Shown here: positions 1 to 58,600 of the stretch, one piece after another
Layout: every line of letters begins with the position of its first letter
How positions within the stretch are numbered: position 1 is the stretch's first letter
Source: Candidatus Jettenia ecosi
GTDB taxonomy: Bacteria > Planctomycetota > Brocadiia > Brocadiales > Brocadiaceae
Assembly (NCBI GenBank): GCA_005524015.1
Contig: SULG01000011.1
Location: 1 to 58,600, forward strand
DNA: 58,600 nt
Reading direction: 5' to 3'
Notes under the pieces: generated by a model
What the model was told of the DNA's origin: nothing
Database searches by the model: none
What the model saw: the letters and a program-made list of their open reading frames with translations, nothing else
Program-made: the position numbers and the translations under genes

Positions 1-7
1 GGTTTAA

Positions 8-682
8 TTAGAATTCAGGGCAAATTTCCAGTTGCTTCTCAATCTCCTCAATCATAGTGATGTACTTCTCATGAACGCCGGTCTCAATATCATTTTTCTC
101 CAAGGCCTCAAATTTGTTTTTTAACAGTATTTGCTCGTCATGAGTTAATACCTTATTTACCCAGGGGAAGAGAACTTTTTCCTCTGTTTGAATATGTTTC
201 CTGGTATGCCTGATATAGGCATAGGCAATTTTGGTGAGCTTCCTTTTTGCCTTTTTACCGAGATAAAGATTGTTGAGTGATAGAGACAGATCCCGTATTT
301 TGTCACGTGAAGTTACATGCTCCATAAGCAACCGCCCCAAAAGATCTTTCTTTTTCCCTTCTTCTTTGTCCTTCATAAGTGGAAACAGTATCTTGTCTTC
401 TTTCTCTTGATGACATTTGTCCGAAAACTCTTTAATAATTTCTATAATATTACTAAACGTTTTCTGAGAAACTGGCTCACCTTTATCGAGGCAATGGGAG
501 GCTTTTTCCAGGATGTGGAGTACTCTTCTTATCGTCTCAAATTCCTGGTGTAACATCTCTGTCGCGAGTAAACTCCGGTCAACCGTAGATGTATTGTGTT
601 GATATGCGCTGTACGCTGATGAGATATACGGAGAAAGATAGATACAAGGAATAAGAACAATTATGATAAAAATTTTTTTCAT
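8..682 (-). CDS. Secreted hemerythrin-like (HHE) protein
   Basis: This 224-residue protein starts with a signal peptide or membrane anchor (hydrophobic residues 4-24). Two HHE-type repeats follow. His/Glu pairs typical of a non-haem di-iron centre are visible as HQEF near residue 45, CHQEKED near 90, MEHVTSRD near 120 and HTRKHIQTEEKVLFP near 160. Hemerythrin-like domains bind O2 or NO or store iron; an extracytoplasmic site would suit O2 or NO scavenging in an anaerobe, but that is inference. It lies 10 bp downstream of ispD on the same strand, so it may be the last gene of that transcript. Confidence 0.8.
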   Translation of the reverse strand: MKKIFIIIVLIPCIYLSPYISSAYSAYQHNTSTVDRSLLATEMLHQEFETIRRVLHILEKASHCLDKGEPVSQKTFSNIIEIIKEFSDKCHQEKEDKILFPLMKDKEEGKKKDLLGRLLMEHVTSRDKIRDLSLSLNNLYLGKKAKRKLTKIAYAYIRHTRKHIQTEEKVLFPWVNKVLTHDEQILLKNKFEALEKNDIETGVHEKYITMIEEIEKQLEICPEF

Positions 683-692
683 AAATTACTAT

Positions 693-1382
693 TTATGGTA
701 AAAGTAATGCTTCTGCGAGGCGGATATCCTCGGGCGTTGTAATTTTAATATTTTCATCTGAACCAGGGACGATACAGACAGGATAGCCTGCTTTTTCCAC
801 CATTTCAGCATCATCCGTAAACTCTCTCTCTGAATTTTTAAGCTCGTGGAATACCTTGAGAATGAGATGCTTCTCAAACCCCTGTGGGGTTTGAGCCATC
901 CATAAGCTGCTTCTCGGGATAGTCCGTTGGATGAATAAGTCATTTCCTGTTTCTTTAACGGTTGCTTTCATGGGCGCTGCAAGGATAGCCGCCCGTGATT
1001 CTCTTACTTTGTCTATAACGGCTTCAATATGCTCTTTTCTCACCAGAGGTCTTACAATATCGTGAATAAGTATAATCCCGGCATCTGCTGCTGCCTGGCA
1101 AAGCCCATGATAGACACTGTCCTGACGTCTTTTGCCGCCAGGAATAATTTTTTTAACCTTATAAGTATCCAAAACCGTTTTCCATTGCTCACAGAGCGGT
1201 TTTATTTCGGTCTCACCGATAACAAAAATAATTTCACTAATGGTATTGACTTGTGAGAAACGTTCAATAGTATGGAGGAATATTGGCTTACCACGGAGCT
1301 GTAAAAATGGCTTTTTGACAGATCCACCCATCCGTAACCCAAGGCCTGCCCCCACTAAAATTGCCGATACTTTCATATTCAA
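693..1382 (-). CDS. ispD: 2-C-methyl-D-erythritol 4-phosphate cytidylyltransferase
   Basis: IspD transfers CMP from CTP to methylerythritol phosphate, the third step of the non-mevalonate isoprenoid pathway, in the cytoplasm. The N-terminal nucleotide-binding loop (AGLGLRMGGSVKKPF, residues 12-26), a central IHDIVRPLV segment and the C-terminal NIKITTPEDI motif are present. The 229-residue length is normal for the family. The gene overlaps the end of dgt by 4 bp, indicating translational coupling in a dgt-ispD operon. No defect is visible. Confidence 0.95.
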   Translation of the reverse strand: MNMKVSAILVGAGLGLRMGGSVKKPFLQLRGKPIFLHTIERFSQVNTISEIIFVIGETEIKPLCEQWKTVLDTYKVKKIIPGGKRRQDSVYHGLCQAAADAGIILIHDIVRPLVRKEHIEAVIDKVRESRAAILAAPMKATVKETGNDLFIQRTIPRSSLWMAQTPQGFEKHLILKVFHELKNSEREFTDDAEMVEKAGYPVCIVPGSDENIKITTPEDIRLAEALLLP

Positions 1383-2533
1383 ACCCTCTCGTATGGATAG
1401 AACAGCTTCTTGTATTCATCCTGCGCAAAACGATCTGTCATTCCTGCGATATAATCGCAAACACCTTGATAAAGCCCGGCTTTTTCTATCCATTTTTGAT
1501 ATTCAAGAGGAAGCTGTTTCGGGTTTTTGATAAAAGCGGTGAATAGTTCTTCCAAAAAACGCTTTGCTTTATCTGCCATTCGGGCTACCCGGTAGTGTTG
1601 GTACACATTTCTGAAGAGAAACTGTTGAAGTTTCTTCTTTTGCTCGGATAGCAATGGGGAGAAGGATACAATGGCGCCCGGATACTTTCTTACATCCTGG
1701 ACGCAATGTATACCCTCATGCTTAATTCTGGATACCGTGTTTTCCAGGAGATCAATAACCTCAATATTAATCAGGGCTTTGATGGTTTGCGCGATTAATA
1801 CATCATGATCGTGGATTGTATATTCTTGTTTAACTTTTTTTTGTGTTTCCCGCCATAATTCGACCGATAGCAGCTCATCATGAGTGATAATGCCTGCCTT
1901 CAAACTGTCATCGAGATCGTGGTTATCGTAAGCAATGGAATCTGCTTTATCCACAATTTGCGCTTCAAGTAACGGTTGCTCATTGGTATTATATTCTGTT
2001 GAAACCGAGGTATTATCGTAAGGAGATTTATGCTTCACGATGGATTCCTTTAACTCCCATGATAAATTTAATCCCGGAAAATCCGGATATTTTTGTTCAA
2101 GGATATCAACAACGCGAAGTCCGTGAAGGTTGTGTTCAAACCCTCCATGTCCTTCCATCAACTTTTTCAAGGCATCTTCACCTGAATGCCCAAAAGGGGT
2201 ATGGCCAAGATCATGCGCAAGTGCGATAGCCTCTGCAAGATCCTCATTGAGATTCAAAGCCCGGGCGATGGTTCGCGCAATTTGTGAGACCTCAATGGTA
2301 TGGGTTAACCGGGTCCGGTAATAATCTCCTTCGTGATTTACAAAAACCTGAGTTTTATACTCAAGGCGCCTGAATGCTGTAGAATGGATAATACGATCCC
2401 GGTCCCGTTGATAGATACCGCGATAATAGTGCTCCTCTTCCGGGTATTTTCTGCCCCTGGAATCCTTACTTTTCATGGCATAAGAGGCAAGATCACGTAC
2501 TTCTCTGGATTCGATTTCTTCTCGTGTCAACAT
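1379..2533 (-). CDS. dgt: Deoxyguanosinetriphosphate triphosphohydrolase-like protein
   Basis: This is a 384-residue HD-domain dNTPase. The N-terminal segment HSTAFRRLEYKTQVF and the metal-binding HD core (HTIEVSQIA, then AHDLGHTPFGHSGE) are characteristic of the dGTPase family, which releases tripolyphosphate from dNTPs. The final YDYIAGMTDRFA motif, here CDYIAGMTDRFA, is also present. The length fits the short dGTPase-like type 2 class. It lies 9 bp downstream of the HIT gene and overlaps ispD by 4 bp, so it is part of one operon. Confidence 0.93.
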   Translation of the reverse strand: MLTREEIESREVRDLASYAMKSKDSRGRKYPEEEHYYRGIYQRDRDRIIHSTAFRRLEYKTQVFVNHEGDYYRTRLTHTIEVSQIARTIARALNLNEDLAEAIALAHDLGHTPFGHSGEDALKKLMEGHGGFEHNLHGLRVVDILEQKYPDFPGLNLSWELKESIVKHKSPYDNTSVSTEYNTNEQPLLEAQIVDKADSIAYDNHDLDDSLKAGIITHDELLSVELWRETQKKVKQEYTIHDHDVLIAQTIKALINIEVIDLLENTVSRIKHEGIHCVQDVRKYPGAIVSFSPLLSEQKKKLQQFLFRNVYQHYRVARMADKAKRFLEELFTAFIKNPKQLPLEYQKWIEKAGLYQGVCDYIAGMTDRFAQDEYKKLFYPYERV

Positions 2534-2542
2534 ACAAGTAAT

Positions 2543-3019
2543 TTACCAATATTTTTTGAATTCTTTATGGAGATCTTCCAGAGACTGTGGGATAACCTTT
2601 ACGTCTGAAATGACAGGCATAAAATTGGTATCACCTCCCCAACGGGGTACGATATGGAGATGGAAATGGCCAACAAGACCTGCTCCCGCTGGTTTCCCCA
2701 AATTTATACCGATATTGAATCCTTCAGGTTTCATTATTTTCATAAGAGTTTCTTTCATATCCCTTGTCAATTTCATAATCTCCAGCATTTCTTCATCGGT
2801 AAGATCAGAAATGTCTGCTTTATGTTTGTTAGACGTAATCATCAGGTGCCCACTGTTGTATGGGTATCTGTTAAGGATGCAGAAACACTCTTTACCCCGA
2901 TAAATAACGAGATGTTTCTTATCCTGATTCTCCTGAAATGCGTTACATAAGAAACAACCGTTTTCTTGAGAAGATTCTTGTATATACGTTATACGCCAGG
3001 GCGCCCACATATTCTTCAT
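2543..3019 (-). CDS. HIT family nucleotide hydrolase/transferase
   Basis: This 158-residue protein carries the histidine-triad motif HFHLHIVPRW near residues 118-127, whose central His is the catalytic nucleophile. An N-terminal CFLCNAFQEN segment is typical of the Ap4A-phosphorylase-like HIT branch found beside metabolic genes in many bacteria. It probably hydrolyses or transfers nucleotidyl groups from dinucleoside polyphosphates or similar substrates; the exact substrate cannot be read from sequence. It is transcribed with dgt and ispD. Confidence 0.9.
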   Translation of the reverse strand: MKNMWAPWRITYIQESSQENGCFLCNAFQENQDKKHLVIYRGKECFCILNRYPYNSGHLMITSNKHKADISDLTDEEMLEIMKLTRDMKETLMKIMKPEGFNIGINLGKPAGAGLVGHFHLHIVPRWGGDTNFMPVISDVKVIPQSLEDLHKEFKKYW

Positions 3020-3135
3020 TTTTTATAACTCTCTTATACAGTAAATAAATTACCAGAAGCAATCTGATCCGGTGAATAATTGCAGGAATTCATGCGGTTA
3101 AAATTATTACCTTGTCTATGGATAATCATATTCTC

Positions 3136-3363
3136 TCAGGAACATCCGGTACAGGTGGAAGCAGTGCAGCTACCACAATTGCCAGAACCACCGGAATCGC
3201 CGTTTCCATCACTACCCGAAGACATTCCAAATAGGGAGAATAACTTATGGATATGATTACTCTGACAGGATGGACAAAAGAGCTCTTTCTGTTCGGATGC
3301 ACTCCGGAAATATTCGTCAAACTTTGTATTGCACTGGTTGCATTGAAATTCGTATATTGGCAT
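3136..3363 (-). CDS. FmdB-family zinc ribbon protein
   Basis: This 75-residue protein starts MPIYEFQCNQCNTKFD with a second CPSC pair, the FmdB/CxxC-CxxC zinc ribbon. The C-terminal third is Gly/Ser-rich and ends in a cysteine-rich tail (CGSCTASTCTGCS), common in this family. The family was first annotated as a regulator of formamide/amide genes, but its function is generally unknown. It sits between lptB and the HIT gene on the same strand. Confidence 0.88.
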   Translation of the reverse strand: MPIYEFQCNQCNTKFDEYFRSASEQKELFCPSCQSNHIHKLFSLFGMSSGSDGNGDSGGSGNCGSCTASTCTGCS

Positions 3364-3395
3364 AGTAATTACTCCTTTACATGACCAGACATTAT

Positions 3396-4208
3396 TTAAT
3401 AGATTGCATCTTTACGAGCGATAGGTTTTTGATTGGCATCTTTCCGTTTTTTGTCTTTGGTGTTAAAGTCTGTTAGTCTCTGTTCGCTGGTGGGGAAATT
3501 ATTCCCTAAATAAGATTGGCGCGCAATGGGATTGCTTAAGATTTCCTGTGTAGTGCCGCTGGCAACGACAGTACCCGCGTTGATAATATAAGAGCGCGTT
3601 GTGATGCTAAGGGCTTCACGGACGTTATGGTCGGTTATCAGTAAGCCAATGCCTTTGCTCTTTAATCGTAAGAGGATATCCTGTACCTCATTTACTGCAA
3701 TAGGATCGACGCCGGTGAACGGTTCATCTAAAAGAATCATAGCCGGAGAACTGGCAAGCGCCCGTGCAATTTCCAACCGCCTTCTTTCTCCACCCGAAAG
3801 GGTACATGCTTTATTTTTTGATAATGACTTCAGATTAAATTCGGTAAGTAATTCTATCAGTCGCCTGTATTTTTCGTCAGAATTGTATCGATGCGTTTCA
3901 AGGATAGCAAGGATATTTTCCTCTACCGTTAAACGTTGGAAGACAGATGTTTCCTGGCATAAATACCCCATCCCTTTCCGGGCACGGAGATATATGGGAG
4001 AATCAGTGATATCCTCATTCCGGAAGATCACCCGGCCGCTATCTGGCCGAATAGTACCGATAATCATATTGAATGAGGTGCTCTTTCCCGCTCCGTTTTG
4101 ACCAAGTAATCCTACAATTTCCCCATCATTGATTTCAAAACTAACCTGATTGACGACAACACGTTTGCCGTATGATTTTGTTAAACCTTCTGCCTTTAAT
4201 AAATTCAT
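3396..4208 (-). CDS. lptB: LPS export ABC transporter ATP-binding protein
   Basis: This 270-residue ABC ATPase has Walker A GQNGAGKST (about residues 36-44), signature LSGGERRRLEIARA and Walker B MILLDEPFTGVDP. LptB energises extraction of lipopolysaccharide with LptFG. The short TRSYIINAG and IARQSYLG segments near the C-terminus are typical of LptB rather than amino-acid transporters. A lysine-rich tail of about 25 residues extends past the usual 240-residue end. LptFG, LptC and LptA are not in this window. Confidence 0.9.
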   Translation of the reverse strand: MNLLKAEGLTKSYGKRVVVNQVSFEINDGEIVGLLGQNGAGKSTSFNMIIGTIRPDSGRVIFRNEDITDSPIYLRARKGMGYLCQETSVFQRLTVEENILAILETHRYNSDEKYRRLIELLTEFNLKSLSKNKACTLSGGERRRLEIARALASSPAMILLDEPFTGVDPIAVNEVQDILLRLKSKGIGLLITDHNVREALSITTRSYIINAGTVVASGTTQEILSNPIARQSYLGNNFPTSEQRLTDFNTKDKKRKDANQKPIARKDAIY

Positions 4209-4238
4209 AATAAACCTTTAGCTAAAACCTTTAATCCC

Positions 4239-4280
4239 CGGAGGCACAAAGGCTGTATAAAGAAGGCCTTTGTGCCTCCG
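4239..4280. terminator. Inverted repeat with 15-bp arms
   Basis: Perfect arms at 4239-4253 and 4266-4280 with a 12-nt loop lie between the signal peptidase gene and lptB. The hairpin could end or attenuate transcription of the signal peptidase gene before lptB. There is no strong T run, so a palindromic repeat is equally likely. Confidence 0.45.
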
Positions 4281-4314
4281 TGTATCTGTTTTCCTGAGTT
4301 AAGACTATTTTAAT

Positions 4315-4441
4315 GTTTAGGAAATTCAAAGTTTGTTTCAGAGCATACCGGACAACCCCCTGAATCCCCCTTAGGAAATGGGGATTCAGGGGGTTGTCTT
4401 TAAGCGCCATATGCCGTGTATCTAAAAAGTTGCCGAAGGCC
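4315..4441. repeat. Palindromic intergenic repeat, variant of the 8862 family
   Basis: The ends (ttaggaaattcaaagtttg and the agttgccgaaggcct segment) match those of the palindrome family seen at 8862, 25727, 37381 and 53687. The interior is a different perfect inverted repeat with 19-bp arms at 4351-4369 and 4380-4398. It abuts the stop codon of the signal peptidase gene. Confidence 0.6.
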
Positions 4442-5955
4442 TATTTTATAAACTTGATAGTTTCCAGCGGCCAGAATACAAAGAATGCTTTTCCAACGAT
4501 ATTCTTCTCCGGAACAAACTTCCACACACGGCTGTCGTTACTGTTCCTGCTATTATCACCAAGCATAAAATAATCCTTTTCTCCCAACTGGATTGGTTGT
4601 TCTGTTCCCCATGCATCAGAAGAAAGATTGGTGTAATAAATATCGTGAAAGATTTTGATATTTTCGAAAGTTGCGTGTACGTGACCACCGCCGAAATGAA
4701 TCCGGCTCACATCAAATGGACGTGGCGCCGGTACCGTTCCATCGTCATTATCAAAAGAGAAAACTTCTTTATCATCTATCCGGAGAGAAACAATACGGTC
4801 GACATGTGAAAACTCTATCGTATGTTCTTGTCCTGTTTGTAAATGGATATCCTTTTCCAGGACAACGTTTCCTGATTTTGTAAGGCGACCTTTTTTATCC
4901 ACATCGCTGGTTGGGATAATAGCGGTAAATACATCCTGGTTTCTTTCCAGGGCAAGCTCCAGATAATGAGATCCTTTTGATGGTGTTACATCAAAGCTAA
5001 TCTTTATATCCCCCATCTCACTATTACTGCCCCTGTTGTAACCATTTTGGTCAGAAATTTTCCGCCCAAACGTTACCATAGATACCGGTGAATTTCCATC
5101 TGAAATAGTATTCAGGATGAGCGATTCTTTATCGATCTTCCACGCCTTGTTATCGGCTATCCATAGTGGGGTATTTTCGTCTTTTGCCGGATAATGGCTA
5201 TTGTAGACAGGCAACCACAGGGTGTCCTGTACTTTTTGGGGTTTTCTTTGTATCCTATCGTTGATATAGATATCGCCGTTAATAATCTGCAGTTTCTCCC
5301 CTGGTAAACCAACAAGTCTTTTAATATAATTTTTCTTCTTTTTTGAAAATCGTGTTGAACCGCATCGGGGACAGCGCAATCCCTCACTCCATTCCGTATC
5401 AGGCAGTTGTGTATAACACCCTTTGCATGTAAGGTCATACAAAGGATAGATAAATACCATAACATCCCAACGTTCCGGATTTTTAAATTTATACCAAAAT
5501 TTATTAACAAGAATCCTGTTCCCGCCATGAAGTATGCGATTCGATAAATCTGACCAGGGAATAGTCGTTTGGCATTTTGGACATGTTCCCTTCCTCCATA
5601 GCCATGCAGGCCAATTGTACCGGATTCTATTGTTACAAGCGCTACAGTACATAGAGATATTTGTCTCAGCCTGGCAATTAGGACAAAGAGCGATTTCCGT
5701 ATTACGATCTGCATAAAAGAACCAGCCACAATTTGGACATTTTACATCTTTGTGTTCGCCCAGTAAGGTGGGTGCCATAGAGCCTGTTGGGATTTTAAAT
5801 GCTTCTATTACAAAATAGCGGATGGCAAAGGCGAGTGCAATGGCAATCGCTATGGATTCAATATTTTCCCGTAATTTGCCTTTCCGTTTTTTTCCCTTAT
5901 CATCTGCCGTAGATGTTGTTTGTTTTTCTTTTATATTAGCCACTCTGTACCTCAT
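4441..5955 (-). CDS. lepB: Signal peptidase I with zinc-ribbon and jelly-roll-like insertions
   Basis: This S26 family leader peptidase cleaves Sec signal peptides at the outer face of the inner membrane. A membrane segment at about residues 32-50 precedes the catalytic Ser59 (PTGSM). The general-base Lys is K212 in YIKRLVGLPGE, and the C-terminal GDNSRNSNDSRVWKFVP box is intact. At 504 residues it is about twice the usual length. Between Ser and Lys lie six CxxC pairs (73, 91, 104, 125, 177, 195), enough for three zinc ribbons. A second insertion at about residues 250-440 has alternating beta-strand character like a LamG/concanavalin fold. Both catalytic residues are present, so it is probably active. 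Confidence 0.92.
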   Translation of the reverse strand: MRYRVANIKEKQTTSTADDKGKKRKGKLRENIESIAIAIALAFAIRYFVIEAFKIPTGSMAPTLLGEHKDVKCPNCGWFFYADRNTEIALCPNCQAETNISMYCSACNNRIRYNWPAWLWRKGTCPKCQTTIPWSDLSNRILHGGNRILVNKFWYKFKNPERWDVMVFIYPLYDLTCKGCYTQLPDTEWSEGLRCPRCGSTRFSKKKKNYIKRLVGLPGEKLQIINGDIYINDRIQRKPQKVQDTLWLPVYNSHYPAKDENTPLWIADNKAWKIDKESLILNTISDGNSPVSMVTFGRKISDQNGYNRGSNSEMGDIKISFDVTPSKGSHYLELALERNQDVFTAIIPTSDVDKKGRLTKSGNVVLEKDIHLQTGQEHTIEFSHVDRIVSLRIDDKEVFSFDNDDGTVPAPRPFDVSRIHFGGGHVHATFENIKIFHDIYYTNLSSDAWGTEQPIQLGEKDYFMLGDNSRNSNDSRVWKFVPEKNIVGKAFFVFWPLETIKFIK

Positions 5956-6005
5956 GAGTATTGTTAAATTTAACCACAGAGAACGCAGAAAATAGAGATA
6001 CCCTG

Positions 6006-7802
6006 TTATTCATCAACAGATAATACCGATAAAAATGCTTTTTGCGGAATTTCTACGTTACCTACGGATTTCATCCTCTTTTTACCTTCTTTCTGCTTTT
6101 CCAAAAGCTTTCGTTTCCTGGTAATATCACCACCATAACACTTAGCGGTAACATTTTTTGCAATCGGACGGATTGATTCTCTTGCAATAATCCTGCTTCC
6201 GATTGCTGCCTGCAGTACGACCTCGAAGAGGTGTCTTGAAATCTCATTCTTGAGTTTTTTTACTAATTTTCTGCCTTTCATGTCCGCATCTTTTCTATGC
6301 ACGATTGTCGAAAGGGCGTCTACCCGTTTCCCGGATACAAGGATATCCAATTTTACAAGATCTGCATGCTCGTATCCGATAAAATCGTAGTCCAATGTTC
6401 CATAACCTCTGGTGGCAGATTTCATCTTGTCAAAGAAATCAAAAATGATTTCAGATAAGGGGAGTTCATAGGTAAGAATTGCGCGTTTTTCACTCAGATA
6501 TTCAGTTCCTTTGTAATTTCCTCTGCGCGCCTCGGCCAGTTGCATAATGGCTCCTAAGTATTCAGTTGGCAAGACAAAGCTGGCGCGTACTATCGGCTCC
6601 CGAAATTCCTCAATTTCATTTACTGGAGGTACCTTTTCGGGATTATCAACCTTAACTATCTCTTTATTTATTTTTAATATCTCATAGGTTACGTTTGGTG
6701 CAGTTTGTACTATATTAATGTTGCTCTCGCGTTCCAGGCGCTCCTGGACAATTTCCATATGCAAAAGCCCAAGGAACCCGCATCTGAACCCGAATCCAAG
6801 GGCTTGTGATGTTTCCGGCTCAAAGGTAAATGATGAATCGTTCAGGCTCAATCGCTCTAATGCCTCGCGAAGCGGATGAAAATCGGCGTTATTTGCCGGG
6901 TAGATACCACAATATACCATGGGTATCGGCGGCCGGTATCCTGGTAATGCTTCTGCCGCTCTTTCTCTCGCATGAGTAACCGTATCTCCTACCTTGATGT
7001 CCCGGATGGATTTAATATTAGCAATGCAATAGCCTACTTCCCCGGCGGAAAGGCCGTCTTTAGCTACCATTTTGGGTTTGAATACACCCACCTCTTCCAC
7101 CTTAAAAGAACGGTTTGTCTTCATCATATATATCTCATCACCCACCTTGACAGAACCATCAAAGATGCGGAGGTAAATAATAACGCCACGATATTCATCG
7201 TATACCGAATCAAAGATCAGCGCCTTTAATGGCGCATCTGAGCTATCTTTTGGCGGCGGGATATGTTTGATAATGGCATCAAAGATCTCGTCAATACCAG
7301 CTCCTGTCTTTGCGCTAACCATGAATGCTTCTTCCGGAGAAATGCCTAACGTTTTTTCCATTTCGGTAAGCACATCGTAGGGCCGGGATTGTGGCAGATC
7401 AATCTTGCTGATAACCGGGATAATTGCCAAATTGTGTTCCATGGCAAGATAGGCATTCGCAACAGTCTGGGCCTCTACGCCCTGTGAGGCATCCACGAGA
7501 AGAAGAGCGCCTTCGCAGGCGCCCAGGCTTCTGGAGACTTCATAACTAAAATCTACATGGCCTGGCGTATCTATGAGGTTTAAATTATACTCCTGACCGT
7601 TCCTTACAAGTTTTAGTGCAACTGCGCTTGCCTTAATGGTGATACCGCGTTCGCGTTCCAAATCCATATCATCAAGCATCTGGTGACGGAACTCTCTGGA
7701 GGTAATAGTATGTGTCTTTTCCAGGAGACGATCTGCCAGGGTAGACTTTCCATGGTCAATATGTGCAATTATACAGAAATTTCTAATTCTTTCAGTAGAC
7801 AT
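6006..7802 (-). CDS. lepA: Elongation factor 4 (LepA)
   Basis: This 598-residue translational GTPase has G1 [10 protein letters not shown]3 DTPGHVDF and G4 SKID (about residue 133). The family-specific C-terminal end ([16 protein letters not shown]) is also complete. LepA acts on the ribosome, where it promotes back-translocation or assists 30S assembly. Its start overlaps the downstream end of the ROK kinase gene by 34 bp, so the two are co-transcribed. Confidence 0.97.
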
Positions 7803-8728
7803 CCTGCCGCTCCAATAATTCCCGCATCATTTCCAAGTTGTGAAAATACAATTTTTGTATCTTTATACGAGGCCTCGAAGGCCTTTTGCTTTGTTAACTG
7901 TCTGATGGGACCCATCAGTAATTCTCCCGAAGCTGCCATTCCTCCTGCTAATATAATTACCTCGGGATTTACTATATGCATAATGTTTACAAGGGCAATA
8001 CCGAGGTACTGTCCTGTTTCTTTGATAATATCTAAAGATGCTTTATCGCCCTGCAGGGCTGCATCATTGATCATCTTTGCCGTTATTTCATCTGAATCCT
8101 TGATCAATGATACGGTACCGCTCTTTAATAACTCCTTAAAACGCCGCACCATGGCCGTAGCCGAGGCATATGCCTCGATACATCCATAGTTGCCACAATT
8201 GCATTTTCTTCCGTCCTTCTGGATTACCATATGACCAATTTCTCCAGCCACGTTATTAGCGCCGCGCCAAAGTTTGTTATCTATAATAATGCCGCCTCCG
8301 ATACCTGTGCCAAGAGTTATCATTACTACTGAACTGGCTTCCTGGGCTGCCCCTACCCACTTCTCACCCCATGCGGCTGCGTTCGCATCATTTTCCAGCA
8401 CACAGGGAACAACAAACCGTTTTGTTATCATTTCTCTAATGGGTATGTTACGCCATTGTGGTAAGTTTGGTGAAACTAGAATCGTTTCACCTCTTTTATC
8501 AATGAGACCAGGAGAGCCGAACCCGATACCCAAAATATCGGATGTTTTTATCTGGGCTATCGTGATAATATCATGGATGAGTTTAAATATTTGGTCGGAA
8601 ATTGTTTGAGGGTCGGCATTATAATGAGTTTTTATTGAGAGCTTGTAGTGAATTTTTCCTTTCTTGTCGACAATACCTGCCTTTAAATTCGTACCTCCCA
8701 GGTCAATGCCAATAACATAATTACTCAT
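7769..8728 (-). CDS. ROK family sugar kinase (glucokinase-like)
   Basis: This ROK kinase of about 319 residues has the phosphate-1 loop [12 protein letters not shown] at the N-terminus, an [11 protein letters not shown] segment, [13 protein letters not shown] and the ROK zinc motif [14 protein letters not shown]. It probably phosphorylates glucose or a related hexose with ATP. I chose the ATG at 8728 because GAGG lies nine bases upstream. The in-frame GTG at 8743 overlaps that ribosome-binding site and would add only five residues. The gene overlaps lepA by 34 bp. Confidence 0.88.
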
Positions 8729-8861
8729 GTTACCAATCCTCACGAATCCGTACTCTTTTATTTATTTTACACAAGCTAAAAATTTTAACAAAAGTATTGT
8801 TTTAAGTCAACTTATATAAGGGGTGAGGGCTACCAGGATACAAAAATCCTTAGCTTGATGT

Positions 8862-8935
8862 ATAGGAATTTCAAACAAACTACGTAGTGGCAAGGCGCGC
8901 CTTGCCACTACTGTTATAAAAGTAGCCGAAGGCCT
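8862..8935. repeat. Palindromic repeat (family 4), copy 1
   Basis: A perfect palindrome with 14-bp arms at 8884-8911 (GTAGTGGCAAGGCG and its complement) is flanked by a conserved left arm (ggaatttcaaacaaact) and right arm (gccgaaggcct). Matching copies lie near 25775, 37433 and 53705. Just before it, 8849-8866 also resembles the right tip of the CATCAAGCTAAG element family. Confidence 0.8.
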
Positions 8936-8994
8936 AATTAAATGCATATGGGGTTAGGGGGATTGGGGGGGAACAAGGATACACACAGAGTTGA

Positions 8995-9129
8995 AGAGTT
9001 TTAAAAGGACAAGGAAGATTTGCGCATCTTTTTAAGCCTGTAAGACAAGAAGAGACACTCAAGGGAATACAAGAAATGGTTGATCAGTACTGGGGTAATG
9101 TTCGCAGCAGAGAATCACGAAAGGGATAA
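8995..9129 (+). pseudogene. C-terminal remnant of a 2-oxoacid:ferredoxin oxidoreductase beta subunit
   Basis: In the frame ending at the TAA at 9127, the sequence reads VLKGQGRFAHLFKP followed by about 30 more codons ending WGNVRSRESRKG. QGRF-HLF followed by an IQ-(W/M)VD helix is the usual end of pyruvate/2-oxoacid:ferredoxin oxidoreductase beta subunits (PorB). There is no start and the frame is closed just upstream by TGA, so only the tail survives. The 8744-9398 gap holds no intact gene. Family identification is from memory of the motif. Confidence 0.45.
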
Positions 9130-9303
9130 TTCATATCTCGCTTAAAGCAAGCTCATCCTAACGTTGAATAAAATAGAATGCACGAGCAAAAATCATCTCT
9201 GCTGAAAGCTTGCAGGGATAAGGTTTATTCATGCCACTCTGTCTCTTGACGGAAATAAGAGATAGGGGCAATGCGGGCTTGTGCAGAAAGATATAACCGT
9301 ATC

Positions 9304-9345
9304 AAATATTTCGGTTCAATCGAGGACGATTGAACCGAAATATTT
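9304..9345 (-). terminator. Terminator of the argD-argF-rph-rdgB operon
   Basis: A perfect hairpin with 19-bp arms (9304-9322 and 9327-9345) and a 4-nt loop lies 54 bp downstream of the rdgB stop codon. Read on the minus strand the second arm ends in an A/T-rich tract. Position and stability fit a transcription terminator for the minus-strand operon. Confidence 0.7.
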
Positions 9346-9398
9346 TACCCAATGCTTCATCTGTGGTAAAAAATATAAGTTGAGCAGGTATAAGATAC

Positions 9399-10031
9399 CT
9401 ATATTTTCCGAATCAGAGGCATTATCCGCTCTTTAAATTGCTTTAATGCGTCCGCACGATGGCTAATCATATTCTTAATTGAAGAGTGCAGTTCTCCAAA
9501 GGTTTGATGGTATTGAGGCACATAAAAAATAGGATCGTATCCAAATCCTCTTTTTCCTTTTGGTTCTTCGGTAATGAAACCCTCACAACGGCCTTCTACC
9601 ACAAAGAATAATTCGTGTGGACTTGCAAGGGCAATAGTACAGACAAACCTTGCCGTACGCCTTTCTTTTGGCACTCCCTTTAATTCTGATAATACTTTTT
9701 CTCTATTCTTTTCATCGGTAGCATTTGGCCCAGCGTACCTGCATGAGAAGATACCAGGACGGCCATTGAGTGCATCAATCTGAAGTCCGGAATCATCTGC
9801 CATTACCCATGTATTACATGCCTTTGCCAAAATGGTTGCTTTTTTCACTGCGTTTTCCTGAAAGGTATTTTTATCTTCTTCTACCGTTGGGAGAAAAGGA
9901 AAATCCTCAATATCCCGAAATAAAATTCCAGGAATGTTTTTAAGGATATCCAGTATCTCTATTCTCTTATTTTTATTTTGTGTAGCAATGAGTATAGTTT
10001 TTTTATGAATATCGTTTGTAATTGATGTCAT
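9399..10031 (-). CDS. rdgB: XTP/dITP diphosphatase (non-canonical purine NTP pyrophosphatase)
   Basis: This 210-residue HAM1/RdgB protein hydrolyses ITP, dITP and XTP to monophosphates and so keeps deaminated purines out of nucleic acids. Hallmarks are ATQNKNKRIEI at the N-terminus (substrate-binding TxNxxK), ADDSGLQIDALNGRPG with the catalytic Asp, GFGYDPIFYVP and SHRADALKQF near the end. It overlaps rph by 4 bp, an arrangement common in bacteria. Confidence 0.95.
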   Translation of the reverse strand: MTSITNDIHKKTILIATQNKNKRIEILDILKNIPGILFRDIEDFPFLPTVEEDKNTFQENAVKKATILAKACNTWVMADDSGLQIDALNGRPGIFSCRYAGPNATDEKNREKVLSELKGVPKERRTARFVCTIALASPHELFFVVEGRCEGFITEEPKGKRGFGYDPIFYVPQYHQTFGELHSSIKNMISHRADALKQFKERIMPLIRKI

Positions 10032-10756
10032 ATTTCCACTCTCTCTTCCAATACCTTTTTTTGAATTTCAGTAATCTTGCAAATACCTTTTTTTGCCATC
10101 TTCAACATTTCAGCCAATTGTTCATCATCAAAAGAATATTCTTCCCCAGTACCTTGAATTTCAATAAATTTACCATCACCGGTCATTACAACATTCATGT
10201 CAACCTGAGCAGCAGCATCTTCTGCATAACAGAGGTCTAAGAGAACCACGTTATTTACAATTCCCACACTTACCGCAGCAATACTGCTCAAGACAGGATT
10301 TTCCTGAATCAGATTTTTACCCTTTAACCATTGAATAGCGTCCATTAAAGCTATATAACTACCCGTAACGGCTGCAGTGCGTGTGCCTCCATCTGCCTGA
10401 ATGACATCGCAATCAATCCATATAGTTCGCTCTTTCAATACGGCAAGATCGATAATAGAACGTAACGAACGGCCAATGAACCTTTGGATTTCATGAGTTC
10501 TGCCAATTACTTTTCCTTTGGTAGATTCTCTGGGAACTCTGATGGGGGTGGACCCTGGGAGCAATGAATACTCAGCTGTAATCCAGCCTTCACCGGTGTT
10601 TTTTATATGCGGAGGAACACTTTCTTCAACCGATGCACTACAGAGAACCTTGGTATTTCCTGTCTCAATCAGTACAGAACCAGGCGCATATTTAGTAAAG
10701 CGCCTTTTCATGGCTATCGGACGTAACTCATCTTGTTCACGGTTATCGACTCTCAT
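10028..10756 (-). CDS. rph: Ribonuclease PH
   Basis: This 242-residue phosphorolytic 3'-5' exoribonuclease trims tRNA 3' ends. Conserved segments include MRVDNREQDELRPI at the start, GEGWITAEYSLLPGST, GRTHEIQRFIGRSLR (the substrate-binding Arg cluster) and the late GDGKFIEIQGTGEE. The length is typical. It is flanked by argF upstream (42 bp gap) and rdgB downstream (4 bp overlap). Confidence 0.96.
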   Translation of the reverse strand: MRVDNREQDELRPIAMKRRFTKYAPGSVLIETGNTKVLCSASVEESVPPHIKNTGEGWITAEYSLLPGSTPIRVPRESTKGKVIGRTHEIQRFIGRSLRSIIDLAVLKERTIWIDCDVIQADGGTRTAAVTGSYIALMDAIQWLKGKNLIQENPVLSSIAAVSVGIVNNVVLLDLCYAEDAAAQVDMNVVMTGDGKFIEIQGTGEEYSFDDEQLAEMLKMAKKGICKITEIQKKVLEERVEI

Positions 10757-10798
10757 ATTAGAAATATCTCATCTCTTTATCTTTCATAAATTCCCTGT

Positions 10799-11722
10799 TT
10801 ATCTGCGCAACAGGAGTTTCAAAAGCGCCTTTTCCAGATGCAGTCTGTTTTCAGCCTGATCATATACAATAGAATGCGGACCATCAATAACTTCATCAGT
10901 TATTTCTTCTCCCCGATGAGCTGGCAGGCAATGCATTACCTTGACATCGTCTTTTGCCACCTTTAAAAGGTCGCTATTGATTTGAAAGCCCTTAAAGGCT
11001 TGTTTTCGTATTTGCGCTTCGGCCTCTTGCCCCATGCTAACCCAGGTATCTGTATAGAGTATATTCGCATTCTCAGCAGCTTCTTTGGGGTTCTGGTAGA
11101 GATGCAGTATATCGCTCCTATCTGTCATCTGTTTCACTTTAGAGGTAAAATCTGGTGTAAGTTCATATCCTTTTGGAGAGGCAATATGGAATGGGATGTC
11201 AAGCTTTGCACAGATCTGCGCCAGAGAGCGTGCAACATTATTCCCATCCCCGATAAAGACTATCTTTATATTGGTATAGGCGCCAAATTTCTCCTGAATA
11301 GTATACAGGTCGCTGAGCGCCTGGCATGGATGAAGATAATCCGATAAAGCATTAATAACAGGTACGGTAGCATACCGGGCAAGTTCCTGAATTACTTCCT
11401 GACTAAAGGTGCGGATAACAATGCCATCTACATATCGTGATAGCACCCTGGCGCCGTCTTTTACCGTCTCCCTTTTTCCCAGATTGATATCATTTTGGGT
11501 CAGATAGATAGGATGACCACCGAGTTGTACCATTGCCACTTCAAAAGAAACGCGCGTGCGCATGGAACTCTTTTCGAAAATCATCCCCAGGGTTTTTCCA
11601 CTCAGGCACTTTTCATCATACCCCTTACTGTGCCATTCTTTTAACTCTCTGGTAACGCTAAATATTTCCTCAATATCGGATGGTGAAAGTTCTGCGATTG
11701 AAATTAAATCCTTACATTTCAT
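10799..11722 (-). CDS. argF: Ornithine carbamoyltransferase
   Basis: The 307-residue enzyme makes citrulline from ornithine and carbamoyl phosphate in arginine synthesis. Carbamoyl-phosphate binding is marked by SMRTRVSFE (about residues 52-60) and HPCQALSDLYT. Ornithine binding is marked by DTWVSMGQE, and HCLPAHRGEEITDEV is the catalytic Cys loop. It follows argD by 18 bp in the same operon. Confidence 0.96.
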   Translation of the reverse strand: MKCKDLISIAELSPSDIEEIFSVTRELKEWHSKGYDEKCLSGKTLGMIFEKSSMRTRVSFEVAMVQLGGHPIYLTQNDINLGKRETVKDGARVLSRYVDGIVIRTFSQEVIQELARYATVPVINALSDYLHPCQALSDLYTIQEKFGAYTNIKIVFIGDGNNVARSLAQICAKLDIPFHIASPKGYELTPDFTSKVKQMTDRSDILHLYQNPKEAAENANILYTDTWVSMGQEAEAQIRKQAFKGFQINSDLLKVAKDDVKVMHCLPAHRGEEITDEVIDGPHSIVYDQAENRLHLEKALLKLLLRR

Positions 11723-11740
11723 GGATATTCTCTCACTAAA

Positions 11741-12922
11741 TTAAGGTTTAGGAAGAACCGTTTTTAAAATATTTAGCCCTTCATCAATATGCTGTTTTCT
11801 AACGTTAAGTGGCGGCATAAACCGAATAACTTTATCATGGGTACAATTGAGGAACAAACCTGCCTGGATGCATTTTTTAATGAGTTCTGCGCCATTCACC
11901 GTAAGTTCAATTCCGATCATGAGACCTATACCGCGAACTTCACGGATAATTTCCTGCGTCTTTTGCAGGGATTTTAATTGCTCTGTGGAATAGCTTCCCA
12001 TTTCTTTTGCATTATTGAGCAAGTTTTCTTTTTCTATTGTTTCAAACACTGCTATTGCTGCTGCGCATGCCAGCGGATTTCCCCCAAACGTAGAAGCATG
12101 GCTGCCCGGGACAAGACTTTTTGCAATCTCTTTTCTGGCTACCATAGCTCCAATGGCTACACCGCCGCCAAGCGCCTTTGCCAGCGACATAATATCCGGT
12201 TCTATGCCGTAATGCTGATAGGCAAAATATTTTCCCGTCCTGCCCATACCACATTGTACCTCATCAAGGATAAGCAACAATCCTTTCTCGTCACACAGTT
12301 TTCTTACACCTTGCAGAAAATCTCTGGTAGCGATATTAATTCCGCCTTCACCCTGAATCGGTTCCAGCATAATGGCACAGGTCTTATCATCTATTGATTT
12401 TTTTAATGCTTCCAGATCATTAAAAGGAACATAGGAAAATCCTTCGACGAGTGGCGCAAAGCCCTTATGATACTTCGGCTGTGCGGTTGCGGTAACCGTA
12501 GCGATTGTCCTGCCGTGAAATGAATCGGTAAACGTAATTATTTTATATTTTCCTGTATGAGAATTATGGATACGGGCAAGTTTAATTGCTGCCTCATTTG
12601 CTTCAGCTCCGCTGTTGCAAAAGAAGCACTGCCCTCCAAAAGATTTTTCTGATATGTGCTTTGCCAGTGAACCCTGTGGCTCCGTATAATAAATATTCGG
12701 GGCATGTTGTAATTTGGCAGCCTGGCGTTGAATAGCCTCTACAACATGAGGGTGGCAATGACCAAGTAAGCTTACTGCCCAGCCTGAAAAGAGGTCAAGG
12801 TAACGTTTGCCTTCTGCATCCCACACATCGACACCGCTCCCTTTCTCTAAGAGAATAGGGTTCCGAATATAATTCGGAATAACGTACTTGTCATACACTT
12901 CTTTTATCTCTTGTGTGTTCAT
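11741..12922 (-). CDS. argD: Acetylornithine aminotransferase
   Basis: This 393-residue class III PLP aminotransferase catalyses the fourth step of arginine synthesis and may also act in lysine synthesis. It has the PLP phosphate-binding CNSGAEANEAAIKLAR, the FHGRTIATVTATAQPKY segment, LDEVQCGMGRTGK with the ring-stacking Asp, and the Schiff-base Lys in SLAKALGGG. The end MPPLNVRKQHIDEGL is typical of ArgD. It is the first gene of argD-argF-rph-rdgB. argB lies separately at 18249. Confidence 0.95.
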   Translation of the reverse strand: MNTQEIKEVYDKYVIPNYIRNPILLEKGSGVDVWDAEGKRYLDLFSGWAVSLLGHCHPHVVEAIQRQAAKLQHAPNIYYTEPQGSLAKHISEKSFGGQCFFCNSGAEANEAAIKLARIHNSHTGKYKIITFTDSFHGRTIATVTATAQPKYHKGFAPLVEGFSYVPFNDLEALKKSIDDKTCAIMLEPIQGEGGINIATRDFLQGVRKLCDEKGLLLILDEVQCGMGRTGKYFAYQHYGIEPDIMSLAKALGGGVAIGAMVARKEIAKSLVPGSHASTFGGNPLACAAAIAVFETIEKENLLNNAKEMGSYSTEQLKSLQKTQEIIREVRGIGLMIGIELTVNGAELIKKCIQAGLFLNCTHDKVIRFMPPLNVRKQHIDEGLNILKTVLPKP

Positions 12923-13050
12923 GTTTTATTCTTTACATTCCCTCGAAAATGAAAAGGGGATTGAAGTTTTCAATGGGTTTCAATCCCCAACGGTACAATT
13001 ATACAATATTCATTATGAGATACAATAGTCTTATAGAAATATATACGCTA

Positions 13051-13962
13051 TTAAAAGGCGCTGAAAACAATACTTCCAAAGGCGCCAACGGGAATTTGCT
13101 CGCGATAGCTTTGTATTGTTTCCCTCATATCACTCAATAACTTTTTTACTTCTACATACAATTCATCATTGGTAATCATTTTAGATAAGGAACCTTCGCC
13201 CCGCTCTATCTTTTTAAGGAGATTCTTTACACTTTCCGAAGTCTCAGAAAGTCCTGAAAGTGTAGTATTGATATTTTGTTCATTATTTGCAAGCACCCTT
13301 TGAGTAGTATCCACAATAGCTTCCATTTTGTTACTTAATGTTTTGTCAACGATTAGTTTACCTAATGTCCCTTGTCCTGAATTAATTTTCTCGGTAATAG
13401 CAAGTGTTGAATCCAGCAGTTTATTCAATTTAATGTTCGCTTTATCCAATGATTTTCCGGTGACCTTGAATGAATCAAAGACTTCTTTGGTTCCTTCAAA
13501 GGATGCAGAAATGTTTTGCACACTTGCCAGTGCGCTATCCACTTTCGCTAACATATCAGTAAGGCTCGGTGATTCAATAGTTTTTATTATTTCAGCAGCA
13601 TTATATGCTGGATTAGAGACCGATGCAAGGGTAATGTTTACATGGCTTTTTCCGAGTAAGAAATCGGAGATAATTGACGCTTCCGATCCTTTCCTGACTA
13701 CGATATCTTCTTGAATAGATATGATGACCTTAATCATATCGCCTTCAACCATAACACTTTTCACATACCCAACCTTTGTGCCTGCCAGGGTAACATCATT
13801 TTGAGCCTCTAAACCTCTGGCTTCTTTGAAATAGGCTATAAGATCGTAGTAGTTGCCCCATTTCCTGAATGTCTCCAGGCGAAAGGTTAAAAGAGCGAGT
13901 ATCGCTATGCCAATGATAAAGAATATGCCTACCTTAGTAGCGGAGATTGATGTTGATTTCAT
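13051..13962 (-). CDS. mlaD: MlaD/MCE-domain lipid transport substrate-binding protein
   Basis: This protein of about 303 residues has one N-terminal membrane anchor (KVGIFFIIGIAILALLTF) followed by an MCE domain (YYDLIAYFKEARGLEAQNDVTLAGTKVGYVKSV) and a long helical C-terminal region. MlaD hexamers bridge the MlaE/F transporter to periplasmic carriers for phospholipid traffic. The ATG at 13962 is chosen because GGAGG lies eight bases upstream; an in-frame TTG 15 bp earlier is contained in that site. It lies about 840 bp downstream of mlaF, separated by stacked mobile elements. Confidence 0.88.
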   Translation of the reverse strand: MKSTSISATKVGIFFIIGIAILALLTFRLETFRKWGNYYDLIAYFKEARGLEAQNDVTLAGTKVGYVKSVMVEGDMIKVIISIQEDIVVRKGSEASIISDFLLGKSHVNITLASVSNPAYNAAEIIKTIESPSLTDMLAKVDSALASVQNISASFEGTKEVFDSFKVTGKSLDKANIKLNKLLDSTLAITEKINSGQGTLGKLIVDKTLSNKMEAIVDTTQRVLANNEQNINTTLSGLSETSESVKNLLKKIERGEGSLSKMITNDELYVEVKKLLSDMRETIQSYREQIPVGAFGSIVFSAF

Positions 13963-14115
13963 AGTACATTCCTCCAAAGTTTAAAGGTAATAATGAAAGA
14001 TATGTCCTCATAGGATTTTTGTCTTTTTCAGGATAAACACAAGGTTTGTTTCTGCAAAGAATATTCTGTAGGAAATCCTCTCAGGTTGCTGCCCCCCGAT
14101 AACATATTCTGGCGG

Positions 14116-14650
14116 GGGAGCAAGGCTATATGCATCAAGCTAAGAATATTCCATGAGAAAGGAAGTTATCCCCCTGGAGAAAGAGCAATGTGTGTCCATG
14201 TTCCCCTCTAATCCCCCCTAACCCCCCTTTAAAAAAGGGGGAACGAGGGATTTCCCCCTTTTTTAAAGGGGGATCAAGGGGGATTACGGGTATACGCATC
14301 AAGCTAAGCGCCGACAGCTTGTTCCCAAACTCTTCCCCATTTCCATGAGGACATGGTTTGGGAACACACATGTACGAGAAACTCTGTTTCTCGAATCAAT
14401 AGTAGAGCAGGCATCTTGCCTGTTCTACCGTGATAAACCTGAGTGATAGTGTGTATGATTCTTCAGGAGAGGCAGGTTTCAAACCTGTCCCTACTCGAAA
14501 CAGAGTTTCGAGGCAATTGCGTTCCCAAACAGAGTTTGGGAACGAGCCAACGAGCCACTGAGCTTAGCTTGATGCGTATGGGGATTACGGGTAGTTTGTT
14601 ATTCTTCACCGTTTACCCATTTTAGCTTGATGCATATGGGGAGCAAGGCT
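14116..14650. mobile_element. MITE family 1 element, host of a nested copy
   Basis: Terminal inverted repeats of the ATATGCATCAAGCTAAG type lie at 14128-14144 and about 14622-14638. A 12-bp duplication GGGAGCAAGGCT flanks the element at 14116-14127 and 14639-14650. The interior contains the C-rich/G-rich palindrome around 14210-14280. The same element, without the inserted copy, lies at 47322-47548. It is non-coding, and interrupts the outer arm of the element at 14643-14783. Confidence 0.8.
14281..14592. mobile_element. MITE family 1, long variant, nested insertion
   Basis: An element of about 290 bp (14292-14581) has tips ATACGCATCAAGCTAAGC and its complement. It is flanked by an 11-bp direct repeat GGATTACGGGT at 14281-14291 and 14582-14592, the mark of transposition. 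It is inserted inside the 14116-14650 element. The interior is built from inverted repeats such as TTTGGGAAC and GAAACAGAGTTTCGAG. A close homologue lies at 54170-54488. Confidence 0.82.
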
Positions 14651-14783
14651 AAACAGGCTGTCCGAGAATTACTTTGCAGGTCAAAAGCTATACTGTATAT
14701 TGATCAATCGTTAGAATTTAAACAATATATAGTATATACTAAAGACTACAATTGCATTCTCGGACAACCTGTAAAGCCTTGCC
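14643..14783. mobile_element. MITE family 2, copy A
   Basis: The inverted termini CAGGCTGTCCGAGAAT (14654-14669) and ATTCTCGGACAACCTG (14756-14771) extend outward into GCAAGGCT and AGCCTTGCC. The AT-rich interior has no coding capacity. Two further copies lie at 17958-18076 and 25533-25650. It ends 17 bp from the mlaF stop codon. Confidence 0.78.
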
Positions 14784-14799
14784 CTACATTTTCAATTGT

Positions 14800-15555
14800 T
14801 TATGTTTGTACACTTTTATGTCGGGTAATAAATTGAATAACGTAATCGTTGCTACTGTGCCTGATAGATTCCGGACTGCCTTCCTCAATGATTTTTCCCT
14901 GATAAAGCATGCAAATGTGATCACCAATATAAAACGCCGATTGCATATCGTGGGTCACAACAACTGCGGTCATCTTAAATTTCTGTTTTAATTCGAGGAT
15001 AAGCTCATCAATATTTCCGGCCATAATCGGGTCAAGACCAGCTGTTGGCTCATCATACAGCACAACCTCCGGACTCATAGCGAGGGCGCGGGCAATGCCA
15101 ACCCTTTTTTTCATTCCTCCGCTGAGTTCTCCCGGCAAACTGTTATATTTATGTTCCATTTTTACGAGTTTTAATTTTTCTATAACAATCTCGTTAATTT
15201 CCTTTTTTGAAAATCGGTGTTGTTCTTTGAGTCCTAATCCAACATTTTCAGCAACGGTAAGTGAATTTAGTAATGCAGCAGATTGAAATACCATAGCGAA
15301 CCGGCTTCTGATGGTATCTAACGCAGGGCCTTTTTGTGTTGTAATATCTACACCCCGTACGAATATCTTGCCGGAATCCGGACTGATTAATCCAATCATG
15401 TGTTTTAGCAGGACGCTTTTTCCTGTTCCACTGCCACCCATAATTACCGTCGTCTCACTTGCCCGTATCTGTAAATCGAGATCCTTTAATACCTGAAAGT
15501 TGCGAAAGGATTTACTGAGTTTCTGTATATCGATTTCAATAGCGTTTACAGCCAT
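14800..15555 (-). CDS. mlaF: Lipid transport ABC ATPase MlaF
   Basis: This 251-residue ABC ATPase has Walker A GGSGTGKSVL (about residues 36-45), signature LSGGMKKRVGIARA and Walker B VVLYDEPTAGLDP, the Mkl/MlaF subtype. It powers phospholipid movement between the inner and outer membranes together with the MlaE permease, which it overlaps by 10 bp. The C-terminus (IRHSSNDYVIQFI) is intact despite the repeat elements beginning 17 bp later. Confidence 0.93.
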   Translation of the reverse strand: MAVNAIEIDIQKLSKSFRNFQVLKDLDLQIRASETTVIMGGSGTGKSVLLKHMIGLISPDSGKIFVRGVDITTQKGPALDTIRSRFAMVFQSAALLNSLTVAENVGLGLKEQHRFSKKEINEIVIEKLKLVKMEHKYNSLPGELSGGMKKRVGIARALAMSPEVVLYDEPTAGLDPIMAGNIDELILELKQKFKMTAVVVTHDMQSAFYIGDHICMLYQGKIIEEGSPESIRHSSNDYVIQFITRHKSVQT

Positions 15556-16316
15556 AATCTTGTGATAAAATAATTCAATATATATATGGTAATAAATGAA
15601 CAGACCACGGATCTCGTTGTTGCTTCACCCACACCCGCAGCCCCTCCTTTAGCCTCCAAACCATAACGGCATCCCACAATGGCTATCGTAGCGCCAAAAA
15701 CCGCTGCCTTTGTCAGCCCCTTAATAATATCAATAAATTGCAGGCTTTCTGCCATACGATCAAAATATATTTTTGTAGGGATGTGGAAATAGGTCGCAGC
15801 TACAGATGCGCCGCCCAGAATACCTATCACATCTGCGTATATAACGAGAACAGGTAGCATACATAAACAAGCCAGGAAACGGGGCATTGCGAGATATCTT
15901 ACCGGATTAATGCCCAAGGTCTTCAGTGCGTCTACCTCTTCTGATACCGTCATGGTGCCGATTTCAGCGGTAATTGCAGCGCCAATCCTGCCCGCGAGTA
16001 AGAGCGCTGTGAGTACCGGCCCTAATTCCCTTGCCATTGCAATAGGGACGATGGCGCCCAGTGATTCTGCCATGCCGAATTTTTCCAGAGTATAACCAGT
16101 TTGAAGCACCATAACCATTCCCACAAAGAGCGAAGTAAACGTGGCGATTGGTAACGTGTTAACCCCCATTTTCACCATAAAGTGGAAAATTTTGTCTACA
16201 TTCCTGAAGGTATGTTTAGACCAATAGATGGTGCTGGCGAAAAGTTGGAGTAATTCACCTGTCAATTGAAATAAGGTAAGCGCTTTTATCCCTATATATG
16301 CTATTGGATTTGCCAT
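15546..16316 (-). CDS. mlaE: Lipid transport permease MlaE
   Basis: This 256-residue integral membrane protein of the MlaE/YrbE family has five or six hydrophobic segments. The family signatures ALLLAGRIGAAITAEIGTMTVSEEVDAL and INPVRYLAMPR are present. It forms the membrane channel of the Mla phospholipid transporter. It lies 36 bp downstream of the gene at 16353 and overlaps mlaF. Confidence 0.94.
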   Translation of the reverse strand: MANPIAYIGIKALTLFQLTGELLQLFASTIYWSKHTFRNVDKIFHFMVKMGVNTLPIATFTSLFVGMVMVLQTGYTLEKFGMAESLGAIVPIAMARELGPVLTALLLAGRIGAAITAEIGTMTVSEEVDALKTLGINPVRYLAMPRFLACLCMLPVLVIYADVIGILGGASVAATYFHIPTKIYFDRMAESLQFIDIIKGLTKAAVFGATIAIVGCRYGLEAKGGAAGVGEATTRSVVCSFITIYILNYFITRLWL

Positions 16317-16352
16317 GATATGAAAATTCCTCTTTATCGAAAATCTTCTTCC

Positions 16353-17831
16353 TTATTGTTCTATGGTTACCTTCTCATTTTTCGCCGTAAGAGTCAAAGG
16401 TATTTTTATGAGATACAACAGCTTAATATATCGGTCTGTTTCTTTTTTCTTATATTGAAAGATATTACAGAAGAGAGAGAAACAGGTAATGTTGTTATTT
16501 TTATTTTTATAGAGAGAGAAAAAGGGCGCCATCTCCAGATAGGAAAGTCGCTCACTGTTTTCTGTATGATAGAGCCTCCACAACAGGCGTGTTGTTTTTC
16601 TCCTGGATGCCTTATCATTTCTCCGTTCATACATATGAAAGAACGGTTTCCAGTTTCTTTCCCATGATTCATCATCTAAGAATGGATAGAGAGAGAATAC
16701 TTCAAAATTTGTGGAATGATCAGGCTCTTTTTCCCGTTTATAAAAAGGCCAGATTTGTCTTAGTCTGGTGTATTTTCCCTCATGAATCAGATATTCATCA
16801 CGTTTCCAGTAAAAAGGCAAAAATCGCACGGTGTCTGTTTTCCTTGAATTACCCGTTTTATAGTGAAGTAACCAGAACAAGGGATAAGCAAAAGATACGG
16901 TTTCTGAATTACGTTTGCGGTCAATATTCCAAAATGGCAAGAAGGTATTTTTATTCCTTTCCTTACCCTTTATCCTTGTCGCAATGGGAAACGGATAATC
17001 CCATCGTTCAAGCCCTCTTTGCTTGTCATTTACATGATTAAAGAGTGGCCATAAAATTGATTGGGAATCAGATACAGGAGATTTTTCTGAAATGTAGAAC
17101 GGAATAGTACCCCATCCTTTATATCTTCCAACGTTTTCTATCTCTGCATTGACATACGTGTACAGTGGCCACATGATAAAGCCCTTTTCAAACGATCTTT
17201 CCTTCTCGTGTTTTCCATAAAAAGGCCATACTTTATAACCGTACTCATCGCCTTTTGTGGATTTAGAATAATTAAAAATTGGCCAGATGATGTTCCACGA
17301 ATGGCGATCACCTTTTATAACCTCTGTATAGATAGGCCACAAGATAAATTGTATCTTATCGCGATTAAATCGATGGTGAAATGTGCCATAAAAGGGAAAT
17401 ATGGCAAAGTCCTTCCCGTTTTGAGTTCTGCTAAAAAAGATAGGGAAAAAGGTCCTGTCCTTTTCCGGGATCTCACCGCTGGTGTCTTTTGTATATGAAT
17501 AGAATGGAAAGGACTTTGTATAAGTCCTGTTACCGGCGTGTATGGTATATTTGAGAGGCCAGAGAAACTCTGATTTCTTATACTTTTCTTTCGGTATTTT
17601 TTTTACACTGTAGACAGGTCTAAAGCAGAATACCTGTGTATTCTTATCCTTGTGCCAACCGATGATGGGATAGAATACCTCAACCTCCTTTTCACCTGTA
17701 TCCGTATCTTTATTATAATAAAAAATTGGCCAAAAGTTTATATCTGGATCAAAGTCTTCTGCATGTATATACGATAACGCAAAAAACAGGGTAGTTGATA
17801 GAATGGAAAGCAGGGCGCATTTTTGAACCAT
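16353..17831 (-). CDS. Secreted repeat protein with W/F-P-hydrophobic-aromatic repeats, function unknown
   Basis: I do not recognise a characterised family. After a signal peptide (residues 1-24, ending IHAED) the 492-residue protein is a run of about 20 short units of 17-25 residues. Each is centred on a motif such as FWPIFYY, FLWPLKY, FPFYSY, IIWPIFNY, VWPFYG, IMWPLY, FLPFYW or IWPFYK, followed by a charged turn. The pattern predicts amphipathic beta strands, so a beta-barrel or beta-solenoid at the outer membrane is plausible. The last 35 residues are basic and hydrophobic. It is 36 bp upstream of mlaE on the same strand, so a role in envelope lipid handling is a reasonable guess. Confidence 0.75.
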   Translation of the reverse strand: MVQKCALLSILSTTLFFALSYIHAEDFDPDINFWPIFYYNKDTDTGEKEVEVFYPIIGWHKDKNTQVFCFRPVYSVKKIPKEKYKKSEFLWPLKYTIHAGNRTYTKSFPFYSYTKDTSGEIPEKDRTFFPIFFSRTQNGKDFAIFPFYGTFHHRFNRDKIQFILWPIYTEVIKGDRHSWNIIWPIFNYSKSTKGDEYGYKVWPFYGKHEKERSFEKGFIMWPLYTYVNAEIENVGRYKGWGTIPFYISEKSPVSDSQSILWPLFNHVNDKQRGLERWDYPFPIATRIKGKERNKNTFLPFWNIDRKRNSETVSFAYPLFWLLHYKTGNSRKTDTVRFLPFYWKRDEYLIHEGKYTRLRQIWPFYKREKEPDHSTNFEVFSLYPFLDDESWERNWKPFFHMYERRNDKASRRKTTRLLWRLYHTENSERLSYLEMAPFFSLYKNKNNNITCFSLFCNIFQYKKKETDRYIKLLYLIKIPLTLTAKNEKVTIEQ

Positions 17832-17957
17832 CCATATCCTTTCTTTATGAGGATTGTTACGAGATAAGAATTAATTCCATAATTCCATAATCTTGCTGGT
17901 TAGAAAATTTGTAACTACTCAAAATACGGCGCAAAATAGAGGTAGGGGCGAACCTTG

Positions 17958-18076
17958 TCAGGCTGTCCGAGAATCCAATCGACCCACAAATGCCATACTA
18001 AATATTGTTATCATGCTAATATTTTGTCAGCATATAGTATAGAATTTGCCGTGTGAAAGCATTCCCGGACAGCCTG
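17958..18076. mobile_element. MITE family 2, copy B
   Basis: The termini CAGGCTGTCCGAGAAT (17958-17973) and ATTCCCGGACAGCCTG (18061-18076) match copies at 14654 and 25533, and the interior is nearly identical to 25549-25634. An outer inverted repeat (gtaggggcgaaccttg at 17941 and its complement near 18145-18160) frames it. It fills most of the 17832-18248 gap; nothing coding is seen there. Confidence 0.8.
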
Positions 18077-18248
18077 TTGTGTTCGCCCTGATTATGGAAA
18101 AGTGCAGAGGCTTTAGGATTTGCGCAAAGGGTGGGCGAACACAAGGTTCGCCCCTACTATGATCCGATAGTATCCGGAGATCATCTCCTGCAAGAAAGCC
18201 CTTGTGTTTGATTTACAAGATAACATTTCGTTACATTTCTCTTTGAAT

Positions 18249-19136
18249 CTATACAATAATTTGCGTTCCAACGCCTTTATCAGTAAAAATTTCCAATAAA
18301 AGCGCATGTGGAATTAATCCATTAATGATGTGTGCTTTTTTCACTCCCGCTTTAACCGCACTAATGCATGCTAACGCCTTAGGAAGCATACCACCACTAA
18401 TTATCTTTTTATCAATAAGCTCATGAACTTCATTCTCATGCAGTGTAGAAGCCAATGAAGTTTCATCGCCCGGCCTTGTCATAATGCCATGGGTATTCGA
18501 GAGAAAGACCAGTTTTTCTGCCCTAAGTGATTCTGCGATAAATGCCGCCACATTATCTGCATTTACATTATAGGCATTTCCATTTGTTCCTTTTGCAATA
18601 GGAGGAACAATGGGAATTGTGCGTGTATTACATAAACTTAAGAATCTATCTTTGTCGATCGATGTTACCTTACCTACAAAGCCAATATCTAATCTTTTGA
18701 ACGAGCCATCCTGTGCTTTTGTTTCGATATAATATTTCTCTGCCTTTATTGGACAATATCCATTTTCCCAAATGCAGGTCGCCTCATTACCTAATTCAGA
18801 GATTTTCTTTACGATAGAAGCGCTTATTTGATTTATGAGGATATCTTTTGCTATTTCTAAGGTCTCAACGTCGGTAATTCTATGTCCCTCAATAAATTTT
18901 GGACTCAAGCCCCTTCTTGTCATTTCCTGGGTAATATGAGGGCCGCCACCATGAACCAGTATGGGTATAATGCCAACGGTTTTCATAAACACAATATCCT
19001 GGAGTACATTTGTCAGCACTTCATCGCTGGACATTGCTCCCCCACCAAACTTAATGACTACAATTTTATCTTTAAAAGATCGTATATACGGAGTGGCCTC
19101 TATCAGTATACTTGCCTTGCGTATGGCATTTTCCAT
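18249..19136 (-). CDS. argB: Acetylglutamate kinase
   Basis: This 295-residue amino-acid kinase phosphorylates N-acetylglutamate, the second arginine step. It has VIKFGGGAMS (the phosphate-binding Lys), VHGGGPHITQEM, the acetylglutamate-binding NVNADNVAAFIAESL and the C-terminal KIISGGMLPK segment. The length is normal, and the N-terminal helix (ENAIRKASILIEATPYI) is the type associated with arginine-sensitive hexameric enzymes. It is separate from the argD-argF operon. Confidence 0.95.
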   Translation of the reverse strand: MENAIRKASILIEATPYIRSFKDKIVVIKFGGGAMSSDEVLTNVLQDIVFMKTVGIIPILVHGGGPHITQEMTRRGLSPKFIEGHRITDVETLEIAKDILINQISASIVKKISELGNEATCIWENGYCPIKAEKYYIETKAQDGSFKRLDIGFVGKVTSIDKDRFLSLCNTRTIPIVPPIAKGTNGNAYNVNADNVAAFIAESLRAEKLVFLSNTHGIMTRPGDETSLASTLHENEVHELIDKKIISGGMLPKALACISAVKAGVKKAHIINGLIPHALLLEIFTDKGVGTQIIV

Positions 19137-19350
19137 GTACTATTATACTCGTAAAAAGGGTGAATGATATCGGAAAAAACAAGATAAAAAGAAATTGGAT
19201 TATAGCAAAAGAGGCCCTTGTGTCAAGCCTAAACACAGGGCTTTTTGTCGTTTATTTCTGGTAAAAAGTGTTATAGCTAAAATTGCAGTTGGACACAGAA
19301 GAACACAGATAAAAAAACACAGATTTTTCAGCAGGAGAGAAGTGTGCTGT

Positions 19351-19580
19351 TATAGTACTTCAAGGATGAAACCGAACATATCCTCAACAGAGGAAAGACT
19401 ACCCCTTCAGTCATTGCGAGGGTCTTGTCCGAAGCAATCCTTTGCAAGTTTCAGAAGAGATTGCTTCGGAAAAAACCCTTGCAATGACATGTTGAGAGAT
19501 TCCGTAACGTTCCCTACACCAGCATACAACCAAAGACTCATACACTATATTTTGTTCGGTTTCATCTCTTGGATGCTATA
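19351..19580. mobile_element. MITE family 3, copy 1
   Basis: The termini TATAGTACTTCAAGGATGAA (19351) and its imperfect complement ending GGATGCTATA (19580) enclose a 230-bp element with an inner inverted repeat (GTCCGAAGCAATC / GATTGCTTCGGA). Related copies lie at 40028-40172, 46459-46690 and 47263-47652. It accounts for much of the 19137-19630 gap; I see no gene there. Confidence 0.75.
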
Positions 19581-19630
19581 ATCATCTATTAGGTGAGTTA
19601 CCTGATAAATTTTTTTGTATGTATCTGTAC

Positions 19631-20134
19631 TTACCTGCGTTCATCTGTGTCCTGTTGTAAAATTTGGGCTACATTATGGCTATGACAAATTGCGATAGCA
19701 AGTGCATCCGAAGCATCATCAGGTTTTGGGATTTCAGACAGGCCAAGAATGATTTTTACCATTTCCTGCACCTGACCTTTGTGTGCATTTCCGTTACCTA
19801 CGACCGCTTTTTTGACAACCGTTGCTGCGTACTCTGTAATAGGGATGTCTGCCAATGCAGCACATAAGAAGACAATACCTCTCCCTTCGCCAATCTTTAT
19901 TGCGGACTTTATATTTTTGCCATAAAAAATTTCTTCGGTAGCCATTTGATCTGGTTGGTGTTTAGAAATAATATCCATGATTTTATAATGGATAAACTTA
20001 AGGCGTTGTGGGAAATTATGGCTTTTATCAGTTTTAATAGAACCATACTCTATGACCGTTATCCCTGGGCCTCTCTTTTCTATTAAGCCATAACCGGCAA
20101 TACGTGTTCCTGGATCAATTCCGAGAATTTTCAT
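19631..20134 (-). CDS. ruvC: Crossover junction endodeoxyribonuclease RuvC
   Basis: This 167-residue Holliday-junction resolvase has the RNase H-like active site: first Asp in MKILGIDPGTRIAGYG, Glu in ATEEIFYGKN (about residue 66), and C-terminal acidic residues in PDDASDALAIAICH (about 138-151). All four catalytic carboxylates appear to be present. ruvA and ruvB are not adjacent. It is divergent from pyrD. Confidence 0.95.
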   Translation of the reverse strand: MKILGIDPGTRIAGYGLIEKRGPGITVIEYGSIKTDKSHNFPQRLKFIHYKIMDIISKHQPDQMATEEIFYGKNIKSAIKIGEGRGIVFLCAALADIPITEYAATVVKKAVVGNGNAHKGQVQEMVKIILGLSEIPKPDDASDALAIAICHSHNVAQILQQDTDERR

Positions 20135-20287
20135 AAACGGTTAATTTCCATCCCATTGTTTTTTGTATAAAGAATTCTTTCTATCATATTTATATTCATT
20201 TACTTGATTGTCAATGACAAATCTTTTAAAATCTTGTATAAAAATTATTTTTACATTTTTCTTATTGTTATTATAATACTCAATCTC

Positions 20288-21208
20288 ATGTCGAAAGTAA
20301 ACGTATCAGTTACTCTATGCAATATCAAATTAAACAACCCTACCATCTCGGCATCGGGAATTTTAGGTACTACGCGGGCATTACTAAAAAGAGTAGCAGA
20401 GAATGGCGCAGGGGCGGTAACTATCAAATCTATCAGCAGAGAGCCAAGGGAGGGACATAAAAACCCTACGGTTATCACATTTGAAGCAGGAATGCTGAAT
20501 GCAGTAGGTTATTCTAATCCAGGCGTTGATAAAGCTGCCAGGGAATTTATCAATCTTCAGGATGTAGGCGTACCCGTGATTGCGAGTGTTGTAGGTACGC
20601 ATAAAGATGATTTCGTGCGGGTTATCGAAGGTCTTTCCGGTACAGAATTTTCGGCAATAGAAATACCACTCTCCTGCCCGCATACTCCGGGATTTGGACT
20701 TCTTGCAGGTCAGGGAACTCCTCAAGCCACCTTCGACATCACTTCTGAGGTAAGGAGGGTTACCAGCTTGCCGATATTTATTAAATTATCTCCCAATATC
20801 TCTGAAATCTGTACCGTTGCAAAAGCTGCGGAAGATGCAGGGGCTAATGCTATTACGGCGGTCAATTCAATGGGGCCTGGAATGATTATTAATATAGAGG
20901 CTCAAAAGCCCATTTTAAGTTTTCAAGTAGGAGGCGTTACCGGCGATGCCTTAAGGCCTATTGCTGTAAGATGCATATATGACTTATACAAGGCTATAAA
21001 AATTCCCGTTATCGGAGTAGGGGGGGTTTCAACGGGACGACACGCTATAGAAATGATGATGGCCGGGGCATCTGCTGTAGGAATTGGAACGGGTGTTTAT
21101 TACCGGGGTATCGATGTTTTTAAGAAAGTATGTGAAGAGATGATTCTGTGGATGCAGGAAAACAGTATCGATGATATCAACAAGATTGTGGGCGCTGCAC
21201 ATGATTGA
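20288..21208 (+). CDS. pyrD: Dihydroorotate dehydrogenase, class 1B catalytic subunit
   Basis: This FMN enzyme oxidises dihydroorotate in pyrimidine synthesis. Conserved parts are NPTISASGILG, the GAVTIKSI FMN loop, the active-site region IEIPLSCPHTPGFG (catalytic Cys in PLSCPH), FIKLSPN, AVNSMGPGMIIN and the phosphate-binding GVGGVSTGRHA. The ATG at 20288 is chosen because the protein then begins MSKVNVSVTL like other PyrDB proteins. An upstream in-frame start at 20204 would add an AT-rich hydrophobic 28-residue segment, and neither start has a clear ribosome-binding site. It overlaps pyrK. Confidence 0.92.
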   Translation: MSKVNVSVTLCNIKLNNPTISASGILGTTRALLKRVAENGAGAVTIKSISREPREGHKNPTVITFEAGMLNAVGYSNPGVDKAAREFINLQDVGVPVIASVVGTHKDDFVRVIEGLSGTEFSAIEIPLSCPHTPGFGLLAGQGTPQATFDITSEVRRVTSLPIFIKLSPNISEICTVAKAAEDAGANAITAVNSMGPGMIINIEAQKPILSFQVGGVTGDALRPIAVRCIYDLYKAIKIPVIGVGGVSTGRHAIEMMMAGASAVGIGTGVYYRGIDVFKKVCEEMILWMQENSIDDINKIVGAAHD

Positions 21209-21968
21209 GCAACCAATTATGGTAAAGATTTGCGATATCCGGGAAGAATCCCCGAATGTTAAAACATTCTTTTTTGAACGAAAGATACATTTCAATCCGG
21301 GACAGTTTGTTATGGTATGGATACCTCTTTTGGATGAAAAGCCCTTTACCATATCCTACATTCAAGAAAACCTTCTGGGTATTTCTGTGCTAAAAAAGGG
21401 TCCATTTACCAGGGTATTCCATAGTAAAAAGGCAGGAGACCGTATTGGTATACGCGGTCCTTATGGTAAAGGATTCAATTTACAAATAAATTCGTGTGTT
21501 GTAGGGGGAGGGATAGGGATGGCATCTTTGGCAACTGTTATTGATACATTACCTGATATAACCATTATACAGGGGGCGAGAAATTCCTCAGAAATACTCT
21601 ATCAAAAACGCTTCAAGAATATGAGATTATGTACCGAAGATGGCACTATGGGATTCAAGGGAACAACAGTTGACCTTCTTGATGAAATAATAAAAAAACA
21701 GCATTTTCAAAAGGTGTATACGTGTGGTCCTGAGCCGATGTTGTACAAGGTGGTTGAATTATGCAAAAAGTATGATATTGATTGCGAAGTATCTCTTGAC
21801 CGATACATGAAATGCGGTTTTGGTGTATGTGGTCAGTGCGATTGCAGTGGGCAACGAGTCTGCGTTGATGGTCCTGTTTTTACTACCAGTGAATTAAATA
21901 AAATGGAAGATTTTGGGAAGATTACTATAACAAAGACCGGAGAAAGGGTTTTTATTAATAAGCAATAA
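21201..21968 (+). CDS. pyrK: Dihydroorotate dehydrogenase electron transfer subunit
   Basis: PyrK passes electrons from PyrD's FMN through FAD and a [2Fe-2S] cluster to NAD+. It has an FAD/NAD-binding reductase fold (FNPGQFVMVWIP, VVGGGIGMASLATV) and the C-terminal cluster loop CGFGVCGQCDCSGQRVC. The ATG at 21201 overlaps the pyrD stop by 8 bp; an alternative ATG lies at 21219. The pair is a standard heterotetrameric class 1B enzyme. Confidence 0.92.
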   Translation: MIEQPIMVKICDIREESPNVKTFFFERKIHFNPGQFVMVWIPLLDEKPFTISYIQENLLGISVLKKGPFTRVFHSKKAGDRIGIRGPYGKGFNLQINSCVVGGGIGMASLATVIDTLPDITIIQGARNSSEILYQKRFKNMRLCTEDGTMGFKGTTVDLLDEIIKKQHFQKVYTCGPEPMLYKVVELCKKYDIDCEVSLDRYMKCGFGVCGQCDCSGQRVCVDGPVFTTSELNKMEDFGKITITKTGERVFINKQ

Positions 21969-22048
21969 TCATAAATAGAGTTGAATTTTATTGACATTAT
22001 AAAATAAATATAGTAACCTCTATTAGCTGTTTTTGTTACATCTTTAAA

Positions 22049-22121
22049 GCCCCCATCGTCTAGTGGCCCAGGATGCCAGGTTCTCAGCCTGGAGACAGGG
22101 GTTCAAATCCCCTTGGGGGTA
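22049..22121 (+). tRNA. tRNA-Glu (CTC)
   Basis: A 73-nt cloverleaf: acceptor GCCCCCA pairs with TGGGGGT (one G-U), the anticodon stem CCAGG/CCTGG encloses TTCTCAG giving anticodon CTC, and the T arm is GGGGTTCAAATCCCC. CCA is not encoded. The D-arm start ATCGTCTAGTGGCCCAGGA closely matches bacterial tRNA-Glu. Confidence 0.95.
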
Positions 22122-22296
22122 CATTTATGAAAGATGAATATAATGCCAATAAGCCCATTTCATCAAGCATCACAAGATATCTGCATATACTTTTCCTCAA
22201 AGCAAACCTATTTTCAGAATCTTTTTGAAGAGGTATTTAAAGTAATTTTATATTCTATAACCTTTAGGAATATTAGATAGAAAGGTAAACTATATT

Positions 22297-22605
22297 ATGG
22301 GTACTATTTATAGTTGTGGGACGTGTGGTTCAGTAACAACAGATAAGGGCCATCTATGTAAGCCGATACCTGCCAAAAAGGTTATTGCTTGTAAATTTTG
22401 TGGTACGCTTACAGATGACCCAAGGCATGTATGTGCGCCTAAGCTTGTTAATTTAAAGTATGCGTGTAATTCTTGCGGTCGTCTTGCTCCCAAACGGGAA
22501 CTGCTCTGTAGTCCATTACCTATAACAAAACCGAAAAAAACAGCAAAAAAGCCTTTAGTGAAAGCAACGAAAAAAAAGAAGGGAATCTCTAAAAAGCCAA
22601 AATAA
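22297..22605 (+). CDS. Small protein with three zinc-knuckle repeats and a Lys-rich tail
   Basis: This 102-residue protein is not assigned to a known family. Three tandem units each carry CxxC followed about 11 residues later by a final Cys: CGTCG...GHLC, CKFCG...RHVC and CNSCG...ELLC. They probably bind one zinc each. The last 30 residues are almost entirely Lys, Thr and Pro, suggesting nucleic-acid contact. The gene stands alone between two tRNA genes. The start is preceded by AGAAAGGT. Confidence 0.75.
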   Translation: MGTIYSCGTCGSVTTDKGHLCKPIPAKKVIACKFCGTLTDDPRHVCAPKLVNLKYACNSCGRLAPKRELLCSPLPITKPKKTAKKPLVKATKKKKGISKKPK

Positions 22606-23186
<581 letters not shown>

Positions 23187-23440
23187 TTATTTAAGAATGA
23201 GTCACTTAAGACTTAATATTATACGCCGTATATATTGAAATACAAGAAAAAATAATATTATAAAGATTTATAAAGAGCTTCTATTGCTAATTTATACAAT
23301 ACTGTAGCAGTTTTATAGAGTAGGTAAATAAAAGTCCTTATGTCAAGAATAATTAAAATATTTGGAACAATTGTATTATAGAGTTTTGTTTTTTTAAATA
23401 GTAGTAATTTATTTTGTTAACCTTATCTAGGAGGCAGAAG

Positions 23441-23710
23441 ATGAGCGTACAGCAAAAGGAAAGACCCAGACGTAAAGTTATGAAAAGATATAACGAAAAA
23501 AACCTCTCCCTCAAAAATATTTGTACAGATAAGGCTGAAAGGTCTTGCCTTATGTGCGGTAAAAAATTTGTTAGCCGGGGCCCTCACAACAGAAGATGTC
23601 AGAAATGCAATCAAAGGATAGATCAGGCTGCAGAAAATACATTTTACATGCCAACTGTGTATAATAACGAAGGTAGTGTTCTCGGTGAATTTGTGCCTAT
23701 AATTGAATAA
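23441..23710 (+). CDS. Small single zinc-ribbon protein
   Basis: This 89-residue protein has one zinc-binding motif, CLMCGKKFVSRGPHNRRCQKC (about residues 36-56), and a basic N-terminus. The ATG at 23441 is chosen because AGGAGG precedes it by about 7 bp; an upstream in-frame start adds nine residues without a ribosome-binding site. Similar short zinc-ribbon proteins are found in planctomycetes, but I know of no assigned function. A terminator-like hairpin follows. Confidence 0.75.
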   Translation: MSVQQKERPRRKVMKRYNEKNLSLKNICTDKAERSCLMCGKKFVSRGPHNRRCQKCNQRIDQAAENTFYMPTVYNNEGSVLGEFVPIIE

Positions 23711-23741
23711 TGGTTATCCACAGTAATACTATATTTATATA

Positions 23742-23776
23742 AAAAGGGTTGTGTCTCTGTGTTACACAACCCTTTT
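23742..23776 (+). terminator. Rho-independent-like terminator
   Basis: Arms AAAAGGGTTGTGT (23742-23754) and ACACAACCCTTTT (23764-23776) with a 9-nt loop lie 31 bp after the zinc-ribbon gene and end in T's. The rest of the gap to 24178 shows no gene. Confidence 0.7.
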
Positions 23777-24178
23777 ACTCATGTGACATAGGTGTGTCAA
23801 TAAAACCAAGCCATGTGTGTCATTTTTGTGTCATTTACACGTAACTTGTCCTCATGGATAGAAATGGGTGGGGATCTGATATCCTTTCCTGATTTTCTTT
23901 CAAATACCAGGATTCCGGATAAATCCATTCGAGAATGACATAAAGGGTCATCTTAGATTCAAACCTACACTCTTCTTACACCCATAGTGTGCCAAATCTC
24001 CCCATGTTTCACTTGTCATTCCCGCAAAACTTGTCCTTGTGAAAACTTGTGTTCACCCCTGGCGTGCCTGAGATTACGTGCTGCCAGAGAAGTGAAAGTT
24101 CCTCTCCAGGTAAAACACTGTTCGACCTGTAACCGACCATAACTGTTTGTGATAGTCCGTCAGAGTAGGAGTTGATGT

Positions 24179-25129
24179 ATGGACTTAACAGAACAACCTT
24201 TAGTCAGTGTAGTAACACCTGTACATAACGGTGAAAAGTATTTAGCGGAATGTATTGAAAGTGTATTAGCACAAACATACCAGAATTGGGAATATCTCAT
24301 TGTAAATAATCAGAGTACAGATCATACCTTAGCTATAGCACATGATTATTCAAAAAAAGATAAACGAATACATATTTATAATAATGACCACTTTTTAAAT
24401 GTTCTTCAGAATCACAACCACGCATTTCGTCTTATATCTCATGAGAGTAAATATTGCAAAGCAGTACATGCTGATGATTGGATATTTCCGGAGTGTTTAA
24501 CAAAAATGGTAGAGCTTGCCGAAAAGCATCCTTCTATAGGTGTTGTAGGGTCTTATCGCCTCGACAACGTTAAGGTAAATTGTGATGGAATTCCCTATAC
24601 CGTCACGGTTATATCAGGACGGGAAATATGCAGGTCTATCATACTTGGCGCCCGATGTGTTTTTGGTTCACCAACAACAACATTAATACGGTCTGATGCT
24701 ATGAGAAGTCGTAAATTCTTTTATAATGAAAATAATTTCCATGCTGATAAAGAGGCTTGCTTTGATGTTCTGCAGAGCTATGATTTTGGTTTTGTACATC
24801 AAGTCCTTTCGTTTACGAGGAGACATAACAGGACGATAACTTCGTCTGTAGGGGAATTTAACACATCTTTTTTAGGAAACCTTATTATCCTGAAAAAATA
24901 TGGTTCTCTCTGCTTACATGAAGAAGAATACAAAAAAACACTTAGGAAGTGGAGAATGAAGTATTACAGATTTTTTATGAAAAGTTTTTTTTCCAAGAGA
25001 AAGAAGAGAAAAGAATTTTGGAATTATTATAAGGTTGAGCTGGAAGAAATCGGGTTTCCTGTTACTCCGGTAAAATTATTGAAGGCATTATTTGTGCATT
25101 ATTTTTTCAAAAGTTTTGTCTATAGATAA
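24179..25129 (+). CDS. Family 2 glycosyltransferase
   Basis: This 316-residue GT-A fold enzyme starts with VSVVTPVHNGEKYLAECIESVLAQTYQNWE (nucleotide-sugar binding). It has the metal-binding acidic motif HADDW at about residues 98-102, in place of DXD. The C-terminal part is basic and partly hydrophobic, suggesting membrane association. It probably adds a sugar to a polysaccharide or glycolipid; the sugar cannot be told. It has no gene partners, only repeats on both sides. ATG at 24179 is preceded by AGGAG. Confidence 0.85.
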   Translation: MDLTEQPLVSVVTPVHNGEKYLAECIESVLAQTYQNWEYLIVNNQSTDHTLAIAHDYSKKDKRIHIYNNDHFLNVLQNHNHAFRLISHESKYCKAVHADDWIFPECLTKMVELAEKHPSIGVVGSYRLDNVKVNCDGIPYTVTVISGREICRSIILGARCVFGSPTTTLIRSDAMRSRKFFYNENNFHADKEACFDVLQSYDFGFVHQVLSFTRRHNRTITSSVGEFNTSFLGNLIILKKYGSLCLHEEEYKKTLRKWRMKYYRFFMKSFFSKRKKRKEFWNYYKVELEEIGFPVTPVKLLKALFVHYFFKSFVYR

Positions 25130-25137
25130 CCTTGGGC

Positions 25138-25162
25138 GGGTTCAGGTTTGTAACCTGAACCC
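25138..25162. repeat. Hairpin GGGTTCAGGTT, copy 1
   Basis: Arms GGGTTCAGGTT and AACCTGAACCC lie just after the glycosyltransferase stop and may terminate it. A near copy is at 25328-25352, and a related hairpin GGGTTCAATTT lies at 54621-54645. Confidence 0.55.
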
Positions 25163-25369
25163 TATATTTGTAGTCCTGACTTGACTTTAACCTTATTCTC
25201 AATTTTTATAGACAACTTACCGGTAATCTTTAGGAGCCTTCGCGTATCAATTTGTATACCAGACATAGAGCGTATTTTCTAACATACATCTCAATTTGCC
25301 ATCTCTATAACATGGTGCTGTTAAAACATGGGTTCAGGTTGCAAACCTGAACCCGCTGGAGGCCCCGAT

Positions 25370-25450
25370 GGAGCTAAGGTTTTGTATGTCACCTGTTTCT
25401 AGAAACATTTCACCCCTATGGGGTTTTTTTTCAAAAAACGAAAGTGTTAC
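25370..25450. repeat. Right half of a family 5 element
   Basis: The segment with GTTTCTAGAAACATTTC and CCCCTATGGGG followed by TTTTTCAAAAAAC matches 49015-49090, the right half of the complete element at 48881. The left half is missing here. Confidence 0.6.
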
Positions 25451-25532
25451 GAGTTATGGTCTATCCTGGTTTGCTGTTGAGGAATTTTAATTCCGTCGGG
25501 TAACCCCTTTAGGGTTGCCTGGCAAGGCTAAA

Positions 25533-25650
25533 CAAGTTGTCCGAGAATTCAATCGACCCACAAATGCCATACTAAATATTGTTGTCGTGCTAATATTTTA
25601 TCAACATATAGTATAGGATTTGTCGTGTGAAAGCATTCTCGGACAGCCTG
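25533..25650. mobile_element. MITE family 2, copy C
   Basis: The termini CAAGTTGTCCGAGAAT (25533-25548) and ATTCTCGGACAGCCTG (25635-25650) are flanked by GCAAGGCTAAA and CAGCCTTGCC. The interior is almost identical to the copy at 17958. Confidence 0.8.
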
Positions 25651-25726
25651 TTCAGCCTTGCCTCCCCGTCTGAACAAGTGCACCGAGGATAACAATCCAA
25701 AAGGGTTGCCCTACACAATTGAAATT

Positions 25727-25866
25727 CCTATACATTTAATGAGGTCTTCGGTGACTTTTCAATCGTAAAGACGTGTAGTGGCAAGGCACGCCTTGCCACT
25801 ACAGAATCGCTTTGAAATTCCTCTCCATTCCATGAGATTGTAAACCAGGATATACCATAATTCTGA
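25727..25866. repeat. Palindromic repeat (family 4), copy 2, with tail
   Basis: The palindrome at 25775-25802 differs from copy 1 by one base in the centre. It is followed by a tail of about 55 bp (tttgaaattcctctccatt to cataattctga) that recurs beside copy 3 at 37466-37523. The remainder of 25867-26200 is AT-rich with no supported gene. Confidence 0.75.
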
Positions 25867-26217
25867 AATTTTATGAGTGTTATTGCAATTCATGCTGAAG
25901 GAACTCAGCAAGCAATTTCAATTAGGCAAAAAACTGTAAATGTCTTACAAATTTGAGAACATTATTAAAAATCTGCGATTATAGATCATACAAAATAAGA
26001 TTCAAAACTGATTGTAGGGATTCATTTGACCCGATCTGCTTGTGTTCGCCAGCCCATTGAGCAAATTCAAGCCTATGTGTGTATCTTGACTGGATTAGAC
26101 GGAGGGATCTGCCGGGGGATATTGTATTCAAAGCTTATTTCTTCTAAATGAGAAGTCAGAAAAATCAAAGAGCGAATTCCCTGATTATGAGCAAAAAGCC
26201 TCTTGTTAAAATATTTC

Positions 26218-26276
26218 TTGACAATGTCTTTTTATATTTTATATAATGTCGCCTCTCGTTTTGAGAATGAGTCTCA
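26218..26276 (+). promoter_or_regulatory. Consensus sigma70 promoter with Fur-like operator
   Basis: TTGACA (26218-26223), an 18-bp spacer and TATAAT (26242-26247) form a perfect-consensus promoter. The near-palindrome TGAGAATGAGTCTCA (26262-26276) follows at the expected transcript start. It fits a 7-1-7 Fur-type box with one mismatch. Related sites lie at 29429 and 42347. Confidence 0.7.
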
Positions 26277-26301
26277 TTTACTTTCTATAAGGAGGGCAAT
26301 T

Positions 26302-27774
26302 GTGCGGTATATTCGTTATTTGATGTTTATGGCAGTACCTTTGTTTGTAGCTTTATCTGTTGCAGATGTCTTTGCAGAATCTGCAGAAACAGAGGCTTTA
26401 AGTGACAAAGTTGATAAACTGGAAAGGGAATTGACAGAATTAAAAGACTTGCTCAAGCAACAAGTTGAAAGAGATGCTCAAAAAGAAAAGGAGATTGAAT
26501 CGTTAAAGGCAAAAGATACCCAAAAGGATCAGGAGATTGCTTCGTTAAAGGAAGACGTCCAGAGAGGAACTACGTATCCGGAAGTTCCTTATGCAGAAGA
26601 GCCTGCTGAGAGATCGTATTTTGCTGACAAGACCGCTGAACTCGAGAAAAAGAAATTAGGTCCGGCCTTTAGTGGACCATATACAAAGCCATTTTTGAGA
26701 AGGTTTGGGAGAAATACCTATCTTGGCGGTTATATGGATTTTGAGTTCTGGCAATCAGAAAATAGTAATGGAAAACATGGCTTTGACCAGCACAGATTTA
26801 TACCATTTATATACTCAGACATCTCCGATCGTGTAAAGCTTGCAGCAGAATTAGAATTCGAGCATGGTGGTGTGGGAGGTGGCAGGGATGGAGAGGTAAT
26901 TCTGGAGTTTGCAACCATAGATTTCCTGATAACAGATTGGATTAATTGGAGAGGCGGTTTTCTTCTTACTCCTCTGGGAAAGTTTAATCTGGTTCATGAT
27001 TCGCCTTTGCAGGATCTTACCGACCGGCCATTGGTAAATCAATTTATTATTCCAACAACTCTTACCGATGCAGGGATGGGCTTTTTTGGTAGCCTCTATC
27101 CATCAGAATTAAGCAAATTGGATTATGAAATCTATGTTACAAACGGTGTATTTCATGGTTTAGACGATGATGGCACGCCGCATTTTGCATTAAGCAATGG
27201 GTTGAGAGGTTCCCGGGGAGGATTTGAGTTTGATAATGAGAACCAAAGTCCCGGTGTTGTAGGACGTGTTGCATATAGCCCGTTTATAGGCCTGGAGTTG
27301 GGTGGTTCTGCTTATACGCAGCGCTATGACGATGCTAACGAGAATCAAATAACCATTTCAGCAATAGATTTTGCATACCAAAGAGGAGCCTTTGAACTGG
27401 TAGGTGAAGGGGCTTATGCCTTCATAGAAACAAATACTGCTGCTGAAACTGCCGGTATTGCTGATTCCATGTGGGGATACTATGTGGAAGGGCGTTATCA
27501 TTTTATGCCTCCTATGTTAAGAACATGGGCGCCGCAAATCTTTACAGAGAATTCAACATTCACCGGTGTTGTAAGATGGGATCAGGTGCAAACATCTGCA
27601 ATCGCCGGCGGCGAAAGGATTAATCATTTAAGGACTCGTATTACACCCGGCCTCAACTATCGCTACACGGAGGATACGGTGTTTAAATTGGATTATCAGA
27701 TTAATGTTGAACAAAAAGATCTGGCTGATGTAGGTAACAACGCCTTTGTATTCTCTGTTGCAACGTATTTTTAA
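26302..27774 (+). CDS. Outer-membrane porin with N-terminal coiled coil
   Basis: GTG at 26302 is chosen because AGGAGG lies directly upstream and the protein then begins with a normal signal peptide (MRYIRYLMFMAVPLFVALSVADVFAE). A longer in-frame start would include the promoter and operator. After the signal a heptad coiled coil (about residues 30-80, DKLERELTELKDLLKQ and KEIESLKAKDTQKDQEI) precedes a beta-strand-rich barrel ending in the aromatic residue F (VATYF), the outer-membrane assembly signal. Such coiled-coil porins trimerise. The substrate is unknown; the operator suggests metal-responsive expression. Confidence 0.82.
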   Translation: MRYIRYLMFMAVPLFVALSVADVFAESAETEALSDKVDKLERELTELKDLLKQQVERDAQKEKEIESLKAKDTQKDQEIASLKEDVQRGTTYPEVPYAEEPAERSYFADKTAELEKKKLGPAFSGPYTKPFLRRFGRNTYLGGYMDFEFWQSENSNGKHGFDQHRFIPFIYSDISDRVKLAAELEFEHGGVGGGRDGEVILEFATIDFLITDWINWRGGFLLTPLGKFNLVHDSPLQDLTDRPLVNQFIIPTTLTDAGMGFFGSLYPSELSKLDYEIYVTNGVFHGLDDDGTPHFALSNGLRGSRGGFEFDNENQSPGVVGRVAYSPFIGLELGGSAYTQRYDDANENQITISAIDFAYQRGAFELVGEGAYAFIETNTAAETAGIADSMWGYYVEGRYHFMPPMLRTWAPQIFTENSTFTGVVRWDQVQTSAIAGGERINHLRTRITPGLNYRYTEDTVFKLDYQINVEQKDLADVGNNAFVFSVATYF

Positions 27775-27794
27775 TGTTCAGGAGTCTTCCTAAC

Positions 27795-27824
27795 GTAAGG
27801 GGTATGTTTCCACATGCCCCTTAC
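27795..27824 (+). terminator. Terminator after the porin gene
   Basis: Arms GTAAGGGGTATGT (27795-27807) and ACATGCCCCTTAC (27812-27824) pair with one G-U and a 4-nt loop, about 20 bp after the porin stop. Confidence 0.65.
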
Positions 27825-27969
27825 TGATTAGTTTCTTGCCTTCCTCATGGGAGGGATGGGGAGGGTAATGGAAGTGTATACCTTAGCTGTATAAATAGGT
27901 TTTATTTACCAGGTTATAAAATTCTATAGGATTCCGTTCGGTATTGAGTAACTGTTTGGAGTGTTAAGG

Positions 27970-29397
27970 TTGAAAAGAAAGATATTGGTGCTTGGCGGAG
28001 GACCTTGTGGCTTATCCGCTGCATGGGAGTTGTCTAAATACGGACACGACGTCACCATAGTTGAAAAAGAACCAATGGCAGGGGGGTTATGTATCACGAA
28101 TGCATACAAGGGTTACCGATTCGATCTTGGCGGCCATCGTTTTATTTCCCGGAATGAAGAGGTTGTTCGTGATATTCGTAAGATGATGGGTGACGAACTC
28201 CTGATGTCGAACAGAAAAAGTGTAATCTTATTAAAGGGAGAGGTTTTTCATTATCCACTATCAATAAAAGATATTGTTCTCAAGATGGATGTCTGGACGA
28301 ATTTTAAGATACTTACAACGTATATCATGGCGGCCTTTTTAAAGATTGTTTTCCGGAAAAAAGATATCTCCTTTGAGGATTGGATTGTCAACCGCTTTGG
28401 AAGAACTCTGTATACTCTGTTTTTTGGTCCTTATACCGAAAAGTTATGGGGTATCTCACCAAAACGTATCTCATCAGATTGGGCATCTCAAAGAATTTCA
28501 CTTCTGGATCTCAAAGATGTACTTTTTCGCCTCTTCAGGTTAAAAAAGGACACACCCCGGACCTTTGCTCAAACCTATTTTTATCCCAAAAAAGGCATAG
28601 GACAGATATTTGACGTGATGAGCGAAGAGATTAAGAAAAAAAGTGGAAAGATTGTTCTGAACGCAAAGGTTTCTCATATAAGAGTGTATAATAATCATAT
28701 CGAGGGTATAGATTGCCTGCAGCATGGGAGCATAAAGACGATTAATTGCGACTCTATTATTTCGACCATACCCTTGCCAGATCTTATCCATGCTTTTCCT
28801 TGCCATCTTGCGAAAGATGTTTTGTATCATGCAGATGCCTTAAAGTTCCGTGCAGTTCGTTTCGTAAATATCTTAGTGGATCTTCCCGATATTAGTGAAA
28901 ATACCTGGATGTATGTCTCTGAGGGTAAATATATCATGACGCGTATCCAGGAGCCAAAACGGAGAAGTCTCTTTAACGCACCGGAGGGAAAGACTTCCGT
29001 TCTTTTGGAAATTCCCTGTAACGAGCATGATGAAATATGGAATTGTTCAAAAGAAGATTTATTACAACGCTGTATAAGAGATTTAAACGAGCTAGGTATT
29101 GATATACAGGATAAGATCATCGATTATTTTACAACAAGGGTAACTCATGGCTATCCTGTCTATAGTCACGATTATGGAATACACCGGCTGGAAATTTTTA
29201 GCTTTCTCGATGCCTATGAAAATATAGTTACCTGCGGTAGACAAGGCACATTTCGGTATCTTTTTATGGATACAGCGATGGAGATGGGTATCGCCGCTGC
29301 CCGGAATCTTATGCTTGATAACGTAGCCGGAAGAGAGAAGGTGCAATTCATGCGTTCCGGGGATAAACCGATAGAGGTTAGTTCTGTAACAACATAG
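27970..29397 (+). CDS. FAD-dependent amine-oxidase-like oxidoreductase (UDP-galactopyranose mutase-like)
   Basis: This protein of about 475 residues has an N-terminal dinucleotide-binding fold ILVLGGGPCGLSAAWELSKYGHDVTIVEKE. It is followed by GGHRF, the glycine-rich loop shared by protoporphyrinogen oxidase-like and UDP-galactopyranose mutase-like flavoproteins. The segment GEVFHYPLSIKDI and the late GRQGTFRYLFMDTAMEMG are typical of exopolysaccharide-linked members of this group. TTG at 27970 is chosen because GGAG lies nine bases before it; GTG at 27961 overlaps that site. Substrate unknown. It ends 31 bp before the operator of nirK. Confidence 0.75.
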   Translation: MKRKILVLGGGPCGLSAAWELSKYGHDVTIVEKEPMAGGLCITNAYKGYRFDLGGHRFISRNEEVVRDIRKMMGDELLMSNRKSVILLKGEVFHYPLSIKDIVLKMDVWTNFKILTTYIMAAFLKIVFRKKDISFEDWIVNRFGRTLYTLFFGPYTEKLWGISPKRISSDWASQRISLLDLKDVLFRLFRLKKDTPRTFAQTYFYPKKGIGQIFDVMSEEIKKKSGKIVLNAKVSHIRVYNNHIEGIDCLQHGSIKTINCDSIISTIPLPDLIHAFPCHLAKDVLYHADALKFRAVRFVNILVDLPDISENTWMYVSEGKYIMTRIQEPKRRSLFNAPEGKTSVLLEIPCNEHDEIWNCSKEDLLQRCIRDLNELGIDIQDKIIDYFTTRVTHGYPVYSHDYGIHRLEIFSFLDAYENIVTCGRQGTFRYLFMDTAMEMGIAAARNLMLDNVAGREKVQFMRSGDKPIEVSSVTT

Positions 29398-29428
29398 ATA
29401 TTGAAATGTAAAAAATTTTATATATTTA

Positions 29429-29445
29429 TTGAGACTAAGACTCAA
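29429..29445 (+). promoter_or_regulatory. Fur-like operator upstream of nirK
   Basis: TTGAGACTAAGACTCAA is a 17-bp near-palindrome (one mismatched pair in each arm relative to a perfect 7-1-7 box), about 80 bp before the nirK start. AT-rich sequence upstream (TTGAAA at 29401, TATATT at 29421) could be a weak promoter. It matches sites at 26262 and 42347. Confidence 0.65.
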
Positions 29446-29523
29446 AATAATCTAAGTTGCTATGTGGTTTATTTCTTTTAAAGGAGTATCTTTAAAATTT
29501 TATGAAAAGGAGGAATTGAAAAA

Positions 29524-30537
29524 ATGGAACGGCGATATAAGAAAATTGTGTGGGGAATGGGAGCTATTGCTCTTCTTAATGGGTTGATATTCTTTACCCA
29601 TACCGTTGTAGCACATGCCGTGGATATTATTAGCAACGTCGCCAAGGACCCTACTGATATTCCAGTCCGTATATCGCGGTACTGCCCGAAGACTGTAACG
29701 GTAAATTTGGTTGCCAAAGAGGTTGTTGCTGATCTTGCCCCTGGAAAGAAATTCTGGTTCTGGACTTTTGCGCAAAAAGAGGGAGATACTGTAGGACCAG
29801 CAACTGTTCCGGGCCCTATGATACGAGTTATGGAAGGCGATACGGTAGTCATTAATCTAACGAATGACTTACATAACGAGGAACCACATAACCTTGATTT
29901 CCATGCCGGTTTTGGCGCCATGTTAATGGATATTGAGCCTGGGGAGACTGATACCTTAACGTTCAAGGCGATGCGAAAAGGGACATATATCTACCATTGC
30001 GGCGCTGAAGGAATGCCATGGGAGCATGTAGCCTATGGGATGTACGGCCTGATTGTTGTCGAACCAAGGGGAGGTCTCCCAAAGGTCGATAAGGAATTCT
30101 ATATTGGGCAGGGTGAATGGTATCTTAAACCGGGTATCGAAGATCATCCGAACATCCCTGGTTATTCTCTTAATGAGAAAAAGGCGCTGGCTGAACATCC
30201 CGATTATTTTACCTTTAATGGTCATACACAGGCGCTTATGGATCCATCAATATACGGCAACGCAATAACCGTGAATCAGGGTGATAAAGTTCGCCTCTTT
30301 TTTGTCGCTGGCGGTCCAAATATTGGATCAAATTTCCATATTATCGGTCAGATCTTCGATAAGTTTTATTCTGGCCATCACCTCGATTTTATAAGAAATG
30401 AGGAAACGGCTTACATTCCTCCCGGATCTGCCGCAGTATTTGAGTTCAAGGCATTAGCGACTGGCGATTTTTCTATTGTTGACCATGCCCTGTTCAGAGT
30501 ACCAAAGGGCGCTGGCGGTTTACTGCACGTAAAATAA
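29524..30537 (+). CDS. nirK: Copper-containing nitrite reductase
   Basis: This 337-residue two-domain cupredoxin enzyme reduces nitrite to NO, which in anammox feeds hydrazine synthesis. Type 1 copper ligands are H122, C159, H168 and M173 (PHNLDFHA, YHCGAEGMPWEHVAYGM). Type 2 ligands are H127, H158 and H321 (VDHALFRV). The catalytic pair D125 and H272 (FHIIGQ) is present and I274 takes the usual Ile position. A signal peptide or anchor spans residues 8-31. AAGGAGGA gives a strong ribosome-binding site. The next gene is another copper protein, so an electron-transfer pair is plausible. Confidence 0.92.
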   Translation: MERRYKKIVWGMGAIALLNGLIFFTHTVVAHAVDIISNVAKDPTDIPVRISRYCPKTVTVNLVAKEVVADLAPGKKFWFWTFAQKEGDTVGPATVPGPMIRVMEGDTVVINLTNDLHNEEPHNLDFHAGFGAMLMDIEPGETDTLTFKAMRKGTYIYHCGAEGMPWEHVAYGMYGLIVVEPRGGLPKVDKEFYIGQGEWYLKPGIEDHPNIPGYSLNEKKALAEHPDYFTFNGHTQALMDPSIYGNAITVNQGDKVRLFFVAGGPNIGSNFHIIGQIFDKFYSGHHLDFIRNEETAYIPPGSAAVFEFKALATGDFSIVDHALFRVPKGAGGLLHVK

Positions 30538-30575
30538 GTTGTTCGAAAAAGTTAATACAAAAGGAGTAATCTTAA

Positions 30576-32423
30576 GTGAAGAAAAGGCTAAAAATACTGT
30601 TGTTTGCTTTACTGTTTTGTCATGTAACACATGTTGCCTATGCGGGCTCAGCGGACATCATGAATCTTACTGATGATCCAGGCAATTGGTTTAAGAGCCG
30701 GAATAACGGTACCCCGGTTTCTATTATCAAGCGTGGCGAGAGGGTTGACTTTAAGATCGATGGTTGCTGCACCAACACCCGGCATACTGTCACACTTCTT
30801 ATTAAACCCAGGAATTCAAAACTTATTGTAGATCAGGATCAATCGAAAAGCGGAACGATCTCTGCCACTTTTGATGTACCGGGTGTGTATGTATTTATTT
30901 GCAAAGTCCACCCTTATATGACTGGTGTCGTGGCTGTAAAGGATGCCAATGGGAATATCCCTGATGTTACGGCTGATTCTTTACCTTTCATTGGACATCT
31001 TGGAGCTGCCTCACTTCCTGCTAATACCGTTCTATCGGTTCTTCGTCCCGTTGCCCCTACGGATACAGATAAGGCAGCCAAGTGGGATATTCGTAAATCA
31101 ACCGATCAGGTAATTCCCAAAACCCCGGGTGTGGGGGAGATATGGATTAATACCCAATTTGAGCGCGTAGCTAAACAAAGAGATGAAAGAGGTACGCCCA
31201 AACCTGGCACTATTACCGTAGTGGATGCGAAGACCTTTGCGGTGGAGAGGGAAATCAACGGTCTGACAGCCGGAGGTAAATGGAACAACCCTCATAATAT
31301 GTGGGCCAATTTTACCTTAGATACGGTCTACAATACGAACTGGTTCGGCACATGGATTAACAAAATTGACCGTCAAACCGGTAAAATCTTACAGAGTATC
31401 GATGTGGGTGAAGCGCCTACCCACATTGTTACCATTCCTACACCTGGTTCATCTGAAAGAGGAATACTAACCGTGCCTCTGAGCGCTGAGAATAATTTTG
31501 TGAAGGTAGAGGATGGTGTTGACGGATTGAAGATTATTGATGAAGAGCCTACCGGTGAGAGCAGAAATCACCCACACGGTCATTGGTTGACATGCGGTCG
31601 TGGAGACCGAATGGTTGTTCCTAATGTGTTTAAAGGAATGGGTGTGGCTGGCTCTATCAGTATCCTGGATACCTTTACGGGTAATGTCCTGAAGGAATTT
31701 ATACAAGATTCCGATGATCCGCCCCGGAGTGTGATCCAGATGCCACTTGCTGTTGGGGAGTGCCATGTCAATGGAATAAGCAAAGCGTATGTTGCCAATG
31801 CTGTATCCGGTTATGTAACGGTTATTGATGTTGATGCAATGCAGATACTTAAGAATATACCAGTGACGGTGACGCCGGATGGGCAGACGGGAAAGGATAT
31901 CCTCCATACCTTACAGGTACCAATTCAAACACCCGTAAGTTCCGGTGAAAGGTTTGTAGCTACAGCTATCCTGTCGCTCACCACGGTACCGAATGCAAAA
32001 AGCAATTCAACTGATTATGTGGTAATTATTGATACTATCACAGATGAGATCGTGGCATACCTGCCAACTCCTGGTGGTACTCATGGGGTGAACTGGGGCG
32101 CTAAGTTAGGAGGCGGGTATTATGCTTACGTAACAAGCCAATTTGCTAATGTTCTGGCCATAATAGACCCGGATCCCAACAATGATGGAAAAGGTCCTGA
32201 TGCTGCAGTAGTAGGTACAATCCTGCTTACAAATGGAAGTAAGGATGCAGGGGTAACTGATGGGACTGGCGGACAAGGGATCAAACCACTGCCCATAACC
32301 CATGATGGTTGGATACAGCCTACGGTTGAATTGGCTGGTACTGGCGTTCTCTCTGCAGAGGTAGAAGGCTGGATTAGCCAGCTTACACCACAGCAGAAAA
32401 ATCCCGTCGATAGCGCTCATTAA
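30576..32423 (+). CDS. Cupredoxin fused to a histidine-bearing beta-propeller
   Basis: This is a 615-residue secreted protein (signal residues 1-23, GTG start with AAAGGAG nine bases upstream). Residues 28-120 form a cupredoxin with type 1 ligands H70, C109, H112 and M115 (ICKVHPYM). Residues 180-580 look like a YVTN/cytochrome-d1-type beta-propeller with unit ends such as GTITVVDAKTF, YVTVIDVDAM and LAIIDPDPN. Successive loops place His at 240, 283, 332, 334, 336, 397, 503 and 576 (NNPHN, APTH, NHPHGHW, GECH, PGGTHG, ITHDGW), which could bind metal. It directly follows nirK by 38 bp, so a copper-dependent redox partner or a separate N-oxide enzyme is possible. Function unknown. Confidence 0.78.
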   Translation: MKKRLKILLFALLFCHVTHVAYAGSADIMNLTDDPGNWFKSRNNGTPVSIIKRGERVDFKIDGCCTNTRHTVTLLIKPRNSKLIVDQDQSKSGTISATFDVPGVYVFICKVHPYMTGVVAVKDANGNIPDVTADSLPFIGHLGAASLPANTVLSVLRPVAPTDTDKAAKWDIRKSTDQVIPKTPGVGEIWINTQFERVAKQRDERGTPKPGTITVVDAKTFAVEREINGLTAGGKWNNPHNMWANFTLDTVYNTNWFGTWINKIDRQTGKILQSIDVGEAPTHIVTIPTPGSSERGILTVPLSAENNFVKVEDGVDGLKIIDEEPTGESRNHPHGHWLTCGRGDRMVVPNVFKGMGVAGSISILDTFTGNVLKEFIQDSDDPPRSVIQMPLAVGECHVNGISKAYVANAVSGYVTVIDVDAMQILKNIPVTVTPDGQTGKDILHTLQVPIQTPVSSGERFVATAILSLTTVPNAKSNSTDYVVIIDTITDEIVAYLPTPGGTHGVNWGAKLGGGYYAYVTSQFANVLAIIDPDPNNDGKGPDAAVVGTILLTNGSKDAGVTDGTGGQGIKPLPITHDGWIQPTVELAGTGVLSAEVEGWISQLTPQQKNPVDSAH

Positions 32424-32443
32424 TTGTAGTGCAGTTTTCAGTC

Positions 32444-32480
32444 AGGGTGGCATGAACAAACAAGTTATCCATGCCACCCT
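32444..32480 (+). terminator. Terminator after the cupredoxin-propeller gene
   Basis: Arms AGGGTGGCAT (32444-32453) and ATGCCACCCT (32471-32480) lie 21 bp after the stop codon. Confidence 0.6.
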
Positions 32481-32531
32481 CTGTGTACGTATATTAGGCC
32501 GTTGAAATATCAAAAAGGAGAGAAGGTGAAG

Positions 32532-32582
32532 ATGTTTTTGAGGTTTGTGCTTTTGTGCTTTATGTTTGTACCTTCGGGCTAA
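32532..32582 (+). CDS. Possible 16-residue hydrophobic leader peptide
   Basis: A ribosome-binding site (AAAAGGAGAG, near 32514) precedes a frame of 16 codons, MFLRFVLLCFMFVPSG then TAA. It looks like a severed signal peptide or a short hydrophobic leader, about 390 bp upstream of the cytochrome b gene. There is no other gene between 32424 and 32970. Very tentative. Confidence 0.3.
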   Translation: MFLRFVLLCFMFVPSG

Positions 32583-32970
32583 TGTATGTTATTCAGCACA
32601 ACCATGTACGTTTTGAAGATAAATTATGATTAAATATAAGTTTTTATAATTAAACAATTTACGATAATTTAGCAAATCAAAACCGTATGAATATCATACA
32701 AAAAAACAGAAACAAAACTCTCAATTTCTTACAAGGAAAATAATAAAATAAATTTCCTGCATTCATTTTAATGGATGATGCTTTCAACAGTTATGCATTA
32801 TCCTTATCAGAGATTTTCACCGTAAAAAATTTCCTGGCAAATACCTTGCTAAACAATAGCAGCATCATGCAGCTTGAGAAGTAATTTTATATGAGCTGTT
32901 TGTATCTCCGGGAAAAGTTTTTCAGAAAAGAAATTATGGGAATGTCTGTAATGGGAAACAGGGTTGAAAA

Positions 32971-33546
32971 ATGAATAAAAAAACAGAAGGAATCAATCAG
33001 GAGATTACTACCAAAAGTTTCTTACAGGAAATTATTGAAACAAATATCACCAGACGATTAATTCCAAAAAGTATGAGCTGGTTTGGGTGTATGGGCGGAT
33101 TATCATTGGTTGCATTTATGATACAGGTAATCACAGGGGTCTTTCTTATGTTTCACTATATTCCCAGCGCAAAAGATGCAGTACCTAGCATTCAAAATAT
33201 CAGCCATAATGTTCCTTACGGGTGGTTTATCCAGCGAATCCATGCCGTTGGACCTCACATTATGATTGGTATGGTAATTAGCCATATGCTGCGTATTCTC
33301 TTTAAAGGTATTTACCGGCGCCCGCGGGAGTTGCACTGGGTATCAGGGTCGTGCCTGCTTATATTAACTTTATTCATGTATTATACAGGAAGTTTATTAT
33401 CAGTAAGCAATAGCGATGGACGTTCAGCTATACCCATATCTTATCTGTATGCAATTCATGTGGCTGGTATTCCGATGGCAATGGGGTTGTTTATGGGCTT
33501 GCATTTTTTCATGATCAGAAATACAGGTATTTCTGAACCGCTGTAA
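32971..33546 (+). CDS. Cytochrome b6-like protein
   Basis: This 191-residue membrane protein carries two b haems, with ligands H91/H105 and H163/H178. The 15-residue step in the second pair is that of cytochrome b6 rather than mitochondrial cytochrome b. Segments FKGIYRRPRELHWVSG and FFMIRNTGISEPL align closely with cytochrome b6. Cys40 (WFGCMGG) aligns with the b6 Cys that binds haem c_n. The stretch between helices C and D, which in b6 contains PW and the cd helices of the quinol-oxidation site, is about 24 residues instead of about 50. No Rieske gene is nearby. It starts an operon with subunit IV and multiheme cytochromes. Confidence 0.88.
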   Translation: MNKKTEGINQEITTKSFLQEIIETNITRRLIPKSMSWFGCMGGLSLVAFMIQVITGVFLMFHYIPSAKDAVPSIQNISHNVPYGWFIQRIHAVGPHIMIGMVISHMLRILFKGIYRRPRELHWVSGSCLLILTLFMYYTGSLLSVSNSDGRSAIPISYLYAIHVAGIPMAMGLFMGLHFFMIRNTGISEPL

Positions 33547-33579
33547 TTTTATGATTTTAATCAGAAAGGAGTGTTTAAA

Positions 33580-34026
33580 ATGAAAGATTACACAAAGGGC
33601 AGAAGCCCGGAAATGCTGGAGCCGTTTTTTCCGAACGAGATGTTCAGGCATATTATAGTTTCCTGTTTTTTGGTTATTCTTGAGTTTGTTGCGGTCATTT
33701 TCTTTCCATTACCATTTCAGTTTGTTGATAAACCCGCGCATATCCCGTGGTTTTTCTTACCTCTCTATAATTTGAAAAAACTCATACATAACGAAGTTTT
33801 ATTCATTTCTGTGTTAGCTTTATGTGCATTATTTTTAGTCTCATGGCCATTCCTTGTAAGGGTAAGGAGCTATTGTCTGTTATTTCTCAATAAGATAAAG
33901 ATAACGAACAGTTGCACCGATTGCTACAGTAAAGTGAATTACCCTCTCTGGCAAAAACCTGTTCCGTTTGCAGTCGTTATCATTGCGATTTTCCTGGTAA
34001 TTAATTTGTGCCTTATAAATGTATAA
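33580..34026 (+). CDS. Cytochrome b6f subunit IV-like protein
   Basis: This membrane protein of 148 residues has three or four hydrophobic segments. The N-terminal EPFFPNEMFRHIIVSCFLV and central HIPWFFLPLYNLKK correspond to subunit IV, whose PEWY motif (quinol-oxidation site) is here IPWF, so the catalytic Glu is missing. ATG at 33580 is chosen because AAAGGAG lies eight bases upstream; an in-frame GTG at 33571 overlaps it. It follows the b6-like gene directly. Confidence 0.75.
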   Translation: MKDYTKGRSPEMLEPFFPNEMFRHIIVSCFLVILEFVAVIFFPLPFQFVDKPAHIPWFFLPLYNLKKLIHNEVLFISVLALCALFLVSWPFLVRVRSYCLLFLNKIKITNSCTDCYSKVNYPLWQKPVPFAVVIIAIFLVINLCLINV

Positions 34027-34099
34027 CATTACGTAAGAAGTTTTTTATCTCTCGTAAATACATCGTGTATTTTATTTTTGGAGGCAACTGATAAGACTC

Positions 34100-35383
34100 A
34101 TGTTTGACGAAGTAAGAAGATTAAACAAAAGACATACGATCAAACTTGCGCTATCTTCTCTTGTTGCCATCGTAATTGTTTTTGCAGTGATGGGTATTAC
34201 CGTGACGAGTCAGAAACGTTCGCAATTCTGTATTACCTGCCATACCAATATCTCATTTGATATTGCATGCAAAAAATCATTATCAAAGGATACCCTGTGT
34301 AGTAAGTGCCATTTGCACAAAACTGATGGTTTTGGTCAGATAAACAGCGAAGCTTTGATGGATGTAGAAATAAGAGATGAATATTGTACGACAGAATCTT
34401 GTCATCCATTGAGTAAGCTGGAAGCGAAGCCGGTTGAATTCAAAAAGATTACGCCATTTCAGCATAAAACACATATAGGCAAATATGCTCAAAATTTCAA
34501 GGTACGATGCACCTCCTGTCATGCCAATCTCGGTAAAGAAAGGCATTTTGAGCTTGATGCGAAAACCTGTAATATCTGTCATTTTATAGATACCCCGAAA
34601 CCTCTTTATACCCATGATAAGAAACTTATTTCTGACTGTACCTTATGCCATAGTCACATAGAAAAAACAAAAAAGATATACGGAAAGGTTTTCAACCATA
34701 CCTCGTATGAAAAAAATGAAAAAGTACGTTGTTCCGATTGCCATTTTAAAACCATTCAGGGGCAGGGAAGGGTATATAAAAAAAGTTGCAATCAATGCCA
34801 CCTGAAGGCTGTTGATGGTTTTGATAATTCATCCAAAATGCATTACATCCACATTGTTAAGGATAAAACAGCCTGCGCGTCATGCCATACGCCTATCACC
34901 CATGGTTGGATTAAGGGAAATAATAAGGCTTATGAAGAGGACTCTTATTTACCGCTTAAAGACGCGGCTTACAGGGTTCAAAATATGATCATGATGGGAA
35001 CCGGTGGCAAGGGTATAAAAGGGGCGCCAGATCCTATGTATGTAGCGACGTTAAATTGTTCGGCATGCCATAAAGATACATTATTCACAAAGGTGATCCC
35101 CCAGGTATGTAATAATTGTCATGGCAGCGGATTTGACAAAATATTACATGAGCAGAAGCTTTTCGTCTCGTCCAGGATGAATATATTGAAGGCCCTGATA
35201 ACAAAAGCTGAAAAATATCAAAACCCTGACACAGACTATATTGTTCAGGAAGCAAAAGCAAATTATCGTTTAATCGAAAGAGACGGTAGTTTTGGCGCTC
35301 ACAATATTAAATATATCAAAGATATTTTGGGTTATAGCATTAAGCAGTTGATACACATAGCAAGACAAAACCCTGACATGTAA
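34100..35383 (+). CDS. Membrane-anchored multiheme cytochrome c (10 CXXCH plus one CX4CH)
   Basis: This 427-residue protein has a single N-terminal membrane helix (residues 15-35) directly followed by CITCH, the layout of NapC/NirT-type quinol-linked cytochromes. Ten CXXCH sites are present (CITCH, CSKCH, CTSCH, CNICH, CTLCH, CSDCH, CNQCH, CASCH, CSACH, CNNCH) plus CTTESCH, a CX4CH site, for up to eleven haems. The last 70 residues are a haem-free helical region. It sits next to the b-type cytochrome genes and probably accepts electrons from them. Confidence 0.88.
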   Translation: MFDEVRRLNKRHTIKLALSSLVAIVIVFAVMGITVTSQKRSQFCITCHTNISFDIACKKSLSKDTLCSKCHLHKTDGFGQINSEALMDVEIRDEYCTTESCHPLSKLEAKPVEFKKITPFQHKTHIGKYAQNFKVRCTSCHANLGKERHFELDAKTCNICHFIDTPKPLYTHDKKLISDCTLCHSHIEKTKKIYGKVFNHTSYEKNEKVRCSDCHFKTIQGQGRVYKKSCNQCHLKAVDGFDNSSKMHYIHIVKDKTACASCHTPITHGWIKGNNKAYEEDSYLPLKDAAYRVQNMIMMGTGGKGIKGAPDPMYVATLNCSACHKDTLFTKVIPQVCNNCHGSGFDKILHEQKLFVSSRMNILKALITKAEKYQNPDTDYIVQEAKANYRLIERDGSFGAHNIKYIKDILGYSIKQLIHIARQNPDM

Positions 35384-35407
35384 AACGGTGAGGAACGGGA
35401 GGTTTTG

Positions 35408-36358
35408 ATGTATTTACGGTATGTCTTTTTTATAAGTTGTATGATGTCGCAACATTCTGCACTGGGGGATAGTTATTTTATATCATCGCAAATCCCATCG
35501 CTCTTATCATCTGTTTCGTTACAAGAGAATGATGAAGATAAAATAAAAAAACCCGTGGAAAGAGAAGGTTTTGAAAACATACTGCAATCTGAATATCAGG
35601 ATACTACCACCTCTTGTATCGACCGGTGCCATGTGAATTATACAGGATATAAACATGTGTACCAGGACGAGGTTTTTCTCCATAAGGTTCATTCTCCCGA
35701 ACAAGGACTGGAGTGCGGTTATTGTCACAATAACGATGCTGTTGGTGCAAAAACACATGGTAAGCTGATTATACAAAGTAAGGACTGTATAAAGTGCCAT
35801 CACGAAGATGCAAGCAATGAGGATTGTCTGCAATGTCACGGAGAGGTAAAAGAATATATGGATGGAAACATGCAAAGCATAGATGCAACAATACCTGATT
35901 GGATGTCGAAGGATGTTTTCTGTAAGGATTGCCATAGTCTGGAATCAGATGGAGCTTCGTTTAAATCCGTGCGTGGCTATTGCGTAGAATGCCATAGTTC
36001 CGGTTATGGAGTCTTATACGATGCATGGAAAAAGATGCTGGATGAAGAAATCAAAGAATACTACAAGAACGAAACGCGCGTTACTATGGTAAGTTGCGAT
36101 CAGGTTGACTCTATTAATATCCCTCTTTTGAGAAAGACGGTAAATAGTGTGGCTGAATTTCTGTTCAGCGCTTCATCTCATTCACAGGAAACAGAGTTAG
36201 AAGGGGGAAAAGATCTGCAAAAGAAGGCAATTTCCCGACTCGATATTGCAAACAGGCAAAATCTATTAGAGCTCATTGAATCAAACGGTATGCATAATAT
36301 TTTATTAACACAGATACTCTTAAAGTACATCAAAACAGAACAACAGCAACTGAAATAA
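35408..36358 (+). CDS. Secreted multiheme cytochrome c (5 CXXCH plus one CX3CH)
   Basis: This protein of about 316 residues has a signal peptide at its N-terminus, ATG at 35408 with GGGAGG upstream. Haem sites are CGYCH, CIKCH, CLQCH, CKDCH, CVECH and the non-standard CIDRCH, for up to six haems. The C-terminal 120 residues have no haem motif and are helical. It follows the eleven-haem cytochrome by 24 bp and is probably a periplasmic relay in the same chain. Confidence 0.85.
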   Translation: MYLRYVFFISCMMSQHSALGDSYFISSQIPSLLSSVSLQENDEDKIKKPVEREGFENILQSEYQDTTTSCIDRCHVNYTGYKHVYQDEVFLHKVHSPEQGLECGYCHNNDAVGAKTHGKLIIQSKDCIKCHHEDASNEDCLQCHGEVKEYMDGNMQSIDATIPDWMSKDVFCKDCHSLESDGASFKSVRGYCVECHSSGYGVLYDAWKKMLDEEIKEYYKNETRVTMVSCDQVDSINIPLLRKTVNSVAEFLFSASSHSQETELEGGKDLQKKAISRLDIANRQNLLELIESNGMHNILLTQILLKYIKTEQQQLK

Positions 36359-36486
36359 TCTATATCTTTAATTCCGATAATTTTCTCATGAAGGGAGGTG
36401 ACCTCGACAATAAGGTAGTTGTATGCCTAAGCATGGGCACAATATCTTGTATATTTTAAAATCATTATTGAAAGGAGTAGTTGTTC

Positions 36487-37089
36487 ATGAAGCCAGTAAA
36501 GAAAGCTGTGTTGTGTTTTGTATCGCTTACCTTTTGTATTATCGGTATAAACAGATTGTCAGAAAATGCTGTATATGCGGGGGCTGCCGGGCCTGTCGCC
36601 TATGTGACTGGCGCACCGGGGGATACTGGCACCTGCAGTAAAGTCGATTGTCATAACTCTTTTGCTGTTAATACAGGAACCGCCAAATTTAAAATTACTT
36701 CACCGCCTTATATACCTGGCCAGTACGTTACGGTTAAGGTCTCCTTTGCTTATCCTACCGATGTTTCTCCGGCAAAAAAACATGGTTTTGAAATGACGGC
36801 AGTTGATGCCAGTGGCAAAAGAGTCGGTTCATTTCAAAATATAAGTCTGTACACACAAATTATCCCACCAGAAGATTACCGGGGGCTTAAGTTAATACAC
36901 AAAAATAAATACGTAGAGCAAACGTATACCGGTATCTCAAAAAAGACCTGGTATGTCAAATATAAGGCTCCATCAACTGCTACCGGCCCCATAACGTTCT
37001 ACGCCTCCGGGGTTGGCGCAGATGGCAACCAAAACGAAAAGAAAGACTATACTTATAAGACCAAACGGATGATCACGAAGGCTCCATAA
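36487..37089 (+). CDS. Secreted Reeler/choice-of-anchor-V-like protein with a CX4CH site
   Basis: This 200-residue protein has a signal peptide (hydrophobic residues 7-23). GAPGDTGTCSKVDCH begins a domain of the Reeler/choice-of-anchor V type, seen in secreted haem and metal proteins of Bacteroidetes and Planctomycetes. CSKVDCH is a CX4CH haem-like motif and the only potential haem site. ATG at 36487 has AAAGGAG eight bases upstream. It probably belongs to the multiheme operon. Confidence 0.72.
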   Translation: MKPVKKAVLCFVSLTFCIIGINRLSENAVYAGAAGPVAYVTGAPGDTGTCSKVDCHNSFAVNTGTAKFKITSPPYIPGQYVTVKVSFAYPTDVSPAKKHGFEMTAVDASGKRVGSFQNISLYTQIIPPEDYRGLKLIHKNKYVEQTYTGISKKTWYVKYKAPSTATGPITFYASGVGADGNQNEKKDYTYKTKRMITKAP

Positions 37090-37128
37090 GTGATAAACGT
37101 TATCCTTTACCATGTTGTGTGAATGAAT

Positions 37129-37161
37129 CCATCTTGGTCCCTCAAAAAGGGACTAAGATGG
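37129..37161 (+). terminator. Terminator after the Reeler-like gene
   Basis: Arms CCATCTTGGTCCCT (37129-37142) and AGGGACTAAGATGG (37148-37161) pair with one G-U and a 5-nt loop. Confidence 0.7.
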
Positions 37162-37254
37162 ACAATTAAGTACCAGACCACAAGTATTTGTACATTTGTT
37201 TATCAGGGAAAGACATTTTATCCGCATCAAACTCAGTACAATTGACGTGTGAGC

Positions 37255-37523
37255 ATCTTGTTCCCAAACTCTGTTTGAAAACACAGTTGCCTCGAAACTC
37301 CGTTTCGAGTTTCATCGGGAAACAGAGTTTCCCGTACATGCGTGTTCCCAAACAGAGTTTGGGAACAAGATGGAACTTTGAAATTCTTAAACATAAATAG
37401 GCCTTCGGCAACTTTTCAATCGCAAAGACGTGTAGTGGCAAGGCGCGCCTTGCCACTACTGAATTACTTTGAAATTCCTCTCCATTACATGAGATTGTAA
37501 GCCAGGATATACCATAATTCTGA
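37255..37523. repeat. Repeat cluster including family 4 copy 3
   Basis: 37257-37370 is a mosaic of inverted repeats (CCCAAACTCTGTTTG, GAAACTCCGTTTCGAG, TTTGGGAACA) also found inside the family 1 elements. 37381-37475 is family 4 with the palindrome at 37433-37460, followed by the 55-bp tail shared with 25813-25866. The tail ends exactly at the next gene's start. Confidence 0.7.
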
Positions 37524-38956
37524 TGAATTTATCTCTATACCTCAAGATGCAAAGTAAACTGTCAAAATTAAAACTAGGTATAATTCCTTTTGTAGTCGTT
37601 CTTTTGCTTTCTTCTGCTCTTTTTGCTCAAACGCACAATGCCAATACTACCAGTGATGAAATCATACGGTTAACAGAATCAAGTGGTCTCACCTATAACC
37701 ATTTCATTTCTGGTAATTTCAGGACTCAATATTACGGCCGTTGGTCTGAGGACGGCCAAAGTGATCATACCATGTTTGAATATCTTCGTTTTAATACAAA
37801 AGAATTTTACAATAAAAAAGTAACCATAGCCGGTTCTGCAAGACTAACAGAAGATCTTGATGGGAATGAGCCGAAAAACGGGGCGTTTAGGGACATCCTT
37901 GACTCTTATGACCATAATGTCAATGGACGTCTTTACTATTTGTATGCGGATATTAAAAACCCCGTAATTGACAAGTCTAATCTCCGTGTTGGACGGCAGT
38001 ATCTCTATTCTGTTGAGACTATTTTATTTGATGGCGCAAAGTATGAACAACAAATAGGGCCTGTTGATACCTATGCCTTTGGCGGTTTTAGAGTTTCGCA
38101 ATACAGTAGCACCTATTTCGACACCGTAGTTGGAGGCGGAATAGCTGCCAGGCCATTGATAAATACCCGTATAAACCTGGATTATGTTCGTATTGTTGAT
38201 GATAATTTTATTGATGATGAGGTGAGCCTCAGCCTGTGGCAAAAAATTTATGAAGATGTTAATTTTTATGGAAGATATACCCTTCTGGAGTCTACGCCGA
38301 AGGATTTTATCGTTAAATTGTCCTGGGATAAGGTCGATTGGGATGCTAGCGTACAGGTATCTTATTACCGGTTCTTTCATTCACTGGCTGAGCACAGCAA
38401 TACTATCTCACCATTTTTCGAAATTTTGGGTAAATTAGAATCTTTTGAACTCATCAGTCTGACAGGTTACAAAGGTTTGGGAGATAAGTTTGGGATCTCA
38501 GGTGGTATAGATCACAGAAATGTGCTCGATAAAAAGGATGAAAATACCTTCAATCATGATTATAACAGAGCCTTTCTGTCATTTGATGTAAATAACGTCC
38601 TTTTAAAGGATTCTAAAGTTAGTTTTATTGTAGAATATTGGAATTCTGAAGATATGGATCATAGCGCAGACCTCGGAGTCGATTTTGATAAGAAGATTGG
38701 TAAGTTTCATTTTGGCGGCGGCACGAGCTATTCCCTTTACAAGTTTAATTTTGTCGGAAACAACAATCTGGCAGCCATTCTGGATAACGAATTTACAGAT
38801 ACGAAACAAAAGATTAATGTGAGGACATATTATCTGAGACTCAAATATTCGTTAACAAAGCAGTCAGATGTAAGTTTAAAATGGCTAACTGAGGTGAGCG
38901 ACACAGACCCGGAAAAATTTCATGAGTTACTCCTTTCTTATAGCACAAATTTTTAA
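37523..38956 (+). CDS. Outer-membrane beta-barrel protein of the multiheme cluster
   Basis: This 477-residue protein has a signal peptide (about residues 17-36, ending LFAQ) followed by about 20 alternating amphipathic strands and ending in F (LLLSYSTNF), the barrel assembly signal. It lies between multiheme cytochrome genes and immediately before a multiheme lipoprotein, so it may house a cytochrome as in porin-cytochrome conduits. I see no MtrB-type CXXC motif. The ATG at 37523 lies at the very edge of a repeat, and 37547 is an alternative start; neither has a good ribosome-binding site. Confidence 0.72.
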   Translation: MNLSLYLKMQSKLSKLKLGIIPFVVVLLLSSALFAQTHNANTTSDEIIRLTESSGLTYNHFISGNFRTQYYGRWSEDGQSDHTMFEYLRFNTKEFYNKKVTIAGSARLTEDLDGNEPKNGAFRDILDSYDHNVNGRLYYLYADIKNPVIDKSNLRVGRQYLYSVETILFDGAKYEQQIGPVDTYAFGGFRVSQYSSTYFDTVVGGGIAARPLINTRINLDYVRIVDDNFIDDEVSLSLWQKIYEDVNFYGRYTLLESTPKDFIVKLSWDKVDWDASVQVSYYRFFHSLAEHSNTISPFFEILGKLESFELISLTGYKGLGDKFGISGGIDHRNVLDKKDENTFNHDYNRAFLSFDVNNVLLKDSKVSFIVEYWNSEDMDHSADLGVDFDKKIGKFHFGGGTSYSLYKFNFVGNNNLAAILDNEFTDTKQKINVRTYYLRLKYSLTKQSDVSLKWLTEVSDTDPEKFHELLLSYSTNF

Positions 38957-38973
38957 TGATAGAGCATGGATTT

Positions 38974-40002
38974 ATGAACAAAATTTCTTTTTTCATTTCC
39001 TTTATGACTATTGCCTTTCTTACAACATTAGGAGGTTGTAAAGAATCAAAGATCCATTACAGCCATGCCAAACACAGTGAAAGAGGTTTAAAGGATTGTA
39101 ACCTTTGCCACATGTATAAAGACGATCTCAAACCCAAATGGCCTAAAAAGGAAAAATGCCTTACCTGCCATATGGAGGATTTTAATACCAAAGATCCCAA
39201 ATCCTGTTTGCTCTGTCATACAAGACCGGGGATGAAAATAAAGGTTAAGCATGATATTCCGAAAAGTTACCGGGATATAAAATTTTCGCACAAGGTGCAT
39301 CTTGAGAATAAGGTGGCGTGTGATCAGTGTCACAAGGATATCCTTAAGAGTGAAGCTGTTACCTTAGCTCTTATCCCGGATATGTACGGGACTTGTGTTC
39401 CATGTCATAAAGAAAGAGGCGATGAGAAGGCAGCATGTGATGTTTGTCACAAAAATATAAAAAAGAATCACATGCCTTTATACCATGAAGATCGATGGGT
39501 TAAACATAATGATGCGTATTGGATACAAAGGCACGGAGACGAGTTTTATTACAACCAGGGGTACTGCAAGCGATGCCACAGCGACCTGTACTGGTGTATC
39601 AACTGTCATCAGGATCAAAAGCCCAGAAACCACAATAATGCATGGCGTAGAAAGACCCATGGATTTGCTGCGTCATGGGACAGAAAAAAATGCAGTGTAT
39701 GTCATCAGGAAGATTTTTGTGTTCGCTGCCATGAGAGTACAACCCCCTTGAGCCATACCGCTTCATGGGGTGGCGTAAGTACGAGAAACCGTCATTGCCT
39801 CAACTGCCATTTTCCCGGATCAATGCTATCCTGTACTGTATGTCATCCCAGTCCAACGCATCCTTCGGCAATCGATTCACCGCACCCGCCATTTATTGGG
39901 AACTGTACACAATCGGGCTGTCATCCCCTTGGCAGGGTTGGCGAGGCGCCTCATGTTACACCTCCTGATTTGAAGAATCAGTGTAAACTTTGTCATAAGT
40001 GA
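38974..40002 (+). CDS. Multiheme cytochrome c lipoprotein (13 CXXCH plus one CX4CH)
   Basis: This protein of about 342 residues has a lipoprotein signal ending in the lipobox LGGC, so it is probably anchored to the outer membrane. Thirteen CXXCH sites (CNLCH, CLTCH, CLLCH, CDQCH, CVPCH, CDVCH, CKRCH, CINCH, CSVCH, CVRCH, CLNCH, CTVCH, CKLCH) and one CTQSGCH give up to fourteen haems. Extra His residues between sites supply second axial ligands. ATG at 38974 gives a short typical lipoprotein signal; ATG at 38956 overlaps the barrel gene's stop. It is translationally coupled to the barrel, supporting a joint role. Confidence 0.87.
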   Translation: MNKISFFISFMTIAFLTTLGGCKESKIHYSHAKHSERGLKDCNLCHMYKDDLKPKWPKKEKCLTCHMEDFNTKDPKSCLLCHTRPGMKIKVKHDIPKSYRDIKFSHKVHLENKVACDQCHKDILKSEAVTLALIPDMYGTCVPCHKERGDEKAACDVCHKNIKKNHMPLYHEDRWVKHNDAYWIQRHGDEFYYNQGYCKRCHSDLYWCINCHQDQKPRNHNNAWRRKTHGFAASWDRKKCSVCHQEDFCVRCHESTTPLSHTASWGGVSTRNRHCLNCHFPGSMLSCTVCHPSPTHPSAIDSPHPPFIGNCTQSGCHPLGRVGEAPHVTPPDLKNQCKLCHK

Positions 40003-40027
40003 ATATTCTGATATTTCAAGGTACTGT

Positions 40028-40172
40028 TATAGTACTCAATAGATGAAACCGAACAGTATTTTAGATAGGGTGGCACGGACAAACTTGTTTGTCCGTGATG
40101 GTATAATGAAATCCTGGCTCATTTTGTCTGGTTTCATTATATGTTGTTCGGTTTAATCTGTTGGATACTATA
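40028..40172. mobile_element. MITE family 3, copy 2
   Basis: The termini TATAGTACTCAATAGATGAA (40028) and its near complement ending TTGGATACTATA (40172) match copies at 19351 and 47263. An inner hairpin GGACAAACTTGTTTGTCC is present. The rest of the 40003-40358 gap has no gene. Confidence 0.75.
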
Positions 40173-40358
40173 AATAAGGATACGATATATGAAAACCAAT
40201 AAATTTTTTGTATGTTCAAACCGTGGCAATATTGAAAAATTTAAAGGTGGGGAAACAAGGTCAAAGCCTTGACCTACCTGGCAGGGGCGGGTTTTATGCC
40301 CGCAGAAATCATGCAGTATTTTATTTCTTAAGTAGATTTTTTATGGAGGGGTAGTGTT

Positions 40359-41402
40359 ATGAGTAGTGTAATTATGAAAGGGTATCTAAAATTTATTCTC
40401 TGTATTTTAGGTATTTCTGTTTTTCTTACAGGTTGGTGCAAAATATCTTCATCTGATGAAGGAATGGATACCCGTGATAATATTTCTGTTCAAGATAGTG
40501 ATGAGGATGAGGATGAGGATGAAGCTGAAATGGCGGGAAAGAACTGTTTAACAAGTGGCTGTCATGGCGCCGGTGGAGAGGAACGTTTTTATCTTGGAGG
40601 CACGATTTATACAAACTCCAAAGGCAGGAGAGCAAGAGCGGGGGCAACAATACAGGTGGTAAACCCGGATGGTGTGAAATTACTTTTAAAATCTGATAAG
40701 TATGGAAACTTTTATACTGAGAAAAAAGTAAAACCTCCTTTCGACATAATCGTTTCTTATCATGGCCGTGAGGTTAAAAAACCGTTCAGCGCTCCTCATG
40801 GTAGTTGTAATGCCGGTGGGTGCCATGTCGTAGGCGCAGCAGGAAGGGTCTTTATTAGCAGCATAGATCTTGATTTGACAGGTACGGTAAGTGAAGCGGC
40901 AAATGCTTTAGAAATTAGTTATAACAGTGATATAAAAGCAATTTTCGATAAGAAATGTATTTCCTGTCACATGCCAGGAGGGCCGCAAGGTGATGTTCCT
41001 TTAACAACGTATGCCGAGGTAACAGATCCCAGTCTGGTAGCACCAGGGAGTTCCAATGGTCTCTTGCTGAATAAAGTTAATCCACAAACAGGTTCTATGT
41101 GGCAATATCTTGGTAATCTGAGTGAATACAAAAAAATTAAAAGATGGATAGTGAAATTTCATGCTCAGGAAACTTCCTCCACCGGACAATTCATAGCCAA
41201 TGCTCATATAAGTCTTCTTGAGAATAATAAGGTTAAATATAGTACAATTACCGATGGGGAAGGAAAATTTGTTCTGAAAAAAGTAAAGGCTGGCGAGTAT
41301 ATCCTGAAGGTATCGAAGGAAGGTTATAAAACCTCTATTCAACCGTATCAGATGAAGCAAGTGAACGTCTCGCCTCTGGAAATTACAATGACAAAACAGT
41401 AA
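40359..41402 (+). CDS. Secreted haem protein with carboxypeptidase-regulatory-like domains
   Basis: This 347-residue protein has a signal peptide or lipoprotein signal ending about VFLTGWCK and an acidic tract (DSDEDEDEDEAE). It has two CX4CH sites (CLTSGCH, CNAGGCH) and one CISCH, for up to three haems. Residues 75-130 and 265-345 resemble carboxypeptidase regulatory-like beta domains (GTIYTNSKGRRARAGATIQV, NAHISLLENNKVKYSTITD). CISCHMPGGPQGDVPL resembles planctomycete-type cytochrome C. GGAGGGG precedes the ATG. It may be a surface cytochrome of the same electron chain. Confidence 0.75.
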   Translation: MSSVIMKGYLKFILCILGISVFLTGWCKISSSDEGMDTRDNISVQDSDEDEDEDEAEMAGKNCLTSGCHGAGGEERFYLGGTIYTNSKGRRARAGATIQVVNPDGVKLLLKSDKYGNFYTEKKVKPPFDIIVSYHGREVKKPFSAPHGSCNAGGCHVVGAAGRVFISSIDLDLTGTVSEAANALEISYNSDIKAIFDKKCISCHMPGGPQGDVPLTTYAEVTDPSLVAPGSSNGLLLNKVNPQTGSMWQYLGNLSEYKKIKRWIVKFHAQETSSTGQFIANAHISLLENNKVKYSTITDGEGKFVLKKVKAGEYILKVSKEGYKTSIQPYQMKQVNVSPLEITMTKQ

Positions 41403-41482
41403 TCATAAGTTTCTCATGATTTGAAACAGACATCAGTACTTTCCATTTTTATCTCATGAGTAATAAGCGGTACTCAAGAAAT

Positions 41483-41524
41483 AAACCCCCTTATCTCTGT
41501 TAGCAAAAAGGGATAAGGGGGTTT
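41483..41524 (+). terminator. Terminator after the haem protein gene
   Basis: Perfect arms AAACCCCCTTATC (41483-41495) and GATAAGGGGGTTT (41512-41524) end in a short T run, about 80 bp after the stop codon. Confidence 0.72.
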
Positions 41525-41938
41525 GTGGTTTCCCTTAACGTGATTGTTTGTCGGGTTACAACTGTCTATGCGGTACCGAGTGGCGCAGAGAATTGGAATG
41601 GTAGTAGGTCAACGAAAATGTAATGATAAGTCAAATGAGATTACAGCAATACCAGAGTTATTGCATTTATTGGATATCCATGGATGTATTGCCACAACGG
41701 ATGCTACGGAGTGTCAAACCTGACATTCGGGAGGTTTTCTTTTAAGCGGAGTAGAAGAAATATTTTTTAACGGCTGATATAGATACCTTATGAGAATCAT
41801 GATATATCCTCGTTTCCTGGTTAAGAATTTCAATTCCGTAGGGTAAGCCTTTCGGTTTGCACCTTTGCAAGGCTAAAGAGCTTGTGCAAAAAGTCCCATG
41901 CGGGGTCGTATAATGGTGAAATAATTTCAGAGTCCTTT

Positions 41939-42274
41939 TCAGAAGAAATACCCGTTTTCTGCCGACTTTCGGCAGTTCTTTGGTTGTCCCTTCTCTATCC
42001 ATGAGTAAGCAGGCATGGGGTTGTAGTGAGGATGAACGCCATCGATAAAGAAGATTTTCTCTGAAGGCAACTTTGTTTCTTTGAGGTGGTGTGTGATACT
42101 GAGCAAGAAATTCTTGTTGTGTTTGTGGGTTTGCTTTGCCAGGAACGGCAGTAGTCTTTTTATAGACAATCCCAGTCGGTGAAGAGTATGTACCATTCCT
42201 TCTGGGGTATAGCTTACCCCAAAGGTTTCTCTGACATACTCTACGATCTCTTTCGCAGTACGATAGAGATTACC
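41939..42274 (-). pseudogene. IS630-type transposase remnant
   Basis: On the minus strand the frame reads GNLYRTAKEIVEYVRETFGVSYTPEGMVHTLHRLG, split here only by description, with the helix-turn-helix of IS630 transposases. FFIDGVHPHYNP then follows, carrying a DDE-type Asp. The frame ends at 41939 before the final Glu region. Both ends are missing and no terminal repeats are clear, so it is a dead fragment. The remainder of 41525-41938 shows only repeat pieces. Confidence 0.75.
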
Positions 42275-42316
42275 TCATTACAAAGGTATGGGTTTGTGAG
42301 ATTTTTTTATTTTATA

Positions 42317-42363
42317 TTGACATATGATCTTTTTTTATTTATCTTATTGAGACTGAGTCTTAA
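42317..42363 (+). promoter_or_regulatory. Promoter with Fur-like operator for the P1B ATPase operon
   Basis: TTGACA (42317-42322), a 17-bp spacer and TATCTT (42340-42345) are followed at once by TTGAGACTGAGTCTTAA (42347-42363), a 7-1-7 near-palindrome with one mismatch. The arrangement matches that at 26218-26276. Confidence 0.68.
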
Positions 42364-42410
42364 TAAAATATCATTGAATTGATTAGTTCAAAACTTAATT
42401 TCTTAAGAGC

Positions 42411-42461
42411 CCCCTCAGTCGCTTTGCTGACCCCTTAAATTTTTTTAAGCAGACTGAGGGG
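42411..42461 (+). ncRNA. Leader hairpin in the ATPase operon 5' UTR
   Basis: CCCCTCAGTC (42411-42420) pairs with GACTGAGGGG (42452-42461). The interior contains TTAAATTTTTTTAA. It lies between the promoter and the first gene in a leader of roughly 240 nt. It could be an attenuator or a captured repeat; I do not recognise a riboswitch class. Confidence 0.4.
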
Positions 42462-42593
42462 ACTCATTGAATGTATTATAGGAAATTCATAAAATGTTTA
42501 TAGGAAAGTTGCTTTTTTTCTATATTTGAGGTTATCGCGGCGCAATATTTGCGATACGTTTAAAAGGATTTTTGCTTGTATAAGGAGAGTAAA

Positions 42594-43031
42594 ATGTCGC
42601 CCTTAAGTATTCTGCCAGGGAGGATAAGATATGAGAATACCTATCTCATGGGAAAGATGTATGCTTGCAGATATTTGCAGGAATGCATTATAAATTATTT
42701 AAAAGGATCGGTAGAGGTAATTGTTAATCACAGAACAGGAAGAATCCTGGTCAGGTTTGATGAAAAACAAATTGATCGACAGACCTTAATACAATATATT
42801 AATCGCACCATACAGGAGTGTAAAGATTGTGAGGATTCTGAGAACAGGGTAACCAAAGGTTCGCTATTTACAGAGAAAAAGGGTTCAAGGGGATCATTGA
42901 TACATATTGCAAACGTTGCAAAACATCCGTTCGTGGAGGCCGTTGCACATGCGTTTTTACCAAAGCCATTAAATATTCTGGTCCCAATAGCGATAAAGGG
43001 AATTATGGGAAGGAATTCATGTAATTACTGA
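42594..43031 (+). CDS. HMA2-like domain protein of a metal-ATPase operon
   Basis: This 145-residue protein resembles the degenerate heavy-metal-associated (HMA2) domain at the start of the P1B ATPase encoded at 43959: ILPGRIRYEN, then YLKGSVEVIVNHRTGRILVRFD, a beta-alpha-beta-type layout without the metal-binding CXXC. The C-terminal 45 residues (VANVAKHPFVEAVAHAFLPKP) are hydrophobic. ATG at 42594 has AAGGAGAG upstream; a TTG-type start at 42576 would lie before it. It probably assists the ATPase. Confidence 0.68.
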   Translation: MSPLSILPGRIRYENTYLMGKMYACRYLQECIINYLKGSVEVIVNHRTGRILVRFDEKQIDRQTLIQYINRTIQECKDCEDSENRVTKGSLFTEKKGSRGSLIHIANVAKHPFVEAVAHAFLPKPLNILVPIAIKGIMGRNSCNY

Positions 43032-43337
43032 AAATTACAGGGAAGATTTCGTAATAATTTGGTTTTTAGAAAAAAGTTGACGTGGGGGCGAGGCTTTAGT
43101 CTTGCTTTCCCGCCTGAATCCTTACCCAGGATAGCAACCCTAAAGGGTTGCCCTACAGGATTGAAATCTCTATACATCTGGGCAGAAACTGTCTTCTGAC
43201 GGCGACTGACAATCTACCACGGTTTGCAAAACACGCAAATCTGCGATGTCCAAATTTCTACACGCCAGGTGAGATTCTTTGCTTTGGATCAAAATGGCAG
43301 GCGTAATATCAGGTTAGTTCTGTACAAGGAGATCTTT
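43032..43337. repeat. Repeat-derived spacer within the ATPase operon
   Basis: The stretch AACCCTAAAGGGTTGCCCTAC with flanking sequence (43135-43180) resembles 25690-25735. No gene is supported; the long gap inside an operon suggests an inserted repeat. Confidence 0.45.
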
Positions 43338-43772
43338 ATGGAAGAAAAGGTTGAAGGAAAGGGAAGGGATAAAGATAACAAAAATGAAGAAGGGAAGTAT
43401 AACGAGAGGCGGCATAATGAAGGAGGAAAACAGAGAGACGGCTATTTTATCAGCAAGCGAAGTCTTTGGTTATTGGGAAGCGGCGCGCTTGGCGCCCTTG
43501 CAGTTGTTGGGTTCGGTAAGTTTTCAAAGAGGATAAGGCCCGTAGCAGTTGGAGCTGTAAAGGAAGGCCTTACGTTTAGTGAGTGGCTGGCAACAAAGTA
43601 TGAGAAGGTGAAAGAGGATGTAGAAGACATCGTAGCAGAAGCAAAACATGAATATCAAAAGGAAGCTGAATTAACAGCACATATAGCGAAAAAGGAGGAA
43701 GAGATACTGAGAAGAGTAGAACAAAAAGTAGAAGAGGTTTTAAGACAAAAGCTTAAAAAAGAGGAGGTATAA
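43338..43772 (+). CDS. Small membrane protein with charged N-terminus and coiled coil
   Basis: This 144-residue protein: residues 1-35 are rich in Lys, Glu and Asn, residues 42-60 are one membrane helix (LWLLGSGALGALAVVGFG), and the C-terminal 70 residues form a charged coiled coil (KVKEDVEDIVAEAKHEYQ). ATG at 43338 has AAGGAGAT upstream. Similar small proteins accompany CtpC-like ATPases, but the function is unknown. It probably forms a complex with its neighbours. Confidence 0.65.
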   Translation: MEEKVEGKGRDKDNKNEEGKYNERRHNEGGKQRDGYFISKRSLWLLGSGALGALAVVGFGKFSKRIRPVAVGAVKEGLTFSEWLATKYEKVKEDVEDIVAEAKHEYQKEAELTAHIAKKEEEILRRVEQKVEEVLRQKLKKEEV

Positions 43773-43773
43773 T

Positions 43774-43959
43774 ATGCATATTATTGGCAGAACAGGAATG
43801 TATTTTGGCTCGGTTTTAAATATTTTGAGTGGCGCTACAGCGGTGTTCCTCGGAACGTATTTTTTTTCAAGAATTAAGGAGAAACAAGAAACGGAAACCC
43901 GGCTCGAGAGAATAGAACACATACTTCAAAGACTCTCAGAGGAGAAAGAAAAGAAGTAA
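43774..43959 (+). CDS. Tiny membrane/coiled-coil protein
   Basis: This 61-residue protein has one membrane helix (LNILSGATAVFLGTYFF) followed by a charged coiled coil (ETRLERIEHILQRLSEE). GAGGAGG precedes the ATG. Its stop overlaps the ATPase start (TAATG), so translation is coupled. It looks like a dedicated ATPase partner. Confidence 0.68.
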   Translation: MHIIGRTGMYFGSVLNILSGATAVFLGTYFFSRIKEKQETETRLERIEHILQRLSEEKEKK

Positions 43960-46028
43960 TGCATTACCGTGTTATCCAGGAACTCCCTCAAAGGGTAAAG
44001 ATATGTCTCTCCCTGCCTAAAAGGCATATTCCCGATAATTCCCGGATAGAGGGACTATTTTCACCTATTGAGGGAGTTCATAAGGTATCCTTTCATTACC
44101 GAACGGGAAGTCTGCTTATTCATCACGATGGCAGCAGGAATGTAAGGGATACCGTATTGAAGACAATACATGAAACACCCATACCCTTTGAGAGAAAAGA
44201 GAAGGCAAAGCACACTATGCTTGAACGGAAAAAAAAGATTGTAGTACTGGCGGGGGCTCTCTTCATCGTGAGACCTGTTATACCGCCCGTACTAGCGCCG
44301 TTAATCGCTTTGTATGGCGCCATGCCTATCTTGAAAAAAGGCCTCAGAGCGGTTTTGAACAGGCGCTTAAATGTAGATACCCTTGATTCTACAGCTATCG
44401 GCATATCATTAATCCGAAGAGATTATCTTGCAACAAGTATCATTACCTTCTTTTTGAAGGTTGGCGACTATCTTGAGGAGAGGATACGGCAAAAATCAAG
44501 GGAGAGTCTTGCAAGCATGTTCAGATGGCGGGACGATTGGGCATGGGTAAAGAGGAACGGTTGGGAATTAAGGATTCATGTAAAAGAGGTAATGGCAGGC
44601 GATCTTGTCGTTGTAAGAGCAGGGAGCAGTATTCCTGTGGATGGCATGGTTGCGGAGGGTGTGGCGCTGGTAAATCAATCGTCGATCACCGGTGAGCCAT
44701 TTCCTGTCCCTAAAAATGCAGGATTGATGGTTTACGCAGGTACTGTACTGGAAGAAGGTTCTTTGATAATACAAGCCATACGAGTTGGTGACGAAACAAG
44801 GGTTTCTAAAGTAATGAAAGTGATTGAGGAATCAGAGGGCCTAAAAGCGGATGTGCAAAACTATGCTGAAGGGCTTGCGAACAGGATAGTTCCTTATAGT
44901 TTCTTACTGAGTGGAGTAACCTATCTCTTTACCAGGAATCCATTAAAGGCGGTTTCTGTACTGCTAATAGATTACTCATGTGCCCTGAAATTATCAACGC
45001 CGTTAACGATTATGTCAGCAATGATAGCTGCATCGAGGCGCGGTATTCTCATAAAAGGCGGTAAATTTGTAGAAAAACTAGCAGATGCAAATGTCTTTGT
45101 TTTTGATAAAACAGGAACCCTTACCGAGGCAAAACCAAAGGTTTTTGATCTTCTCCCCTTTCGCGGTTTTAGCCGGGAATATCTCTTAAAAAATGTAGCA
45201 TGCGTGGAAGAACATTTTCCGCATCCGGTAGCTACTGCTGTAGTTAAAAAGGCAGAGGAAGAAGGCATTGTCCATGAGGAGAAACATGCGGAAGTGGAGT
45301 ATATCCTTGCTCATGGTATTGCATCGAAGATTAAAGGGAGAAGGATACTGGTGGGAAGCAAACATTTTATACACGAAGACAACAAGATTCATGTGGAATG
45401 TGAAGAACCTGCAATAAAAGATTTTGTGGATAAGGGATATTCATTGCTTTATGTAGCTATGGATAATGAGCTTGCAGGTATCATAGCTATTGAAGACCAT
45501 ATACGAGCAGATTCGCAAATGTTTCTCAATATGCTTAAGGATTTGGGGATAGAACGGATCATTATGCTTACGGGTGACCATGAGGCTGCCGCACGGAATG
45601 TGGCAGAAAAACTTGGAATAGATGAATACCATGCACAAGTCCTTCCTGAAGGAAAGACAGCAGTAGTGAGAACCCTAAAAAGTAAAGGTTACGTAGTTGC
45701 AATGGTTGGAGACGGTATCAATGACTCTCCTGCTATTTCCCTTGCAGATGTTGGTATATCTATGAAGCATGGCGCAGATATTGCAAAGGCGACATGCGAT
45801 GTCTTGCTCCTGGAGAGGGGGCTTGATGGAATTATCGAGGCAAGGAAGATCGCGCAGGATGCCATGTCCCGTATTCAAAGGAATTTTCGATATATTATAG
45901 GAATCAATACGGTCCTGATAGTGCTTGGTATAGGAGGAATGATAAGCCCTATCTTTTCAGCCCTTGCCCATAACGCCACAACAGTTATTGTATCTGCTCG
46001 TACACTGAGACCCTATAAATATACTTGA
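43959..46028 (+). CDS. P1B-type heavy-metal ATPase, CtpC-like
   Basis: This 689-residue P-type ATPase starts with a degenerate HMA2 domain (residues 1-75). The actuator motif is SITGEP (241-246), the membrane metal-site motif DYSCALKLSTP (338-348) with SCA in place of CPC, the phosphorylated Asp in DKTGTLT (383-389), the HP pair at 422-423 and the hinge GDGINDSP (583-590). The final helices contain ALAHNATTV. The SCALK type is seen in ATPases annotated as Mn or Zn exporters (CtpC), so Mn2+, Fe2+ or Zn2+ export is likely. The Fur-like box upstream supports metal control. Confidence 0.87.
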   Translation: MHYRVIQELPQRVKICLSLPKRHIPDNSRIEGLFSPIEGVHKVSFHYRTGSLLIHHDGSRNVRDTVLKTIHETPIPFERKEKAKHTMLERKKKIVVLAGALFIVRPVIPPVLAPLIALYGAMPILKKGLRAVLNRRLNVDTLDSTAIGISLIRRDYLATSIITFFLKVGDYLEERIRQKSRESLASMFRWRDDWAWVKRNGWELRIHVKEVMAGDLVVVRAGSSIPVDGMVAEGVALVNQSSITGEPFPVPKNAGLMVYAGTVLEEGSLIIQAIRVGDETRVSKVMKVIEESEGLKADVQNYAEGLANRIVPYSFLLSGVTYLFTRNPLKAVSVLLIDYSCALKLSTPLTIMSAMIAASRRGILIKGGKFVEKLADANVFVFDKTGTLTEAKPKVFDLLPFRGFSREYLLKNVACVEEHFPHPVATAVVKKAEEEGIVHEEKHAEVEYILAHGIASKIKGRRILVGSKHFIHEDNKIHVECEEPAIKDFVDKGYSLLYVAMDNELAGIIAIEDHIRADSQMFLNMLKDLGIERIIMLTGDHEAAARNVAEKLGIDEYHAQVLPEGKTAVVRTLKSKGYVVAMVGDGINDSPAISLADVGISMKHGADIAKATCDVLLLERGLDGIIEARKIAQDAMSRIQRNFRYIIGINTVLIVLGIGGMISPIFSALAHNATTVIVSARTLRPYKYT

Positions 46029-46065
46029 TACATGATAAAAAGAACAGGATGAAAAGAGGTAAATT

Positions 46066-46350
46066 ATGTCAGCAATGATAATCAGCAGTCTTGAGAGACT
46101 CATCGGTATGGCACAAAAACTTGAGAATTTTGGGATAACAACCATCCATTTCTACTCTGCAAAAAATAGTGGAGATTTAGATGTGGCAACAATTGCCTTT
46201 GTGCCGTTTGTAGATTTTGTGATATTGGGAAAGGATGCTCCTTGCTCGTTATCCCTCAACCGAATAATAAAGGAAGCACAAACAAGGCGCATACCCGTTC
46301 TATCCGAAGAATGTATTGAAGCTGGAAGAGACAAAGGCTCTTTGGTATAA
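46066..46350 (+). CDS. Small conserved-looking protein of the ATPase operon, function unknown
   Basis: This 94-residue soluble protein begins SAMIISSLERLIGMAQKLENFGI, with alternating helix and strand. It has a central VPFVDFVILGKDAPCSLSLNRIIKEA and a single Cys. It looks like a small Rossmann-type fold, but I do not recognise the family. AAGAGGT precedes the ATG, 37 bp after the ATPase stop. Confidence 0.55.
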   Translation: MSAMIISSLERLIGMAQKLENFGITTIHFYSAKNSGDLDVATIAFVPFVDFVILGKDAPCSLSLNRIIKEAQTRRIPVLSEECIEAGRDKGSLV

Positions 46351-46458
46351 AAGCTGCATTCTTACAAATCAAAGAGCGCTTAATCGTATAGTTTCCCGAA
46401 ACAAAGTTTCTCAGCACATGCCGTGTGTGTCACAGAACACGGCATGTTATCCAGGAAT

Positions 46459-46690
46459 TATAGTACTTAATAGATGAAACCGAATAAAATATGGTGCAAG
46501 TTGAGTCTTTGGTTGTATGCTGGTATAGGGAACGTTATGGAATCCTTAAAATACTATAGCAAACTCTTTTGTCAGAAATCCTTGAATATAAATACCTGGT
46601 TTTTTGCGTTGTGTATTTTCAAACGGCCCGACCAGCACACGCTTCTTCTCCAGCATATGCCGTTCGGTTTTTAATCATTGACCATAATAA
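46459..46690. mobile_element. MITE family 3, degraded copy 3
   Basis: The left tip TATAGTACTTAATAGATGAA (46459) is clear and the right tip is degraded (CGTTCGGTTTTTAATCATTG). A hairpin ACATGCCGTGT/ACACGGCATGT at about 46418-46446 precedes it. From 46700 to 47260 there are only dispersed repeats (CCCGAAGGG, GGATTCCGGGTCAAGCCCGG). Confidence 0.6.
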
Positions 46691-47262
46691 TTCAAGCCCG
46701 AAGGGCTGATATGATTATAGATAATGCACAACCACGAATAAATAACCCCGAAGGGGTGGAATGACGTTATACACAGCGTCATTAATCAGATACGAATCTC
46801 CGTTCCCCATTCCCCATTTTCATGAGGACAAGTTCCATGAGGACAAGTTTCGCGGGGACAAGTATGTCATTCCCGCCCCCGCTTTCACGAGGATAAACTC
46901 CATCGGGAATCCAGAAAAATACTGGATTCCGGGTCAAGCCCGGAATGACAGAGGCTTGTCCTCGAATGTAGTTATCAGGGAGTTGTAAACTTATGTCGCT
47001 ATGTATAGATAAAAACATTACCACACCATCAAAGCCTGAAGGGGGATAACATCTCAATATAGGTTTCCCCTATGTCACCCCTTCGGGGTTTAAGGACTTT
47101 TTTCTGATTTTTCTATAATCATGACATCCCTACGGGATTGGGTAACGTAGAGACGCAAGGTATTGCGTCTGTCCAATTGCAAAATCTTGCGTCTCTACTG
47201 TATGCTGTCCGTTTTTAATCGTTGATCACGATAGTTTAATGCACATGAATCCTTCGGTTAGC

Positions 47263-47652
47263 TATAGTATTCAAAGGATGAAACCGGACATTATCATGAT
47301 AAGGTGGCACGGACAAACCCCATATGCATCAAGCTAAGAATAGTGTTCCATAAAAAAGAGGTATCCCTTTGGAAAAAGAGCAATGTGTGTCCCTGTTCCC
47401 CTCTAATCCCCCCTAACCCCCCTTTAAAAAAGGGGGGAAAGAAGGATAAGCTTAGAAAGGGGGAACGAAGGATTTCCCCCTTTTTTAAAGGGGGATTACG
47501 GGAGTTTGTTATTCTTCACCGTTTCCATATTTTAGCTTGATGCATATGCGGACAAACCCTGCTCCGGTATGTCTTGAACATGGATGGCTTGTCCATGCTC
47601 ATGGAATCAAATCCTGGCTTATTGTGTTCGGTTTCATTTTTGGATTACTATA
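47263..47652. mobile_element. MITE family 3, copy 4, split by a family 1 insertion
   Basis: The left tip TATAGTATTCAAAGGATGAA (47263) and the right tip ending GGATTACTATA (47652) are present. A family 1 element (47322-47548) sits inside. Removing it leaves about 150-160 bp, similar to the copy at 40028. Confidence 0.75.
47311..47559. mobile_element. MITE family 1, copy B with target duplication
   Basis: The element 47322-47548 has perfect termini CATATGCATCAAGCTAA and its complement. It is flanked by an 11-bp direct repeat CGGACAAACCC at 47311-47321 and 47549-47559. It is the uninterrupted counterpart of the 14116 element, including the inner C-rich/G-rich palindrome. Confidence 0.85.
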
Positions 47653-47722
47653 ATTGCACACCTGATGTATGCAGGAGAAAAATGAATTCCTTTTAAAGAT
47701 TTTTGACAAGGAGGAATAAGGA

Positions 47723-48784
47723 ATGGAAAGATTTGCTTTTTGGAACATTCTATCTTTCATGTTGCTCGTTATAGGTCTTTTATACGTTCCCTCAATCTTG
47801 GGTCAGGAGGGAAAGAAGGGATTACATGACACGCAAAGTTCTGATCAAGTCCCCTGTATAGAAGAAAAAGCACTATCAGCAGTGGCACAGCCAAAAACCA
47901 TAGGGGTGTTGGTTCTTGCACATGGGGCACATCATGGGCATGGAGAGAAAGGATCGGGTCACGTTCATGGAGAACAGCCCCCGGAAGAAATCCCATCGTG
48001 GAATGCCTCTGTTTTAAAAGCCGTCAAGCCACTCAAAGATACGTATCCGTTAGAAGTGGCCTTTGGTATGGCTGATCCGGAGACTATAAAGGAAGCCGTC
48101 CATAAATTAGAAGAAAAGGGTGTTTCCGTGGTAATAGTAGTACCATTGTTCATCTCTTCTCACAGTCCAATTATAGGCAATTCCCGCTACATCCTTGGTC
48201 TACAAAAAGAATTACCCTATACGACAGATGTTAAATCCTTACCCCGTTTAGAGAGTAAGCTAAGGTTTTCTATGACAGAGGCCCTTAACGATAGTCCTCT
48301 TGTGGCAGAGATTCTTTTGGAAAGGTCTCGTGAGTTAAGTACGAATCCGGCGAAAGAAACCGTTATCCTGGTTGGACATGGGCCTAATGATGAAAACGAG
48401 AATAAGCTTTGGCTGGATGATATGCAGAAACTTGCCGCATATGTCCGCGAGAAAGGTGGATTTAAGGAAGTTAAGGTTGCCACCTGGAGAAGTGATGCCC
48501 CGAAAGAGATTAAAGACAAGGCAATTTATGAGCTGAGAACAATGGTAAGAGCAAGCGGGGAGGATGGAAGGGTTATTATTATCCCGCACTTAATTTCCTC
48601 CGGCGGTGTAGAGAATGAGATTGTTGAAGCACTAAAAGGGCTTACCTATATCTTCAATGGTAAAACCTTATTGCCTCACGAGAATATAACGAGATGGATA
48701 GAAAAGCAGGTTGAAGAAGATATTCAGGGTTGTCTGGAAGGATCCAGGGCTCTTCCAGAAGATGCAGATGCAATATCCAAATAG
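47723..48784 (+). CDS. Secreted CbiX/SirB-like chelatase with a His-rich loop
   Basis: This 353-residue protein has two CbiX-type domains. The first has LAHGAHHGHG and the later VVPLFISSHSP; the second has VILVGHGPNDENE and IIPHLISSGGVENE. These place His residues as in class II tetrapyrrole chelatases, which insert Co or Fe into sirohydrochlorin. Unusually it begins with a signal peptide or anchor (FWNILSFMLLVIGLLYVP) and has a His-rich loop (residues 72-93, HGHGEKGSGHVHGE). Export to the anammoxosome or periplasm suggests haem or metal delivery to secreted cytochromes. AAGGAGG precedes the ATG. Confidence 0.8.
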   Translation: MERFAFWNILSFMLLVIGLLYVPSILGQEGKKGLHDTQSSDQVPCIEEKALSAVAQPKTIGVLVLAHGAHHGHGEKGSGHVHGEQPPEEIPSWNASVLKAVKPLKDTYPLEVAFGMADPETIKEAVHKLEEKGVSVVIVVPLFISSHSPIIGNSRYILGLQKELPYTTDVKSLPRLESKLRFSMTEALNDSPLVAEILLERSRELSTNPAKETVILVGHGPNDENENKLWLDDMQKLAAYVREKGGFKEVKVATWRSDAPKEIKDKAIYELRTMVRASGEDGRVIIIPHLISSGGVENEIVEALKGLTYIFNGKTLLPHENITRWIEKQVEEDIQGCLEGSRALPEDADAISK

Positions 48785-48880
48785 AATGGAGTTTGCTCAG
48801 GCAGGATGAAAAGTGATAACTATAGATAACTTTATCAGAATTATGGTATATCCTATCAATACCTTGATGAGAATTATGGT

Positions 48881-49097
48881 AACACGGTAGTTTTTTGAAA
48901 AAATACCGTGAGAAGCTCCGTTAGGAGCGAAATGTTTATAGACAAATCATTCTGCCACAATCAAGCTCTATCGGAGCAGCATGGTATCTCTGTGTTAAGG
49001 TTACATGCCGCTCCGATGGAGCTAAGGTTTTGAATATCACATGTTTCTAGAAACATTTCACCCCTATGGGGTTGTTTTTCAAAAAACTACCGTGTTA
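48881..49097. mobile_element. Family 5 inverted-repeat element
   Basis: Tips TAACACGGTAGTTTTTTGAA (48881) and the complement ending ACCGTGTTA (49097) bound a 217-bp non-coding element. Its right half recurs at 25370-25450. The rest of 48785-49359 contains no supported gene. Confidence 0.7.
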
Positions 49098-49359
49098 TGC
49101 GCTCAAAAGACTACGGTGTTGTGTACTGGCAAATATTTTGCAAGTTTTTGTATTGCAAAGTTACCTATGGTTTTTTAAGAAATTTGGTGTAAAATGCGGA
49201 TATGTCGGTATAACCTCAAAAATGAATAATTCAATCTGCAAGATTGCACCACCTATGACTTGATGTATCAAGCATTACACCATGATCATCTGTTATTGAA
49301 ATTCGCATTGGCGGTTTGCCAGTTACTCCCGTAATCCTTACAGTGAAAGGAGCGTCACC

Positions 49360-49851
49360 ATGTCGAGTATTTCCCATCTAAAAAGGGCATCAGTACTTCT
49401 TGTTTTATTTATGGCCTTATTTTTACCAACGGTTTCCTATGCACGTGATATTAAGGGTATAACCTCTACACAATTAAAAGAGATTATTAAATCAAAAAGC
49501 GATAAGGTCGTGGCGGTAATTTTCTGGGAAACACAGTGCAAGGTTTGCCAGGAGCACCTCTCTGTTTTGAATGATATTTATAAGGAACACAGAAAAGAGA
49601 ATTTAGAAATACTGGGCGTTGTACTTGATGAGGCAGGAAAAGAAACAAAGGATCTTATTGAGACAAAAGGAGTCGCTTTCCCCATCTTTAAAGCCGGAGA
49701 TAGAGAAGAAATGAGCTATATTTATAAGATTAGCAAGGTTCCCACGATATATTACTATAAAAATGGCGAACTTGAATACCATAAAGAGGAAGGGTATGCC
49801 GAACCGGATCATATAGATAAAGATATACATAAATTACTGGGAAAGAGCTAA
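49360..49851 (+). CDS. Secreted thioredoxin-like (TlpA/ResA-type) protein
   Basis: This 163-residue protein has a signal peptide (residues 8-28, ending VSYA) and a thioredoxin fold with the redox motif WETQCKVCQEH (CXXC at about 60-63) and cis-Pro in SKVPTIYY. Proteins of this type keep haem-binding Cys residues reduced during cytochrome c maturation. It leads the encapsulin operon (26 bp gap), where the next two products contain about ten CXXCH sites, so that role is likely. AAAGGAG precedes the ATG. Confidence 0.85.
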   Translation: MSSISHLKRASVLLVLFMALFLPTVSYARDIKGITSTQLKEIIKSKSDKVVAVIFWETQCKVCQEHLSVLNDIYKEHRKENLEILGVVLDEAGKETKDLIETKGVAFPIFKAGDREEMSYIYKISKVPTIYYYKNGELEYHKEEGYAEPDHIDKDIHKLLGKS

Positions 49852-49877
49852 ATTAACTTCAAAATGGAGTTTTTACT

Positions 49878-51035
49878 ATGAAAGAAAAGGTATTAATAAG
49901 AAAAGGGGGAAGGGTTATGGGTATGCTAAATAAATATAAAACATTAGTTATTGCCTTGCTCGTAACGTTCTGTTTTTCATCATGGGGTTCATCTGTTTTT
50001 GCTGCGTGTACGAAAGAAAACGACTGCTTTTCCTGTCACACAGCACAGGAATTAAGAAAGGTCCATAAAAATTGTCAATACCTGGAGCAGGGCTGTCTTG
50101 CATGCCATAAAGCGCCAGCAGCTTCATCTGGTTTAGCAAAGGAAGCAGGAGCGCCTTATAGTTGTTCACAAGGAGAGGCATCCCCGGGGATGAAAGAGGC
50201 AAAGTTTGCAGAAATTACATCTGAAGTGCATCTTGGTGCCGAAGACTGGGCGAAATTGCAACGTACGGTCCATGAGACGGTTGAAGGGCATCGTGTGGGA
50301 AGAAAGTTTATCGAGGTTTACGGTCCATTAGGAACAGGCGCTCAATGTGTACCGCTTGATACCTATGCAATACCCTCCTGGGCAAATGTTGATATGTTGG
50401 GGGAGGGAAACGAAGCCATACATTCCCTGAAAAGAGAGATTGCACACATACCCCTTATTTACAAAGATTTTTGGCTCTTCTGGAGGGATATAGAGGCAGG
50501 GAAAAAGTGTAATACTCCTTTGGATGTGAGCGCTGCGGTGGGCGCCGCAATAGCTGCTGCCGCCAGGGAAGACGATCTTATATTTCATGGTCTGCCGGAA
50601 ATGGGTATGTCGGGACTTTTAAATGCTAATGGAAGGAATATCCTTAAGATTAGTGACTGGTCGGTAATAGGGAATGGTTTTCAGGATGTTGTATCGGCTG
50701 TGGAAAAACTAAGGAGTTCGGGTTTTTCCCCTCCTTATGCTCTCGTTGTAAGCCCAAAACTTTACGCCCTCCTCCATAAGGTTTATGAGCGTACAGGGAA
50801 ATTAGAAATAGAAGGGGTAAAGGAGTTGGTAAAAGGGGGCGTATATCAGAGTCCGGTGTTCAAAAAGGATGTTGCCCTTGTTGTAGCGACTGGCAGACAA
50901 AACCTTGACTTGGCGGTAGGGACTAATTTTAAGGTAGAGTACTGGGGCTCTCAGGATTTAAATCACCGGTTCAGGGTTGTTGGGAGTTCAGTGCTGAGAA
51001 TCAAATGCCCTCAAGCCATCTGTACGCTGGAGTAA
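49878..51035 (+). CDS. Encapsulin shell protein fused to a di-heme cytochrome c
   Basis: This 385-residue protein has a signal peptide (hydrophobic residues 21-40, SVFAA), then a short cytochrome domain with CFSCH (50-54) and CLACH (73-77). A linker leads to a full family 1 encapsulin (about 107-385): WAKLQRTVHETVEGHRVGRKFIEVYGPLG, split here only by description, then EDDLIFHGLPEMGMSGLL and PYALVVSPKLYALL, ending VVGSSVLRIKCPQAICTLE. Encapsulins self-assemble into icosahedral shells around enzymes; the di-heme fusion is known from anammox bacteria. It lies 3 bp before its presumed cargo. ATG at 49878 has GGAG upstream; ATGs at 49917 and 49923 are alternatives. Confidence 0.93.
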   Translation: MKEKVLIRKGGRVMGMLNKYKTLVIALLVTFCFSSWGSSVFAACTKENDCFSCHTAQELRKVHKNCQYLEQGCLACHKAPAASSGLAKEAGAPYSCSQGEASPGMKEAKFAEITSEVHLGAEDWAKLQRTVHETVEGHRVGRKFIEVYGPLGTGAQCVPLDTYAIPSWANVDMLGEGNEAIHSLKREIAHIPLIYKDFWLFWRDIEAGKKCNTPLDVSAAVGAAIAAAAREDDLIFHGLPEMGMSGLLNANGRNILKISDWSVIGNGFQDVVSAVEKLRSSGFSPPYALVVSPKLYALLHKVYERTGKLEIEGVKELVKGGVYQSPVFKKDVALVVATGRQNLDLAVGTNFKVEYWGSQDLNHRFRVVGSSVLRIKCPQAICTLE

Positions 51036-51038
51036 GGT

Positions 51039-53549
51039 ATGTCTCATAAATTATGGACTTACCCGACAGCAGTTCTTATATGTCTTCTTTCCTGGTTTCG
51101 GCATGGATATGCTGAAATTCCCTGCCTTATAGAGAAAGATGGAGTTCTTAATCTTGAGATGGAGGCGAGGCCTGTTGATCTGGAACTCAGACCTGGGGTA
51201 TTCTTTGGCGCCTGGGGGTACTGCATAAAAGGAGAAAAACCGACCGTGCCTGGTCCCACCATCAAAGTGAAAGAAGGAACGAAGGTCAGAATTCACTTCA
51301 CGAATAAACTTACCGTCCCTTCATCCATCCATCCTCATGGAGCAAAGTACACGGTTGCCAGTGATGGCGCTCATATAGCAGGAAATCCGGCTAGTGTCGT
51401 AGATCCCGGAGATTCAGGGACATTTGAGTGGGATACCTCTGGTACGCCGGGAACCTGGTTTTATCACCCTCACGTCTTTGAGATGGGGGGCGAAGAAGGG
51501 GTATCCAGAGGACTGTGGGGGGCTCTCATTGTGGAACCAGAGAATAGTAATCCAGATCCCCCTGATAAAGAGTTTGTAGTCTTCATGCATACGTTTCTTT
51601 TACAGGGAAAGAAATATGAGGCCTTTAACGATAAGTCCGGAGATGTGGAATTTATGAACGGAGACCGTTCTGCCTTTCCCGGGTTGGTATGGCGGGTAAA
51701 AATGGGCGAAAAGGTAAGATTTCATCTCATAAATTCTTCCGGGGAGATGCACACCTTTCATACTCATGGCCATCGCTGGATGGATAAAGCGAGCGGACAG
51801 CTTACTGATAACATATCATTAGCGCCTTTTACTTCGTACGTCCTGGATTTTGTTGCCGGAGAGGGGGTCGGACCCGGCAACTGGGCGTTCCACTGCCATG
51901 ATAATGAGCATATGATGAATGGGATGTTTGGAATTTTTGTGGTAGAGGATGAAACAAAAAGACCGAAAGCGGAAATGATTCCCCCTGTGCTTAAAGGTCC
52001 TCCGGGCTCTTTTACGTATCCGGATCCGGAACTTAAGAAGATGTTTGAGGATTTTGTGGGTTTGTCCCAGGGCGATGGTCCATGGGGAGAATTTTATAAA
52101 CCGATTCCCTTTTATATCTACTTTAATCCAGCAAGGCATTATTTCCCAACAGATAGTGATAATTATAAAAAGCTTTTAGAGAAATACCGGTACGATGAGT
52201 GCGTGGAATGTCATGAAGAGGCTACTCCCGGTATTGTAGCGCAATGGAAGATGTCCAATCATGCCAATCCTAAGAAGAATGCAGAGGTTGCTGCAGAGAC
52301 ACAGGAGATTGAGGAGCTTATTGGTAAGGAGCTGAACAACTGGAAACCAGGGACCAAAGGCGGCGTTTACTGCTCCTACTGTCATGGCAAAGACCATGAG
52401 AGCCTGTTTATGCCTACCGTAGATAACTCATGCGGCGCTTGTCATCCAAACCAGGCGAGGGAGTTTGCCCGGGGTAGAGATTACGGTAAGCCAAGTCATC
52501 CTCATAGTTGGGAAGGAGGTTTGTCCACGCCGTGGTATGTCGAGAATTACCGGCGCAATCAGGGCTTTTCTATGATCGGATGTGATCAGTGCCATCAGAA
52601 TATGTCGTCATGTGATGACTGTCATGGTCGCCATCTCTTTTCGGCTGCCGAAGCGCGCCGTCCGGAGGTATGTTCAGGCTGTCATTTAGGACCTGATCAC
52701 CCGGACTGGGAGAGTTATATACATTCCAAATGGGGAATTGCTTATGAGATTTCCGGGGAGAAGTGGAACTGGGAAAAGAAACTCTCTGAGGTGATTCCCG
52801 GCAAAGATTATCCTACCCCGACATGTCAATACTGTCATATGTATGTAGGTAATGGCCGATGGGAGATGAATGTGGAGACCAAAGGTATATGGCGTATGGG
52901 AGTCACTCCACCAAAAGAAGTGGAGTTTAAATCAAGTCTGAAGGATTTTCCCTATGGTGTAAAAATACCGCCGATGGATAAGAAGCTTGAGATTTATTCC
53001 CCGGAAAGCCATGAGAAACGGCGCTATTGGATAGAGCTTTGCGCAAAATGCCATGGCAGCCGATTTTCAAGGATGTGGCTGGATTCCATAGATCAATATA
53101 TGTTTGAGTCATGGAAGCGGATAGATGAGGCGCAGCTCATCGTAGAAGAGCTTTTTGCCGGGGATATGGTTAAGCCATCGCCGGAAGAAAGATCTCCTTT
53201 TCCCTTGAGTGATTTAATGGTTAAGATACTCGGCCCTGAAAAATTGGGCCCGGAAGTTTATAATCTCCTGAAAAAAACCAATGGTCACTTACCAGTTGTA
53301 GGACCAATTCTTGGCGCCTATGCTATATTCACTGAAAAGGATGGAAATCCAAGCGGTGTGGAAAGGGAATATGTAGAGATGTGGTTCTGGAAACATTTGC
53401 AGGGGTACAAAGGAGTAGCTCATGCCCAGCAGGATATAAGCTGGTGGTTGGGCAGTTCACAAACTATGGGCAAACTCACCCATATTCAGGATGAGGCAAT
53501 GAAGCTAAAGCGATTGAAGGCGCTTGAAGATGCCGTGAAAAGCAAGTGA
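51039..53549 (+). CDS. Multicopper oxidase fused to octaheme HAO-like cytochrome (encapsulin cargo)
   Basis: This 836-residue secreted protein has a signal peptide (residues 8-25). Residues 50-305 are two cupredoxin domains with HPHG (98-101), HPH (143-145), HTFHTHGH (238-245) and HCHDNEHMMNGM (285-296). This is the full ligand set for one type 1 site and a trinuclear cluster. Residues 380-690 carry eight CXXCH sites (388, 445, 465, 515, 525, 545, 596, 668) spaced as in hydroxylamine oxidoreductase-like octahaem proteins. The known anammox encapsulin cargo is described as a nitrite reductase-HAO fusion. No obvious encapsulin-loading peptide is seen at the end (KALEDAVKSK). It is translated with the shell gene. 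Confidence 0.9.
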   Translation: MSHKLWTYPTAVLICLLSWFRHGYAEIPCLIEKDGVLNLEMEARPVDLELRPGVFFGAWGYCIKGEKPTVPGPTIKVKEGTKVRIHFTNKLTVPSSIHPHGAKYTVASDGAHIAGNPASVVDPGDSGTFEWDTSGTPGTWFYHPHVFEMGGEEGVSRGLWGALIVEPENSNPDPPDKEFVVFMHTFLLQGKKYEAFNDKSGDVEFMNGDRSAFPGLVWRVKMGEKVRFHLINSSGEMHTFHTHGHRWMDKASGQLTDNISLAPFTSYVLDFVAGEGVGPGNWAFHCHDNEHMMNGMFGIFVVEDETKRPKAEMIPPVLKGPPGSFTYPDPELKKMFEDFVGLSQGDGPWGEFYKPIPFYIYFNPARHYFPTDSDNYKKLLEKYRYDECVECHEEATPGIVAQWKMSNHANPKKNAEVAAETQEIEELIGKELNNWKPGTKGGVYCSYCHGKDHESLFMPTVDNSCGACHPNQAREFARGRDYGKPSHPHSWEGGLSTPWYVENYRRNQGFSMIGCDQCHQNMSSCDDCHGRHLFSAAEARRPEVCSGCHLGPDHPDWESYIHSKWGIAYEISGEKWNWEKKLSEVIPGKDYPTPTCQYCHMYVGNGRWEMNVETKGIWRMGVTPPKEVEFKSSLKDFPYGVKIPPMDKKLEIYSPESHEKRRYWIELCAKCHGSRFSRMWLDSIDQYMFESWKRIDEAQLIVEELFAGDMVKPSPEERSPFPLSDLMVKILGPEKLGPEVYNLLKKTNGHLPVVGPILGAYAIFTEKDGNPSGVEREYVEMWFWKHLQGYKGVAHAQQDISWWLGSSQTMGKLTHIQDEAMKLKRLKALEDAVKSK

Positions 53550-53686
53550 TAGCATTCTGATTGAAGATTGGGGAATAACACGCGCCGTTTTTCGGGATAT
53601 CTGATAGCAATATCTCTGTGCTGGCTTAATCGAAAATGATTGAACCCGCGAATCTTCTGCTAAAGGTAACCTCATTGAATGTTTAA

Positions 53687-53775
53687 GCAATTCAAACAAA
53701 CTATGTAGTGGCAAGGCGCGCCTTGCCACTCTACACGTTGTTAAAGTCACCGAAGGCCTCATGTATGCAGAGGAA
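53687..53775. repeat. Palindromic repeat (family 4), copy 4
   Basis: The palindrome begins at 53705 with the same arms as copies at 8884 and 37433, and flanks caaacaaactatgtag and gtcaccgaaggcct match the family. It may act as a terminator for the encapsulin operon, which otherwise lacks a clear one. Confidence 0.72.
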
Positions 53776-53813
53776 ATTCAAAGTCTCTCATATGCGTAAA
53801 GTACTCCTAACCC

Positions 53814-54170
53814 CATACGCATCAAGCTAAGGGGAGAATATATTAGGGAATAAAGGGATCTTCCCTTATAGTAAAGAGTTAAGTTAGATAAAGAAAATAC
53901 TCTCAGACTATAAGAGGAGGAGATCCCTATGAGACATAAGCATAACCAATATTCAGAGAAAATAAAAGAAAAGATTCAAGAAATATTTGACCATGAGCAT
54001 CTGGATACTCTGGCACGACAGACGGGTTTTATTCAACGCTCTGGCAGCAGGATAGAGGCAAAGGACATGGTAGAGTTAATGACGACAGAAATACTCCCCT
54101 GTGCCACCATCTCTCTGGAAGGACTTTGCGATAGTCTTCACAAGATCAATGCCGAGGCAGAGATGACTCC
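53814..54170 (+). mobile_element. Truncated IS4-type insertion sequence, left end
   Basis: The left tip CCCCATACGCATCAAGCTAAGG begins near 53811 and is the same terminal repeat as in the family 1 elements. A promoter-like leader and ribosome-binding site (GAGGAGG at about 53916) lead into the transposase start. The right end is lost where the family 1 element begins at 54170. This points to an IS4-type parent for the non-coding elements. Confidence 0.68.
53929..54170 (+). pseudogene. IS4-type transposase, N-terminal fragment
   Basis: The first 80 or so codons read MRHKHNQYSEKIKEKI, then LARQTGFIQRSGSRIEAKDMVELM. The ARxTGFxxR pattern is common at the start of IS4-type transposases. The coding frame then runs into element sequence, so the catalytic DDE domain is gone. 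It cannot be active. Confidence 0.7.
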
Positions 54171-54488
54171 CCACAGGCGCATCAAGCTAAGCGCCGACAG
54201 CTTGTTCCCAAACTCTTCCCCATTTCCATGAGGACATGGTTTGGGAACACACATGTACGAGAAACTCCGTTTCTCGAATCAATGGTAGAACAGGCATTTT
54301 GCCTGTTCTACCGTGATAAACCTGAATGATAGTGTGTATGATTCCTCAGGAGAGGCAGGTTTCAAACCTGTCCCTACTCGAAACAGAGTTTCGAGGCAAT
54401 TGCGTTCCCAAACCATGTCCTCATGGAAATGGGGAAGAGTTTGGGAACGAGCCAACGAGCCACTGAGCTTAGCTTGATGCGTATGGGG
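54170..54488. mobile_element. MITE family 1, long variant, copy C
   Basis: This closely matches 14292-14581, with the same tips (GCGCATCAAGCTAAGCGCC at 54178 and GCTTAGCTTGATGCGTATGG) and interior. It differs by a longer right-hand palindrome (CCATGTCCTCATGGAAATGGG, split here only by description). No target duplication is visible, and the left side joins the truncated transposase. 54489-54875 has only the hairpin below. Confidence 0.8.
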
Positions 54489-54620
54489 AAAACCCCTCGC
54501 AAATGACGTGTTTAAGGATTTCGTATATTCCCTACATTTGCATACAACCCTAAATTTGGAATATTTCCCTATGTGTTTAACCATGAAAAAGCTAAGAGTT
54601 ATCGGCCATGCAAAATATAT

Positions 54621-54645
54621 GGGTTCAATTTACAAAATTGAACCC
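54621..54645. repeat. Hairpin GGGTTCAATTT
   Basis: Arms GGGTTCAATTT and AAATTGAACCC with a 3-nt loop, related to the hairpins at 25138 and 25328. Confidence 0.5.
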
Positions 54646-54875
54646 GCAAGAGGGCGCAGAGCGTTGGAACGAGAAGGAATATCTGGTAAGTACCTGACTA
54701 TAAGTTTTTATATATTCCTCATTATCAACAGAAGCCAGAAGATAGAATATCGTGCATCAAGCATTGTGTATCCTGTCTCTGGATTCTGTCTTCTGGATTC
54801 TGTATTCTGTTGACAAAGAGAATGTACAAAAACTTGTGGTCAGGTACTTATATTCAGTCTCATCTCCATGAAATA

Positions 54876-55262
54876 CTATGAACTATTCTCTTCATTCTTA
54901 CCAATATATTTTTCTACTTTTGCCAACAAATCTTCTATTTGAAATGGTTTTGCAATAAAATCATCCGCACCTGCTTCTTTTGCAAGCTGAGCTATATCCC
55001 TGTCTGCTGAAATGATAATAACCGGAATATCTTTCGTATCTTCATTGCTTTTTAAGTGTCTGCATGCATCTCTGCCGTTCCATCCTTGCATCCAGAGATC
55101 AAACAGAACTAAGTCAGGCTTTTCTTTTAGTTTGTCCTTAACCGTATTGCCATCAACTATTGGTATAACTTCATAACCGAATTCTTCGAGCATGATAGTC
55201 AATGCATCAACAATGGCCAGGTTATCCTCTGCAAGGATGATTTTTTTCTTTCTGCCAGTCAT
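54876..55262 (-). CDS. Single-domain response regulator
   Basis: This 128-residue CheY-like receiver has the acidic pair ED (residues 15-16), the phosphorylated Asp in LVLFDLWMQGW (about residue 56) and Lys in AKPFQIEDL (about 109). It has no output domain. It lies 40 bp downstream of the histidine kinase on the same strand and is its probable phosphoacceptor. Confidence 0.9.
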   Translation of the reverse strand: MTGRKKKIILAEDNLAIVDALTIMLEEFGYEVIPIVDGNTVKDKLKEKPDLVLFDLWMQGWNGRDACRHLKSNEDTKDIPVIIISADRDIAQLAKEAGADDFIAKPFQIEDLLAKVEKYIGKNEENSS

Positions 55263-55302
55263 GTTTTATCTCCTCCCGGTATTCTTGTGTTGCTTAAAGT
55301 TT

Positions 55303-58300
55303 TCACTGTTTGAGTGGTAACGAAAAGCAAAAAGTAGAACCTTTTCCCTTTTCAGACTCAACCCAAGTTTTGCCGTCATGACGCTTGATTATTTCTGCAG
55401 CGATGTAAAGGCCTAATCCTAGTCCAGGGTAGGTTTTTTGATCAGAAGCGATAATCCGGTAAAATCGTTCAAATACTTTCTCTTGATCCTCTTTTGAAAT
55501 ACCACACCCAAAATCCTGTACACAGAGGGTAACACGTTCTTTACCCGTTTTTGTTTTTATTATGATGGTATCCGCATGCGGAGAGTACTTAATAGCATTT
55601 GAGAGAAAATTGGTAATGACTTGTCCTATGCGATCACGGTCTCCAGCGATTGTCCGTGATTTTACAAGCTGTTGTACTAAGGTATGCCTGGCCGTTGTCC
55701 GCTGCATTTCTTCAACAATTTCTCCAATAAGCTCATTAAAATCAAAGGGTCCTTCATGAAACGGTAATTTTCCACCCTCAATTTTGGTAACATCAAGTAA
55801 ATCACCAATAAGACTGGTAAGTTTGTCAATCTGTGCATCCATCTTTCCTACCATATCGGCTGATTTCATATCTCCGGCCTTTTGGAATCTATGCTGAAGT
55901 ATTTGTGTATACGCTTTGATACTGGTAACAGGGGTTTTTAATTCATGCGAGGCAATACCAATAAATTCATCTTTTTGCTGTTCAAGCCATCTTCGTTCTT
56001 CCTCTGCTTTTTTTTCTTCAGTCGTATCCCGTACTTCTATAACGGTTCCGATAGGTTTCCCTTTATCCAGAATAGGGCTTGCCATAAAAGCAACAGGGTA
56101 GAAGCTCCCATCCGGCCGTATAAAACTATCCTCCCCCGGTATTCTGTTTTTTTGTGGTAACGCCCTGTCAATAGGACATTCACACATTGGGTAATAACTG
56201 CCATCAGGCCTGGTATGCTGAATGATATCATGGAGTGGTTTGTTTGCTTTTTTTACTTCTTCAAAGGTAAACCCCGTAATTTTTTCGGCAGCAGGATTCA
56301 TAAAGGTACAGTGATGCCTTTCGTCCATGATAAAAAGGCCAAGGGTAGCATTATCGTTCAGAGTTTGGAATATCTCTTTTTGAGCTTGTAGTAACTCTTC
56401 AGCCCTCTTTCGCTCAGTAATATCGCGGGCAATTTTTGACATACTAACAATTTTTCCTGCCTCATCATACACTGCCGTGGTAACACCCGTTACCCAAAAG
56501 CGACTGCCATTTTTTCTCATGAGCCAATTTTCAACCTGTGACCGGCCATTTTTTACGACTGTTGCTATTAGCTTTTCGAACATTCCTGTCTTCCTATCCT
56601 CAGGAGTAAAAAACTGTGCTGCACTCTTTCCTATAACCTCTGCCTCGGTATAGCCTAAGAGATGTTCTGCCCCTTTGTTCCAACTCAGAATATTTCCTTT
56701 CACATCCATCATAAAAATTGCATAGTCCTTGACACTTTCAACAAGCCTGCGGAATCGTTCTTCAGATTCCCTGAGCGATTGTTCTCCTTTTCGAAGCTCT
56801 GTAATATCTTTAATAGTCAGAAGGACAAGAGGGTTCTTTTCCGGTCCTTGTTCCATTGTTCTGGCGTTGAGAATCATGGTTTTTTGTCCAATTGTCTCAA
56901 AGTTATGCCCTACGATAAAGTCATCAAGCATACTTTTTTGCGGAAGAGTTTTTGTAAGGAACGTTCGAAGTTTAGGAATATTCCACTGTTTATTTCCTAA
57001 ATCGAACAGTAATGTATTCTTTGTCTCCTCTGGCGTTACCTTGAAGGTATCATGGAACGCTTTGTTGGCTGATTTTATACGGAAGTTACTATCAAGTACT
57101 ATGAGTGACTCCCGTACCGTATTGACGATTGCTTCCACATAGTCCTTTGCTCTCACTACTTCCTCGTTGCGGACTTCCAGTTCTTCATTGAGTGTCCTGA
57201 GCTCTTCGTTGCTTGCCTGGAGTTCTTCTTCGGCGGTTTCTAATTCTTCATTGGTCATCAGCAATTTCTCGTTACTCGTGCTGAGTTCTTCAACGGCAGA
57301 TTGCAATTCTTTATTCATAACATCTAACTCGTCGATAATCTCATTGGCGTATTCTTGCGTGAGTGATAAAGCCTCTTTTAACTTGCTAATGTTGTGCTGG
57401 CGATGAGACTGTTGCAAAACTTTAGGTTGCATTGTACCGGCAGGCTTGGGAGCAGGAGGATGGTCCTTTCCTGCTGGTACGTTCACCGTATCTTGTAAAT
57501 CTTCCGGTGCAAGGATACCACCAATGTCTTTACGGGAGTAAATTCTCTGTTTGCTGTCTATGGTATGAAATAGCTTAGATGCCTCGCCAAGCCCTTCAGC
57601 TTTTCCCAATACCAGAAACCCATGAGGAGCCAGGGCCTGGTGCATCCTGATAAGCGCCTTTTTTTGTAACTCTTGCCCTAAGTAAATAAGGAGATTATGG
57701 CAACTAATCAGATCGGCATTGGTAAGCGGCGGATTATGTGTGACGTCGTGCACCACAAATTCACATAAGGCACGAACTGTTTGCTTGATCTGATACCCAT
57801 TATTTTTTTTGATAAAGAAACGGCGGAGACGCTGTGGTGAGACATGGTTGATAACATTTTTCTTATACAGGCCCTTCCGGGCTTCTCTGATAGCATCCTC
57901 GTCTATATCTGTGGCAAAAATTTTAATTCTCCTGAGAGGCGCTTTCTTCCCCAGAAACTCTTGAAATGCAATGGCAAGTGAGTATGCCTCTTCACCTGTT
58001 GCACAGCCCGGTACCCACACAGTAATTGGCGTTTTGGATGACTTCTTCTGTATGAGTGCTGGAAAGACTGATTTTTTCAGTGCTTCAAACTGGTCAAGCT
58101 CACGGAAGAAACTGGTGACCTGGATAAGCATATCTCTACGGAGCGCTTCTATTTCGTCTGGATTTTTTTCAAGAAACGCACGATACTCCGGCAAGGTTTT
58201 GATGTGATTGAGAAGCATTCGCCGCTGTATTCTCCTGTTGACCGTGGTAGACTTGTACTGACTGAAGTCAATACCTGTTCTTGTGTAAAGAATCGCTAAG

Positions 58301-58356
58301 ATGGTATCACTATCACTGATAAAGCGATCGTTGTCTTTCCTTTTGACTAATTTCAA
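55303..58356 (-). CDS. CheR-PAS hybrid sensor histidine kinase
   Basis: This 1017-residue cytoplasmic protein has an N-terminal CheR-type methyltransferase (residues 10-275; VTSFFRE, SAM-binding VWVPGCATGEEAYSLA, ATDIDEDAI). A long coiled coil (about 330-410) and three PAS domains (about 410-525, 530-655, 660-780) follow, then HisKA with ASHELKTPVTSIKAY and a HATPase domain (NFLSNAIKY, DFGCGISKED, GLGLGLYIA). Similar proteins usually start with a CheB methylesterase, which is absent here. The start is supported only by the frame. It probably couples a signal sensed by PAS to the adjacent receiver. Confidence 0.9.
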   Translation of the reverse strand: MKLVKRKDNDRFISDSDTILAILYTRTGIDFSQYKSTTVNRRIQRRMLLNHIKTLPEYRAFLEKNPDEIEALRRDMLIQVTSFFRELDQFEALKKSVFPALIQKKSSKTPITVWVPGCATGEEAYSLAIAFQEFLGKKAPLRRIKIFATDIDEDAIREARKGLYKKNVINHVSPQRLRRFFIKKNNGYQIKQTVRALCEFVVHDVTHNPPLTNADLISCHNLLIYLGQELQKKALIRMHQALAPHGFLVLGKAEGLGEASKLFHTIDSKQRIYSRKDIGGILAPEDLQDTVNVPAGKDHPPAPKPAGTMQPKVLQQSHRQHNISKLKEALSLTQEYANEIIDELDVMNKELQSAVEELSTSNEKLLMTNEELETAEEELQASNEELRTLNEELEVRNEEVVRAKDYVEAIVNTVRESLIVLDSNFRIKSANKAFHDTFKVTPEETKNTLLFDLGNKQWNIPKLRTFLTKTLPQKSMLDDFIVGHNFETIGQKTMILNARTMEQGPEKNPLVLLTIKDITELRKGEQSLRESEERFRRLVESVKDYAIFMMDVKGNILSWNKGAEHLLGYTEAEVIGKSAAQFFTPEDRKTGMFEKLIATVVKNGRSQVENWLMRKNGSRFWVTGVTTAVYDEAGKIVSMSKIARDITERKRAEELLQAQKEIFQTLNDNATLGLFIMDERHHCTFMNPAAEKITGFTFEEVKKANKPLHDIIQHTRPDGSYYPMCECPIDRALPQKNRIPGEDSFIRPDGSFYPVAFMASPILDKGKPIGTVIEVRDTTEEKKAEEERRWLEQQKDEFIGIASHELKTPVTSIKAYTQILQHRFQKAGDMKSADMVGKMDAQIDKLTSLIGDLLDVTKIEGGKLPFHEGPFDFNELIGEIVEEMQRTTARHTLVQQLVKSRTIAGDRDRIGQVITNFLSNAIKYSPHADTIIIKTKTGKERVTLCVQDFGCGISKEDQEKVFERFYRIIASDQKTYPGLGLGLYIAAEIIKRHDGKTWVESEKGKGSTFCFSLPLKQ

Positions 58357-58465
58357 TAAATCTTCCTCCGTAAATCACCGATCACCACAAGGACCTGTTT
58401 TAATTCCTTTTAATCCTCCGGTTTGAGCCTAAATACGAATGGTATTTGTCTTGACATTAAATCCT

Positions 58466-58600
58466 GCAAACAAGGCAAAGCCTTGTTGCAGGATTAGGCC
58501 ATTGCAGGATTAGGCCATTGCAGGATTAGGCCATTGCAGGATTAGGCCATTGCAGGATTAGGCCATTGCAGGATTAGGCCATTGCAGGATTAGGCCATTG
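58466..58600. repeat. 16-bp tandem repeat reaching the window edge
   Basis: Seven copies of the unit ATTGCAGGATTAGGCC run from about 58486 to the end. They are preceded by an imperfect hairpin (AATCCTGCAAACAAGGC / GCCTTGTTGCAGGATT). The array continues beyond the window. It lies upstream of the kinase gene; no gene is seen from 58357 on. Confidence 0.85.

Follow-up and report, generated by a model that had tools for sequence, protein, structure and literature searches.

A probably exported encapsulin operon in Candidatus Jettenia ecosi with a thioredoxin gene and a predicted laccase-type copper/octahaem cargo

Candidatus Jettenia ecosi carries a three-gene operon that, in our judgment, fairly likely encodes an anammox-specific exported encapsulin, matured in the anammoxosome, together with a thioredoxin thiol reductase and a cargo that lacks a classical loading peptide. 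The operon lies in a 58,600-nucleotide stretch of contig SULG01000011.1, referred to here in its entirety as the window. The shell protein would be exported unfolded by Sec and would assemble after crossing the membrane, most likely in the anammoxosome; two haems would be attached after export and, because they are located N-terminal of the HK97 fold, would face the lumen, the direction in which N-terminal fusions point in Flp-fusion encapsulins (PMC8346489). The cargo would be a laccase-type multicopper oxidase fused to an octahaem hydroxylamine oxidoreductase (HAO)-like enzyme of the reductive type, and we propose that this fusion lets electrons pass between haem nitrogen chemistry and the copper site. 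The thioredoxin (Trx) would act as a CcsX/TlpA-like thiol reductase, maintaining the many cysteines of shell and cargo after export (haem motifs, a copper ligand, and free thiols) in reduced or properly paired form until the cofactors have been inserted. If this is true, an encapsulin with no known tag on its cargo would fold, acquire haem, and close up only after crossing a membrane.

The core of this finding is already known, since an anammox encapsulin system has been published and its export proposed. The freshwater system with a NiR/HAO cargo is described, as far as the accounts that cite it go, by Giessen & Silver 2017 (cited in PMC6934571; PMC8346489), and a 2021 survey proposed Sec export, haem maturation, and assembly within the anammoxosome for cytochrome-fused shells (PMC8346489). 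A T=3 shell has been reported for cytochrome-fusion encapsulins (PMC8346489), and 25 nm particles have been reported for the S. rubra relative. The window operon fits the definition of an anammox cytochrome-fused encapsulin (cEnc), with an N-terminal di-haem fusion and an adjacent copper/HAO cargo gene, and it shares with the published systems the order of shell and fusion cargo, the signal peptide, and a nearby Trx gene. It differs from them in that its Trx is a tail-less paralogue, its copper ligands are laccase-type rather than nitrite-reductase-type, and a deletion scar lies upstream (Table 1). New in the present analysis are the distribution of the Trx, the signal peptides on haem-less shells, the analysis of the cargo end, the laccase-type ligands, and a cysteine tail with its scar.

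Table 1. Features of the encapsulin operon and its upstream region (window positions).
Feature	Positions	Strand	Description and basis
CbiX-like gene (sirohydrochlorin chelatase family)	47723..48784	+	Exported; last ~25 codons from deleted thioredoxin "Trx1"; Pfam CbiX, homologous DNA in L025, alignment
Deletion scar	48703..48823	+	Trx1 3' end (coding ..EEDIQGCLEGSRALPEDADAISK) fused in frame with CbiX; BLASTN to L025, 76.9% over 121 bp
Thioredoxin gene	49360..49851	+	Exported, ResA/CcsX/TlpA-like, CKVC active site, cis-Pro; Pfam/NCBIfam, PDB ResA matches, alignment, orthogroup search
Shell gene	49878..51035	+	Family 1 encapsulin carrying a signal peptide and an N-terminal di-haem region; NF041155 243 bits, alignment of 23 homologues
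Shell haem c attachment motifs (n=2)	50025..50108	+	CFSCH 50025-50039, CLACH 50094-50108; sequence, kept in haem-type shells
HK97-type shell domain (residues 118-385)	50229..51032	+	NF041155 stretch 118-384; PDB relatives M. xanthus EncA 4pt2 etc.
Cargo gene	51039..53549	+	Exported; two-domain multicopper oxidase fused to octahaem HAO-like protein
Cargo copper domain	51114..51953	+	Laccase-type, type 1 copper in domain 2 plus trinuclear centre; ligand table, PDB search, Foldseek
Cargo octahaem HAO-like domain	51996..53546	+	8 CxxCH; closest solved relative 6h5l

An earlier note on this DNA had described three contiguous genes with signal peptides. All three are open reading frames on one strand, separated by gaps of 26 and 3 bp, and each encodes a hydrophobic signal segment (3/3; segments were called by hydropathy scan, not SignalP). 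Because homologues of the shell line up only from codon 14 of the listed frame, 49917 is the probable start of the gene, which widens the first gap from 26 to ~65 bp. Profile searches placed the Trx in Thioredoxin_8/AhpC-TSA, with ResA as the best curated subfamily (Pfam/NCBIfam), the shell in Linocin_M18 (Pfam; 8e-63) and family 1 encapsulin NF041155 (243 bits versus a cut-off of 100), and the cargo in Cu-oxidase_3/_2 and Multi-haem_cyto; CxxCH motifs number two in the shell and eight in the cargo. A promoter and terminator scan returned sites no more numerous than in shuffled sequence.

To place the shell, we compared it with solved structures and with its anammox homologues. Its best PDB match, Myxococcus xanthus EncA (4pt2, 7s20), is likewise a family 1 shell with the AICTLE C-terminal end, but EncA has neither signal peptide nor haem domain and its cargo carries LTVGSLRR-type peptides (PMC10960027). 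The AlphaFold model of the shell was unusable (pLDDT 36). Among 62 Brocadiales genomes, the shell is present in 20, and a hydrophobic signal segment precedes every anammox shell with an intact visible 5' end. These include shells without any CxxCH motif (those of G003, G010, G029, G032, G040 [first copy], and G044), whereas the same hydropathy scan detected no signal segment in 8 shells from other phyla. Outside Brocadiales, the shell frames of class relatives are 277 to 279 amino acids long and lack the N-terminal extension. The earlier note had deduced export from haem attachment; export of shell and cargo is supported, but haem alone is a weak basis for it, as haem-less shells have signal peptides too. 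Judged from these sequences, shell export appears not to depend on haem.

In two assemblies, a frame break near the signal peptide hides shell features. The S. rubra shell (L069) appears unexported only because its signal segment sits in a different frame a short way upstream. The shell of B. carolinensis (L033/L061), reported as unfused, has haem motifs; its frame is broken at an A-run within the signal region. Both breaks may be assembly errors, and they may explain the earlier "unfused" descriptions. Haem-type shells occur in 13 genomes and haem-less shells alone in six, and the shell tree requires four changes of haem state and one change of Trx. Two genomes carry tandem shell genes, one haem-less and one with haem motifs (G040: L036, 1-1719; G022: L030, 6705-8589, where the second is a truncated remnant), and mixed shells are possible from such pairs. 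Anammox shells also have several cysteines, at C144-, C212-, and C364-like positions, that are absent from the M. xanthus and 9fy6 shells; we rejected fixed disulfide pairs among them because their presence across species in the alignment does not pair up.

The copper ligands of the cargo (HPHG, HPH, HxxHxH, and HCHxxxHxxxGM) make up a full laccase-type two-domain set, in which motifs were assigned to sites as is established for multicopper oxidases. Small laccases are the best solved matches both by sequence (PDB search) and by fold (Foldseek, run on the part of the AlphaFold model at pLDDT 70-85; only the copper domain of that model was usable). A copper nitrite reductase (NirK) was considered and rejected, as the type 1 ligands lie in domain 2 and not in domain 1; the cargo scores 54.6 bits against TIGR02376 (Cu nitrite reductase; cut-off 296). 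Ligand pattern and fold model thus point to a laccase-type two-domain oxidase rather than a Cu nitrite reductase, which corrects the label of this domain. Small two-domain laccases such as 3cg8 share the four motifs and the domain order, and the window protein differs from them in being fused to an octahaem HAO-like protein, in anaerobes. Elsewhere in the window, a separate cupredoxin gene (29524-30537) has a NirK-like HCxxxxMPWEHVxxGM motif and reaches 228.6 bits against the Cu nitrite reductase model, whose curated cut-off of 296.3 it does not attain; it is probably the real NirK-type gene of this genome.

The HAO half has its nearest solved relative in the kustc0458-type octahaem HAO (PDB 6h5l, E 2e-158), which lacks a fused copper domain, and the cargo stretch aligned to the HAO tyrosine region contains no tyrosine. 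Two trinuclear-site histidines are lost in G035, G031, and K. hertensis, and other copper-site ligands are lost in G032 and G044; the copper site is therefore dispensable in some lineages and copper chemistry is not universal. These five lineages keep the octahaem part, a pattern that counts against a compartment serving mainly as an iron store in which the copper domain is a ferroxidase, like the ferroxidase cargos of other encapsulins. That alternative draws on the iron-storing M. xanthus EncA among the closest shell structures, on the 2021 survey, which names iron storage in the anammoxosome as a possible role (PMC8346489), and on cation-efflux genes upstream at three loci. No ferritin-like gene, however, adjoins the shell in the neighbourhoods read, and we regard an iron store as very unlikely.

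We next considered how the cargo, whose encapsulation is suggested by operon linkage, might be loaded. The earlier note saw no standard C-terminal loading peptide on the cargo, and no classical loading motif occurs in the C termini of cargo homologues, in inter-domain linkers, or in neighbouring ORFs; a whole-genome short-peptide search for such motifs gave no match but, with no positive control, was uninformative. Complete cargo homologues share an end point within a few residues, and 6h5l and the HAO paralogues that are not encapsulated align to that point too. Of the K. pneumoniae shell residues required for peptide binding (R34, D38, and D229; PMC10960027), R34 is kept in nearly all shells, D38 is variable, and D229 is replaced by N in most haem-type shells. 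We suggest that the cargo would be caught by co-assembly or by surface contacts more readily than by a classical C-terminal peptide.

A different proposal, also made in the earlier note, is that the di-haem domain loads the cargo, here by docking on its HAO domain inside an exported shell. Haem-type shells are frequent, being found in 13 genomes, and a link to a di-haem cytochrome c is documented for kustc0458, the closest HAO relative (PMC12053348). However, the six genomes with haem-less shells only keep the same cargo gene adjoining the shell, so the di-haem region is not a general loading device; G040 has both shell types in tandem, and the PDB offered the shell haem region one weak multihaem match and no significant di-haem partner. 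We consider di-haem docking improbable and continue to favor co-assembly or surface contacts.

To ask how closely the Trx follows the shell, we defined an orthogroup at ≥36% identity and 133 bits; the best Trx outside it, whatever the genome, reached 77 bits. Orthologues were found in 13/20 shell-bearing and 0/42 shell-less genomes (Fisher 9e-9, relatedness ignored). The neighbourhood comparison proposed in the earlier note placed the gene directly upstream of the shell in 11 of the 13 Trx-bearing genomes, co-oriented with it and at ≤0.5 kb; in B. carolinensis it lies 2.6 kb upstream, and in G017 it is 214 kb from the shell and adjoins an ApbE gene, its usual neighbour elsewhere. Genes for an exported ApbE and an FMN-binding protein often occur just upstream of the Trx (L025, L028-L030, L032, L034-L036, L042, and L044) and are absent from the window operon.

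The suggestion that this Trx is a dedicated aid for haem attachment is weakened by two genomes: G031 (genus Kuenenia) has haem motifs in its shell and no Trx orthologue, and K. hertensis has the Trx and a shell without haem motifs. Having the Trx therefore does not entail the haem type, nor does the haem type require the Trx, which is thus not strictly a haem-attachment factor. It is present in 12/13 haem genomes versus 1/6 haem-less genomes (Fisher 0.003), but we rejected this overlap as independent evidence because the Trx changes only once on the shell tree, leaving 1 to 3 independent pairs. The Brocadiales comparison thus separates questions of export, haem, and Trx that had been tied together, and it supplies natural haem-less and Trx-less controls.

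Nor are the Trx link and the loading question quite as little explored as had been thought: the Trx was drawn as a possible secondary cargo by Tracey 2019 (PMC6934571), and CcsX-like anammox thioredoxins were listed in 2013 in an account of anammox cytochrome c maturation, which requires a p-side CcsX-type reductase (PMC4222556). The 2013 list appears to include the encapsulin-linked Trx. Judging by length, neighbouring accessions, and number of cysteines, two of its KSU-1 entries, GAB64221 and GAB64222, appear to be the tailed and tail-less tandem Trx described below. The window Trx resembles CcsX/ResA and TlpA-type thioredoxins in its exported Trx fold with CxxC motif and cis-Pro, although it scores 50 against the ResA model (cut-off 170); it differs from them in adjoining a shell gene and in having orthologues with an extra C-terminal cysteine tail.

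This tail, HIEEDLRSCLEGxxPPSKD with an invariant cysteine, is found on eleven encapsulin-linked Trx proteins. Mean pairwise identity is 82% in the Cys-proximal part of the tail, exceeding the 68% of the Trx core, and 48% in the distal part. Other anammox Trx paralogues end before the tail, and a search of ten genomes with the tail consensus returned encapsulin-linked Trx as the only good matches. The tail is missing from the window Trx, from its copy in G027, and from the G028 Trx. G027 encodes two tandem Trx, one tailed and one tail-less, and the window Trx is the tail-less paralogue, "Trx2". Both the window species and G028 have lost the tailed copy by deletion, and its last codons now form the end of the upstream CbiX-like gene; apart from Trx2, this scar is the single tail match in the window genome. 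We had considered a C-terminal tag shared by CbiX and Trx and rejected it, since the DNA shows an in-frame deletion scar and the tail on CbiX changes fast (nonsynonymous in 6/9 changed codons).

The tail could nevertheless mean that the Trx itself is cargo, held by a new encapsulin docking peptide, the lumen then being a redox chamber with its own reductant. Such a role would fit the restriction of the tail, across the genomes queried with its consensus, to encapsulin-linked Trx and the CbiX scar, its conservation around the cysteine, and the secondary cargo of the Tracey 2019 drawing; loading peptides, moreover, usually follow a Pro/Gly-rich linker (PMC10960027). Yet the tail is unlike known loading peptides, its conserved part adjoins the Trx fold while the distal part varies, three Trx proteins including that of the window do without it, it evolves fast on CbiX, and its cysteine could be no more than a third redox thiol. 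We therefore think it unlikely that the Trx is cargo, and retain the thiol reductase reading. That the tail is a new extracytoplasmic docking signal, placing a thiol reductase on or in the encapsulin and creating a redox-controlled compartment assembled outside the cytoplasm, is a doubtful prospect as well; it does leave one short conserved peptide worth testing. Directly after the scar, ~296 bp (48824-49119) have no match in the homologous G027 region.
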